64,000 nt of DNA from Cliona cf. orientalis (Eukaryota > Porifera > Demospongiae > Clionaida > Clionaidae), in the NCBI GenBank assembly GCA_963930775.1, contig OZ005699.1, positions 5,477,501 through 5,541,500 of the forward strand. Reading direction: 5' to 3'. The position numbers and the translations under genes were made by a program. Positions 1 to 64,000 of this stretch are shown here, one piece after another (the stretch's first letter is position 1; each line of letters opens with the position of its first letter). The notes beneath the pieces were generated by a model. The model ran no database searches. It was not told where the DNA came from and was given only the letters and a program-made list of their open reading frames with translations.

Positions 1-470
1 TATAAGTCCACTTATGACATAATTAGTCCTAGAAGAGGTCCAGACACTATAATATTATAGCACAAACATTGGTGTAGTACTACAACTAACCACCTCTTGG
101 TAGTTAAAATTAATGACAAGTCTCTTGTGTTAGTGTCTTACAAACTTTAAGTTTTGCGATACTGAGAGTTGTACATAGTTTGCAAGTTCATGCTCTATTT
201 TAGGCATTATGGTCATCAAATTTAATCATATTAGGTGTGGTATGGGTGAAATTTTAATGAATGATACATAGGTGAATTTAGTGGGTGTGGTCGAGGTCCT
301 TGGGACAGTTCAGGAAAAGTGGAGCCTATGGTATAGGCTACTATTATTATCATACATAGTACCACCCCCTTCCATTCCCTCCAGCAGGAGGGGGAGGGGC
401 TATATAGGCTAGGTTATAATTACCTTACCTAAATGATATGCATCGTCAGGTCAGGAGCTACGGCTGTAGC
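1..470. other. No gene seen
   Basis: AT-rich sequence with no credible exon, repeat unit or RNA gene. Short GA-rich and poly-C patches near 365-400 are the only texture. Confidence 0.5.
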
Positions 471-475
471 TAATA

Positions 476-890
476 ATTATACATCACGAATACAGTTCCT
501 CAACTGCAGTGAGCCAAAGCTCGACAGCACCTTAATGGAGATTATTCTTGCAGTGATGCCATGCATGCTGTCAGTCAGACCGTCACAGACTGAGGCGATA
601 TCAGACACCGTATTTAATATGTTGCTGCTCTGTGGAATCTCAGTAGTCGCCCCATGGTTTGAGCTACCTTTACCAATCATTTCCGTATAGGCGTCAATGA
701 CGGTTAAGTGTTTTATATACGATCTTATTGTGAATAGGTGTGCTCTTAATTCTGAGTGAAGCGAGGTTCTCACTCTGGTCCTTGTTGCACTTGTGTGATT
801 TCCCAACTTTCTAAAGTTTTGCTCTCGGCCACCAGGCCAGCCTTTGCAGTTTTTCTATTGTTGATCAGATTGCTAACCTGCTGCTAAGTG
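476..890 (-). other. Weak candidate exon pair, unknown protein
   Basis: Two minus-strand stretches look more protein-like than the neighbourhood. One reads from an acceptor near 890 to a possible GTGAGA donor near 770 and begins QQVSNLINNRKTAK. The other is an open frame of about 109 codons ending at 477 and containing SNILNTVSDIASVC. Its apparent first codon is TTG, so if it is real it is an exon and not a complete gene. The two are in different frames and no convincing intron joins them. No family is recognised. A chance open frame is the main alternative. Confidence 0.2.
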
Positions 891-899
891 TACAAAGCT

Positions 900-1482
900 G
901 TGCAAGCGCTTCGTCTGGCCCCCAGTGAATATTTGTGCACTATTTAATGACATTAATTTTTTTATCTCAATTGTTGATGCCACCATGTTTAATGATACCA
1001 ACAGTGATCCCCTTTATTATAGCAGTTGTCTAGCTAGTAGCTATAAAGACGATTTATAGCCGGTGAAGTCGTATTTCACTCACTACCTGTAATCTTGATG
1101 TGCTGTTTCCACAGCCTACCAATGGTTAGAGTGGAAGTTAGCCATTGTGTTTGTGTATCAAGTTTCCTTGTATTTTGTACTCTATTACTCAGTGGCTGCG
1201 TGTCTCCAGGAGTATAGGACAGTTGAGGCTTCTATGGAAAGAGAGAGAGAGAGTGAGTGTGTGACATAGGGTATTCCATACCTGTATATGGATGTTAATT
1301 CCTTTACTGAATCCCTAAAACATAATAACCATAAACAAAGACATTACATGATGTGCATTCACGTTTGTTGTTAGCTGGCACATACATCTAGGTGTTCATG
1401 CATGGAGGAACAGAGGGAGGAAGAAGAGAGACAGAGAGGGAAGGGGGGAAGGAAAAGAGTGAGTATGAGAGTGTGTGTGTGG

Positions 1483-1519
<37 letters not shown>

Positions 1520-2325
1520 TGTGAGGGAGCATGCATGTGAGATTCAGAGTGAAGGTAAACAACATTCCTAGTTGTACCGTACATACATAGTAGCAAAATT
1601 AATCATGTAGCCTGATGCCTACTGCACTGAGTAAGGAAGCCCTTCCCTAGCTACCGGTACCTGTAATTATCACTCCTCAATGGAGCCACCTATATATAGT
1701 GGAAGAGTCCAATAAAAGTTTAACTATGAAATTGAAGAGTAAACCTCCAACGACCATCTACCTAGCCTTGACTTAATCATGTGTGCGGCTTAATTGGAAC
1801 ATTTGTTTGTAGTGTGTAGCATGGTATTTGTATAATGTATGTATTAGGGTAAGTTATCCAATATCGATTGGCTGCTATAGTCAGATGCCTTAGTATCTTT
1901 CGGACAACATTCGCAAGCCAGTAGTTGATGCCATACAAAGGACCACCTAGGTCAGTGATTATACAGGAAATGTATATAAATAATGAATGAATGCTTCCTG
2001 AAGCTCAGACTCGGTTGACGTTTACAAGTACTACTGCAGCATTGGCCCATAATATCAAAGCAGTTCCTCATACTATTATAGCGGTTAACAAGGAACAGTG
2101 GTAAATACTGTAGACTACAGTGTAGTGACTGTGTACAAAAATTTCAAACATGCAGCCATGAATCACTTCCAATCTCAATAGTATAGAGCTAGCATAATAA
2201 TGTTATAATTACTAAAACTCAGTATAGCTATATCTATAATATATGGCTAATAGTAGCTATAGCTACTTGAGAAAGTCAGACAAGAGGCATTAGTCAGCAT
2301 AATAAAGCATCAGATTACACAAAGA
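900..2325. other. Gene-free 5' flank of the membrane-protein gene
   Basis: No coding exon is visible apart from chance frames through the GA microsatellite. This stretch should contain the promoter of the gene at 2326, but no core element could be assigned with confidence. Confidence 0.4.
1425..1524. repeat. GA/GT microsatellite
   Basis: A purine-rich run with a short GT block followed by about twenty GA dinucleotides (1484-1514). Open frames on the complementary strand consist only of Ser-Leu and His-Thr runs and are artefacts. Confidence 0.9.
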
Positions 2326-5300
2326 ATGAAGTCTATCTTCATATCCTCTATTCTGTTAGTTGGGATGATCTGCATCCCAGCTGAGCTCGAGACCAAGAAT
2401 GGTGTGGTCTATATTGTCTCACCAACAGAGTCACTCAGTTCTTGTTCTAGAAACAGCAGCTGTCAACCTGGTCAGCTCTGTCACACAATGGACTACTTAG
2501 CCGAGCACAGTAGTGAGCTCTTTTCACCAGATCATGTCAGTGTAACACTGATATTCATGTGTGGAATCCACAATTATACAAAAGATTTGACTGTACAAAA
2601 TCTTCACTCGTTTACCATGAAAGGAGCAGCAGAATCCAGAGAGAATGTCATCATTGACCATCAATTCCTTGCACAAGTTGATAAATATGATTGTACAATT
2701 ATTCAATTTTTCAATGTCAGTTTTGTGAATGTTACAAACTTGACACTGAGATGTCCGGCAATAAATCTCAAAGCGAGCTACATTACAATAAAGAGCTCTA
2801 ATATCTATGGCTACCTTAGCATAAGAGACACATTATCCTTCTTTAATATCACAGGCAAGGGTTCGCAAGCTTTACTGGACAAATGTACATTCGAAAAAAA
2901 CTGTTTTATTACAAGCAATTATAGTGGCAGGATAGTTGTGAGCAATAGCACATTTCAGTCATACAGGCATCAAATCAATTCAATTGTTGTGGCATTTTCT
3001 AGTGTAGTAACATTAGCAGGAAATGTAAACTTTACTAATAGTGTCACTGGAGTCGATGATATAAATTTATCGTCAGGTACAGCAATATTTCTTCGAACTA
3101 CTCATCCAGAGCTCAAATCTTCACTTAATATCTCAATTGGTGCAACGGTGTATTTTATCAACCTAACGTGTAACAATTATGGCGGAGCAGTGTATGGAGA
3201 GAATGCAGTGATGCACATTGGTGTTAGAACACAGGTAATCTTTACGAACAATACAGGACCTATTTTAAATGGTGGAGCACTTTACCTGATAAATGGGATG
3301 ATTACTCTGGGTGCTAAGTCACATGTTACATTTACATACAACTACGCTAGTTGGGAAGGTGGAGCAGTTTGGATTGGAAATGGAGCATTGATTGTTAACT
3401 CTGAGGCAAGCTTGACATTCAGTCACAATTCTGTAGGTGACGTTGGTGGAGCAATTATACTACTTCATGGAGAAATGATCACTGATACTCGTGCAAGGCT
3501 GAGCTTCTATAACAATTCTGCCAGTCAAGGAGGAGGTGTCTACCTAAACAATTCAACAGTCATCGTGAATACATCCACCTTCTTATTTTACAATAATAGA
3601 GCTAGTAACTATGGAGGAGCCATGTACTTCTTTTATGGATCCATGCATATCATCACAAATAAATCTGCGAAATTCATTATGAATACTGCACAAATTCAAG
3701 GTGGTGCAATTTATATAGAATCTGATACCCACTCCTCTATCACTGTTGGTAACTCTTCCAAATTTCACCTTTTCGACAATTCTGCATTTCAAGGAGGTGC
3801 TATCTATGTTATACCATCATCATTTGCAATTACTGTTGGATATCAGTCGAGTGTTCAATTTATAAACAACACAGCATTAGATGTTGGTGGAGCAGTATAT
3901 GCTGAGATGCAGCCTGCAGCACCATGTTTATTCATGATCACTGACTACTCCGCACAAATTGCATTTTTTGGAAACCATGCAAATCGTGGTATTGGTCATC
4001 ACATATATGGGACTAGTGTAAGAAACACCAAATGTGACCAATTTCATATGGCATTGGCTAATCAACAAGGAAAACCTTACTGCTGGCCTTCCAACATAAC
4101 AGCTAATGGATACATCAACATCTCTTTTGATCCTGGTGCAAACGAGACCCTATCCCCAGTATCCTCTGCCCCTCAGCGTGTGTGTCTCTGTGACTCCAAT
4201 GGCAGACCACAGTGTGCTAATTTCTCTCTAATTTTCACCAGTGTCAGCATTTATCATGGTGAAACTTTCACATTATCTGCTCATATTGTCGGTTATGACT
4301 TTGGAACTACAGTTGGCATAGTCCATGCTGGATTCCTCAATTCGAACCCTAGCTTCTCACGACTAGGACAATCACAATACAATCACCAAGTGAATAGTAG
4401 TAAAACATGTACTGCTTTAGAGTATACTGTATTTACAAGATATAACAGAGAAATTCTATGGTTACAAGTATCTGTTCTGCCAGTATCTTTTTTTGGTGAC
4501 AAAATAGCTACTAGCACTTCACTCTCAGTATACTATTATTACAAGAATATTGCCAGAGTTTCTATAGCTGATTACTTTTCACACGCTAATGCAGGTTGCC
4601 TAAAAGGAGAATTTTTAACAATGCCAGTTTTTGTTAATGTCACTCTGCTTCCAGGCTGTCCTCCAGGATTAAATTTAAACCATGATCTCACTAAATGCAG
4701 TTGCTCTCCTGTCTTGCCTAGTCATTTTGAGTGCTCAATACGAAACAAAACTGGTTTCCTGCAGTGGAACAGCACTGTGTGGGTGAATGCAACTTTCAGT
4801 GACAGTCATGGCACTGGCATTATCTATAACAAATTCTGTCCAGCACTCTACTGCAAGTCAGGCAACAAAACAGTCAACATTGGGGATGATCCCAGCAAGC
4901 AGTGTGCCTCCAACCGAATTGGTATCCTATGTGGTGCCTGTAAGGACAACTTTAGCCTGGCAATTGGATCTTCTCAGTGCATTGAATGTCCCAACAGTCA
5001 TAATGTGGCACTCCTACTTGCCTTTGCTGCTGCTGGTGTCCTCCTTGTGTTCTTTATCCTTGCACTAAACCTCACTGTCACTCAAGGACTCGTTAACAGA
5101 GTCATCTTCTATGCTAACATAGTATGGGCCTATAAAATGATATTCTTCCCATCAGCAATACAAAAGAATCGTCTATTCACGTTTCTTCAAGTTTTTGTTG
5201 CTTGGCTCAACTTGGATTTTGGAATTGAGTGTTGCTTTTTTGTAGGATTAAATGCTTATTGGAAGACATGGTTACAGTTTCTATTCCCATTCTACATCTG

Positions 5301-6225
5301 GGCCATTGCTGGTGTCATTATTATTGCTTGCCGCCACTCCTCTCGCCTTACTAGCCTCATTGGCAGCAGAGCTGTTCCTCTTCTAGCCACACTCTTCCTT
5401 CTATCTTACATGAAGCTCCTTCGTACAGTAATAGATGCCACCTCAGTTGCAGTGATAGCACAGTACCCACAAAACATCTCCTATGCTGTGTGGTACCTTG
5501 ATGGAAATCTACGCTATTGCCAGGATCCTCACATCTACCTTTTCATAGCAGCCATTGCTACTCTTGTATTCCTGTGGCTTCCCTACACACTCTTGCTTCT
5601 ATTCATACAGCTTTTAAGGAGAGTGTCTCATCTAAGGCCATTCAAGTGGATCAACAAGCTTGCCCCTGTCTATGATGCTTACTTCTCTCCTTTGAAGGAC
5701 AAGCACCGATACTGGTTTGGATTAATGCTTCTTGTTCGTGGAATACTTTTGATCCTACTGACAGTAACTTCGGTCGCCAATCCAAAACTAAATATATTCG
5801 TACTATTCTTGTTCATAGCCTTCTTATTTTTCTTCATGTCTATAAAACATGTCTATAAGCGAATGACTGTAAGACTTCTAGAAAATGCTACATTGTTGAA
5901 CTTGATTATCTTGAGTGCTGGAACTTTGTACCAGTGGGAATCTACTGAATCAAGGTTAACCTTGCTCATGGTATCAGTTGGAATTGCTTTTGCTCAATTC
6001 TGTGTTATTGTTGTGTTGAATTTGATCAATCCGTGTCTCAGTTCCAGTCGGAGGTTTAGACAAAATCAAAGCTTTGACATTATTGATGAGCATATTAGTG
6101 AAAACATCACTGATGAGCGAATTGAAGATCCTGAACTTGAATCTCTGATCAACTACGCCCCTCGACCTGTTACTATGACCGCATCCGCTAAATACACGGT
6201 GACTGTTACTAAAGTCAGCACTTAG
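2326..6225 (+). CDS. Secreted beta-helix repeat, multi-pass membrane protein
   Basis: A 1299-residue intronless gene. It starts at the ATG in CACAAAGAATGAAG, followed at once by a hydrophobic signal peptide (residues 1-19). Residues about 230-560 hold at least nine repeats built on GGA(V/I)Y/W with N-rich, hydrophobic turns. This pattern is typical of right-handed parallel beta-helix folds (pectin-lyase or polymorphic-outer-membrane-protein repeats). Many N-x-S/T sites suggest the part is extracellular. A Cys-rich segment (about 780-890, with ILCGACKDNFSL) precedes roughly nine to ten hydrophobic segments (about 893-1235) and a short acidic tail. The architecture matches large uncharacterised protein families in sponge genomes; that is recalled knowledge and was not searched. 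A role as adhesion molecule or receptor is inference. The 3' flank has AATAAA near 6495. Confidence 0.88.
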   Translation: MKSIFISSILLVGMICIPAELETKNGVVYIVSPTESLSSCSRNSSCQPGQLCHTMDYLAEHSSELFSPDHVSVTLIFMCGIHNYTKDLTVQNLHSFTMKGAAESRENVIIDHQFLAQVDKYDCTIIQFFNVSFVNVTNLTLRCPAINLKASYITIKSSNIYGYLSIRDTLSFFNITGKGSQALLDKCTFEKNCFITSNYSGRIVVSNSTFQSYRHQINSIVVAFSSVVTLAGNVNFTNSVTGVDDINLSSGTAIFLRTTHPELKSSLNISIGATVYFINLTCNNYGGAVYGENAVMHIGVRTQVIFTNNTGPILNGGALYLINGMITLGAKSHVTFTYNYASWEGGAVWIGNGALIVNSEASLTFSHNSVGDVGGAIILLHGEMITDTRARLSFYNNSASQGGGVYLNNSTVIVNTSTFLFYNNRASNYGGAMYFFYGSMHIITNKSAKFIMNTAQIQGGAIYIESDTHSSITVGNSSKFHLFDNSAFQGGAIYVIPSSFAITVGYQSSVQFINNTALDVGGAVYAEMQPAAPCLFMITDYSAQIAFFGNHANRGIGHHIYGTSVRNTKCDQFHMALANQQGKPYCWPSNITANGYINISFDPGANETLSPVSSAPQRVCLCDSNGRPQCANFSLIFTSVSIYHGETFTLSAHIVGYDFGTTVGIVHAGFLNSNPSFSRLGQSQYNHQVNSSKTCTALEYTVFTRYNREILWLQVSVLPVSFFGDKIATSTSLSVYYYYKNIARVSIADYFSHANAGCLKGEFLTMPVFVNVTLLPGCPPGLNLNHDLTKCSCSPVLPSHFECSIRNKTGFLQWNSTVWVNATFSDSHGTGIIYNKFCPALYCKSGNKTVNIGDDPSKQCASNRIGILCGACKDNFSLAIGSSQCIECPNSHNVALLLAFAAAGVLLVFFILALNLTVTQGLVNRVIFYANIVWAYKMIFFPSAIQKNRLFTFLQVFVAWLNLDFGIECCFFVGLNAYWKTWLQFLFPFYIWAIAGVIIIACRHSSRLTSLIGSRAVPLLATLFLLSYMKLLRTVIDATSVAVIAQYPQNISYAVWYLDGNLRYCQDPHIYLFIAAIATLVFLWLPYTLLLLFIQLLRRVSHLRPFKWINKLAPVYDAYFSPLKDKHRYWFGLMLLVRGILLILLTVTSVANPKLNIFVLFLFIAFLFFFMSIKHVYKRMTVRLLENATLLNLIILSAGTLYQWESTESRLTLLMVSVGIAFAQFCVIVVLNLINPCLSSSRRFRQNQSFDIIDEHISENITDERIEDPELESLINYAPRPVTMTASAKYTVTVTKVST

Positions 6226-6768
6226 CTGTGTATGATACAAATTTTGCTTCTTTTTAATAGCCATAGGTATTTTGTACTAGTCTACTAACCTCATCCCCAG
6301 AAAGTTTAACATGTTGAAAACGTGGAATTATTTTGTGTATATAAAACACTTTTACATAGCTACCTCAACTCTGACTGGACTACATGTACTACATCTATAT
6401 TATTGTTACCCCGCATGCGCGCATGCGCAGCAACGGGTAAAGCAGTGTCTGTCGTCTGTCAACATCTAAGCAAACGTATAATATTATATAGGGTCAATAA
6501 ATGGGATAAAATGGTGTAAAAGAGCGAAAAAAAACACCTCCTGTCTAGTATATCGGACACGCCCACCTAGTACCTTATGAAGTCTACTGTGCATGCTCGA
6601 GCCGCTTCTACAGGCAACAGCATGCTTCTAGCACAAAATTAATGTCATTTATGATCTTGCAATTGGATCTCAGAAGGGAACGAAAAGTTCGTGAGTAGTA
6701 AGAGATTAAGAATAGAGGCCTCTAAGAACAAGCATGGCTATGGGTGATATTGCCATGGCATGTGGGGT
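6226..6768. other. 3' flank with truncated family-B repeat
   Basis: Non-coding. Positions about 6408-6460 carry the GCATGCGC...GGGTAAAGCA end of the dispersed family-B element described at 12786-13182. A polyadenylation-like AATAAA lies near 6495. Nothing else is recognisable. Confidence 0.5.
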
Positions 6769-6779
6769 ATGTCAGTGCT

Positions 6780-8710
6780 AGTCTGGCGGGCCAGCCCCTT
6801 CGCAAGAGCGAGGAAGGGTCTGGTGTCATGCCTAGGCCTAGCGCCTATACGTGACTTGTACCACTGCAGCCAGGAGTGCAGCCCAATCAGATCGCTCACG
6901 TCACCACTAATATTGTGTGGCTACTGACATGATATGCACGCCGACCAATCAGAGGGAATCTCGTTATGTACAGACTTACTCATTGGTATTTAATCACAGG
7001 GGTTCCCCCAACCCGCCAAGGAGCATCAAGTTTAACCCCTTTCGTATGAAATTCCACGCCCTTATGCTCACATACACTCTTCACATTCGATAGCTATACA
7101 GAACAATAATATTCTGTCCCTAAAAAACTCATATTAAATAATATTATTATGTCCCTATAAAATTCATGGGGATGTTTATCGTTACAGGTCAGTAGCTACT
7201 GCACGACAAGCTAGCCTTGCAAAGTTGCCTTAGCTGAGCTCTTGAGTCCCGATCCAACACTGAGGCTAGGTTGTGCCTCAGTCCACCTACATGTACTAGT
7301 ACTCAAATAGCTACATGTAGATCTAGCTAGCCACTATGTTGCCACCCTGGTTCTTCAGAAGTTCTCATGTTTCACTCTGAAGGACGTCCTGTGGACACCA
7401 CGCTTTGATCGAGTCCTGGTGGTATTAAATTAACTGTCTTTATCAGAGCTCTCTCCAAGGTACTATTTGCTCAGGAGGTTTTGTATCTTTAATACTGTGG
7501 CCATGTTGTCTCAGCTGGCCACAGTAAGATATGAAATCTCCTAGTCTCCCGCCGGGCCGGCTTTCAATATAATTTTGAGGAGTCTAGCTAGCAGACTCTG
7601 TAGCGAAAAGCTTCAATATTTGGCACCCTGGCCCAGTCAGAACTAGATCTATATTGAGCAGCTGAATCATCTTTCAGTTTTATCTATGGTTTCGATAAAC
7701 CCAGAAGTTGGGGGTGGATGAGATACAAACACAGCATTGCCTACCTCCACCACCTAAATTATGGATTTCATATCGAGTTGATGACTTGAAGCTCCAGAGA
7801 TGGCAAAACAGCATCTAGTCGTCTCCATCTACTTAACAAAATCCTAGAGACTATAAATTTATTAACTATAGCTACGCATACACTGAGAATAAAGTTTCTA
7901 TTGAACATACACTATCAGCAGAGACCATCAGCTCGAGCGCAAGGGCGTGGAATTCCACACGAAAGTGGTTAAACTTGATGCTCCTTGGCAGGTTGGGCCG
8001 GGGAAACCCTGTGATTAAATACCAATGAGTAAGTCTGTACATAACGAGATTCATCAGAGGCCCACTAAACGGTTGGGGTTGTCCCTACCACGTGTTCTGA
8101 CCAACCAGGTGCTAGATCTTCATGAGGCTGGCGATCATAACAATTTATTAACTAGAGCTCTGTAGAGCGCATACCCCGCGCGCACATTGCGCAATCTATA
8201 GATTTATACTTTTGGTGCAATTTTTGTGAACTTCAGAGAAATAATGGAAATGCTGCTTACGGTTGTACTGGGGATTCCGGTGACACTTGAAAAGGCGCTC
8301 TCTGGACCCAGACCTAGCCCATGGCCAGACTAGAATTTCTATCTATATTTGTTGTAACAATAATAGTACAGCTTTCGATTGGTTCCATAGGGCAGTCACT
8401 ATAGATATCACGAGCATTATTTAGAACATCGACGATCTTTACCAGTCACACACTTGGCCACTTATCTCGAGATATGACTTTACCCCTTGCGCATGCGCGC
8501 GGGGTAAAAACGAAGAGCAGGCATCTGATTGGTCAGCCCGAGTATTTAGATAGCTCCACAATATTGGTGGTGACGTGGTGAGATCTGATTGGACTGCACT
8601 CCTGGCTAGGCTGCAGTGGTACAAGTCACGTATACGCCGCGTATAGACGCTAGGCATGACACCAGACCCTTCCTCCCTTAGATCTTGCGAAGGGGCTGGC
8701 CTGCCAGACT
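6780..8710. mobile_element. 1.93-kb long-TIR element, Mutator-like, non-autonomous
   Basis: Ends are AGTCTGGC...GCCAGACT. They are flanked by an exact 11-bp direct duplication, ATGTCAGTGCT, at 6769-6779 and 8711-8721. The inverted arms begin at the ends (6780-6940 against 8550-8710) and continue with 6950-7090 against 7890-8065. The right arm is longer because a family-B element (about 8148-8512) has inserted into it. There is no transposase frame. Long TIRs with a 9-11 bp TSD fit Mutator-like elements; the superfamily is inferred. Confidence 0.8.
8148..8512 (-). mobile_element. Family-B element nested in the long-TIR element
   Basis: An inverted copy of the repeat also seen at 12786-13182, 19972-20561 and 51096-51732. 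It has the GAGCTCTGTAGAGC...CCCCGCGCGCAC end on the left and GCGCATGCGCGCGGGGTAAA on the right. It interrupts the right arm of the surrounding element. Confidence 0.65.
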
Positions 8711-8721
8711 ATGTCAGTGCT

Positions 8722-9251
8722 GTATGAGCTCTAGTTTTATAAGTAATTGTTCAATTCGAGGTTTAATTTGTCAATCGGTTCGTGTATTATGCACTGAGAG
8801 TAGAATGTGGGTCTTTTATATCTCACCATCAGAGCCACTGGCACTTTATCGTCCAGGAAACAGTGCATGCATACAGCAGCATAGTTGGTATGGCGGCCGC
8901 GGTGCGGTCAAGTATTGCGGGCGCGGGCCCAGGGTATTAAAGGCATTGTGTCATGCTAGTGCTATAAGCGCTGATTGCCTACTAATTGAAGCCGCACGCG
9001 CCCACGCGGTAAATGAACACTGGGCGTGGCGGATAGCTGATAAGTTCGCGTGTACATTCAAATCTGCCCGCTGAGACTCGCTCTGCTGGGCGTTCGACTT
9101 TCTAGGCATCGTGTAGGCTCTCGATCCTATATTTATCAGTTTTCTTACTCTTTAGCCGTCCATAACCGAAGATTGCAGGCTTCTCAACTTGACCGTCGCG
9201 AATGTCTTCTGCGCTGCACGTGTTCGATCTCCGCGTACTTCCGTGGACTAT
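8722..9251. other. CpG-rich non-coding stretch
   Basis: Markedly richer in CG dinucleotides than its surroundings, especially 8890-9080. Open frames here have an unconvincing composition (Cys, Arg and Trp rich) and no splice support. It may be a young repeat or a regulatory CpG cluster. Confidence 0.35.
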
Positions 9252-9260
9252 ACCGTGATA

Positions 9261-9909
9261 TAGTTTCGTAAACCAGACCCCTATTCCGCAGCGCTGGGTG
9301 TATTGGATCACCAGCACGCGGAAAGAGGGTCTGGGAATTCTGGGCACCAATCCGTGGCACAGTGGAATTCTTACGTCACGTAAACGGAATGCAATATTTT
9401 ACCGCAAAACTTTTTGTTGCACCTCCTTCGAGTTCTACGTGCTGTCTATGATCCTGAACTACTCGTTTGGACTACACTGGTTAAAAACTATCAATAAAGT
9501 ACCTAAATGTAGCAAAATCTGGACTACTTAGTCAGCGCGGCTCCTTAGCGCGTGCTTGAGTCTATTTTTGTGTCTTTACACTATAAAAATACCTGAAAAG
9601 TCAGAAAAAAGTACCCAAACCATCGCTGTTTAAGTAACAGTCCTCATATCTGTACATAGACGTCCTCAAAGCGGCCTTCTGGCAAGGTTTTGCTAAAATT
9701 CGGACACTGAGCGGTGAGTCGAGCAGCTCGTTAATGGCATATTTGCGGGCGCAGCATGGTCATGTGACCATTCTGAGCGATCTCATTGGCTCTGCCGACA
9801 TTCCAGTAGGTGCCACGGATTGGTGCCCAGAATTCCCAGACCCTCTTTCCGCGTGCTGGTGATCCAATACACCCAGCGCTGCGGAATAGGGGTCTGGTTT
9901 ACGAGACTA
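9261..9909. mobile_element. 649-bp TIR element with 9-bp TSD
   Basis: About 94 bp at 9267-9361 reappear as an apparently perfect reverse complement at 9812-9903. The outermost ends are TAGTTTCG...CGAGACTA. The 9-bp sequence ACCGTGATA flanks both sides (9252-9260 and 9910-9918). No coding capacity is seen inside. TIR and TSD lengths suggest a Mutator-like MITE. Confidence 0.82.
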
Positions 9910-10110
9910 ACCGTGATATTGGGCGCGCCCGTACTTCCTGTGCCCACTTTAATTGAATTTTTGAACTAATGAGCTCATTAAGAAGCAATTAGGCCTTATG
10001 TATGGACACAATGCCTTTAATAATAATATTCGTGCATTCGCGAATCCACACGACATTGCATTGCACCTGGCTCCAGTACCAGTGGCAGTCGCTGGAATTC
10101 TGCTTTGGCT

Positions 10111-10372
10111 ACGGTTGCTCATTTCTATGCTCATTTGTAACTAGTCTATCTACTGAGGATCCAGTCCTGGAGTTTAACTGACAGCTGTTACAGTACCGGT
10201 TGCTCATTTGTAACTAGTCTATCTACTGAGGATCAAGTCCTGGAGTTTAACTGATAGCTGTTTAATACAGTACCTGTAAGTGTAACTACGGTTGTTCATT
10301 TGTAACTAGTCTATCTACTGAGGATCAAGTCCTGGAGTTTAACTGACAGCTGTTACAGTACCTGTAACGTGG
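10111..10372. repeat. Tandem repeat, three copies of about 88 bp
   Basis: Units each contain GTAACTAGTCTATCTACTGA followed by a GGAGTTTAACTGA block, starting near 10116, 10207 and 10299. They differ by a few substitutions and small indels. Confidence 0.85.
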
Positions 10373-11310
10373 TAAGTGGTAGATCTATCAAATTAATTTT
10401 ATTAACGGTGTTGAGAGCCTGCAGGCTAGCTACATATGTTATGTGTAGCTAGATCTGTTATTCAACTCTATGGTATGCTTATTATTACTATTTGTGGTAA
10501 TAAAGTGTTGAAATATGGTGCTGCAAAGAGCACTTAAGTTCACCGATAAATTAATAATCTATCCCCGGCACTGGCGCCTCCGGACTATCCTTTGGATGAA
10601 ACATCTCGCTGCTACTGGTACAAATTGGAGTACTACACAGTCTATTACCAGTAGTATTGGTGAGGACTGCCATGTTGAACAGTACCTGGCGCTAATATTA
10701 CAATAATAATAATATTATTATTATTAGAGCTAGCTATGCTGTGGGTAGTAACTAGTCTAGATACCTACCTACTCCAGTTACACTTCAAATTCACTTCTTG
10801 CTAATGAGTGGCAAACTATAGCCCCTAGCTGGCTCAGCTGTCCTCTTATATATGCTTACCTACCACTGTGGACAGATCATGCAATGGGTCTATAGTGGCC
10901 AGGATGATAATTGCCACTGAATGCATACCCTAACTATCACAATTATTATTATATTAAATTACATTACCTTGACTATTAATAATTAGTTTAGAATCTTTTG
11001 TTGTAGTGAGTGGCTGTTGTGGTTAACACTAAATTATAAATAATTATTAAATTTGCTTGTGCATTGTGGCTTCTATAGTACACTGGTGGCTATAGCCACC
11101 CATTTCACATGTTTGGCCTCAGCTGCATAAAGTAAACTACCTCTAGTGGTTCCCATGATCCAGTTATATTAGTTACATAATTATTATACTATAATTATCA
11201 GTGTACCCAACCATAGATATTAGAGTGCTATGGTCAAGTTTGTGAATAACTATCTGGCATGTTTGCATGTAGCTACTAGCTACTTGTCCCATGAGAATTA
11301 TTATAGTACC
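10373..11310. other. No gene or element recognised
   Basis: AT-rich with TAA/TTA runs (10702-10725). An open frame at 10515-10706 has no homology that can be recognised by eye and no splice context. Confidence 0.4.
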
Positions 11311-11801
11311 GTACTCGCTCTAATTATCCGAACGGCCAAAAATAATTATAATTAATATCGCCATTCGATGTTAAATAGAAAGTAAATAAATTCGGGCAAT
11401 GGTTTGTTCGAGTGTCAATAGAACGGATCCGGTGCAAATGGAGAAAGCACTATTATAGCGACGAAGAAACAGCAGTCGATGTCCAACTATAGGTTTATCG
11501 TTGTCAGCTCTAGAGTTCTCAGTATCGCTGTGCTCTCAGGAGCGATCACAAAGTGATCACCGTCTGTGTCTGTGTTACCTTTCTGCTCTTATATGCTGTC
11601 CAAGATGTGGTAGCCACACTCTTCGATGAACGTGGAAGGGTTGTCTCGAGCTCCTGCCATGCCGTACCGTGTGGCCGTTCGGTTGATTTAGAGCGGATGA
11701 GAAAACTTGAAATTCAATATGTTCGACGAATTAGGAAGGAAATAAATTGCTTAAACTTGCCGTTCGGTCTATTAGAATGTTCGAATAATTAGAGCGAGTA
11801 C
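11311..11801. mobile_element. 491-bp MITE with GTACTCGCTCTAATTAT ends
   Basis: The left end GTACTCGCTCTAATTAT (11311) is matched in reverse complement by ATAATTAGAGCGAGTAC (ending 11801). Sub-terminal CGAACGG blocks are inverted too. A 79-codon frame at 11553-11792 runs into the right TIR and is probably not a gene. Confidence 0.7.
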
Positions 11802-12624
11802 ATAACTGCTTAAGCAGTGCTCATTATGGCTGTTTGGCCAGGTGTGGCATGATAGGTGCAGAGAGTCACAAACAACCTGTTAATTATCTAACACACTGTG
11901 TACTATGTGGCGGGTTTAAAGGGGGGCCCCCGAGGGGGCACAGGCCTGCCCTGTTATTGTACCTTTGTTGGTCACATGCTAATATTATGTGTTTATTTGC
12001 ACTTAAGGCTAGAATTTCTAACTCAATTCTGTGCATCATAATTATTAATTATAGTGATGTACTTCACTCAGGCCCCCTCTGTAGATAAACCTAAAATAGC
12101 CACTGTGTGTACTACTTTTCATGTCAAAAGCATGTTGGTAAACACAAGATCCTAATCATCTATAACTAGTCTGCCTGCATTCCAAGAAGATACAGTGTAG
12201 TTGGACAACATCTGTACACAGGTGTTGTTTTATGTTTGGTAAACCAAGATAATGACAGGTACTCATGCTCATCCCAATATTTAATAATCTACATTCCAAG
12301 ATAATTATGTGGATGATTAGGATCTCGTGTTTGTCAGTATGAGTGGCACCTGTCACTATTGGTTTAGGAACAAGACCATGGTGTAGTAAGTAAGTAGCCT
12401 CATTTCCAGATCCATTCCCAATGTAATGCTGGGTGGGAACTAAGCTAAGTGTGGCTTCAAGCCTTAAAACATTTAGCTTGGTGCAAGGTCATTTGGTATT
12501 CATCTCACAAGGGTAAAAATGTTCTATGCAAGCACAAAATTCATAATAGTATGCATAGTGCAGACTTGTATTGTGGACAGTGAATGTAATCATGCCTATC
12601 AATTACACATGCTCTGTATTACTC
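11802..12624. other. Gene-free stretch holding a small palindromic MITE
   Basis: The only structure is a palindrome at 12138-12335. AACACAAGATCCTAATCATC on the left is mirrored by GATGATTAGGATCTCGTGTT on the right, and both arms also contain an inverted CATTCCAAGA block. It is about 198 bp with no coding potential. Confidence 0.6.
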
Positions 12625-12785
12625 TCACATGTGTATGTGCAGCAAGGGGTAAAGCAATCAGTTTTATCTGTTATCTATCATGAAAATCATCAGATCTCGA
12701 GATCTAGGCATCTGAGCAACTCATAAACGTAATGAATTAGTCAAAATCTTGCTTCAGTATGCGACGAGTGTTGTAAACACTGATT
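12625..12785 (+). mobile_element. Truncated family-B element
   Basis: Starts with the GCAAGGGGTAAAGCAATC end and continues with the body of family B (the CAGATCTCGAGATCTAGGCATC block), then is cut off by a second family-B start at about 12786. Confidence 0.55.
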
Positions 12786-13182
12786 TTTACCTCACGTGCA
12801 TGCACAAGGGGTAAAGCAATCTGTTTATCCAGCTGTCATTGTCATTACCATCGTTGTTGGCACGAAATTGCCAGATATCTCGTTCTAGGCATCTGTGTAT
12901 GCTGTAAGCACAACCAATCGATAGTTATCGGTGAATAACTGGTTTATACGCACTTTGAATTACTCAATAAAGCTTACTAGCGCTACAAATCATGCATTTT
13001 CTGTTCAGCATGCCCGTGGTTTATCGACTACACCCACTCTCCTGGCATGTGCTGATGCGATTGTGCATGCTCAAGCTCAGTGTTGGAAAGGGTCGTCAAG
13101 TCATAAAACAGCTTTGCAGTAGTGTTGCAATTATGTACGCTACAGAGTGCACGGGGTATGTGCTCTACAGAGCTCTAGTATT
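12786..13182 (+). mobile_element. Family-B element
   Basis: Runs from CACGTGCATGCACAAGGGGT to ACGGGGTATGTGCTCTACAG. The same two ends and partly the same body recur at 13312-16129 (interrupted), 19972-20561, 20919-21300, 51096-51732 and, inverted, 8148-8512. It carries no protein. The near-palindromic GC-rich ends are the diagnostic part. Confidence 0.65.
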
Positions 13183-13358
13183 CAGGATAAATCTATAAGG
13201 AAAAAATTATCAGTTGCTAAAATTATACCACCTTAATGGTATCTATCTCCCTGGGCGTGTTGGTAGGGAGCACTAATGATTTAGAGGGTAGAGGTATTAT
13301 TAACTGACTATTACTGAGGTATGTACATGTGCAAGGTGGTAAAGTAATTGGTGGTATC

Positions 13359-15533
13359 CAGGGGCGGATCTAGGATTTTTAGTATGGTGGGGTTGTAGGT
13401 ATAATTGCACGCAAAGTGTGCGAAAATTTTTGTGACCACGCCCACTTTAATGAGCCACGCCCACTCTTAATCATCTTCTCGAGCCCCAAAGAGTGACTGT
13501 AACTAGGCCTTGCCCAATTATGCTAGCATAATTTTGAGACTAATAGGTAACACAGAGCATTGAGAATAATGCCAAGACTATTTCCCCAAAAATTCAACAG
13601 CTATGACCTTTACACCGGAAAAAAATTTGCTAAGTATCAAACTTTCAATGGAAAATGTTATGTACAGACATCCTATAAGTATACAAGTATAAAAACAATT
13701 GAATAAAATTGAAGGATGAAGTAGGGATGGCAGGATCAAAAAGTACATAAACAAGATTTGTAGGGATAATCACATCCACTATACCTCCCTACGCTTGCTT
13801 TTCTCGATTATCATGCACCTAACTTGTTCATTAAGCACTCTTGACTTGCGTGTGGAAGATATTACTGTTTTTGCACCCCTCAAAAAGCAAGTGTAGGGAT
13901 GTATATAGTGGATGTGATTATCCCTACAATTCTTGTTTATGTACTTTTTGATCCTGCCATCCCTACTTCATCCTTCAAATTTATTTATACTCGTTTCTGT
14001 TCTTTTTTTATTGCTCTCAGTATAATTCACTATTATTATGGTTTGCTATCAATATTCCAGTGTAGAAGATGCATGGATGGGAAGTGCTGAAGATCATATC
14101 TGCTCACTGAAATTTGTAGCCACGCCCCTATGCCTATGCAATGACAAAGAAAGTAACTTTAGGCAGCCGAAGTAGTTACGAGACTCTTCCGTTCAGGGAG
14201 AAAACCAAGTTCTAAATTTTATTGTTGGCAGAAGCTGATCTGTACCAGTGACCTTACCGCTCCTCGAACCTTGCACAGGCTTCATGCCATCCATGATCTA
14301 TCCAGCGGAGCACTAGCGCTGCACGCGCTAGCAAGTAGCTCGCTTATGCCTAGCGCCTTACCGTTTCTCGAGCCTTATGTTTTCATATCCACGATCGATC
14401 GATCCAGCAGAGCACAAGCGCTGCATGCGCTAGGGAATCGCCGAGGGCCAGGGAGCTGTCATATGACTTCACCATGGTAACACATTTTGAGCATGCGCAT
14501 TATATCACAAAATGGCGTATCAGACATGCCCAGTGTTGTCAATGCGCCGTACACACCCACTATTAAGTAAATGTCAAGATAACGCGAAATTAGCGTGCCA
14601 CTGCACTGCGCGCTACTGAATGGAATGGATTTATACTCAAACAAAGATGAGAGGTCAAGGCAATCTTGAGCTAGCCCTGGAAACTAGAAAGAAAGAAAGA
14701 TTGACAAATGGCCATTTTTTGAACATCTGGTTCTGGCATATACAATTGAGTTGATGGATGATCTTGGTCTTATTAGATAGATAATTTGCTAGCTGGAGAT
14801 TCTGATTTTCACACTTAGAACTTCCATAAAGTTACCTGTTTTGAGATATTTGGGTATTTGTAATGCATTACATATATGGCATATCCGTGCCATCCCTACT
14901 TATAGAGTCTACCGACTCTATGATTCATAGGATGTCTGTACTTAACGTTTTCCAATTCCAATAGCTAGCTATGACCTTTGCACCTGAGCACATGGCAAAA
15001 AAAATTGCTTAGTGGCTCAAACTTCGAATATTTAGAACAGAAGGCTATAGATATATATATATATTGATTATGTTACGGTACAATAACAGATCATAATAAT
15101 TAATTTTAGTCATTTTTTGAGATGTATACATTTTTCATTGAGACTTATGGGTGAGTCTTGAGACTAATAGGTGAAAAACATGAGACTAATAGGTAAATTT
15201 TGGAGCATAATTGGGCAAGGCCTAACTGTAACACTGTAGGCCGGTAGAGAGCTTTACCACGCCTAGCACCACAGCTGACTCTTATGGTCTACAGTAGATT
15301 ATTCATAGCTGAAGCCATGTTCGATCAGGGTGTACCACAAACCACCATGCACCACCTGTTGGTCTGAGGCCAATTCTGTACTACACAGCTTGCCTGCTGC
15401 TAACCGTAGAGTGGCAGCTACTGTGCCAAGCTATATATAGTAAGCCTTGTGTATAAGTGGGAGGGGCTGCTCAATATCGTTTGGGGGGGGGGGGGTTGCA
15501 ACCCCAGCAACCCCCCCCCTAGATCCGCCCCTG
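13359..15533. mobile_element. hAT-like MITE with 5-bp TSD, host of family-A copy 1
   Basis: Ends CAGGGGCGGATCTAGG...CCTAGATCCGCCCCTG, flanked by GTATC at 13354-13358 and 15534-15538. Sub-terminal arms are inverted: TAGGCCTTGCCCAATTATGC near 13505 against its complement near 15205. They converge on 13660-13683 and 14924-14947, exactly where family-A copy 1 has inserted. The CAGGGGC-type ends resemble hAT elements; the 5-bp TSD is shorter than the usual 8. Confidence 0.75.
13684..14923 (+). mobile_element. Family-A element, copy 1
   Basis: 1240 bp from CAAGTATAAAAACAATTG to GAGTCTACCGACTCTATGA. The first 330 bp form a foldback (13684-13813 against 13867-14010). The last 20 bp form a perfect hairpin, ATAGAGTC-TACC-GACTCTAT. 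A 12-bp sub-terminal inverted repeat, AGTAGGGATGGC, lies near each end. Only the left TA flank is kept. Confidence 0.8.
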
Positions 15534-16129
15534 GTATCATCATCGTAGTTATGAGCACAAAAATTGCCACATGTCGAGATGTAAGCTGTATCCGATTTAA
15601 CCTGCCACTAAAATATAATTACCAACCTGAATATAAGATCACAGAAATTAATGTTCTGGTCCAGGTGGCACATCCTTTAGAGAAGTGCATTGTAATTAGA
15701 GTGATAGTATGGAAAACGTGGCTTCCAGTACTCAGTATGGGATACTCGCTACTATATACTGAGCCATTGTCAACTGGTACTGCTCTAATTAGGATGCGTC
15801 TGAAAAATAGTTAGAATGGCCACATGGCACATAATTAGAGCGCGGAAATTAACACTCCGGCGAAGATGGTGCGTTAATTATGGAGGCGCCTTAATTAGAA
15901 CAGGTATGGTAAGCATCTTGAATAGTTGAATTTGGTGAAAAAAATGCAACAAAATGTAGGTAGTGGCAGTTCATATCTTCCTAGAGAATCAGTGGTGTTT
16001 TAGCTGATATCACTGGGACCCCTATAACCAAGCCTGAGCATTTCTACTTGATTTTAACTATGCACACAAAAGTAGATCTACAGAATGCACAATGTGCGCA
16101 CGGGTACGTGCTCTACAGAGCTCTAGTTT

Positions 16130-16708
16130 TTAGTCTTTAAAGTGCTTTGCTTATACCATATTCCTTGTTACTTAGCGCATCTTGCTTATAAGCACATATT
16201 CATTATTAAGTGCATGCCATTTTCCTAACCTAAGCACTCGCTGTTAGGTGCATTTCGTATATTATGTGACGGTTGACCTCAATATCTGCATGCTTTCTTG
16301 TTAGCTCAGGGTTCCAGCCTTTTCAAGTTACTCGAAGTCACGATGGCTACTATCAATTCTCGGGTTCTTCGAGCTATGAGCGCCATTTTGAGCTGGGCAG
16401 AATGCAGCAACACCAATGATTATGCGATTATGTGTGTGTGTGTGTGGGTCAGTTTTGTGAATCTAGACTATTATTATTACGGCTGGATATGTATTGATTA
16501 TGCATTGGTGGCAGGTGGGCATCACTTGGTTATTGATCAGACAAGTCCTATAGTAAGAAGCCATTATATTCCCATTGTTGCATTACTTCTGTTGTCTAAT
16601 TATACAGCCACAATGAACCAGTACACCTTTTGTATGTTTAGCTAGCTATGCACTATTATATTGATTCTATGCTGGCATAGCAAACTAGCTAATTAGCCAG
16701 CTGGACAA
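16130..16708. other. Relic of the TTAAGCGCA-type MITE
   Basis: Positions about 16150-16400 are a diverged partial copy of the element at 17747-18205, sharing the alternating TTATAAGC/TTAAGTGCA blocks and the AAGTCACGATGGCTACT block. An open frame at 16298-16645 spans it and is not credible as a gene. Confidence 0.5.
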
Positions 16709-17752
16709 GGGACACCTGATCACATGTTTACCAGGTGATTATCACAAATCCGTGACACGCGACGCCGCTCATTAGCTATATTCATATATAGATGACCGTC
16801 ACGCATGTGTGACACACTGACACACGCACCTGAGCACTCAATATGATTGTCACAACCATTGGTTATATGCATACCGTATAGTAGTATAAAGTGCCAATTA
16901 TTATCAAACTACATTTGCATGCACCATAATTGTACTATGAGCATCAAACTTGAGTCACATGCATGGAGCTGCCTATAAGAATAGTTTATAGCTAAAGCTA
17001 ATTGTGAATACCAATTAATTTTTATACTTGAGTCTGGAACAGCAATGTCACATTCTAGTGAGAGAAAGTGAAGATACTTTGAGGGTCACCTGATCACATG
17101 TTTATCAGATGATTATCACAAATCCGTGATACGCAACACCGCTCATTAGCTATATTCATATAGCGTAAGTCATCAACTCTCGACCATGTAAGACGTTCGG
17201 GACTGTAACTCGGGCTCTGTACGTGCTATGAACCTCGAACAAAATCCATTCGGTAGATAATTCATTTGTCTATTAAACGACCACTTACCGTGTATGAATG
17301 TCGTTTCTGCAGGTCACTATGAGCGAGTATGCTAGACCCATGATTTTATGGATTGGCGACCGTTTCCACCTGTTGTCGATCGCCCAGTAATTTGCAACAG
17401 CGCTAATGTCGACCGATGGCCGATTTTTATAATAAATGTGCATGCAAGTAGTAGATACTTAAGATAATACTTTCATCATGATTATTACTTACTATTATCA
17501 TAAATATCAAGTTTTCATATCGAGTGAAACTTTTATATATGCAGGATACACAAAATTAATGCCATCGCCATACGTTCATAGTGTGTGGCAAAACGCGACC
17601 ACACCCGAGACCACCGTGTAGTAGATATCGGTCGACAATAAAAGGTGGTCGACTAATGATGACTTACGCTATAGATGATGGTCACGCATGTGTGACACAT
17701 GCACGTGAGCACTCAATATGATTGTCACAACCATTGGTTATATGCATACCGT
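16709..17752. repeat. Direct duplication, second copy split by an insertion
   Basis: Sequence at 16709-16880 (CACCTGATCACATGTTTACC...TTGGTTATATGCATACCGTA) recurs at 17093-17162 and resumes at 17670-17752. The break is filled by the 507-bp element at 17163-17669, so the first copy shows the empty site. Confidence 0.85.
17163..17669. mobile_element. 507-bp TA-flanked MITE
   Basis: Ends GCGTAAGTCATCA...TGATGACTTACGC with TA at 17161-17162 and 17670-17671. The paralogous empty site near 16793 (TTCATATATAGATGA) lacks the insert. It has no coding capacity. A TA TSD fits the Tc1/mariner or related superfamilies. Confidence 0.85.
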
Positions 17753-18205
17753 ATTTTCTCGTTATTAGGCGCATTTCGCTTATAAGCGCATATTCATTAT
17801 TAAGCGCATGCTATTTTGTTGGCCTAAGCACTGGCTATTAGGCGCATTTTGTGTATAAACGCATAATATTATGTGACCCTTGACATCAATATCTGCGCGC
17901 TTGCTAGCTTACCATGGGTTTCAGGCTTTTCAAGTTAGTCGAAATCACAATGCATGGCTACTGTCGATTCTCAGGTTCTTCCAGCAATGAATGCCATTTC
18001 GACCTGGGCGGAATGCAGCAATGTGAACGATCGATCGATTGGCCACGCCCCTTAAATGATACTGCGAACACGTATGCGTTCTTAATGCAGCTATATGTAT
18101 TTTTTGTTAGGTGCATCTCACTGTTAAGCGCACTTCGCTATTAAGCGCAGGTTTTCTTCCTGTGGAGATATAAGCGCATGCGCTTAATAGCGGGAAAATA
18201 CGGTA
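17747..18205. mobile_element. 459-bp MITE with TACCGTATTTTC ends
   Basis: Starts TACCGTATTTTCTCGTTATT and ends AATAGCGGGAAAATACGGTA. The internal arms are built from TTAAGCGCA/TTATAAGCGCA motifs in both orientations. Confidence 0.8.
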
Positions 18206-18274
18206 GTTGAGGACCCTTACCAATCGATTAACTATCTGAGGATTGAGCCAATGGCGGCGCTGATCATTACCAGG

Positions 18275-19770
18275 TAGCAATATGAAGATGGCATCAAGGA
18301 TGAATCTCAATGAGGCATTTGCTGTCATGTCTAAGCTGGAAACTGAACCTGAAACAGAAGTTGAAATTGATTTGGAATAATTATGCTGAATACACTGAAT
18401 CAGAAAGTGATGAAGGTGACAGTGATCAGGACAGTGATGATAGCTGTGATGCAAGTCAGACAGTGACGATGAAAGTCAGACAGTGAAAGTATGAATGATG
18501 GAACCATAGCCAGTGGTAGCAGGACAGCAGCTAGAGGCAAAGAGAGAGGCAGGGGCAGAGGCAGAAGTAGAGGGAGAGGGAGAGGGAAAGGTCGAGCAAC
18601 AATAGTAGGTGGTAGGACGATGGCATGTTATACATATACATGGGAACAATTATTACTGAATCGGATGGTAAGACATATAGAATATTATACAAGCACAAGC
18701 ATGACGCATACCATGAAATTCCCACAGATGATACACAAGCATCCCCCTTCCTAGCATTCCTCCTTCTTACAAGTCACCAGAGAACTGCTTTGCTCTCTTC
18801 TTTGATGATGCATTACTTGACTACCTCATCGACAATTAACACCAACATGTTTGCTGAGATGATAGCTAGCCTCAATATTAATGCAACCCACCAAGTGTGG
18901 CCTCTACAGGAATTGGTGACCTGTTAACGAAGGAGGAAATGAAGGGGTTTTATCGCGGTGATACTCAACATGCAGTTGGATGACCTGAAAGACCACTGGT
19001 CAACTGAGGGCACCAACAACATGCCTTTCTTTTGCTCCATCTTCTCTCGAGATCGCTTACTTCAGATTTTTGGAGCTTTGGGAGACATAGGTGGTACCAT
19101 CAAGCGTAGGAAAATTAGACTTTCCTTAACGTCATTTTTCAAACATTCAAGGCAGCTTTTACTCCAGCACAGCAAATAGCCATTGACGAGTATGTCATCA
19201 CCTACAAAAGGTGGGTATCTTTACTTGAAAGAAAAGCCCAACTCTTAGGCATATATACTGGCAGACAGTATGACCGGGTATCTCAACTGAGCCCGTATCT
19301 ATTACGGAAAGGAGATTCAGCTGCTTGATAGTATCCTCCCTCACATTGTCAAGGCAGTGATGACACTTGTCGAGCCATTCCATCACCAATATATCAACTA
19401 CTTTTTTGGTAGTCCACTCCTGTCGACTGGGGGAAATAACAGTCACTAGGACTGTTCAAGTGAACAGATGAGGTCTGCCGAAGGAGTGATGGCTAAGCGG
19501 AAGGAGTCCTGTGGTACAGTGCGAGCTACTATAATTATTGGGAAAGATGGTAACATTCTCCTGGTTCGACAAGCGGAAAGTGCTGATGTTTTCCACAAAG
19601 AATTCCACTGCAGTGGTACAAGTACGCGCAAGTGTGGCTCGTTCTGATGTTTGGCTTCCGGGCGTGCCATTGTGGCCAAGGGGAACTCAAAACAACTCGC
19701 CCCTTTCATGTAGTCAATGAGGTCAAGTGAAGAAAGTGCAGAAAATTGCAATACTTAACCGCGCTTGCAG
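18275..19770 (+). pseudogene. Degenerate piggyBac-type transposase
   Basis: Pieces of a PiggyBac (DDE_Tnp_1_7) transposase appear in order but in shifting frames. They are an N-terminal MNLNEAFAVMSKLE segment, an acidic Ser/Asp stretch, an Arg-Gly-rich run (18491-18600), DHWSTEGTNNMPFF and SRDRLLQIFGAL (18990-19085), AIDEYVITYK (about 19180, the region of the first catalytic Asp), IYTGRQYD (about 19250) and LVEPFHHQYINYFFGSPLL (19370-19420). The last stands where active members have a YMDNYY-like motif, so the second catalytic Asp appears lost. There are several stops and frameshifts. TTAA occurs at 18228 and 19756 but no TIRs were found. Confidence 0.7.
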
Positions 19771-19971
19771 ATGGACAGTGGCAGGTTTACTTTTCGTTTT
19801 TGTGGTCCATGGGGTAGGCATCGGGAGATCGAGCTACTTAGCTACCCGTGCGTTGACAACGTGGACAGAAACTGGAATATACATGTAACTTTCATTTATT
19901 TATTGTTCATGTGAACTTTGACCATGTGTGGGCGGAACACTATCCCATAACCTTAAGACGTTCACATTTTA

Positions 19972-20561
19972 CCATGTGCACATGTGCAAATGGTAAATTA
20001 ATCAGTCGTATCGTTATAGTTATTGTTGTTGCCGTTGTGGCATAAAAATTGCCATAATTATTATCTCGAGATCTAGACATCTTGAATCAGTCGAATTAAA
20101 TTTTAGTGAAAAACTGGCTCCAGTAAGTTTCAAATCAAGGGACATGATCAACGAGTGTTCCTTTTATAGTAGCCACACCTATGAACAGTGCCTACTCAAT
20201 GCATAATGCACACAAGCATGATATTGTGCTTTCTGCTCATGTGCATAACTAAATGGCCTAGTAAACGAATAGGTAAAAATTGTTGACGTGTTCTACTGCA
20301 CTTGCTGTCCACTGATTGAAATGTGAAGCAGAATCTAACTGTAAGATAGGCTTTAGTTATAAAATGTAGGTACTAGCAGTTCATATTTTCCTGGTGCGGG
20401 AGAGAGAATGAGTAATTTTTTAGCTGACATCACTGGATCCGGAGCCCCTACAACCAAGCCTGAGCATTTCAGAGTCTTCTATTTTTTTGGCCATGCACAC
20501 AAATGTAGCTAGATCTACAGATTGCGCAATGTGCGCACGGGGTATGTGCTCTACAGAGCAG
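19972..20561 (+). mobile_element. Family-B element
   Basis: Carries the variant start CACATGTGCAAATGGTAAAT and the standard end ACGGGGTATGTGCTCTACAG. The body contains the ATCTCGAGATCTAGACATC block common to the family. Confidence 0.6.
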
Positions 20562-20566
20562 TAGTT

Positions 20567-20913
20567 CAGGGGCAGATCCAGGATCTATCAGAGGGGGGTT
20601 CTTACTAATTGAATGTGCGCGAAGCGTGCGCGAAAAGTTTAAGCCATGCCCACTTCATTCGTTGATCACGCCCATTTCTCGCTAGATTGCGTGTTCGCAG
20701 GGTCTTGGAAGGCGCTCCAAGACTTCAAATTGACCAAATATTCACTAAGAAATGTCCAAGTAGGTGGGTGAGCTTTAGTACTGTAGCTAGCTAAAAGGAA
20801 GGGGGACTCCGTGAAACCTAGATTTTACACTACTACACAAACTAAGTACTAGATAGCTAGTCAGAAATGGGGATTCGTCCGAACCCATTTAACTCCCTCT
20901 AGATCTGCCACTG
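20567..20913. mobile_element. 347-bp hAT-like MITE with 5-bp TSD
   Basis: Ends CAGGGGCAGATCCAGG...CTAGATCTGCCACTG, flanked by TAGTT at 20562-20566 and 20914-20918. It has the same end type and TSD length as 13359-15533. It sits between two family-B copies. Confidence 0.78.
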
Positions 20914-20918
20914 TAGTT

Positions 20919-21300
20919 ACCCCACGCGCATGCGCAAGGGGTAAAGTAATCGGTCGTTTCGTTGTCATTCTTGTCGTCGTTGTCGTTATCGTCATGAGCA
21001 AAAAAATTGCCATATCTCGAGATGTAGGCATCTAAGCGACTCGTAAACACAATGAATCGATCAAATTCGGTGAAAAACTGGCGTCAAATCGATGGACATG
21101 GTCGACAGGCGGCACAAATAGTGCCTTTTTGTTAGCTAATGTAACCACGCCTATCGACAGTACCTACTCAATGCATAATGCATGCCATTGTGTTTTCTGC
21201 TTCATGCGCACAACCAAGTACTCAGCGCCATTAAGGCCTGGGTCACTGTGGAATGTACAGTATTTACTGACAACTTCAATGCCATATATTTCAGCATCAG
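20919..21300 (+). mobile_element. Family-B element, 3' end lost
   Basis: Begins CCCACGCGCATGCGCAAGGG and follows the family body (ATATCTCGAGATGTAGGCATC, then AACTGGCGTCAAATCGATGG) but lacks the CTCTACAGAGCTC end. Confidence 0.55.
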
Positions 21301-21505
21301 TACATCCTACAAACTTCTACTATGCACCAACAGAAAGTTCATCTTCACCCTCTCTTGTAATTAAATTATGTTAATTAACCGCAAGCCATTACGTCACTGT
21401 GGGCGGGGTCGTAAGTGTATGTTTGTAAACAAAATCGAAAAAGGCAGAAGGTATGCACAGCTCTGATGCCGACCTTAACCATTCCATGCAGTTCATGTTT
21501 TAGTG

Positions 21506-22085
21506 TACCGTATCCTCCCGAAAATAAGCCCCCTCCCCTCTTTGACCCTCAAGTTCTTGCACAGGTATGTTTGCCTCGATTATAAGCCCCCCTCCCACCA
21601 AGTAGACTGCACACGTACACGCGCGCGCGAGCGTGTACGTACGTACGTAACCCCGCCCTTCAATTGACTATGAGAACAAAGAAGAATCTGTGGTGGCTTT
21701 TAGAAAAGCCTGTTTTGAAGTCATTCTGTTATGATGGCACTTCTAGCTTGGTGAAGACACTTATGAGCCGGTCAAGATGCTTTTGCTCTCCTCTGAAGAC
21801 GTACACACACGGAACAACAAGTCCTTTCTCCACCGCCGATGGTCGTCTGTTGCCGTCTACTTGACAGGCCATCTCGCTGCCGCTCTTTTGGAGAAAAAAT
21901 CAGCAAACTCTGGATACGTGACCAACAATGGTGTCGTTCTTCCACACGGCAACTGCAAATGGGGGCCAAGGGGGACTTATATTCGAGGGAAAGTGCATAT
22001 TGGAAAATAAGCCCCCTCCCCAGTCTATGTCATGTCTACTGCTGAAAAAGGGGGGGGGGGGGCTTATTTTCGGGAGGATACGGTA
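21506..22085. mobile_element. 580-bp MITE with TACCGTATCCTCCCGAAAAT ends
   Basis: The start TACCGTATCCTCCCGAAAAT is mirrored by ATTTTCGGGAGGATACGGTA at 22066-22085. The sub-termini are C-rich/G-rich (poly-G run at 22050-22062). The centre contains an alternating GCGCGCG/ACGTACGTACG tract near 21620-21650. Open frames inside are short and overlap each other. Confidence 0.82.
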
Positions 22086-22209
22086 CTAATATCTCACAGA
22101 ATAGATTAGCTAGATATTGCTTACTTTCAGAGAAATGGCGAAAAGTGTACATTCTTGGGTGTATCCAACGGCATACTTCTTAAAACTCGGCGAAAGTAGG
22201 TTCTTTCAA

Positions 22210-25000
22210 AAATCTAGTCAATAATAGGTCACCTATAGTCAACTATGTATTGCCTTGTAGGGTCGGCTGGAGCAGTGAAGATACTGTCCCTCAGTCTTGA
22301 CACTCTCCAGCTTGACTTGGTCGTTGTAGCGTACCTCATCTCCAACAGAACGCACAAGTAGTTGACCTAGTAATAGACTATATTATATTTGACAATAGTT
22401 GTATGTAAAGTGCAACATTCCTGCACTTTACATACCAAGAGTGGTGCAGTATTGGCTATTTTGTATAGTTTATTTACAGTTGATTTTATCATAGTAAACT
22501 TCTATATTAAATGGATATAAAATATACAAGTTTATTTTATATTTGATCTGTCAACTATTGTCAATTATGATCTTTGCCAATCTACTTCATCAACATTACT
22601 TCAGTTCTTACCTGTATACCTATATATATGTCAACTATATCAATTATGTCAATTGCATCAATTTTGACATAATAGACTATATAATTATTTGACAATAGTT
22701 TACAATAGACTGTCAACTATAGCTCGTCAACTATTGCTGCATGTCCCTGTACCTATGTCAACTATGTCAATTGCATCAATTTTTACATAGTTGACCTAAT
22801 AATAGACTAGATATTTGACAATAGTTTACAATAGACTAGCCTGTCAACTATCGCCGTGTGTCCCTGTACCTACGTCAACTATATCAATTGTCAATTAATT
22901 ACGTCAATTTTGACATAGTTGATCTAATAATAGACTATAAATTTGACAATAGTTTACAATAGACTGTCAATTATAGCTCATCAACTATTGCTCTATATCC
23001 CTAGCTGTACCTATATCAACTATGTCAATTATGTCATTTTTGACACAGTTGATCCAAAAATAGACCACATATTCGACAATAGTTTACAATAGCTCGTCAA
23101 CTATTGCTGCATGTCCCTGTACCTATGTCAACTATGTGATCATGAATTATGTCAATTGCATCAATTTTGACATAGTTGACCTAATAAGACTACAAGTATA
23201 AAAAACAATGTAATTGAAGGATGAAGTAGGGATGGCAGGGTCAAAAAGTACACAAACAAGATTTGTAGGGATAATCACATCCACTATACATCCCTACGCT
23301 TGCTTTTCTCGATTCTGTTGATGGTCCATTGGTGGTAGCTATCCTTAATTTGAATCTTCTATAATTATAATATATGGGCCTGGCCCACTGGGAGAAGTTC
23401 ATCATTCTTATCTACACTGTATACTCGGGCGATAATTAGGTTTGATTGTCGCATTACTGCCTGGTTAGTTAATTCCTGCACCTACTCAAAAAGCAAGCGT
23501 AGGGATGTATAGTGGATGTGATTATCCCTACAAATCTTGTTTGTGTACTTTTTGACCCTGCCATCCCTACTTCATCCTTCAATTACATTGTTTTTTATAC
23601 TTGTTTCTATTCTTTTTTTTTCCTCTTTAGGGTAATTCATCATGCAGTGCAATGCCATCTGACATGATTTTCCCATTAACTCATATTATAATATTGTGTA
23701 GAGACTGAGTAGGGTAGGGTCGTAGCCACGCCACTCAATAGTTCGCCTTACCGCACCCATAGGCGTGGCCCCTCAGCTCTAGAACAGTCAGCTCAGTGAC
23801 TATCCTCGCTCCCAGGCTCAGAGAAGCTACTACCAACAGTAAACTTACTGGCTTTTAAGACTCGTTCGCTTAAAACAGAAGGTCTTGTGCCTCATCGCGC
23901 GCAGACACGATCGATGCGGTCGCGCGCGGCGCCACTGACTCGTCACATGACTTCACCATGGCAACACATGCATTATGAGCATGCGCATTATGTGACAAAA
24001 TGGCGAATCAGCCACCCCCCACTCGCAAAATGCACCCACGATTAAATCGCTGTCATGATAACACAAAACCGGCGTGCCACAGACGTGCGCGCTCCAAAAT
24101 GGAGTGGATTTATACTCGAACCAAGGTGAGTGGTCAAGGAAGTCTTGAGTTAGCCCTGATAATGAAAAAGAAAGATTGACAAAATGCACTTTTTTTCAAT
24201 TTTAAAAACAGCTAGTTCAGGCATACCTGATTGTTTCCATGGATGTTTCAGGGCTTGATAGATAGATATTCTGGCGTAGATCATGAATATGTAAGTAAAA
24301 AATCTTAAAAATTTTTCTGCTCTGAGTTATTAATGTTTTTGTTTTGTATTACATATATGGCATATCCGGGCCATCCCTACTTATAGAGTCTACCGACTCT
24401 ATGATATATACATTTGACAATAGTTTACAATAGACTGTCAACTATAGCTCGTCAACTATTACTGCACGTCCCTGTATCTATGTCAAGTATGTCAATTATG
24501 TCAATTACATCAATTTTGACATAGTTGATCTAATAATAGACTATAAATTTGACAATAGTTTACAATAGACTATCAACTATAGCTCGTCAACAATTGCTGC
24601 ATGTCCCTGTACCTATGTCAACTATGTCAATTATGTCAATTACGTCAATTTTGACATAGTTGATCTAATAATGACTATAAATTTGACAATAGTTTACAAT
24701 AGACTGTCAACTATAGCTCGTCAACTATTGCTGCATCTCCCTGTACCTATGTCAACTATGTCAATTATGTCAATTACATCAATTTTGACACAGTTGACCT
24801 ATATATTTGACAATAGTTTACAATAGACTATCAAATATAACTTGTCAACTATTGTGTGTGTCCCTGTACCTATGTCAACTATATCAATTATGTCAATTTT
24901 GACATAGTTGACCTAGTAATAGACTATAAATGTGACGATAATTTACAATAGACTATCAATTATAGCTAGTCAACTATTGCTGTGTCCCTGTACCAGGCAG
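22210..25000. repeat. Tandem repeat field, units of about 125-135 bp
   Basis: The core GACAATAGTTTACAATAGAC recurs at 22691, 22817, 22944, 23075, 24416, 24551, 24685, 24809 and (diverged) 24934. Each core is followed by GTCAACTAT and TTGACATAGTTGA blocks. Family-A copy 2 splits the array between the fourth and fifth listed copies. The sequence is full of TTGAC/GTCAA in both orientations, so single strands could fold extensively. Confidence 0.9.
23193..24404 (+). mobile_element. Family-A element, copy 2
   Basis: 1212 bp, CAAGTATAAAAAACAATG to CCGACTCTATGA, with TA at 23191-23192 and 24405-24406. It interrupts the tandem-repeat field, so it is younger than the array. The foldback start and terminal hairpin are as in copy 1. 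Confidence 0.88.
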
Positions 25001-25640
25001 GAGGTTGAGGCATTTGTATGTTTCGCAGGGGAGTCGAGGTATTTAAACATTAATAATCATTACGTTTGGCATTGTGGTTGACAGGGGGTCGAGGCATTAA
25101 ATACGTTTGGCAGGGGGATCGAGGCATTTAAACATTAATTAAGTTTGTCATGGGTTGAGGCATTTATACGTTTGGCAGCAGGGGTCAAGGCATTTTACGT
25201 TCGGCAGGGGAGTCGAGGCATTTAAACATGCTAGCATAATTCAAAGATACATAGTTGATACATAATTGACTTTGATATCTATACTTGTGTATGGAAGATT
25301 GACATAATAGACATAGTTGACATAATTGATAGGCCCCGGCCAAGTTAAAAGGTGTATATTTGACACATATTAATTGACTTTGATAGCAATACATGTATAT
25401 GAAATATTGATATAATAGACATAGTTGACATAATTGACAGAAAACTGAAGACAGTAGTGGAAAATTGACATAGTAGACACAATAGACAAATTATTGACTG
25501 TGCCAGTATGGAAAATGTAATAGATACAATTGACAATGTACTTTTAAAATAGATATCAACTATAATTCTGTAAGTTGATTAATTTAAATAATTGACAGTC
25601 AATAATAGGTCAACTATAGTCAACTATGTAAACTTATCCA
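25001..25640. repeat. Second tandem array and satellite tail
   Basis: Positions 25001-25230 contain at least six diverged copies of a 35-60 bp unit with GGCAGGGG.TCGAGGCATTTA. Positions 25230-25640 return to the TTGACATAATAGACATAGTT vocabulary of the neighbouring field. No genes are present. Confidence 0.75.
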
Positions 25641-25969
25641 ATACTGCACCCTACTGAAATGTAGCGCATGTCACAAAAATGAGCTAATATGCCAAGATGA
25701 GCGGTAATATGATCGCTCGTTATTGTTTACTAGGCACTGCCGGTCATATGACCATCGTTGTTACCATAACATATTCATGAATTCGATTAACCCTGATGAC
25801 CCTCGCCTGTTATCTGACCCAGGCCTTAACTGCGCTGAGTAGCCAAGAATATGACTGGTAAAGATCATCGAAATTAATAATGCTTGTGAAATCCATAGTC
25901 TATCCGCATATCTGCCGACAGAGCTGAAATCTGCAGCCCTATGGAGCTAAATCATAAAAAAATTAATAG

Positions 25970-26323
25970 TTTCTCAGGCCCGCCCGCATCAGTTTTTGGC
26001 TGCTGGGCCTTTTTTTTTTTAATTAAGTGGGTGTGGTAATTAAATTAACGGTGGCTTACTGCTTGATCTCGTTGGCTGGCTGTGTTTGTGCATCAGCCTT
26101 GCCACTCACTGGCAGACATCTGACTCCTCAAAACTGTTTCTTTGATGGCTAAGCTATAAGATACTATAGATTAACTAAGACCAGTCACTTTTCAAACATT
26201 TTTTTGCACGAGATTGGCGATAAATGGGCGTGGTTAATGATAGACCACGCCCCAAAAAATAAAAAGTAAAATAAAAAGCTGCCCGCCTGCATCATTTCTT
26301 AGCTGGAAAAGCCTGAGAAACTA
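25970..26323. mobile_element. 354-bp MITE with TAGTTTCTCAGGC ends
   Basis: TAGTTTCTCAGGC at 25970-25982 is matched by GCCTGAGAAACTA at 26311-26323. Next to each lies an inverted GCCCGCC.GCATCA block. There is no coding potential. Confidence 0.72.
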
Positions 26324-27038
26324 AAATATTTTTTTCCTGGCCTGAGATGGCTATACTATTACAATAAATATTGGAAGTATCAGTTCATATCTCCTAGTAG
26401 TAGCGATTTTCAACCTCCAAATTTCACTGATTTTTCCGCGGATTATCTTTTAGTGGAATACCAATGTTCGAATATCAAAAGGTAGCTCTCCACAAGCTCT
26501 ATCCAACGGTGCTTGTAACGTGTCTGCCTGATAAAATCATGCATGAAAAATTATTACAAAACAAAGCACTATTGCATAAAACCCCCAACATGTTACACTA
26601 GCTACTTCCATGCTACAAGGTAAGCCAGCATTGCTGATAACCTTAGTACTTCAGTGCCTGAGCCAAAACACATGGTCCAAAGTCAATAGCCAACAATAAT
26701 AATTATGTAGCACTTGTGGGTCTGATCATGAAGTTCAATTATTGCTCACCTTGATCTCTATAGCTATTTTCGTGCCAATGACGACAATAGATGTGTGGCT
26801 ATAGCAAAAACTGATCACTTGATATCCGCTTGGGGTAGCTAATGACTTATACTCAACTTGATGGAACTTTGCATACTTGTACTTACTGCATACAGATGCT
26901 CACATGGATCCTGCTTCCTAGCACAATGTCAAGAGTAACCACAAGTATGCACACTGCACATGATTGCATAATGTCCAGCAGATAGCCGAGCCTGCCAGTG
27001 TGCTACGATCAGTGAACCAGTCATGTTGTGAATCTATA
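26324..27038. other. No gene or element recognised
   Basis: AT-rich spacer between a MITE and family-A copy 3. No long open frame and no internal repeat was found. Confidence 0.4.
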
Positions 27039-28634
27039 TCATAGAGTCGGTAGACTCTATAAGTAGGGATGGCACGGATACTCCATATATATAATACATT
27101 ACAAAAATCCAAATATCTCAAAACAGGTAACTTTGTGAACTTTCTAAGCGTCAAAATCAGAATCTACAGCAAATTATCTATCTAACAAGACCAAGATCAT
27201 CCACCAACTCAATTGTATATGCCAGAACTAGATGCTCAAAAAAATAGCCATTTGTCAATCTTTCTTTCTTCTTTCTTTCTTTCTTTCTGTTTTCCTGGGC
27301 TAACTCAAGACTACCATGACCGCTCACCTTAGTTCGAGTATAAATCCACTCCATTGTGGAGCGCGCACGTCTGTGGCACGCTCGTTTGTGTTATCAGGAT
27401 ATCGATTTAATTGTGGGTGTGTATAGCGCGCGTTTGCGAGTGGGTGTGTCCGATTAGCCATTTTGTCATAATAATGCGCATGCTCATCTGGTGTTGCCAT
27501 GGTGAAGTCATGTGACTGATGTAAGTGGCGCTGCGCGTGTGCGCTGGCGTAGCCAGGATCTAAGGACCTGCTCGCCAGATCGAACACGAGCGCTCAGCTG
27601 ATTATAGTGGCTACTTACCAACAGTAAGCTTACAGGCGTATAAATATGCTCCTGAAACAGAATGTTTTCGCTACTTGGTTCTAAATACTGAGCCTTCTTT
27701 CAAGTTTGCCGGTCGAGTCAGCATGGTCAGCCAGCTTCAGGACTCCGAGCGGCGAGATAACGAGGGGCGTGGCTTCATTCGCAGGTCAAATCTAGACGCT
27801 AGTACCTGAGCTGTCTCGAGAACCGCACTGATGCACGTTCAATGGTGTGTGATGCAAAAGAAGACGTCCTAGCTAGCTATCAAAAGACTGCCTGGGATTT
27901 GCACTTACAGGAGTATTCAGGTTTGAACTCATGGTGTGTTGGGGTACCATAGCCGCCTGACTCAAAGGCTAAGATCACACAAACATGCTGAATCAGTGGT
28001 GTACTTGCTTCCCTATAATAATTTTGTATTTATTGCTGGAGCACGGTTGGATGTAGCTATATAGGTCCAGAAAAAATTTTTGAAGTAGCTAGTTTAACTT
28101 TTTAATATAAAACAATGAAGAGGCAAACCGGTCGCCATGGTATATGTATAGTCTCATGCCCAGCCTCTGTCCCCACGAGATTAGTCAGCTAGGTGGCATT
28201 GATGAAATTTATAACTACCAGGCCCTGAGGGCACTAAAAAAAGAACAGTAACAAGTATAAAAAATAATTGAATAAAATTGAAGGATAAAGTAGGGATGGC
28301 AGTGCCAAAAAATATACAAACAAGATTCGTAGGGATAACGTATCACATCCACTATAGCTACATCCCTACGCTTGCTTTTTGAGTAGCCATGCACACACAT
28401 ATTGAGCATATGCATGCAGGAATGGAAAATCAATACTGTATACCCATGGATCAATATCAAAATATTATAGTGACACTTTTAAATTTTATGCTGAATCAGA
28501 TGTGTATGAGAAAAGCAAGCGTAAGGATGTATAGTGGATGTGATACGTTATCCCTATGAATCTTGTTTGTGTATTTTTTGGCACTGCCATCCCTACTTCA
28601 TCCTTCAATTTTATTCAATTATTTTTTATACTTG
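27039..28634 (-). mobile_element. Family-A element, copy 3, with extra sequence inside
   Basis: Reverse-oriented copy starting at the terminal hairpin (TCATAGAGTCGGTAGACTCT) and ending TTTTTATACTTG at 28634, with TA on both sides. At 1596 bp it is about 350 bp longer than copies 1 and 2. The excess lies around 27545-28230, where CTGGCGTAGCCAGGATCT resembles one end of a hAT-like element. Confidence 0.82.
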
Positions 28635-28648
28635 TATAACTAACCACA

Positions 28649-29162
28649 TACCGTAAAGTCTGGTTAATAAGCACATATGCTTATTAAGCGCATATTTTTT
28701 AATAAGCGCATGCTTCCTTCCTGTTGTTAAGTACTGTCTAATAAGTGTACGTGCCCAATAAAGATGACAGTAGTAGCTATTTACCATTCGATCAAGAGTT
28801 GTCCATGCTCTGCGTGACTAGATGTTGTTCACCAACCTATTTTTAGATACCCAGCTGCACGAGATCGGCTATACGTAACACTATGATGTTCCACTGAGAC
28901 GGATTTGGACTCTTGACCTTGACTTCGAAGCGAGTCTCGCCTAAGAAGTCAGCTATTTTTCCACGTTTTCTTCCAACGATGGCTTCCGATCATATTCCAA
29001 GAATCACTGTGTTCATAACTTGCTAGCTTTGTGATGGAGCGCACTGGCAGTGAGCGGGGCCAAACCTTCACTCTCTGTTAAGCACACATCGTCTAATAGG
29101 CGCATGTTTCCTTACCACCGAAAGTGATAAGTGCATGAGCTTATTAACCAGACTTTACGGTA
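28649..29162. mobile_element. 514-bp MITE with TACCGTAAAGTC ends
   Basis: TACCGTAAAGTCTGGTTAAT at the left and ATTAACCAGACTTTACGGTA at the right are perfect complements. Its sub-terminal TTATTAAGCGCA motifs resemble those of the element at 17747-18205, suggesting a common superfamily. Confidence 0.85.
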
Positions 29163-29471
29163 TACTTTTTGAGTTGAAAAGAAGCCATCACTGACTCGTT
29201 TGTCCGTCAAAAGCTTGCCAGGGAACGAGGAAGGCGGTGGTGACAAAATGACGCCAGAACCTTTGAATGAAGCATTAGAAAAACGATAATAACATTAAAA
29301 ACACCATAAAGAACCCTATAAAACGATGTTTGCGATGTAAAAACGAGGTAGGCAGCAGATTTTGTGGTAACAGACAGGCAGACAGATAGACACACACACA
29401 GACAGACAGAATGACTACTGTAACCCCGTGGCGCATGCATGCGCCAAGGATTAATTATCCAGGCTTGCTAT

Positions 29472-29865
29472 TACCGTACCCTCGCGAAAGAGGGCCCACT
29501 ACGGAATGTCCACCCACCCCCCCTCCCCCCCCCCCTCTTTGGGCTCAATTTCCTGCTAAGGTCTAGTGTTTACTCGAATATGCACCCATGTGTAGCTGCC
29601 CTTGAAATTGCAGCTCAAATGGCTGGTATATCAGGACTGAACTTCGAATAATCTATGTAAGATCTATATAAACAGCCGTAAAATTAGCTTTATACCATGT
29701 TTCAGCACAAATGAACAATCGTGCACGGCTAGTGATCGTAATAACGCCCACTTAATACGGCTGCAGTCAACGACACACAATGAAGTATTGCGGCCGGCCC
29801 ATCCCCCAATCTTGGCCCAATGTAAGATGCACCGCCCATGGGCCCTCTTTTGCGAGGGTATGGTA
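29472..29865. mobile_element. MITE with TACCGTACCCTCGCGAAAGA end
   Basis: The left end TACCGTACCCTCGCGAAAGA is mirrored by TTTTGCGAGGGTATGGTA. It is followed internally by inverted GGGCCC blocks. A related partial copy in reverse orientation occupies about 51990-52316. Confidence 0.78.
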
Positions 29866-30075
29866 CCGTAGGTCGGGTTTTAATTGCGAGTATCTATTAA
29901 TTGCGAATTGCGAGTTTTTCTACGTTTTGCAATTAATAGACTCGCAAACATAAATGTGCACATATACTACAGTACGGTATGGGGTTGTCCATCACAATTA
30001 TTGGATTCGCAATTTGGCGCGACTTGACTAGAACGCAATTATTAAACTGCGCAATTAAAAATCCGTCCTACGGTA
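29864..30075. mobile_element. 212-bp MITE abutting the previous one
   Basis: TACCGTAGGTCGGGTTTTAA at the left and TTAAAAATCCGTCCTACGGTA at the right. AATTGCG motifs repeat internally in both orientations. It shares TA 29864-29865 with its neighbour, as if one element had inserted at the TA beside the other. Confidence 0.8.
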
Positions 30076-30594
30076 TATGAATTGGATCAACCATCATAAA
30101 TCAGACCAAACTGATAAAAATCTGCATGTGCAGCTACCAGCTTGCAACAATACTGTATTACTGATAGTATCAGGTATACCGTACTTAATCTAATACTACG
30201 TATGGCAAAAAAATAATTTCAATTTTGAAAAACGCACGTTTTTCTGGTAAAGGTCGTCATCGCTCCATATATACATGTTATGAGAATTCGTGAAATGCTA
30301 ATTTCTTGCGTTAGATTAGATCATACGTTGTATTCGATTAACTACGGTAATTGCTCGTTACCCTTGCATTGCATCAGTGCTGGCAATGATCGTATTATGA
30401 TTTATGTCATAATTTCAAGTGACAATGTTCTCTTTTGTGCAATTGTCACTATCAACCATTGACTAGCTACTAACAACACGAGAAACATGTAGCTACTATG
30501 ATATGGCGTAAACTTAATCATTAAATATTATTTAGAGTTGTGCGCCATCTTCAAGTCTGAACTATTGGTTCGCAGTGAATCCAAAACGGAGAAC
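30076..30594. other. 5' flank of the NACHT-LRR exon
   Basis: AT-rich with no recognised upstream exon. TATTATTTAG at about 30529-30538 could be a splice acceptor, so further 5' exons outside this stretch cannot be excluded. The sequence ATTTCAATTTTG...GCTCCAT (about 30206-30265) recurs near 54865-54910. Confidence 0.4.
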
Positions 30595-33510
30595 ATGGAT
30601 CAAGAAAATTTAGCTAACTTTGGTGCTGTGGTTACTAGTATCACTAATGCTTTCCATCTAAATTTTAAGAGCTTTTCGGACACTATCCGGGATTCGTATG
30701 TTGCAAGGCAAAGAAATCGAGATCTTCAGTGGCCGCCTTGTTTTGCTGAGAAGCTGGTTCGTTTGGAACTTCATCAAGAGGTTTACAATGTATACTACAA
30801 CAAACAACAAAGAGGAGGACATAACCACTTTTCAATTTCAAACCGAGAGCAACTGGAGTATGATGACATTTTCAAGAAAAAACCAGGAGGAACAATTGTA
30901 AGGAGAGTTTTAGTAGAGGGAGATGCTGGAATTGGTAAAACAACCTTGTGTACATCAATTTCTATCGATTGGGCAGAGTACAAGAGGCTCAAACAGTTTG
31001 ATTTGGTCCTACTTTTACCTCTTCGTGAAACAGCTGTCACTTCTGTGAGCTCAGTTGCTGAACTACTGCAACTGTTTCATCCCAATGAGGTGGTGTGTAA
31101 AGGTGTTGCTGACACTTTTTTACAAGGGGAGCTAGGTAAACATGTTCTCATTATTGCAGATGGTTGGGATGAACTTGAGCCATTCCAGCAAAAGCCAGAA
31201 TCTTTCATTTGTCAGCTCCTCTTCAATGATGCTATACATTCAGCAACGATTATGATTACGTCTAGGCCATCAGCATCAGTTGCTCTGCACAAAAATCCCT
31301 ACATAGATCGTTTCATTGAAATTGCTGGATTTGACATACGAGGAATTGTGCAGTATATCAATTCGGAGTTTGCCAGGGAATGTGAGAAAGCATCTCGAGA
31401 TGGCCTCTTGCAGCAATTAAAGGAAAATGTACTGCTTCGAAGCATTTGCCATGTTCCGATCAATTGTGCAATAGTATGTCACATGTGGCGCAGTGATGAG
31501 TCCCTACCTGTGGATATGACAATGACTGACATTTACACAAAGATAATTTTACACTTCATGCTACGAGCTTTCCATAAATCTTTTCCAGAAAAAGGTTTTG
31601 AAAGTCTCAACAGCTTTGATGCCATTCCAGAAGATATGCAAGATTGCATGTCACGCTTGTGCAAGTTTGCATATGATGCACTTGTCAACGATACATATGT
31701 CTTTACATATGACAGTTTAAAGGATGTTTTCCCTGAGGCAGTTGCTGCAAAGGATCAGCAAGGTGGTCAAACGTTTTTTACATTTGGCTTGATGCAATCT
31801 GCACAGACATTCATCAAAGTTGGAAGAGGTGCATCTTTTCATTTTTTACATCGTACTTTCCAGGAATACATGTCAGCATTCCACGTTGTGAGGCAGTCGG
31901 CCGAGAATCAGACCAAGCTGATGAAGCCATATGCTTACACGTCTCGTATGGCCATATCTATGAGATTTGTGATTGGACTGGGAACCAGTGGTTATCATAT
32001 CAGCTCAAGAATTAGGCCACTCACTAGCAACACTGTGTGTGAAGTGTACGAAATTAATAATCGTGTCAGAGTTGCCTGTGTTGGTTGGACCAACGGTCTG
32101 GTAGTGCATGGTATTCATGAAGCCAAAGAAGGTGCTGTGAAAAACTACCTCCTAAAGTTGCTGTATGGTGATTACTTCACATTTGCATTTCCACACAGTG
32201 CACACGATTGTGCAACTGTAGTCAAAGCTGTTGAACAGTTCCCAAAAGCAATGAAAATTAGCTATCGAGATGAAGCAAAAGTATCATTCAAGTTTGAGCA
32301 TTGTAGTTTGGATGAAGAGCTGCTCACAAACTTTGCAGTTGCCTTATTTAATACAGAAGGAAAACTCCATATTAAGACCCTACTCATTCAAGACAATAAG
32401 TTGTCTGATGGGTCTATTTGTATGCTGATGAATTTAGCAGCACCAGCATTTCAATCATTAAAACAGCTAAGCCTTGCTGCCAACTCACTTGGAGGTGAAT
32501 CAATTACTGCCATATCTGACTATCTGATGAAGAATTCTATAGAGCTTCTAACCTTGTCTTATAACCCACTTGGAGCTGAAGGTGCACTGGCATTACAAAA
32601 TGCTTTTACAGAAGGAACATTTTCCAAGCTCACCAACTTGCAACTAAAGAATTGCTCCTTGAACAATTCTGAAGCTTGTACATCTTTGTTTCAGGTTCTA
32701 CCTGATCATTGTGCTAATCTCAAGCAGCTTGATTTGTCTGAGAATGTTTTTAATAACCCAACTTTAATCGGAGAGTCACTTGCCAAGCTCATTCTGATGC
32801 ACAAGACCCTAAGTGAGCTCTATTTAAATGAGGTGGGGCTTGGTGATGAAGGAGCAACAGCATTGGCTAATTTTTTGAACTCAGTCAACAATCAGGCTTG
32901 TATTGATACCTTATCACTCAAAGAAAATGGAATTCATTCAGAAGGAATTTCCCTATTGGTACAATGTATCACTTCATCCCATCTTATTATACATGATTGT
33001 CTGTACATGGATGGCAACGTTATTGGTTTGAGTGGATGTGTCAGCATTGCTTCTATTATTAGCACTAAGTGTATTTCAGTGTGCAATTGTCAGCTGACAG
33101 TGTGTGCAGAAGACTTGAAACAGAAGCTGAAAGATGAGCTATCCAAGTTTCCTGAAACAAAGATGCGTCAAGAGCTAATTTTGGATAATAATAGCTTTAC
33201 TGGAATAGATATTCACATCCTTATCCAATTGGTTCGAATGTGTCCAGAGTTGAAAAACCTTAGCTGTGCTGGGTGCCACATTGGTTCTAAAGATCTTGGA
33301 GAACTTTTGCGCAATAAAAAGTTTTCATCCTCTCTAGCTGAACTAGAAACATGGTCACTTCAGAATAACGAGCTTGATAATCATGGATGTGGTCTTCTAG
33401 TGACATTTGTGCGCTCACATCTTCCAAAAGTGACTGGTATATTTATCCATGGAAACAACATCAGCAAAAGCGTATTTGAATTATTGGAGCAAGAAGTAGC
33501 CAAACATAGG
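30595..33510 (+). CDS. NLR immune receptor: NACHT-LRR exon
   Basis: A 972-codon exon from the ATG in GAGAACATGGATC to a GTAAGT donor at 33511 (phase 0). An in-frame start further upstream is TTG and is not used here. NACHT ATPase signatures are clear: Walker A GDAGIGKTT (residues 109-117), Walker B region VLIIADGWDEL (184-194) and ITSRPSA (221-227). A helical middle region follows. From about 590 to 960 come leucine-rich repeats of the ribonuclease-inhibitor type (for example LKQLSLAANSLGGE). The first about 75 residues do not look like a known Death or CARD fold. Sponge genomes hold large NLR families that are thought to sense microbes; the ligand is unknown. The most likely continuation is the exon set 43271-54639, which keeps the frame and would give 1285 residues in total. 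Confidence 0.9.
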
Positions 33511-33556
33511 GTAAGTATATTAATAATAATATGATCTATAATAATAATGTCACATC

Positions 33557-35022
33557 TATAAGTAATAGTTATATCATGGGCGCGAGGGATGTATGGCATT
33601 TATTGCACCGAAGCCCGAGGGCCTTGTGCCCGAGGGTTGAGGGCAATAAATGCCATGCATCCTGAGTGCGCGTGATATAACTATTTTATATCCCGTGGGC
33701 ATAGCTACCATGGATACGCATAGAACACTAGAAAATAAAGAAAAATAGGCTCGTCTCTTACTCGAAACGGACACACAAAGCCGCTCTCCGAGTCGAGCCG
33801 CTGAGGCTCTTGAACGTCAGTTGAACTTCCGATGGTCTCGTGACCGAGGGGTGTGGTCAAATTGACACGACTATCGAAGTGTGTCCAAGCATCATCGACT
33901 TTAGAAGCCAAGAAACAAAGCTCGAACTGTTGCTTATCCTAGAAACAAGTCTACGCATTTCCATGCTATTTAAAGTGGCTACGCAGTAAGCGTACCTGGC
34001 AATCGATCGATGACTCCTCGAGCTGGACTCCGCCCTTCGCATCAAACCACTCAGTACTTCGATATCCTGCCGCCATACGCTCCTTTGAAACAGTTTACAG
34101 AGCATTGAGTCGCTGAGAGACTCTGATCCTGGGACCGTTTTGCCTAGAGTACTTCATATTGCACTGTGGTTGCCTGTAGCTACTCATATTGCACTGTGGT
34201 TGCCCAAAGCTACTCATATTGCACTGTGGTTGCCTGTAGCTATTCTATATGGATTTTAATGCACATAGCAACAATGCAGTAACGGGATATAAGTAATAGT
34301 TATATCATGGGCGCGAGGGATGTATGGCATTTATTGCACCGAAGCCCGAGGGCCTTGTGCCCGAGGGTTGAGGGCAATAAATGCCATGCATCCTGAGTGC
34401 GCGTGATATAACTATTTTATATCCCGTGGGCATAGCTACCATGGATACGCATAGAACACTAGAAAATAAAGAAAAATAGGCTCGTCTCTTACTCGAAACG
34501 GACACACAAAGCCGCTCTCCGAGTCGAGCCGCTGAGGCTCTTGAACGTCAGTTGAACTTCCGATGGTCTCGTGACCGAGGGGTGTGGTCAAATTGACACG
34601 ACTATCGAAGTGTGTCCAAGCATCATCGACTTTAGAAGCCAAGAAACAAAGCTCGAACTGTTGCTTATCCTAGAAACAAGTCTACGCATTTCCATGCTAT
34701 TTAAAGTGGCTACGCAGTAAGCGTACCTGGCAATCGATCGATGACTCCTCGAGCTGGACTCCGCCCTTCGCATCAAACCACTCAGTACTTCGATATCCTG
34801 CCGCCATACGCTCCTTTGAAACAGTTTACAGAGCATTGAGTCGCTGAGAGACTCTGATCCTGGGACCGTTTTGCCTAGAGTACTTCATATTGCACTGTGG
34901 TTGCCTGTAGCTACTCATATTGCACTGTGGTTGCCCAAAGCTACTCATATTGCACTGTGGTTGCCTGTAGCTATTCTATATGGATTTTAATGCACATAGC
35001 AACAATGCAGTAACGGGATATA
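33557..35022. repeat. Two head-to-tail copies of a 731-bp unit
   Basis: 33557-34287 and 34288-35018 appear identical at every position checked, and three open frames translate to the same residues in both. Each unit has a hairpin of about 130 bp (AATAGTTATATCA...TGATATAACTATT, with an inverted GGCATTTATTGC inside), a unique middle, and three copies of a 29-30 bp unit containing CATATTGCACTGTGGTTGCC. The units join at TATA, which also stands at both outer edges. Confidence 0.92.
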
Positions 35023-35505
35023 ATGGGATATACCGTATATTTCTGCTAAAAATAATATTACAAGTATAAAAACAATTGAATAAAATTGAAGGATGAAGTA
35101 GGGATGGCAGGATCAAAAAGTACACAAACAAGATTTGTAAGGGATAATCGCATCTACTATACAGTACAGCTCACGTGAAAGGTGAACGTCCCGCGCGTGT
35201 TTCCTGCGGGGTGCACGCAGGCATAGCCCACGAAACATCCGTGGAAGTGCTGTTACTCCCGCGTGCAACACGCACACGCTAGTATGCCTACACACGCGCG
35301 TGCAATACTATGCACGCACGTTCACTATACGCGTGTGCGTGTATAATAATACAGTCGATTTTTCTCGTGTTTGAACATGCGTACGCGTGCGCGTATGCGT
35401 AGCGTGATCGCGTGCGCGCGTTAATTATACGCACGCGTGGGATACAATGTACGTTCGCGAGTTCTTCCCTTATGCGCATGCTCCATTTCAAATCTTTGGT
35501 ACGCA

Positions 35506-36486
35506 ATGTCTGCAGAACCAGGCCGCAAAGCACCGTACTCCATTGATCTGTGTCATCGCATGATCTGGCAGATAATCGGAATGAGTCTTACATATCGAAA
35601 AGTGGCACAAAATTTAAACGTAGCAGTTGGCACTGTGCACAATGTACTTCGCCGTTTCCAAGCAACTGGCGAGTTGGAGCCAACTAAACCTGACAGAAGC
35701 AATACCAGAAAGCTGTCAAACAATCAAGAATTGCTACTTGTTGGTTTATTCCTTGACAATCCAGGTCTATATCTAGGAAAAGTATGCTGTGAAGTAGCAG
35801 ATATTACTGGCACACAAATTTCTCCCCCTACTGTATGCCGCATACTTCGTAGACATGGGTTTTCACGAAAAAAGATCCAGCAAGTAGCTCTACAGAGATC
35901 TGCAATTGCCAGAGCCAAGTTTATGGCTGACATGCAATTTTTTCACAATGATCAAATAGTATGGTTAGACGAGACGGGTTGTGATAGGCGAGATCAAATT
36001 CGCAGGTATGGATACAGCCTGAGAGGTGAGCGTCCTGTATACCATCGCCTGTTACATAGAGGTAACAGAATATCCGCAATCACTGCCATGTCTACTGATG
36101 GCATTGTAGCACTAGAGCTATTTCAAGGGACTCTGAATGGTGATCGTTATTTTAATTTCTTACGAGGAACACTTATACCTGAAATGCAACCATTTGACGG
36201 ATCCTCTCCCCAATCTGTGTTGGTTCTGGACAATTGCAGTGTCCATCATGTCAGTGGTGCTACCGACTTGCTTAGAGAAGCAGGAATCCTGGTTGTATTC
36301 CTTCCGCCGTACAGCCCTGACCTAAACCCAGCAGAGGAGCTATTTAGTGCAGTGAAGTACTACTTAAAGGAACGTGATGAGATTTTACAGGCAATGCGAG
36401 ATCCCACCCCCTTAATTAAATCTGCATTTGACAACATTTCTCCAGAGCAGTGCAAAGGATGGATCAATCACAGTGGAATTTATTGA
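35506..36486 (+). CDS. IS630/Tc1-superfamily transposase, DD34E
   Basis: 326 residues from the ATG in ACGCAATGTCTGC; an upstream in-frame GTG is not a plausible start. An N-terminal paired-like helix-turn-helix region (about 1-110, with MIWQIIGMSLTYRKVAQNL) precedes a DDE domain. First Asp in VWLDETGCD, second in VLDNCSVHH, and Glu in PPYSPDLNPAEE exactly 34 residues after the second Asp. All three catalytic residues are present and the frame is intact, so the protein could be active. YGYSLRGERP after the first Asp is the IS630-type signature. A recently moving element is suggested, but expression is not shown. Confidence 0.9.
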   Translation: MSAEPGRKAPYSIDLCHRMIWQIIGMSLTYRKVAQNLNVAVGTVHNVLRRFQATGELEPTKPDRSNTRKLSNNQELLLVGLFLDNPGLYLGKVCCEVADITGTQISPPTVCRILRRHGFSRKKIQQVALQRSAIARAKFMADMQFFHNDQIVWLDETGCDRRDQIRRYGYSLRGERPVYHRLLHRGNRISAITAMSTDGIVALELFQGTLNGDRYFNFLRGTLIPEMQPFDGSSPQSVLVLDNCSVHHVSGATDLLREAGILVVFLPPYSPDLNPAEELFSAVKYYLKERDEILQAMRDPTPLIKSAFDNISPEQCKGWINHSGIY

Positions 36487-36618
36487 AATAATCACAACTG
36501 AAATCAGGCATAATAATTATTAGAGATGGATAATACTCGATGAATTAATTATTAGTGTGTGCACATGTCCTGGCCTTTTGTAATAATAGTATTATTCGTG
36601 TTCACCGATCTTAATTCT

Positions 36619-37111
36619 TTACAGGTTTTTAATGTCAGTAAGGATACTCTCCCTTAGCTCCTTGTACTCTGTATCATCGATGATACCATCTGTGTGAAGT
36701 TTCTTCCACTTCTCAAGCTGGTCTATCAGCTGTGTGCGCATGGATACCTTGGTGCTTGGTGATGAACTGGATACCACGCGGCGTATCTTAGTGGTTACTT
36801 GGTTGTCAGCTTCAGTGGTTGGTCTCTTGCGGCCACGCCAGAAGGGTTTGTCTGGCGGTTCATCGAGAGATGAATGCTTCCCCATATTGATTAGGTATGC
36901 CCACACTCGACTCACACTATTGTAGATATTAAACGCACACATACCCTACATAGGAGAATGATGATCATACCTGGCCTTGGGAAGAACGAGCTGCTGACTC
37001 ATCACCGGTCACACTAACTGACACATCCTTGCCTGAATCACTACCAGTTCCCTTTCCCAAAGCGATGTGACTCGCTCCTGCATATGAATTGTATGCTGTC
37101 CAGCACTCCAT
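36619..37111 (-). CDS. Small basic protein with SHOCT-like C-terminus (two exons)
   Basis: Exon 1 is 37111-36971 (ATG in the MECWTAYNSYAG frame, donor GTATGA) and exon 2 is 36945-36619 (acceptor TATGTAG, phase 0). Together they give 155 residues. Alternatively translation may begin at MGKHSSLDEP inside exon 2, for 88 residues. The middle is basic and Ser-rich (RGRKRP, TTKIRRVVSSSSPS). The end, LEKWKKLHTDGIIDDTEYKE, resembles the SHOCT oligomerisation motif (Leu-rich helix, then G-I-I-x-x-x-E-Y/F). Function in the transposon is unknown. The 26-bp intron is very short, which weakens the two-exon model. Confidence 0.5.
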
Positions 37112-37580
37112 GCCAGGAGGTATGGCTGAGAAATACAATCGTGGCAACAGCGAACAATGTCAATCTTCCAAACTAGGCCAATGAGCGCCAAACCAAGCCC
37201 ATAAGGCGCGTATTAAATACGCACGCATGCGCGTACGCGCACCAAGGACGAGCGAAACGCATGTTCAAACGCGAGGGAAATCGACTGTACTTTACTGCGG
37301 ATGTGCGTGCGTGCAAACAGGGAAATCCCCGAAGCCACTTGAATGCGCTACTGGGTTCCATGCAGTATAATTAAATTCCCTGAAGATAGCGCGTGCTTAA
37401 TAGTAAACAGAGGCAATACAAGCGCACATCCAATTGCCCTCTTGTGGGTCAATGTACTATTAGTGCATGTAATAGTAAAATTTAATACATACCAGAAATA
37501 CTGCAGTGTAATATCTATGATATTATGTGTGTACAATGTGGATATAATGTGTATTATAGTCAGGTGCTTATCAGTCAGTG

Positions 37581-39520
37581 TTAGGCCTTTTTATCTTTTT
37601 CTTGTCTGTGTAGCTCCCTCCCATATTCATCAATTGCATGGCGACAATCTCTTAAGGCTTTTTCCTTCTTTTCTTGGTGCTCCAGGGGATAGGAGAGGAA
37701 GACTGTCTCCATAATCTTTGCCATCCTCACTGGATCTAATTGCTCCTTCCCTAGCTTTCCATTGACGTTGCTGGTGTATAGTTCCTCTCGGGTGTACGTC
37801 TCCACAGCTATTTTCTTCACAAAATTTCTTCTTGAACAGCTGGATCTCCTAAGTTCACTCAGCCTAGCTGAAGGTGGCAGTCCTGTACATACAGGTGTGC
37901 TGGACACAGTGTTGGGGGTAGAGCTGGCTGGTGGATCCTGAATGGTGATAGCCTCGGCTGTGGCACAGGCTGAAGATGGTTCTTGATCACTGGCTGATTG
38001 AACCTGGTTGTTGGTTGATGATGGACAGCCTGTATCAGTTTCTAGCTCATGATCACAATCATGGGTGGCAGTCTGGCTGAATAGTGGTCTAGGCTGAATG
38101 ATAGGCTGAGAACTGTGTGGAGTCCTTGGCGGTACTGGTGTCAAACGCCTAGACTTCTGCAAGGTGGTGAACAATATACATATATTATACATGTACATGT
38201 AAATCTACATGTATATACATGTGTATACACGTACATACCATTGAAAAGAGCTGGTTTTCCATAGCCTTACACCTTTGTTTGATATCCTGGACATCCAAAG
38301 TTGTCACCCCCATTTCACTACTCATTAATTCCACTGCCTCTAGTACTTTGTCCAACTTTTGAAGCACTAGATCACACTTACAGCTGGAGCCTATATGTAG
38401 TTCACTTGGATCTGTCTGGGTGGCTACTTCTATTGAGTTGTCATCTACGTAGATGGTGATCACGGGATTTGTGCTTCTCAGTGGTACATCTTCATCGCTT
38501 TCCGAGCCACCTTCCTCTGAATCCAGACTTTCATTTTCAGAGTCATGATCTGCCTCCTGAATGGTCTGCAATTGAAAATGTGGAATACATTTACATTTAC
38601 ATGTGCATGCACATAAACATACAGTAATCAAAGAACCATGTTGATCTACATATACAGTATATCTTACCTGATTCAGATACCAAGTCTTATCTTGTGGAGG
38701 TGGAGGGTTGATTGTCTGAGGATTAGGAACCAACATTTCATTTGCATCTCTACAGGCAGAGTGTGATTCCTACATGTATACATGTGGAAAAAGAATGCAA
38801 ATTGAGTACATGCATATGTACATTGTACATGAACATTTACATGCATTTTAGACTGAACAATAATATTACATGTACCATTACCATGAGATTGGTGGCCGGG
38901 GGGTTACTGTCAGCATCGGCTGGAGGACTGGGAACAGTGGTAGCCGGGGGGTTACTGTCAGCATCGGCTGGGGGACTGGGACCAGTGGTAGCCGGGGGGT
39001 TACTGTCAGCATCGGCTGGGGGACTGGGATCAGTGGTAGCAGGGGGGTTACTTCCAGATGAGTGATTGGCCTCAGTAGTAGTGAGTGGTTTATCATTTTG
39101 AGGTGGAGAGGCCACTTCAAGAACAAAAGTGTTCTTGGGTTGCTTTGATTTTTGCTTCTTCTTGGGGATGGCAGACTTTTTGATTGTGGAAAGCTTCTTT
39201 TTCTTGAGGGGAGGTTGTGCAGATGCATTAGCAGCTCTCTTTCTAGAGTTTGTGTTGATTGTGTTTGTATTCTCATCACTGCCGTACATGTACTTCCTTT
39301 GTTCTTCTCTCATTGATGTACCATCCCCCATAGCCAGAACTGTAGCTTTGTATATCTTATGATCTGACCATCTCACTGAGCAAGTAGCTGAAACATCAAG
39401 TATTGCTACTGCAGGTGAAGTCACTCTTTTGGCTGGAATGACACTGGTCTTTTCATCTTCATGGAACTCCACCAAAAGGTGAGTGGCATCCTTGGTCTCG
39501 ATCTGTGATCTGATAGACAT
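37581..39520 (-). CDS. BEN-domain protein, four exons, transposon cargo
   Basis: Exons 39520-38882, 38769-38668, 38565-38239 and 38156-37581, all joined in phase 0 with GTAATG, GTAAGA and GTATGT donors, give 547 residues. Residues 1-75 look like a small beta-rich N-terminal domain (CSVRWSDHKIYKATVLAMG). A Lys-rich nuclear-localisation stretch (LKKKKLSTIKKSAIPKKKQK) follows, then a Pro/Ala repeat and an acidic segment. A predicted coiled coil lies in exon 3 (VLQKLDKVLEAVELM). The C-terminal BEN domain (about 440-525) includes EELYTSNVNGKLGKEQLDP. BEN domains bind DNA and chromatin partners. The gene shares the transposon with two transposases, so a role in targeting, silencing escape or regulation is possible but is inference. 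Confidence 0.8.
38895..39055. repeat. 48-bp minisatellite inside the BEN gene
   Basis: Just over three units encoding NPPATTxPSPPADADS within exon 1. The units are nearly identical, so the length probably varies between alleles. Confidence 0.85.
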
Positions 39521-39846
39521 CCTGAGGTGCTTCAGGTCTTAGAAATGTAGCTGTGTGCTCCAAGATCACTACTTTTATGGCTGCCACCCCAGCTCAATAG
39601 CCATCAAAAGTTGAAAGGTCAGATCAAATACTTCTTTTATCAATAAACATCAAAGCATTACAAGGTTGACAAGTACAAAAGTGGAGTATAAGGTGTGAAA
39701 ACTGAAATTTTAAAGATAGGCTACATGTACATGTACATACATGTATACATGTAAGAACATTACGCTACATAATTATTCTATACCACTTAAAATCCTGAGG
39801 GCCACATGTAAGAACATTATACATGTACATGTACTACATAATTTTC

Positions 39847-40863
39847 TTAAAATCCTGAGGGCCCCCCATTTACTTCTATGACTTTAGGGATGACTTTACG
39901 TAGGTATCCAATAAACTTTCTACATACTTCAGGAGTTAGAGTTTTCCAGTACCTACGAATACCAGCCTTCAACTCAGTGAGATTCTTTGGCTTCACCTGA
40001 TCTCGCAAATATAGCTTCATAGCACCCCATACGTTTTCAATTGGATTCAAATCCGGACTTGAAGCAGGTGTCTTCCACCAGTTGATGTCTTTTTCTTCGT
40101 AGTATCTCTGGGCATAACGACTGGTGTGCTCTGGGTCATTGTCTTGTTGAAATCTGTGGCCATCAGGATACACATCCTCCAAGAATGGAACTAGTCCAGC
40201 ATCAAGAATGTCAGTGTATCTAGTTGCATTCATTATGCCAGAGAACATGACTACCTTTGTGGCACCTCTTGCCGATATCCCACCCCAAACGTGAATCTTT
40301 GGGGGATGCTTAGGACGTGGTTTGAGCCGAGCAGCTTCACCTATTCGATGGTAGGTCATCAGGCGATGACTCTCCAATTGAACAGTGCATTCATCAGTCC
40401 ACACAACATTAGCAAACCTTAGATCGCCTGCTCTTATCTGCTCCTGACACCACTCAACTCTCTTCTCCTTGTTTCTCTCTGCTATCATGGCACAGTATCT
40501 CGTACGCTTTGCCACCCAGCCTAGCTCCCTTCTCACCCACTTTATCGTACTGATACTGACACTTACTTCAGGATACTGCTCTTGGAACATGTTGTACAGC
40601 TGCGAACTAGTTAGTTCATCATTTTCTGCCATTGCATCATCAATAAAACGTAAGTGCTCATCTCCGAGCTTCCGTGGCCGCCTCGTCTTTCTCTCGTCCG
40701 CTACAGATCCCGTTCTTTTGTACTTTCCAATCAGCACACAGAGGCTCTTCTTAGAAACTTCAATCCCCTCTGCTAGCAAGTGCGCTCGGATGTCTTTTAA
40801 TTTGAAGCTTCGTCGCGATAGCTCAACAACCGTAGTTCGAGTGCTGTAACTTAAACGCCCCAT
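39847..40863 (-). CDS. Tc1-type transposase, DD34E
   Basis: 338 residues from the ATG of MGRLSYSTRT; the open frame continues upstream but has no earlier ATG. The N-terminal part (about 1-105) holds paired-type helix-turn-helix regions separated by a basic KTRRPRKLGD linker. The DDE catalytic core has Asp in VVWTDECTVQL, Asp in FQQDNDPEHTS and Glu in SPDLNPIENVW with 34 residues between the last two. IHVWGGISARGATKV is the usual Tc1 motif. Length and motifs are full and uninterrupted. It lacks recognisable TIRs of its own right beside it, so it is treated as cargo of the 6.46-kb element, although an old nested Tc1 copy that lost its ends is possible. Confidence 0.9.
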   Translation of the reverse strand: MGRLSYSTRTTVVELSRRSFKLKDIRAHLLAEGIEVSKKSLCVLIGKYKRTGSVADERKTRRPRKLGDEHLRFIDDAMAENDELTSSQLYNMFQEQYPEVSVSISTIKWVRRELGWVAKRTRYCAMIAERNKEKRVEWCQEQIRAGDLRFANVVWTDECTVQLESHRLMTYHRIGEAARLKPRPKHPPKIHVWGGISARGATKVVMFSGIMNATRYTDILDAGLVPFLEDVYPDGHRFQQDNDPEHTSRYAQRYYEEKDINWWKTPASSPDLNPIENVWGAMKLYLRDQVKPKNLTELKAGIRRYWKTLTPEVCRKFIGYLRKVIPKVIEVNGGPSGF

Positions 40864-40958
40864 CAATGAATCGTTGCTATTAGTATTCTTGGATCTCCTG
40901 CTGATGTTCGTAGGCTTGTACAAAGGTGCTTGCCGATTGCTCCGAGGTAGTCGCTGCG

Positions 40959-41335
40959 CAGAGGAGGTAGGACACGCTTGACCTTTGGCTAATAGTTCAC
41001 TAATTAAATCGCTGGTAGAGGCTTTCGTGAAGATTTTTAGAGGATATCGTTGCGATTTTCGAACTCAGCGCTATTGATTTAGTGGGGGAGCCCCTCTTAG
41101 TTAGCACTACAGAGCAATTTTTAGGTCTTTGGAATGTCAATTAGCCGCTTTGATTAACATTCCAAGGACCTAAAAATTGCTCTACAGTGCTAACAAAGAG
41201 GGGCTTCCCCACTAAATCAATAGCGCTGAGTTCGAAAATCACAATGATATTCTCTAAAAACCTTCACAAAAGTCTATACCAGCGATTTAATTAGTGAACT
41301 ATTAGCCAAAGGTCAAGCGTGTCCTACCTCCTCTG
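40959..41335. mobile_element. 377-bp foldback MITE with 9-bp TSD
   Basis: Almost the whole length is an inverted repeat: CAGAGGAGGTAGGACACGCT at the left is mirrored at the right, with a 30-40 bp loop near 41140. GTCGCTGCG flanks it at 40950-40958 and 41336-41344. It lies just upstream of the Tc1-type transposase. The TSD length fits Mutator-like elements; hAT (8 bp) is the alternative. Confidence 0.88.
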
Positions 41336-42848
41336 GTCGCTGCGTTCACGAGTAGCTGGTGAGAAAATTCGGCAAGCTAGCTAGCCGCACCCACAAGAAT
41401 TAATTTATCCGCGCGGGCCGCATACGCACGCGCACGCGCACACGCGCGCATACACGTACACGTACACGTACACGTGCGAACACGTACACGCGCACGCGCG
41501 CGCTCAGCCCACGTCCTGCATAGTCCCCGCGTGGAAGCGAAATCATTCACGTGTGTAGGTTTCGGGATTCCCGCGGGAAACACGCACGGGACGTTTACCT
41601 TTCACGTGAGCTGTACTGTACATCCCTACGCTTGCTTTACTTATTATTACGCACCTATAAATGTCAACATACTTGTCGAGTGAAGTAATACTATGTGGAA
41701 GACATTCAGCTAGGTTATTACTAGTTGTCACGATGGTTGGATGGTCAGTTTGATTCAATCACATGCATTATTACTGGGTTTTTTTGCATCCCTCAACTTG
41801 AAAGCAAGCGTAGGGATGTATAGTAGATGTGATTATCCCTTACAAATCTTGTTTGTGTACTTTTTGATCCTGCCATCCCTACTTCATCCTTCAATTTTAT
41901 TCAATTATTTTTATACTTGTTCCTGTTCTTTTTTTTTTTATTGCACACAGTGCACTAATTTTATCAGTGCCATCTTACATGAGTTGCTCATAACTTCTGT
42001 CCAGTGTACTATTAAGTGGACGATGGGAGGTGCCGAAGTTTCGTAGCCACGCCTCTCGTTAACTTGCATTCATATGCCTATCAGTATGTGATGAAACAGG
42101 CTGATAAAGAAGGGTGTTTTAGGTGGCCCAAGTAGTGATGAGACCCTTCCGTTTAGCCTGGGAGAAAACCAAGTTCTAAATTTTATTGTTAGCAGCAGCT
42201 ACTCAGCATAATAATTTCTATGATCTGTACGTTACCGCTCCTCGAGCCTTGCGCCTTCTTATCCATGATCGATCCAGCACGCTGCTGCACGCGCTAGCGA
42301 GTAGCTAGCTCGCCTCGGCCTAGCGCCTCGGCTCGAGCGCTCGAGCCTGGGGCGGGGGGGGGGGGGGGGGGCGCTGTCACATGACTTCACCATGGTAACA
42401 CACTCCGAGCATGCGCATTATATCACAAAATGGCGTATCAGACACACCCAATTATCAATGCGCCGTACACACCCACTATTACGTAACTGTCGAGATAATG
42501 CCAAACTTACGTGCAACTGCACTACGCGCTACAAGATGGAGTGGATTTATACTCAAACTAAGATGAGCGATTAAGGCAGTCTTGAGCTAGCTCTGATAAT
42601 GAAAAAGAAAGAAAGAAAGAAAGATTGAGAAATGGCCTTTTTTTAACATCTGGTTCTGGCATATACAATTGATTTGATGAATGATCTTGGTCTTTTTAGA
42701 TAGATAATTTGCTGGAGATTCTGATTTTCACACTTAGAAATTTCACAAAATTACCTATTTTGAGATATTTGGATATTTGCAATGTATTACATATATGGCA
42801 TATCCGGGCCATCCCTACTTATAGAGTCTACCGACTCTATGATAGATC

Positions 42849-43195
42849 GCGCAGGCACCTCCAATTAGAACCAAAAAATTCGCGAGCAGATCAAATGACA
42901 CCTAAATTAGGGAGGCGACTAAGAGCTGCAATTAGAACGGTTCTGGAAGTTTGCCAGAGCCCAAATGCTAAGGTGAGGTGGGTTATTCCGATAGTGGGGT
43001 AATAGCAACAAATCGCATTTCAAACGGCTGTTTTTTATGTGTCACAGGGGTACCGTATACTTTCTAATCACTAAAAAGTAATTACAGGTAGCAAAGGTGC
43101 CTCCAATTAGAACCGAAAAATTCGCAAGCAAGTCAAAGAGTGCCTAAATTAGGGAGGCAGCAATTAGAACAGTTCTGGAAAATTTGCCAGAGAGC
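42849..43195. repeat. Direct repeat, two copies of about 105 bp
   Basis: The block with CACCTCCAATTAGAACC...GTTTGCCAGAG (42849-42960) recurs at 43095-43195. Similar AATTAGAAC motifs occur at 15826-15903, suggesting a dispersed MITE family. Confidence 0.7.
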
Positions 43196-43270
43196 ATGCA
43201 GCAAGTACCTATGCTCCTACATGCAAATCTGATGATTTTGTGATATCCTACCTACATGCACTTTATATAG

Positions 43271-46200
43271 CCTAAAGGTGACATAATTGAAAGGGTATTG
43301 ACTGCGCTTGCTCCTGGTGTTCCATATGACAAACTGAGAGTGATAGTGGAGAAGCATAATGCTTTTGAATTCTTAACTGATGAAGAACAGGATCCTGTAC
43401 TAATGTGGGATGAATACTGCAGACGAGGAGAAGAGCAACGTCAGCAAGCCGAAAAGATTATGGGATGGACAATGTCGTTTCAAGAAGTGAGTGAAGTATA
43501 CAAACATAATATAAAACGGCTATGGTTGTTAAGGCTTGCCAGATCCTTAATAATAATTGCAGAGCTTTTTTCTCCCAAAACAATGCATCTATCAAACAAT
43601 GGACATGATTTTCTAATACTACTATGCCATTCAGGCTATTGAATTGTTTGTATATGCAGTATGAGAGACATTTACTACCCAGGAGAATTGAATGCATGTG
43701 CATGGTTTATTGTTGATAATACATGGTTTTTATGTGCACATTACTGCCCCAAATCATTTATTTCTGGTGTGATAGAGTGCTTTGATTTTGTATGCATTTG
43801 GACCTTCAGCTACTAAGCCCTGAGTATTGCCCACTACAAGCTTGCTTCAACATCGAAACGCCATCGTCATTAATTTTTGAACCACATGCTCCCGTGCGTT
43901 TGGGCATGACCAGACGTTGAACATCCGTAAATATCCACATTGTACCCACCAATGCTTGCGCTAACCACGTATCCGTTTTACCCGGGTACTATTAATAATA
44001 TTATGAGTTGCACATGCACTGTGGCTATTGATGAATAGTGAATTACTTCTACTTCATTTATATTCTAGGGCAAGTTGAGTGAGGAGTTAATTGCTAATGC
44101 ACAAAAAGCATTTTCGACAAAGGTAAGCTGGATTCACTACATCATGCTTCATAATCGTGTACCGTATGCCATAAATAAATCTTAGAGTCAAGAAATTGGT
44201 GCTGACTTGATGTCTGCTCTTGGAAACCGTGTACATCAACAGTATAGTAAATCAGAGGACCACGAGGATTCCGATATTGAAGAAATTATGGAAGAGGTAT
44301 GTCTATATTATTTTTCACTTACATTGTGGTCTATAGATTTGGAAAGGGCATCTCTTTGGGTATAATTATTTTGATCGGTATAGCGCCATCGTTGTTAATT
44401 TTTGAACCGCTTGCACCCGTGCATTTGGGCGTGACAACACATTGAGCGGTCAATATTTCACATATATCCGCGGATATCCATGTTGTACCCACCAACGCTC
44501 GCGCTGACCGCGTATTTGCGCAGTCCTTTTCACCCGGGTTTATAGCATGGCTCACTGTGTGTGCTTGTTCAATATCAGGAGTGTTGAACTACATACCCTG
44601 CACCTGATAAACTGAAAGCCTTCTTTAACATACCTGAACTGAATTATGCACTTGAGAGTCACTGACGGTTTACACTATCACTGCATTGAGAAAGGTAGGG
44701 CCTGCAATTCAAATTGGGGATGAGCACGAATTCATCTGGTATCCTGGCCGATATTAGGGCTTGATGGACTAATTGAAAATCAAATATCAAAACTGGTGAC
44801 CACGCCCCTCATTAAAGAGAAAATCATTTGTTTAAATTTTCAACACATTTCGTATTTTTGGAGAAAATATGGTCAAGAGCATGATGATGGCTGTTTTAAC
44901 TACTCAATCTAAGGTTTTCTGGGGCGCTGATTTACGTGGTGATAATTTTATTGAGGTCTTTACCCTTGCTTATCCATTTTCTCATCTCTATAATTGCTAC
45001 AAGCCCATTTCTTTTGTATGAAGATGCTAGGAGCTGCTAAGAATCTGACTCTTCAGCCTTCAGTTCCTGATAGATAACTCATAAAAAGTAGTTTTCCACT
45101 TTCTGAGGCTAGCATCACGTGAGAGCAGTCCATACTGTAACATAGCGCACTGGACCATATTTTCGCGAAAAAAGGAAAAATTAGCGATTCTGAATCAATA
45201 ATATTAATTACGTGTTTCTACATTACAGTGGCGTGGCCACGGATTTTGCATCACGTATGAGATTAGTCCATCGAGGGCTATCAGCGGCTTGGAGATTAGC
45301 TGAATTTGCCAACATCATATTTCTTATTGCGGACCCTAAGAAAGGCAATCAGTCATATAGCTGAGGTAGGTGCCTTATAAACACAGACAGGCAACAGCTG
45401 CACACACTACTACACCACTGGACAGGACTTAACATGACCAATGCAGGGTATATCAAATAATATGTACTTTCTCTCAGACGATACTTACCATTTAGCACAG
45501 GAGGGTTGTGATGGATGGACGGACAAAAATTGCCAAACGATTGCAGTAACCCTCCGCCTATGCTTTGCGCCGAGGATTAATTGGGGATAACTCAAAGTGT
45601 AATCTTATAGCTGGGGTGTATCTAAGTATTCTTTATAATTATTATAGCCCAATTACGATATTATATTATGGTATTAAAAACAAGTATGTTTAATATCACA
45701 ATCATGGGATAATGTGGCTAGCATGCATGATCATCTATTGCTCACAAAACATAGCCATTAGTACCGTGCGCATGCGCAGATGGAAGCTGTTGCAGCCGAC
45801 AAAGCGTCTCTAGCTGTAGCTATGGCCTGAGGCATTAAAGCCACTCTTCTTTGTGCACACGGCCCTACAGTTCTGACCAATCCTGGCCTGGCCTGAGCCT
45901 TGTAGTACGGACTTTCTCTCCGCCCGCGCCGTGCATTCATTGCAACCGGACACATCCAAGACGCGTATCCATGCCCTCATGTAGCTAATGACACGGACTA
46001 TATAAGAAAATTGTCGCTCTGAAAAATATTTTTCGTTGTATATAGTATAATGAGGCATGTCCCTAAAAGTGGGTGTAGATATTCTTTCATTAATCCTCGG
46101 CGCATGCACGAGGGATACGGTAGTTGTTCTGTGTGTGTGTGTGTATGTGTGTCTGATATCACGCCAGCTGCTACATACCTGGTTTATACGATGCAAACAA

Positions 46201-49200
46201 GGTGCCATTAGGCTTTTCACGACATCTTCAAAGTATGAATTGTGTGGATTTCGTTGAAAACGCTTTGTTCAAAAGTTCTGGCAACATTTGCTGACCACCA
46301 TGGCCTTCTTTAGGGTTTCCACACAAAAAACTGAAGTTTTTCAAAACTTCTCAAAACTCTGGTAGGACGAAGACGTTCTTGGACTGACACTAATTCTCAC
46401 TCCAGGTCACGCCCCCATGTTCATTTGCCGAGATATCGAGACTTTAATTATTCTCCAAATTTTGGCAAAATTTGCCAAAACGTGGGGTACCATCGTTATA
46501 CAGTATGGTAAACGCTTCCTCATGCTGTCACTGGATGAGGACGATCAATTTAGTAAGGCAGCCACAATAAATCACAGGTTGGAGCATATTAACCATCTGG
46601 CGCGACAATTTCGCCAAAAAACGCCAAATTTTTGTATCTCCACGTAAGAGTAATTTTGCACAGTATCATTCTAGATTTAGGGACCGTCCCAGTAGGCTAG
46701 CTAAATGCAGCAAAATAAGCGGCTTTTGGAAAGTTTGATTTTTTTGTTGGATACCCTACCTTCTTCGCTTCTTGACGAGCTCTCGATCGATGAAAGAGAC
46801 AGCGATGGCTTCATTTCAAGAGTAATAGTGTGTAGCTCTAGCGATAGTTCAACTGACTCATCACAGATCACAGTAGGCTATCAACTACGCTTCTTGGCTT
46901 TATTTTGTACTAGATCTGCTGATCTGGCATGCACGTGGTACTATTACCTAATTGCATGCAATCCGTATTAGTTCATTCTTGTGGTTACTCTCTACAACTA
47001 CACTGTACACTAACAGTGTTGCTTGGCAAATTTGCGATATGCAGATTAGCTATAGCTATTGCACCGAGGGTTTTGCACTATAGTGCTTCATTAGTATGTT
47101 AGGCATAATATTCCATATCACATTCTATTTTCCCATTTTTAACATTATTGTATGCGTACTTGAATATGAAATTATGCACAGGAAAATGAACGTGCAGCAA
47201 GCTTATCTGATGCCGTACCACAACAAGAATCTCCTGGTAAAAATTAATAATGGAATAATAATTATTGATGTAGTGCATAATAATAATAATATTATACAAT
47301 TCCTTCATTGTGAGTGTAGTTATTCAACTGGCAGGAAAGGTGATACCCTCGTCAGTTGTGTCAAGTTTGGCAACACAGTTTCTCGGTAATTACTACAATA
47401 GTTATCCAATCAGATACATAATACCGTATAGCCGGAAATATTGGCGGGGAATTAAATTTGGCGGTTTGGCAGTCTACATCACAACCGCCAAATTAAAAGT
47501 CCGCCAAAATTTCCTACTCGCATATATACGTATGGTGATCCCGTACCGAACCGCCAAATTTAAATCTACTAATATTTCCGTCTATACAGTATACTGTATT
47601 TGTTCGAATACTAGCTGCGGCTACTATTAATTTTAGCCTTGCTGGAGAGTGGCTACTAATCGAGGGCGGCTTTTATTAATCTTGAAGTGACACCTCTCGG
47701 TACGAGGGGCCGCGCATTCTACTTTTAAACCTGAGAATGTCCATTTCCTGCCGTGGTTATTTCTAATTTGGAGTATTTCTTATTATCAAAATTTCCATAC
47801 GGGTTTTATAAAAATGCTCAGCACTGCGCCAGCAGGCAAGAATTAAGAGGTGGGGCTGTTTGTGCAGCTAGCCTCTTCTTGTGTTGATAGCCACCAATTC
47901 CACCAATTCAGTTTCGAAACTTCCAAAGATGGTCATTTTCTATTGTGTTTATTGCCGATTATGATCATTTATCATTACCGTTATTAATTAATTTTTATCA
48001 TGCAGTGCTCAGCACTGCACCCAGCAAGAAGAGGCGGGGCTGTCTTGCAGACGCGCAAGCTATCGTAACTATTATTCTGGTACCCAGGCCGTGTTTGTAA
48101 GTCTTGCTTCCAGTATATAACACTGATTTCTTGTTATATTTAGTGTTAGTTTTGTTTTTCTATGGTGGCGTAGAAGGGCTGCGCATTCTACTTTCAAAAC
48201 TTCCAATAGAGGCCATTTCCCATCGTGGTTGTTCCGATTATGAACATTTCTCATTATTAAAATTTTTTGACACGGATTTTTCTCATTATGCTATGAAACT
48301 GCTCAGCTGCTAGCTCGTACGTAGCAACGGGGACTATACATTATCTTTCAGATGGATTAGAAACACTACATTATTACGCTCGTGAAAATTCTACAATCAT
48401 CGTTACGGCCGAAAGTGTACCCGGAAATGTCTAACAGTACTGTTAGTATACTTTACTAGGGTGCCACGACATTCAATAATATTATGGTCATCTAGTACTT
48501 TTATGAAGGCTTATAGGAAACTCTTAGATAATTAAATCAGTGGTGTATCTAGCATGGAGCTCAGGGTGCTGGAGCACCCCCCTCAGCTCTGGCATCTCAG
48601 TAGCTCAGTGATAAAATTAATTTAATATTGTCATGTTAATCGATAACTGGCAGCTCCTACCAACAAAAACTTACTGGCCTCTAAAATTCAAATTTGCTCC
48701 TTGAACAGAATTTTTTCATTGCCACTATAGGCCTAAAACCACTTTCTTTGTCAGCCATCTATCTTCAAGAACGCGTAAATGAGGGGCGTGGCCAACATTT
48801 TGGGGGCGTGGATAAAAATTTTGCAATTGATCTGGCACCTCCCTCCTTCAAATCCTGGATACGCCAATGGTTTAGTACACCAAATGTTGTTTACCCAGTG
48901 AAGCAACGGGGTAGTTTTGACGTTTGAATAATGTTCATGTCTGTTTTAGTTTGTGAGATTATCCAGCACATGTACAAAAAGTGTCCATCTTGTCAAGTAA
49001 ATTTTTACGCATACAGTAGGAGACATAAAAACGGTGACGTTCCATCCCGTCCCGTTCCGTTTAAACGGAAACGCGTGCCCGTTCCGTTCAACAAAAAAAC
49101 GGGAACTGAACGGGAGGTGGAGCAGGCGACAAATGGTGCGACCAACTTTGCAAACCGTAGCTAACTCGAACTACACGCCAGAGGAGTCCAAGAAAGCTGA

Positions 49201-52200
49201 AAGGAGTACTACTTCAGTCGATCTGCTAGTTGTAGATGCTATTTGAATTGATCAGCAATCCGAGGTCGATTGATCAACGATAGCGAAAATCGCTCTCAGT
49301 TGAGCGGCGATCGCAAAACACGCTAAAATCAGAAGAGCGGCAGCAGCACAGTGTTCCAGCGAAGTTTAGAAGACAGTGGAAGTGTACAACCATCGATTCT
49401 AGGTTCATGAGCGAACGAGCTAGCTCTGGTTCCTGACACGTTGGTAAGACATGCCCAACGTGTTAATTGATCGTTTGTGCGCGCGAAACGGGAACTGAAC
49501 GGCGAACGGAACGGACATATTCCGTTTAGACGGAACGGAAACGTCACCGTTTTTATGCCTCCTACTATAGGGGGTCTTGTGCTCCTAGAGTACCTTCCAG
49601 CTCAAAAAATACTGTGCACCCAGTAAAGCAAGATTGAGGTTTACTACTACTCGCGCTGTGTAGAATCCTGTGAGAGCTTCACTTTCTGATCTAATCCAGC
49701 ACAAAGTATTGCCAGGACATAAAAGCGTATATAGCCATACTGAACTTTTTCACTCATAAAGCGCACTCAGAAGCACACTCACCACAAAATGGCTTTCAGC
49801 ACATTGTACTACGACTATGGTCTACTGTAGACGCCCTCACAGACACTGACTCCATTGTCAGGTCGACCACCGTTAGTATTTCCAAGCAGCCTTTGTAGCT
49901 TCTTACTGCTCACAATATATATTTTTTACTCGTAACGATGATTGCAGAAATGGAAATGTGTACTTTGTAATAGGGCGGCGCATGGTTTCCAGTCCATCTG
50001 AAAGATAATGCATATGTGAACAATCGATCGCGTATATGCGATTGGTTCAAAGGTCAGAGACTGCATGCGGCCATATATAATTTATAGGAAATATTGAAAG
50101 CAGGAAATCAGCTTCACTGGAAGCGCCTTCTGTATGGCTTGCAAATGAAGTCCAGGCACAAGAAGATCCATGGCATAGCTAGGTGGAGGATAGCTCACGA
50201 CTAGAGCAAGAGAGCCCCACCTCTTCTCACTGCTGAGCACTTTATATCAGGATAAGAAAAACCCACATCGAGAAATTTCAGTAATAAGAAATGCTCCTAA
50301 TCGGAAATAATCACGGGAGGAAATGACCATTTTGGAACTTTCGAAAGTAGAATGCGTGGCCCCTCTCAGCCACCGTATCTCGGTGATATTGATACAATAG
50401 ACTCATTTTTCAGGACTGATTTTCGAATACCCGAGGCAGATGATCGATAATTAAGCAGCAGAACCAAGCCAAGGACATTTTCTGTCATGTTTTTGCGTCA
50501 AACACGATTGTTCATGGCTTGTGATCGTGACCACGCCTACTTAATTGTGTTTGCACATGCATGTGGTTACCATTTCTTTAGCAGAGCTCCATGTGCAGCT
50601 ACTATTCGAGGATAAACGGGGTGCGACTTCTGTTCAGTAGGTTGCGTTTATAATATGAATTGCCAAAAGAACAGGGTTCACTGTCAGACACACACATACA
50701 CAATGTCATATATGTAATGTACCCTGGAGCGTGCTCCAAGGATTACTACTGATATGTGGTGTTTATATATTAATAATTATATGTCACTCTCTTTATATGG
50801 CATTGCAAGGAGGGACAAGTAATCTTACTCCAGAAATAATCACAAGCGTGTCTCAGTTTGCACAAACTCCATTTGGACAAAGTAATTTATTCTAATATTG
50901 TCAGCTGTACAGCAGTAATCATGCTATACTATTATACCTCATAAATGTAGGTATGGTTGACCAAGTGCTACAAGCTCATGCAGGTAACTTCAGCATTAAT
51001 ACACGTATACTCTCTCTATGTTGGGCAGCATGCATTGTTTTCCAGTAGGCTTCTTTCTGTACATAGCTAGTCATTTCATGATCATTATAAACTTACCCCG
51101 CGTGAATGCGCAAGGGCTACGTAATACAGCTGATCAGTTGTGTAACTGTTGTTGTCGTCATTGTGAGCACAAAAATCGTCATCATGATCTAGTGATCTAA
51201 TCGACTCGTAAACACAACAAGCCAATTGAATTTAGTGAAAAACTGGCTTCAGTGTGTGTCAAATTAAGGGACACAGTCCAGAAAAATAGTGGAAATGCTG
51301 CAGCTTAATGGGATCCCAGTGACAAAAAGCACTCTCTGCACCAGACCTATCACTAGAAAGATATGAACTGATACTACCTATATTATTTTGTTATCTTATA
51401 ATCTCCATAGGGCTTCAGATTTCAGTCAGGATCTGGATAGTAACTATAGATGTATTGAGCATCATTTATAACAAGTCAACAATCTTTACCAGTCATAGCC
51501 TATACTTGGGCACCAATTGGTTGTGTGCATATTAAGCAGAAAGCGCAGTGGGTATGCATTGTGCATTGAGTAGGCACTGTCGATAGGAGCGGCTACAGTG
51601 GCCAATAAAAAGGTGCTATACACTTGTGAAGTTCATAAAATCATAGCCATGTGCACAAAAGTAAATCTATAGTTAGATTGCGCAATGTGTGAGTGGGGTA
51701 TGCACTCTATAGTATAGAGCTCTATAGTTTAGTCTGGGCTGTGCTCGAGAGAGCTCTATATAGTTATTATAGTAGCTAACCATGTCCAAACAGTATGGGT
51801 ATGGTTATGAATATAATATGCATTAGCTTATAATTAGAGACATAATTATTATTTACCTTCCTTATGTCTATTTGAGCACCGGGCAAGCAACTACTTCCAG
51901 GTAAGCTAACACCCAGATGCTGGTTTTGGCTACATGATTTCTTATTCAAGCACGGTTACCAATCCAGAGCAAGGGTGGCCGCGATACTTCACCGTGTATC
52001 ATTGACTGCAGCCGTATTAAGTGGGCGTGGTTACTATCGCTAGCCATGCACGCTCGCTCATTTGTGCTGAAACGTAGCATAAAGCTAGCTAGGCTTAGTT
52101 TTATGGCTGTTTAGCAGGTTACTTATCGATTTTACATAGATTATTTGAAGTTTAGTCCTCATACTCATAAATCAACCATTTGAGCTGTGATTTCAAGGGC

Positions 52201-54639
52201 AGCTACACATGGGCGTATATTCGAGTAAACACTAGACCTTAGCAGGAAATTGAACCCAAAGTGGGGGGTGGGCCGACAATCCGTAGTGGGCCCTCTTTCG
52301 CAAGGGTACGGTACTACAGACTAACGGGATACAGTTTTACGAGTGTATGGATAGTCTAGGTATATTATTATAGTTGCATGGTTAGAGTGGCTGCCACTAT
52401 AATAATTAGCTAGCACTATTATTATGTACCAGCTATTTTTAAGGGTCTACTCAGTGCAGTTAATGCATGTCTGAATATCATTGGCGTGCGCCTGTCTGCG
52501 AGCCAATTAGTGGCTTGTATTGTGACTTCACTCTCACCCTGAACAAGCCACGGTAAAAGGCCACACAACCACAGTTTTGAACTCAATTCATTGAGCAAAT
52601 ACTGTGCGGAATTATAGCGCTCATGGTTTATAGCACTAATGATTGCAAACCAAAGCTTATGATTGATGTTGATGGTCTATCGGACGGATTGTCGATGGTT
52701 GCTTTCAGTTCAGAGCTACATTCGAAACATCGTGATGTAGATCCCCCCCATAATTTGCTTATAAAATCGTAGCAGAGGTGGTTTTGACCATTCGTAAGAT
52801 GATATATTAGATCATCACAGTAAGCCTCCGTTTGTGTAGCTAAGGTTCGGTAGAAGTGGCCGCTTAAATTCCGGATAGCTCGATTTAGCATTTTAGAGGG
52901 CATGGCTGAATGGTGTTGCCAAGCCTAATTAGTTATACTATATACAATGAAAAATATTTTTCAGATGGTGATTTTTCTTATATAGTCCGTGTCATTACAT
53001 GAGGGCATGGATACGCGTCTTGGATGCGCCCGGTTGCTATGAACATGCGGCGCAGGTGGAGAGAAAGTCCGCACTACTGTAACAAGGTTTAGGATTGGTC
53101 TGAACTGTAGGCCGTGTGCACAAAGAAGATCGAGTGGCCTTAATGCCTCGGGCCATAGCTACAGCTAGAGACGTGTTGTCGAATGATTGGCGTGAAAGTG
53201 CGCTAGCCACCGAGCCTCAAGCAAAGCGAGAGGCGAGGTCTGTTCTTTGTCATACCTGTCAGTAGTCCGGTAGCGACGTTCAAGCAGAGTGAGAGTGTCA
53301 CCATTGCACACTTACTTGGAGCCAGAGGAACTACTTGCTGTGAGGGGTGTGGCCTGTGCAATAATTGGTCCAGGTTCCATCTGCGCATGCACACGGTGCT
53401 AATGGACAATCAGGATACTGTTTGTGCATGAACTATGTCTCCATGTTTTATGAGCATGTACTGATCATGCATACTAGCCACATTATGCCATGATTGTGAC
53501 ATTAAGCATACTTGTTTTTCAGGATCAAAGAAGGCATCAAAATCTGATTCAGCAGAGTAAGCATTAAATTATCATTTATTTACTAGAAAATTGTATACCT
53601 ATGTACACTAGATATGAACATGGAGTGTGTATAATAATGATATATATACTCATTATCCAATGTTGTTTTAACGCACCATAATCTATTTATAGGAAGTGTG
53701 ATCCACTGGATTGGGTGGTTGACTATGTACATATTGGCCAAATTGCTGAAAAAGTACGAGAATGGGAAGGTCGTCTTTCTGATGGACTTGAATTGCTACC
53801 TCCTGATGTAGAAAGCATCAAGACAAAGCATAACGGCAAACTTAAGCTACAAACGTGAGTGCATGCATTAAATTTATTACTGTTCTTTACTACACAGTCC
53901 TATCCTAATCCCTTTGGCTATATGTGGAAATTTGAGGGCTTGGGTAAGCAAAAGGTTCGGATAGCATCGACCGTAATTATTAGGCCTTTTCCATCCCCAT
54001 GAATTTGATTGTACAATATCATGCAAACGTGTATTTAATACCATGGAGACATTTCAATGATTTACTCTCAATTGACTAAGCAACTCGCTTTTACTTCCTT
54101 GAGCATTAGAACTAGACTACGTCTTGGTATAACCATGATTCTTTGACGTCATGCAGCTGTTTATTTTTAAGCATGCACAAATCAGCCACATAATCACAGA
54201 AATAATATTATTTATACTTTGACCCTGCACTTGCATGTACTTTGCACCTCAAATTCGGAATAAAGGATTTGGATAATCCTGGGTTAGTGTTGTTGGTGTA
54301 TTGATTTCATTGACATTCATGCATGCAGAAAAGAGGCGCTGGTGATGTGGAAGGAAAGGAAAGGTGATAAAGCAACGTATAATAACCTGATCAGAATATT
54401 TGAAGGTGCCGGAAACCAACAGTGTGCTGACTTTATCCGTCACAGCCTCACTTTTGGTAAGTCTTGATCTAGTAATTATTATGCATGCAAGCCCTCTCCA
54501 TCTCCCAGTTTTGCATGGAGCATTAAAAACTGGGCAATAGAGAAAGGGCCTGGGGACGAGGCTACATGACATTTTATTATAATGACCACCTAACTATACC
54601 TATTAATATTAATTTTTTTATTATACAGCAGAGGCCTAG
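43271..54639 (+). CDS. Eleven exons ending in a Death domain, probable 3' part of the NLR gene
   Basis: Exons 43271-43486, 44069-44122, 44186-44296, 47182-47236, 47320-47385, 50810-50881, 50951-50983, 53523-53556, 53693-53854, 54329-54456 and 54629-54639 (TAG stop). Every junction has GT-AG ends and matching phase. The first exon starts in phase 0, as the NACHT-LRR exon's donor demands. Early exons encode a charged region (KLRVIVEKHNAFEF, LMWDEYCRRGEEQRQQ) and an acidic linker with no recognised fold. Exons 9-10 encode a Death domain: IAEKVREWEGRL, then LELLPPDVESIK, then ALVMWKERKGDKATYNNLIR. Death domains recruit signalling partners by like-like contacts. A separate gene whose first exon is hidden is the alternative. 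Confidence 0.68.
43830..44540. repeat. Diverged direct repeat around two small exons
   Basis: A block of about 130 bp with CGCCATCGT...TTAATTTTTGAACC and TGTACCCACCAACGCT occurs at 43858-43985 and again at 44386-44536, flanking exons 44069-44122 and 44186-44296. The two copies differ by many substitutions. Confidence 0.65.
44545..45590. repeat. Dispersed repeat C, copy 1, interrupted
   Basis: Matches 59338-59765 (ATGGCTCACTGTGTGTGCTT, ACATACCCTGCACCTGA, GCAGTAACCCTCCGCCTA). About 640 bp absent from the second copy lie between roughly 44690 and 45340. Confidence 0.65.
45755..46052 (+). repeat. Dispersed repeat D, copy 1
   Basis: Starts CCATTAGTACCGTGCGCATG and ends near CGTTGTATATAGTATAA. 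An inverted copy lies at 52933-53410. There is no TSD around either copy or around the pair. Open frames on the minus strand cross it without support. Confidence 0.7.
47400..47605. mobile_element. Small MITE-like repeat with TACCGTATAG start
   Basis: GGCGGTTTGGCAGTC and inverted AACCGCCAAATT blocks form internal arms. The left end TACCGTATAGCCGGAAATAT is mirrored by AATATTTCCG...ATACAGTATA. It lies in an NLR intron. Confidence 0.55.
47640..48310. repeat. Repeat blocks shared with 50220-50400
   Basis: GCGCATTCTACTTT...CTTCCAA...CCATTTCC...CATTTCTCATTATTA occurs near 47712 and 48180, and in reverse complement near 50260-50360. The copies are diverged. The surrounding intron shows no exon. Confidence 0.55.
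48538..48871. mobile_element. hAT-like MITE, diverged
   Basis: CAGTGGTGTATCTAGCATGG at the left is complemented by CTGGATACGCCAATG at the right. The GGAGCACCCCCCTCAGC interior is typical of this end type in the window. No clean TSD was seen. Confidence 0.55.
49015..49566. mobile_element. 552-bp MITE with AGTAGGAG ends in an NLR intron
   Basis: AGTAGGAGACATAAAAACGG at the left is mirrored by CCGTTTTTATGCCTCCTACT at the right. Inner GTTCCGTTTAAACGGAAACG blocks are palindromic and repeated in both arms. A single right-hand end of the same family lies at 57040-57096 in the PLXDC intron. Confidence 0.82.
51096..51732 (+). mobile_element. Family-B element in an NLR intron
   Basis: Starts ACCCCGCGTGAATGCGCAAG and ends near GGGGTATGCACTCTATAGTA, with a degenerate version of the family's final motif. 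The segment 51288-51510 also matches, in reverse complement order of blocks, part of 8225-8450. Confidence 0.55.
51990..52316 (-). mobile_element. Partial copy of the TACCGTACCCTCGCG MITE
   Basis: Ends GGGCCCTCTTTCGCAAGGGT and then ACGGTA, in reverse orientation to 29472-29865. It shares the GCCGTATTAAGTGGGCG and TATTCGAGTAAACACTAGAC blocks. The opposite end is not clear. Confidence 0.6.
52933..53410 (-). repeat. Dispersed repeat D, copy 2, inverted and longer
   Basis: Reverse complement of 45755-46052 with about 180 extra bases between roughly 53177 and 53370. It lies in the NLR intron before exon 53523-53556. Confidence 0.68.
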
Positions 54640-55098
54640 GGATGCACTGTGTAGTAATTAACTTGAACTTATTAAAGCTACCCGTAGTCTTAGAACCTTT
54701 ACCTTGACATCATTAATTTGTAATTCTGTGTGTGCATATCAGTTATAGTGGCTGGACCTAGCCTTTTGTCCAGCTCTTTGTCCTATTCTGTTATATGATT
54801 GTTACGTAGGTAGTATAGTTATAATATTATGCACTATATGTGGCTCCTATGTAGAAAATTATATAATTTCAATTTTGCGTTTTCCTGGTGAAGGTCATCA
54901 ATTGCTCCATAATAATAATAATAATAATACAATAATGTTCACTATGTATGAATCTGAATGCTTACAATGTATTTTGGTCAAAGACAACATGAACACATTA
55001 AGTTAATAACAAGAACATTGTTCTATGCTTCTGACTCTCAGATGCGGATAATAGGCTAGGCCTTATTCACAATGACATTGTATTATTAGAGATGACAG
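54640..55098. other. 3' flank of the NLR gene
   Basis: No coding exon. A short AAT/TAA run at 54911-54935 and a copy of the block seen at 30206-30265 are the only features. No clear polyadenylation signal was fixed. Confidence 0.4.
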
Positions 55099-55101
55099 GG
55101 C

Positions 55102-55696
55102 AGTGGCGTAGGCAGAGGGGGGGCTTTGGGGGCTCGAGCCCCCCCTTTGTCATCAGCCATAGTGGGCGTGGCAACAGTTAACATTAGCTTCTTTGCAGTG
55201 AGTACTCTATGAATACTGCATTGTACTGCTCTAACTTACATCTTAGGCCACTCCAATATGATTCACTGTTTCCCCTTTCATCAGAAAGCCTGGGGCATGC
55301 GGGCGGGCGCGGTTCATTATTCATTATTCATTATCACTATACGTATTAGAGCGCCAGCAACATTGACGACCCATGCCAAAGCTACTGTTAGACAACGAGA
55401 TAAGAGCGGGTATACTAATATACTATAATGAATAAAATCTGGAAATTGTGGAAAGGATGCGGGCGGGAAATGGGAAACAACTAATCATATTGGAGTGGCC
55501 TTAACAATCCATTTCAGCTGTAGATATCCATATCTTTCAGCGCTTAAAGCACGGCAGTGTATAAGAACTCGCGCAAGCTTAGTACACTATACTTTAGCTT
55601 AGAGTTCGAAGTTCAATAGTCAATAATGCAATCACGTGATCCTAATTAATGGGCGTGGCCAAGGCTAAAATTACCCCATCCTCAGAATCCTGGCTA
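55102..55696. mobile_element. hAT-like element hosting a Harbinger-type MITE
   Basis: CAGTGGCGTAGGCAGAGG at the left pairs with CCTGGCTACGCCCCTG at the right. The inner MITE 55246-55500 accounts for nearly half its length. The TSD is unclear. Confidence 0.65.
55246..55500. mobile_element. 255-bp PIF/Harbinger-like MITE, TSD TTA
   Basis: Ends GGCCACTCCAATATGAT...ATCATATTGGAGTGGCC, flanked by TTA at 55243-55245 and 55501-55503. GGC/GGG ends with a 3-bp TTA or TAA duplication are the hallmark of PIF/Harbinger. There is no coding capacity. Confidence 0.82.
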
Positions 55697-55699
55697 CGC

Positions 55700-56861
55700 C
55701 CCTGCAGGACTACACATGCTTTGCATACTTCTGTTCTCTGACGTCCTTGGCCAGTCTATTGTGGTCCATCTCCTTCAGTGTCTCTGCCAATCTCTCGTAA
55801 GTGCACTGAGTATTTCAAACAGATCATTTCAAACAGCTCAAGGGTGGTACTATACCTATAAAGCTAGTCAAAGTTCAGTAATTCAATGACTCTAGCTGTT
55901 ACTAACTTATATTTCCTCCGTGTATGAATTCTACTAGAATTATCACCCTTAGCAAAGGGCTCCATGTACGGCAGCTGTAAAGACTAGGTAAATCGAAATG
56001 AAGGCTTATTTCACCTTAAATTAATCGATGACAATTATCATTATCATTCACAGATGCCAATACAAGGGTTCTTAGATGTGACTATCAACAAATCTGAACT
56101 TTGCATGAATTATGCGTGTCTGGGTTGTCTCAGTGTCTTGATACAGTCACATATAACAACGTGTGCTTTTGGATCACCCCTTTTTATGCAGTCTACTAAT
56201 CATGACTCCATGATTTATAATATATATCGCTCATATTAATTATGCCTTTCCTACTTGCTGCTGCCTTAATTTTTATCATATAACAGCCGTCCATGTTAAC
56301 ATAGCTTTCAATGCATCCGTCTAGATCTAGGCCAATATTGCTCGCATAGCTTGCAATTTGTGTTGGCTACAGTGATAGACACTGCGTAATGAATTTGAAA
56401 GGACTGTTGAAGTAGGCTAAATGTAGTTTATATGACGTTTAATGGTGTTGATAATAGAGATGAAGAAGCTACGTGTAGCTATAGGGAACAATAATTCTCT
56501 TCATTTGGAGTGTGTGTGATAGGAAGAGAAAAGAAAGGAGAGAAGAGTTAGGAGTATGTATACTCTTGTGATAATACATGCACCATATCAAAATTAACGT
56601 TAAAGAACATGCTAGAACCCTGCAAATTTAACAAGTCATGCCTTCAACAACTGAATATCAGTGTATGTAACCCCTCCCCCACACAATGTCATGCATGCAT
56701 TATGTGGGGCAATCTTAATACCATTATCATGTATACATCATCACTGAACTGCATAAAGCTTGTCGATATGATATTGCAAAAAAAGCTACTGGACCAGGTA
56801 TACACCTACACCTGTAAAAATCATTTTTAATCCTTCCTTTATTATTATAACGATTAAAAAT
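55700..56861. other. Intergenic stretch between convergent genes
   Basis: Small open frames (56054-56239, 56609-56830) have no splice context or recognisable motifs. No repeat arms were found. It should hold the 3' ends of both neighbouring transcripts. Confidence 0.45.
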
Positions 56862-59800
56862 TTAGCTGTAATAGTTTTCTGTTAGTTTGGCCGTTCCAGT
56901 CTCAACATTGTAGTTGGCGCTGACCTTGTTCAGCGATCGGGCTTTCGGTCGGTACTGAAAAGAAGAGAAGAGACAAAGCTAATAATAAACAATATTGTGG
57001 AGATCTCTAGCTGAACAGAATGCATGGGCATGAGTTTCTGACTAGACAGAACGGTATGGGATGGGAACAGCACCATTTTTATGCCTCCTACTCTAATTCT
57101 GATTGCTGATCACAGCCACACCACTTATGCTTGGGAACCCCACACACCCTCAAATAATATGATGTAGCTATAGCTATGGGGGATAAGAGTGACAACACGT
57201 ACAAACGGAGCATGTAATCATTCAATTCTGTACCATCTCTAGTACAAGCTTGAACTGACATTATACGTATGCAATAGCTATGTGTACATGTACATGTACA
57301 TACCTTGATCATGGCTTGGCCTAGCGTGGAGGTTGGATTCCTATAGCCATATACCAGCAGAGCAGCCACCACTCCAATAATCACCACAAGCAGTATAACC
57401 ACAATGATGACAATCACGATGACTGCAGCAATAGTCCCTGTACTGTGTTGACCTCCTGTGTGAAATTGTGGGGAATATTATGTAGAAAATTAGTTAGCTG
57501 ATTATTGCCCTTCTCTGTATCCCAATCATCCCCACTGATTTCTACTACTTGGGAATTTTTACTCATCTATATATCTGTCCATCCATCTGTCTATTAATAA
57601 TGGACGATCGGCAGAAAAGTTTTGACCTTGAGACACCCGGACCAGCTGCAGCTCTGGCCACTGAGCGCTAGAAACTGTGAATACCAACCATGGCACCAAC
57701 TGCAGGCACAAACACTAGCTTCTTGGACAAACTATATGAATTATGCATGTTCTACATGCAGTTGATTGTGACTATCTGTACAGCATACCTGTTTGCTGCC
57801 TAGTGTCAGGATTAACAACACGAGGAGTAGTAGTAGTAGTTGGTACCATTCTTCTGGTAGTAGGTGCTGGAGTGTTGGCAGTAGTGGTGGTAGCAGCAGC
57901 TGTTGTGGGTACCTCGCACTGCTGGGTTCTCTATGAGGAAAAAGAGTGGGATGTGGGGCAGAGACAGAGGGAGGGAGAGCGAGATTGGGTGGGGGGGGGG
58001 GGGGGGTGGGATGAATGTATCACATTCTATAACAATGCAGCTATCAATATTATATGAGCTCACAGTAAAGGCACATCTAGATCGGAACCATTCTTGTCTG
58101 TGTCTGTCAATCCCATCTGAGCATCTATAGTAGTACATATAATAATAACCAAAACAGTGAGCCAATAATATGGTGGCAGTGGTCCTTCCACAATCCCCCT
58201 CTTCAATTCTGCATTACTTAATGTCAAAATACATTTCATGCATAGCTACCCACACACATAAAAGTCAACTAAAGATACGCTATCCATCCCAAGGATATAA
58301 TTATCGTGGAGATGTTCCTATACAAGTGGCAGCATAGCTGTAACAGTAATACTTTCCATAACGTGGCTAATGAATTGGACTGACCTATTGAGCGTGTCAC
58401 ACCAGCCACACTCAAAGGGAGAGCTTGCAGACACAGAAACACATTCTTCACATGATGAAGCCATGATGCAGTCTGTGAATATTATTGAATCATGTTAGCT
58501 AACTTGCTAGATGTGGAGCAGTGAAAGAGTGCAATAATAATAATATTATGAACTCTTACTGTGTACAGCTGAAAAATTTCGCTGGACCCCAGGTACGTAA
58601 TGTGTACCTTTTATTACAGAAACGTTCAGTGGAACATTTTTCTAATGTATACCACATCCTCTATGTAATTATGCACTAATAATAATCTTGCCAACAAGAG
58701 TAGGTGATGAAATCGGTGAAGATACTCTTCCTGATGAAAATTCTGACTATACTGTACTTAGCACAATATCTATTATCCTATTTTGATGTTTGCTGAGAAA
58801 GACCCCTTGGTCGAAATTGGTTCAAATCTAGAGATTATAATGTGAGAACCACAAGTGCTACACTTTCCCGGGACACTACAGTACCTTAAGGTGACAAATT
58901 ATATTATTTGATTTACAGGAACATTAATTATTTATTTCTGCAATGCTGGTGTTTTTGAGTACAAAATTAGGCAATTTATAATATTTATGCAGAAAGTGTA
59001 CAGGGTCGTCATATTATTCTAATGTTCTATAGAGCTGGTAGCCAGCTACAGGTATCCACACAGAGTAGTCACCTTAGGTATACATTAATAAGTATCCAAA
59101 TTATATACTTACTTGGTAGTGGTCTTATGATGTAGGCAGAGTAAGCAAGACTATCTGATGCATTGAGGTTAATGTCATGGTATTCATAGATGGTCCGCAA
59201 AATACCTGCAATTGGGAAATCAACCAAAATACGTATAATGTGGTATGCACAATGTGTGGAATTGGCAAATTAAAATAAATCAATGCACTGGAGTGCAGAA
59301 CCCTCACCGCTACATGCATGCAATGCTCATGCACGTGTATAGCAAGGCTCACTGTGTATACTTGTTCAATATCAGGAGTATTGAACTACATACCCTGCAC
59401 CTGAACAGGGTTTCGGTACTGTTCTCTTGGAGTCAGTGCATGATCTAGGAGTAGGGGAAGGCTGTGTTACAATGTAAACTGAAAGCCTTTGTGACATACC
59501 TAAACTGATGATTATACACTTGAGAGCCACTGCCTGTTTACACTATCAGGGCAGACCAGTGAAGCAATGGCAATCAGTCATGTGAGGTTGGTGCCATGTA
59601 AACACAAGACTGGCAACAGCTGCACACTACTACACTACTGGGCAGGACTTATACCTTGAATGCATACTTTCTCTCAGACAACCCTTACCATTTAACACAG
59701 GAGGGTTGGGACCAGAGTCGGCGGACGGACGCAAATGATTGCAGTAACCCTCCGCCTACGAAGATTAACAATTTCACCTATCTACATGTATATACCCACT

Positions 59801-62800
59801 GGCCATTGAACTAGTTGGTAAGGCCTCAACCATAATACATAGTAAGATCCACAGGAACAATAGCGTTCATTTAGTTACCATTCAAGTAGCATTTAAAGCA
59901 ATGATTGTTATGATTGTCATTGATTTGGGTCAGTCAGCTCAGTCGAACAAAGAATACTATTGGTAAGACCGAGTTACTTCGTACATACCTGACAAATGGC
60001 TAGAGTCAGCTACTCTTGATCTATTGCTAATTTTAGCGGCATCATCATAGTCTACTCATGCACTGACATATTCACAAAACATTTCTGAAGGGAAATTATC
60101 ATGATAGCATCATGACCATGCCCTTAATTGTGACTGGCCATTATACTTTCTACATATATGTAGTTGTACCAAGTTACATACTTGGAAAGTATAATAATTG
60201 GGGCGAGCCTGAGTGAGCCCCACATAAACGGGTATGAACTGCGTGAATGAGATGTATATATATATATATGGTACGTCGGTCCTTAGTTACGCCCCGCCCA
60301 ACGTCCACCATTCCGTATATATGCTGCTCTAATTCAACGATTGCAAATTTACATTCATGTGTGCTAGGCTATCGCTAGCGCTATGAACACTGAACAAAGT
60401 GAAAAGCTTAGAACTGAGGCTTCAAAGGGTAGGAGGCAAGAGCGAGACAGAGATCGTTATCAATCAGAGTCTTAGCTCAACAGTGGCCAAGAGAAAGGGA
60501 CAGAATTTATTAGCCAGAGAGGAGAAAGAGGCCAGGCTACGAGCGTGCATCCTGCAGCCCATAGTTTATAGTTGGGCGTGGTACAACATAAATCACTGTT
60601 GCTCAGGCTCGCCCCACAATGCTGTGCATTTCCCTAGTAATAGTGCTTTTGAGGATGCCCTACAAAAGTACACTTGTGTCAAGTATAGAGCAGATTACAG
60701 GTACATGGTACCAGCTACACAGAATGTATGAGGTGGTTTCTGAGGTTGCACCCCACCCCCAGTCTTAATGTAGTGGTACTACTGAGCTCAACTAAGAGCT
60801 TACATGTAATTGGTGCATGCACCATAATAATGTTATGTGTGGTCTAGTTCTAACTCCCCAGACTAATTGTGGTGCATGCCACCAGTTGCCAACATGCTTA
60901 CAATTTAAATCATGTGACTGAAATTGTCTGAGATGTCTTGTTTTTTCAGAAAATTTAAGGGACATCACTTATTCAAAATTAATTGTAATCAAGGAAGCTA
61001 TAGTATAGCTACAATGATTAAGCCAAATTGATAGCTATTACTGCTGATATGCATAAGCTCAACTAAGAGCTTAATAATAAATTAATGAAGGGCTCAGAAG
61101 CAAAGTGGGCTAACCCACAAATGTTGACTTAGCCCCCCCCCCTAATATTATTGGTGCATGCACCATAGTATGTGGTCTAGTTCTAATTCCCCAGACTAAT
61201 TGTGGTGCACGCCACCCCCCCCCCCCCCCCCCCCCCCAAGGTAGTTGCCAATATGCTTACAGTTTAAATCATGTGACTGGAAATTATCCAACCTTACTGA
61301 GATGTCTCCGTTTTTTTTCACAAAAATTTAAGGGATATCAAATTGTAATTATTTAAGGAAGCTATAGTATAGCTACAATGATTAAGCCAAATTGATAGCT
61401 ACTAAAAGGAGTTGATGCACGATCAGCCAAAATAAGTTAAACTGATAGCATAAAGCGTGTTTTGTATCCTTGAAATGCAGATTGGCCTAAAGGTGCTCTC
61501 ACCCATCTTGACTACATGTACTTTAGACAATGGAATAGGAACTAACCAGGTCCACCAGATCCTATGAAATCTGTGTCAATGTAGAATGAATCAGCTAACC
61601 CGACCACCACTGGATGATTCTCATTGCTAATCTCTGACACCAATAGAGGAATCTGCAGTGAAACAATTCACAGTTACAGTGAAACTACAGTGCCTTTTGC
61701 ATAGGCAAAATACTATAACAATTATGATGAAATTTGGGAAGGTCTGTTCTCCCATTGATCAACATGTACCAGTGTATGAGTCAACCAAACCATATTAACC
61801 TTAACCCAGCTACTACTATAATAATGTTATGATTGTGTGTGTGTGTGTGTTGGGGGGGGGGGGTATTAAACACATGCATTATGCATGACTGCTTACCTCT
61901 CTGTAGACAAAGTGAATATCCCCATTCTTGAAGAGGGTCAGTTGAAACGTGAATGTCCCATTAGCAACGTGGTCATGGTTGTGCACCTTATCCCACTGAA
62001 TGGTAAACCGCTCCTCTATAATAAAACAATGCAAGTGCAATAATGCCATAATGATGAAAATAATAATAATATATTATTATATGTTTTAAGTTCTGTATAA
62101 TGCAATAGAATTTTTAAAATCCATCGGTCTACTTCTTCTTCAAACCAATTCAAGTACTGTATCGTAACTGACAGTCACTGAGATCTACATTAATACTGAG
62201 TGCAAGCTAGAGTGGGAAACTTTTGTTCTTTGTTGCTAGTGTGAGCCATAAGAGTTACCATAATTAATTTTGGCCAGCATTATCAGCCAAAATATAAACT
62301 GAAAGTGGAATAATATGACTAGTGAGAAACACGTACAATGTCATGCAAATTAGTGATCTACGACATACATGTATATTCCATATCTTTCACATACCTGTGC
62401 CATGAATGAGGACAGTAGCAGTCTCATTGAGACCAGGGTTGAAGTCAGCTTGAAGGGGAGCAATGTACTGGGTCAGATGAATAAACTGGTGATAAAAGGT
62501 CCCAACATACACGAATCCTATAAAATTCACATACACAAAAATCCAGCATGAGTTGCACATGATTAACGCTCGGCGCATGCGCACGAGCGTTACAGTACTC
62601 AGTTTGTCTGTCTGTTACCACTCTACTGCGTGCGTAAGGTATTTATGAATAAAATTGAACGTACCAGCCAATTTTGCGCCGAACTCCAAAGGTTTTCAAC
62701 TAAGGGATTTCGTTAAAAAGCTTTCTCTCACGAGTTATAGCTTATTCTTCGTTTTAGCACACCAAAGTCAGCCATTTTTCAGTTATAGCCCTAGCGCATG

Positions 62801-63950
62801 TGCGTTAGTCTATTAATAGCACTAGGTAAATTTAGCTCCATTTGCCAAGAGCTTATATAGCACTTCCTTACCTGTGGAAACCAAGTCTGTAGTGTGGTTT
62901 GTAACCAGGTCTGTAGTGTGGATGTGGTTGGTTTGATATGTATGTGTGCACACAGCCAGCTGGCTGCAGCCACTGCTTGCTGCACTCCTGATTGGGAAAA
63001 CCAAGGGCTTATAAGCCCTTGGGAAAACCTTGTTGCTTTGCAGAATACATGCATGCTTTCTTATTGGATAATCACTTCACATGACAAGGGAATATAAGCG
63101 CCAGACACTTAATTCACACTAAAACTTTTCACACCGTATGCAGGGTGATGGTTCCAAATTAACAATTGAATAATTTTCCTAGGGTACCTCCTATTATGTT
63201 TGTATATGGAAACCATGCACCAGATCATGGAGATGCTCTACCGCCGAGCGTTTGGCACCAATGGTGTTCATTTAGAGAAGTACATTAAATCATGCATGTT
63301 GAGTTGACATCACCTGCTGTTGTTATTGCTACTTGGTTGACGATGTGACCATAGTAGGGAAAGTCAAACTGAAGTTGGTGAACCTACATGTACATAGGCA
63401 GGAAGAGAGCCCATGAATAATAATTATTAGCTTAGTTTTGGCCCTGAAGTAGGTTTCTATGGAAATCAGTAATTTAATGCTTTTCTATTGGCCCACAGAA
63501 GCAGCTGTGGTTAATTGTGATCATGCACCAGCCTCGTCCCCAGCCCACTCCCGATTTTTCAATGTTACATTCATTGAAAAATCGGGAATGGCCTGGGGAC
63601 GGGGATACAATATTATAAATCTTGCACAATATTATAACATTGTGGGTGATCAAGGATACACTATAATATGGATTAATCTCACACCAATGAGTACATGTAA
63701 GCTTTGGCATGCATGTACATACATTGATCCTTGTACTGAGAGGGATGCCTATGGCGATGATAATAATTATTATAATAGTCTGCATACTTACATCAAAGAC
63801 TCGATAGCGATCAGAGATATTGTGGACCAAATCTTCTTTTACTCCTGTCACATCTGTTAGATTTATCCACAGACTATCAGCAGTGGGACCAGGGGGGTAG
63901 AACATAGAGGTGTAGTAGTCGTGATTGTCTACTGTAGTGTTGGTGAAGAG
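56862..63950 (-). CDS. PLXDC: Plexin-domain-containing (PLXDC/TEM7-like) membrane protein, 5' end outside window
   Basis: Eleven exons, 5' to 3': 63950-63792, 63383-63314, 62517-62395, 62015-61897, 61652-61547, 59205-59113, 58472-58385, 58124-58064, 57921-57789, 57455-57304 and 56954-56862 (TAA). All junctions are GT-AG with matching phases and encode 398 residues. The order matches vertebrate PLXDC1/2: VDNHDYYTSMFYPPG, FDFPYYGH, TQYIAPLQADFNPG, then a PSI module with ECGWCDTLNRCSDG and DRHRQEWF. A Thr-rich stalk, one transmembrane helix (VIIVVILLVVIIGVVAALLV) and a short cytoplasmic tail ending ENYYS follow. PLXDC proteins are single-pass cell-surface proteins, reported in vertebrates as tumour-endothelial markers and PEDF receptors; the sponge role is unknown. 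The signal peptide must lie beyond the right edge. Confidence 0.9.
59338..59765. repeat. Dispersed repeat C, copy 2
   Basis: Lies in the PLXDC intron between 59205 and 61547 and matches 44545-45590 without that copy's internal extra segment. It ends with CAGTAACCCTCCGCCTACG. Confidence 0.65.
60196..60621. mobile_element. TIR element of about 425 bp with GGGGCGAGCCTGAG ends
   Basis: TTGGGGCGAGCCTGAGTGAG at the left is mirrored by GCTCAGGCTCGCCCCACAA at the right. A reading frame inside (from the ATG at 60383 and the overlapping frame 60399-60731) encodes a highly charged Arg/Glu peptide that stops or shifts early. This may be a remnant of a transposon protein's N-terminus. It sits in a PLXDC intron. 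Confidence 0.6.
60770..61405. repeat. Tandem duplication of about 350 bp
   Basis: 60795-61040 and 61148-61405 share TTGGTGCATGCACCAT, CCAGACTAATTGTGGTGCA and GATTAAGCCAAATTGATAGC blocks in the same order. A poly-C run (61214-61239) has expanded in the second copy only. Confidence 0.8.
62570..62815. mobile_element. Possible MITE with GCGCATGCGC left end
   Basis: Left GCTCGGCGCATGCGCACGAG and right CTAGCGCATGTGCGTTAG are loosely inverted. Related GGCGCATGC...GGATTAAT ends appear near 29430 and 46080. It is intronic in the PLXDC gene. Confidence 0.4.
63530..63605. repeat. Near-perfect short hairpin
   Basis: CGTCCCCAGCCCACTCCCGA is mirrored by TCGGGAATGGCCTGGGGACG around an inverted ATTTTTCAATG/CATTGAAAAAT core. 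A related but weaker hairpin lies in the NLR intron at 54485-54565. It is probably a tiny MITE family. Confidence 0.7.
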
Positions 63951-64000
63951 CTGCAGGTATAGGGAAGTTTATATGACAATTATCATGATGTACATGTATG

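Follow-up and report, generated by a model that had tools for sequence, protein, structure and literature searches.

We find that the transposon locus at 35162-41618 of the window (the whole 64,000-nucleotide stretch of Cliona cf. orientalis DNA analysed here) is very probably one two-gene transposon nested in another, both of the IS630-Tc1-mariner superfamily and independent of each other, and that each of them represents a transposase-partner pairing that recurs. In the order of events that we propose, an outer element encoding a Tc1-type transposase and a BEN-domain protein would have inserted first, at a TA within a palindromic repeat. An inner element encoding an IS630-like transposase and a second protein, ORF2, would have inserted later, into a TA flanked by the outer left end on one side and by the 3' end of the BEN gene on the other, and a foldback was probably added close to where the Tc1-type gene begins.

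The outer transposon and its target site

The outer element is a Tc1-type transposon that occupies 35162-41618, with CAGTACAG ends and a TA duplication. Its terminal inverted repeats, identified by an inverted-repeat search, lie at 35162-35210 (left, forward strand, beginning CAGTACAG) and 41570-41618 (right, reverse strand). With the adjoining TAs, these form 51-nt inverted repeats (35160-35210 and 41570-41620) that are 94% complementary according to the search and match between the ends at 46 of 51 positions. The insertion site is a palindromic repeat, whose left arm (35060-35163) and right arm (41817-41920) are 98% complementary and which has further copies at loci L028, L034 and L037. In L037 (positions 552-917 of which match window positions 41614-41999), the repeat contains an uninterrupted empty site, CTACTATACATCCC, where the window has the outer element between two TAs. 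Comparison of this site with both window junctions assigns the target duplication to 35160-35161 and 41619-41620, and indicates that a single, precise insertion at a TA brought the outer element here. The inverted repeats of about 50 bp with a TA duplication that were described in the original prediction of this locus are thus confirmed.

Both genes of the outer element are on the reverse strand. The Tc1-type DD34E transposase (39847-40860; 337 aa; Pfam DDE_3, E = 2.4e-19) has the triad D156, D240 and E275, with D240 and E275 separated by 34 residues, and is similar to Sleeping Beauty (E = 3.8e-26). The BEN gene is readable from the sequence as four coding exons with GT-AG introns, for a predicted product of 547 aa. 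Exon 1 (38882-39520) is predicted and has an N-terminal segment that is matched in several other copies; exons 2 (38668-38769) and 3 (38239-38565) are predicted from GT-AG junctions and the open frame; and exon 4 (37581-38156), predicted in the same way, carries the BEN domain (PF10523; 30.2 and 29.1 bits, above the Pfam cut-off of 23.2). The last intron has a counterpart, as judged by eye, in A36, an element described below. Among solved structures, BEND3 is the best sequence match of the BEN protein (E = 3.1e-4), and a search of 5.8 billion proteins, in which the best 7996 word-sharing candidates were scored, returned one homologue (49% over half the length). A predicted fold of the N-terminal BEN segment alone had a mean pLDDT of 57.5 and was set aside.

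Upstream of the Tc1-type transposase is a 377-bp foldback (40959-41335), defined by its inverted repeat and by flanking 9-bp direct repeats, GTCGCTGCG, at 40950-40958 and 41336-41344. This foldback is probably a third insertion; the related locus L003 lacks it, but also lacks about 70 bp to its right. Elsewhere in the window, we observed a small foldback at 33564-34416 with two copies near each other, a long open frame with a NACHT domain (30538-33534; Pfam E = 1.3e-18) and a 1299-codon open frame with matches to Chlam_PMP repeats (2326-6225).

Four further elements with CAGTACAG ends (L075, A36, B20 and L003) could be traced end to end, and all have a TA on each side. Three of the four contain the pair of Tc1-type transposase and BEN inside their ends: L075 (4345 bp), A36 (3879 bp) and B20 (4467 bp). 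A36 and B20 share the gene order of the window, and the genes of L075 are convergent. L003, the remaining element (1233 bp), has no BEN; all that it retains of the pair is a stretch of 92 bp matching the vicinity of the Tc1-type gene start, and we read it as a deletion derivative. At another locus, L076, the right end of the BEN-Tc1 unit was not found and the unit directly adjoins an IS630-ORF2 pair (L076, 2366-8655).

The inner transposon

The inner element is an IS630-like transposon of 1936 bp from end to end (35352-37287, forward strand), with inverted repeats and a TA duplication of its own. The inverted repeats at 35350-35382 and 37257-37289 are 33 nt long and 91% complementary; within them, the inverted-repeat search gives terminal repeats at 35352-35382 (left, forward strand, beginning CAGTCGA) and 37257-37287 (right, reverse strand), and the TA duplication lies at 35350-35351 and 37288-37289. 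The original prediction had a single set of inverted repeats around four genes; this second set encloses the IS630-like transposase and the SHOCT-like gene. The IS630-like DD34E transposase (35506-36486, forward strand; 326 aa; Pfam DDE_3, E = 3.8e-29) has the triad D155, D242 and E277, again with 34 residues separating the last two. That the locus carries two transposases with intact DDE triads was correctly predicted, and both frames are open.

The second gene of the inner element is a remnant of ORF2 (36619-36942, reverse strand), recognized by its match to full-length relatives, that retains the C-terminal part with a SHOCT-like stretch (PF09851; 22.9 and 22.4 bits, below the Pfam cut-off of 27). 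In locus L016, the full ORF2 reads as an uninterrupted frame of 238 codons, and the transposase is encoded on the other strand. The window copy matches it from about residue 142, with about the first 141 codons deleted, and the window element is missing about 590 bp between two short similar stretches. We therefore rejected a spliced SHOCT-like gene, since the full relatives need no intron and the window copy has been shortened by deletion. Of the two spliced cargo genes originally predicted, the BEN gene remains so readable, with its four predicted GT-AG exons, and the SHOCT-like gene gives no indication of splicing.

Stand-alone copies of the inner element are found on other contigs at L016 and L017, with the same ends and 93-96% identity to the window block. 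Aligned over 2524 columns, these two 2.5-kb elements show 3 substitutions and 2 gaps, and both keep the full ORF2. Because they are nearly identical and on different contigs, the IS630-ORF2 family has, to judge by these sequences, probably moved recently. Pattern scans for ORF2 in prokaryotic genomes and viral contigs, and for the Tc1-type transposase in viral contigs, gave no confirmed match.

A nest or a four-gene unit

Relatives of the outer element reveal the order of insertion. L004 passes from window position 35336 straight to 37284, and L003 passes from 35336 to 37286 by way of five intervening bases. As these outer-end relatives are without the inner block, we conclude that the block is a later insertion. 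The original prediction treated the four genes as one defined element, which would be a composite that travels in one piece, from outer end to outer end. In its favor, these ends remain well matched, and joint movement of the entire block would in principle still be possible; the empty site is also precise, which is equally expected if the inner element came later. Against it, the inner element possesses ends and a TA duplication of its own and occurs by itself in L016 and L017, two outer-end relatives are without it, and no other four-gene copy was seen at the five other places with outer ends that our searches recovered (two of the five viewed with 1.5-kb flanks only). A composite that moves as a unit is therefore very unlikely, and the claim of a four-gene element is refuted: the inner transposase and ORF2 stand alone, and outer-end copies lack the inner block. 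The original prediction had itself named two signs of a chance nest: the lack of any other copy with the four genes together, or the occurrence of the two transposases elsewhere as ordinary single-gene elements with their own ends. No other four-gene copy was seen at the places recovered, and the inner transposase does occur in stand-alone elements with their own ends, which carry ORF2 too. What survives of the original prediction is a weaker idea: a Tc1-type transposase recurs together with a likely DNA-binding partner, BEN.

Genome-wide pairing of transposases and partners

We searched for both pairings in a genome of 217 Mb (149 contigs); the match lists are lower bounds, in which the best candidates only were scored. 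Merging 45 matches from a BEN exon search with 25 from the Pfam BEN model gave 56 BEN places, and 131 Tc1-type matches merged into 96 places. The IS630-like set is the best 123 scored of 610 candidates, and the ORF2 set is 150 of 153 matches.

We find that 41 of the 56 BEN places are within 7 kb of a Tc1-type place, whereas 500 random placements gave 0.5 on average and never more than 5 (the placements in this and the other pairing test used an assumed size for contig C18). These data also bear on whether the BEN genes are ordinary host genes beside which Tc1 elements inserted. BEN domains are found in host transcription factors, according to excerpts of two reports (PMC10206803, PMC10602864), and for 15 of the 56 BEN places no Tc1-type place is found inside the 7-kb range. 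Against this stands the excess of neighbouring pairs, and for L075, A36, B20 and the window a host-gene origin is contradicted by the end-to-end copies, which hold BEN and transposase within one TA-flanked pair of ends. We consider a host-gene origin extremely unlikely. Viewed from the transposase, a BEN place was detected for 41 of 96 Tc1-type places overall, for 25 of 34 at 57% identity or more, and for 29 of 51 longer than 800 bp. Where no BEN was detected, the Tc1-type element may do without a partner, may have lost it, or may carry one that has diverged beyond detection. The arrangement within the 41 pairs varies (18 transposase-to-BEN, 19 convergent and 4 BEN-to-transposase).

Two further observations concern these families. 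Ten BEN places are clustered on contig C6 (0.16-0.94 Mb) in what looks like a multiplied segment, and six of them are accompanied, in a constant order, by a partial Tc1-type match at a distance of 4.3-6.4 kb. Separately, some Tc1-type matches, such as C10:4322679-4323737, are in two pieces with no detected BEN place, and possibly have an intron and another partner.

The pairing of the IS630-like transposase with ORF2 is found in most of the scored set. ORF2 is present within 1.5 kb of 91 of the 123 scored IS630-like matches, and the two genes are convergent in all 91. Among matches with at least 47% identity, 62 of 63 have ORF2 beside them; of the 32 without a detected ORF2, 31 are below 47%. 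At the loci L015-L044, window included, ORF2 adjoins the transposase in 30 of 30. A crude script detected flanking inverted repeats at 14 of these 30 IS630-like loci, and missed a clear pair at L030. L030 (58-2592) contains an IS630-ORF2 element that is more distantly related and has ends of its own; its transposase match is 258 bp from a Tc1-type match, another case of two adjacent units. Lastly, seven of the 123 IS630-like matches, including that of the window, are within 8 kb of a Tc1-type place (expected mean, 1.1; 95th percentile, 3), indicating that the two families cluster somewhat.

Co-inheritance and possible roles of the partner genes

Divergence of the transposases is mirrored by that of their partners. 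Pairwise identities of transposase and partner are highly correlated both for Tc1/BEN (r = 0.93; 11 loci with both proteins, with L051 and L052, which repeat L075 and L076, not counted again and residues at stops or gaps skipped) and for IS630/ORF2 (r = 0.96; 29 of 30 loci, with L021 left out as a near-copy of L020). When copies closer than 85% are collapsed, the correlations are r = 0.76 for Tc1/BEN (7 lineages, p = 0.0036) and r = 0.73 for IS630/ORF2 (15 lineages, p = 0.0002). The correlated identities indicate that these are lasting partners and not the product of repeated chance capture.

What might the partners do? Judging by its family, each transposase most likely moves its own element by a cut-and-paste mechanism. 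BEN would bind DNA or chromatin at the element or the target as a helper, and ORF2, perhaps with a PB1-like head and a helical-hairpin tail, would act as a helper that bridges proteins. We put the chance that BEN and ORF2 serve transposition as accessory proteins at about even. Alternatively, they may be passengers without a part in transposition, either captured genes or selfish cargo, that act, for example, on host silencing only. The 55 of 96 Tc1-type places without a BEN place within 7 kb and the varying arrangement of BEN relative to the transposase favor passengers; the correlated divergences of the partners, the invariably convergent ORF2 and its preservation at full length in both L016 and L017 argue against them. 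We regard passengers as rather unlikely, and note that the evidence against them may be compatible with cargo that benefits the element in another way.

For the helper role of BEN, we also counted five motifs in 13 end segments in comparison with shuffled sequences. CACGCG, the core of a BEND3 site, exceeds the shuffles in 4 of 10 outer-type end segments (left and right ends of both the window element and L075) and does not in the ends of A36, B20 and L003. It also exceeds them in one of three inner-type end segments, the inner left end of the window, and not in the two ends of L016. Given the excess in an inner-type end, the motif does not single out BEN. The full CCCACGCG occurs once each in the left end of L075, the right end of L003 and the inner left end of the window.

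More tentatively than the accessory role itself, we propose that the two Tc1/mariner-type lineages are two-component systems, one a transposase with a BEN DNA-binding partner and the other a transposase with a PB1-like/helical-hairpin adaptor, whose pairs would have been inherited together through many rounds of transposition, and that some host BEN genes may derive from transposon-borne copies.

Relation to known transposons

Tc1/mariner elements usually hold a single transposase gene in a short element, although this is not strictly defining. The elements described here resemble Tc1 and Sleeping Beauty in their DDE transposases with 34 residues before the E, N-terminal helix-turn-helix matches, inverted ends and TA duplication, and differ from them in having two genes and lengths of 2.5 kb (L016 and L017) or 3.9-4.5 kb (A36, L075 and B20). 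Multi-gene elements of the IS630-Tc1-mariner superfamily are already known from ciliates, and a BEN partner was not found in the literature that we searched. According to excerpts of two reports, the ciliate transposons (Paramecium elements, Tec and TBE) encode a DDE transposase and further ORFs, and all 13 Paramecium elements have an ORF2 of unknown function; in the same excerpts, a tyrosine recombinase is named among the further genes, and BEN or SHOCT-like proteins are not (PMC5405496, PMC7325037). In a second example, most PIF/Harbinger and ISL2EU (PHIS) transposons encode a transposase and a second, DNA-binding protein, as described in an excerpt of PMC4482050; these have a transposase of a different superfamily and a Myb/SANT or YqaJ partner, in place of the BEN found here. 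BEND3 and other host BEN proteins have the BEN domain in common with our predicted protein, whose gene lies within a transposon beside a transposase. Our searches, which covered open-licence PMC papers, found none that pairs BEN with Tc1/mariner, and among the best matches listed for SHOCT with a mariner transposase none mentioned SHOCT.

Independence from host factors is why Tc1/mariner elements cross species and serve as gene-delivery tools. These elements are held to transpose without host factors (PMC5704228). Retention of a second gene across deep divergence, in two families, would suggest that the autonomy of Tc1/mariner transposons can be given up or modulated, and the Tc1-type family would offer BEN as a candidate chromatin-binding partner. 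Our data further suggest that many of this genome's BEN-domain genes belong to transposons, a point of importance for the annotation of host chromatin proteins.
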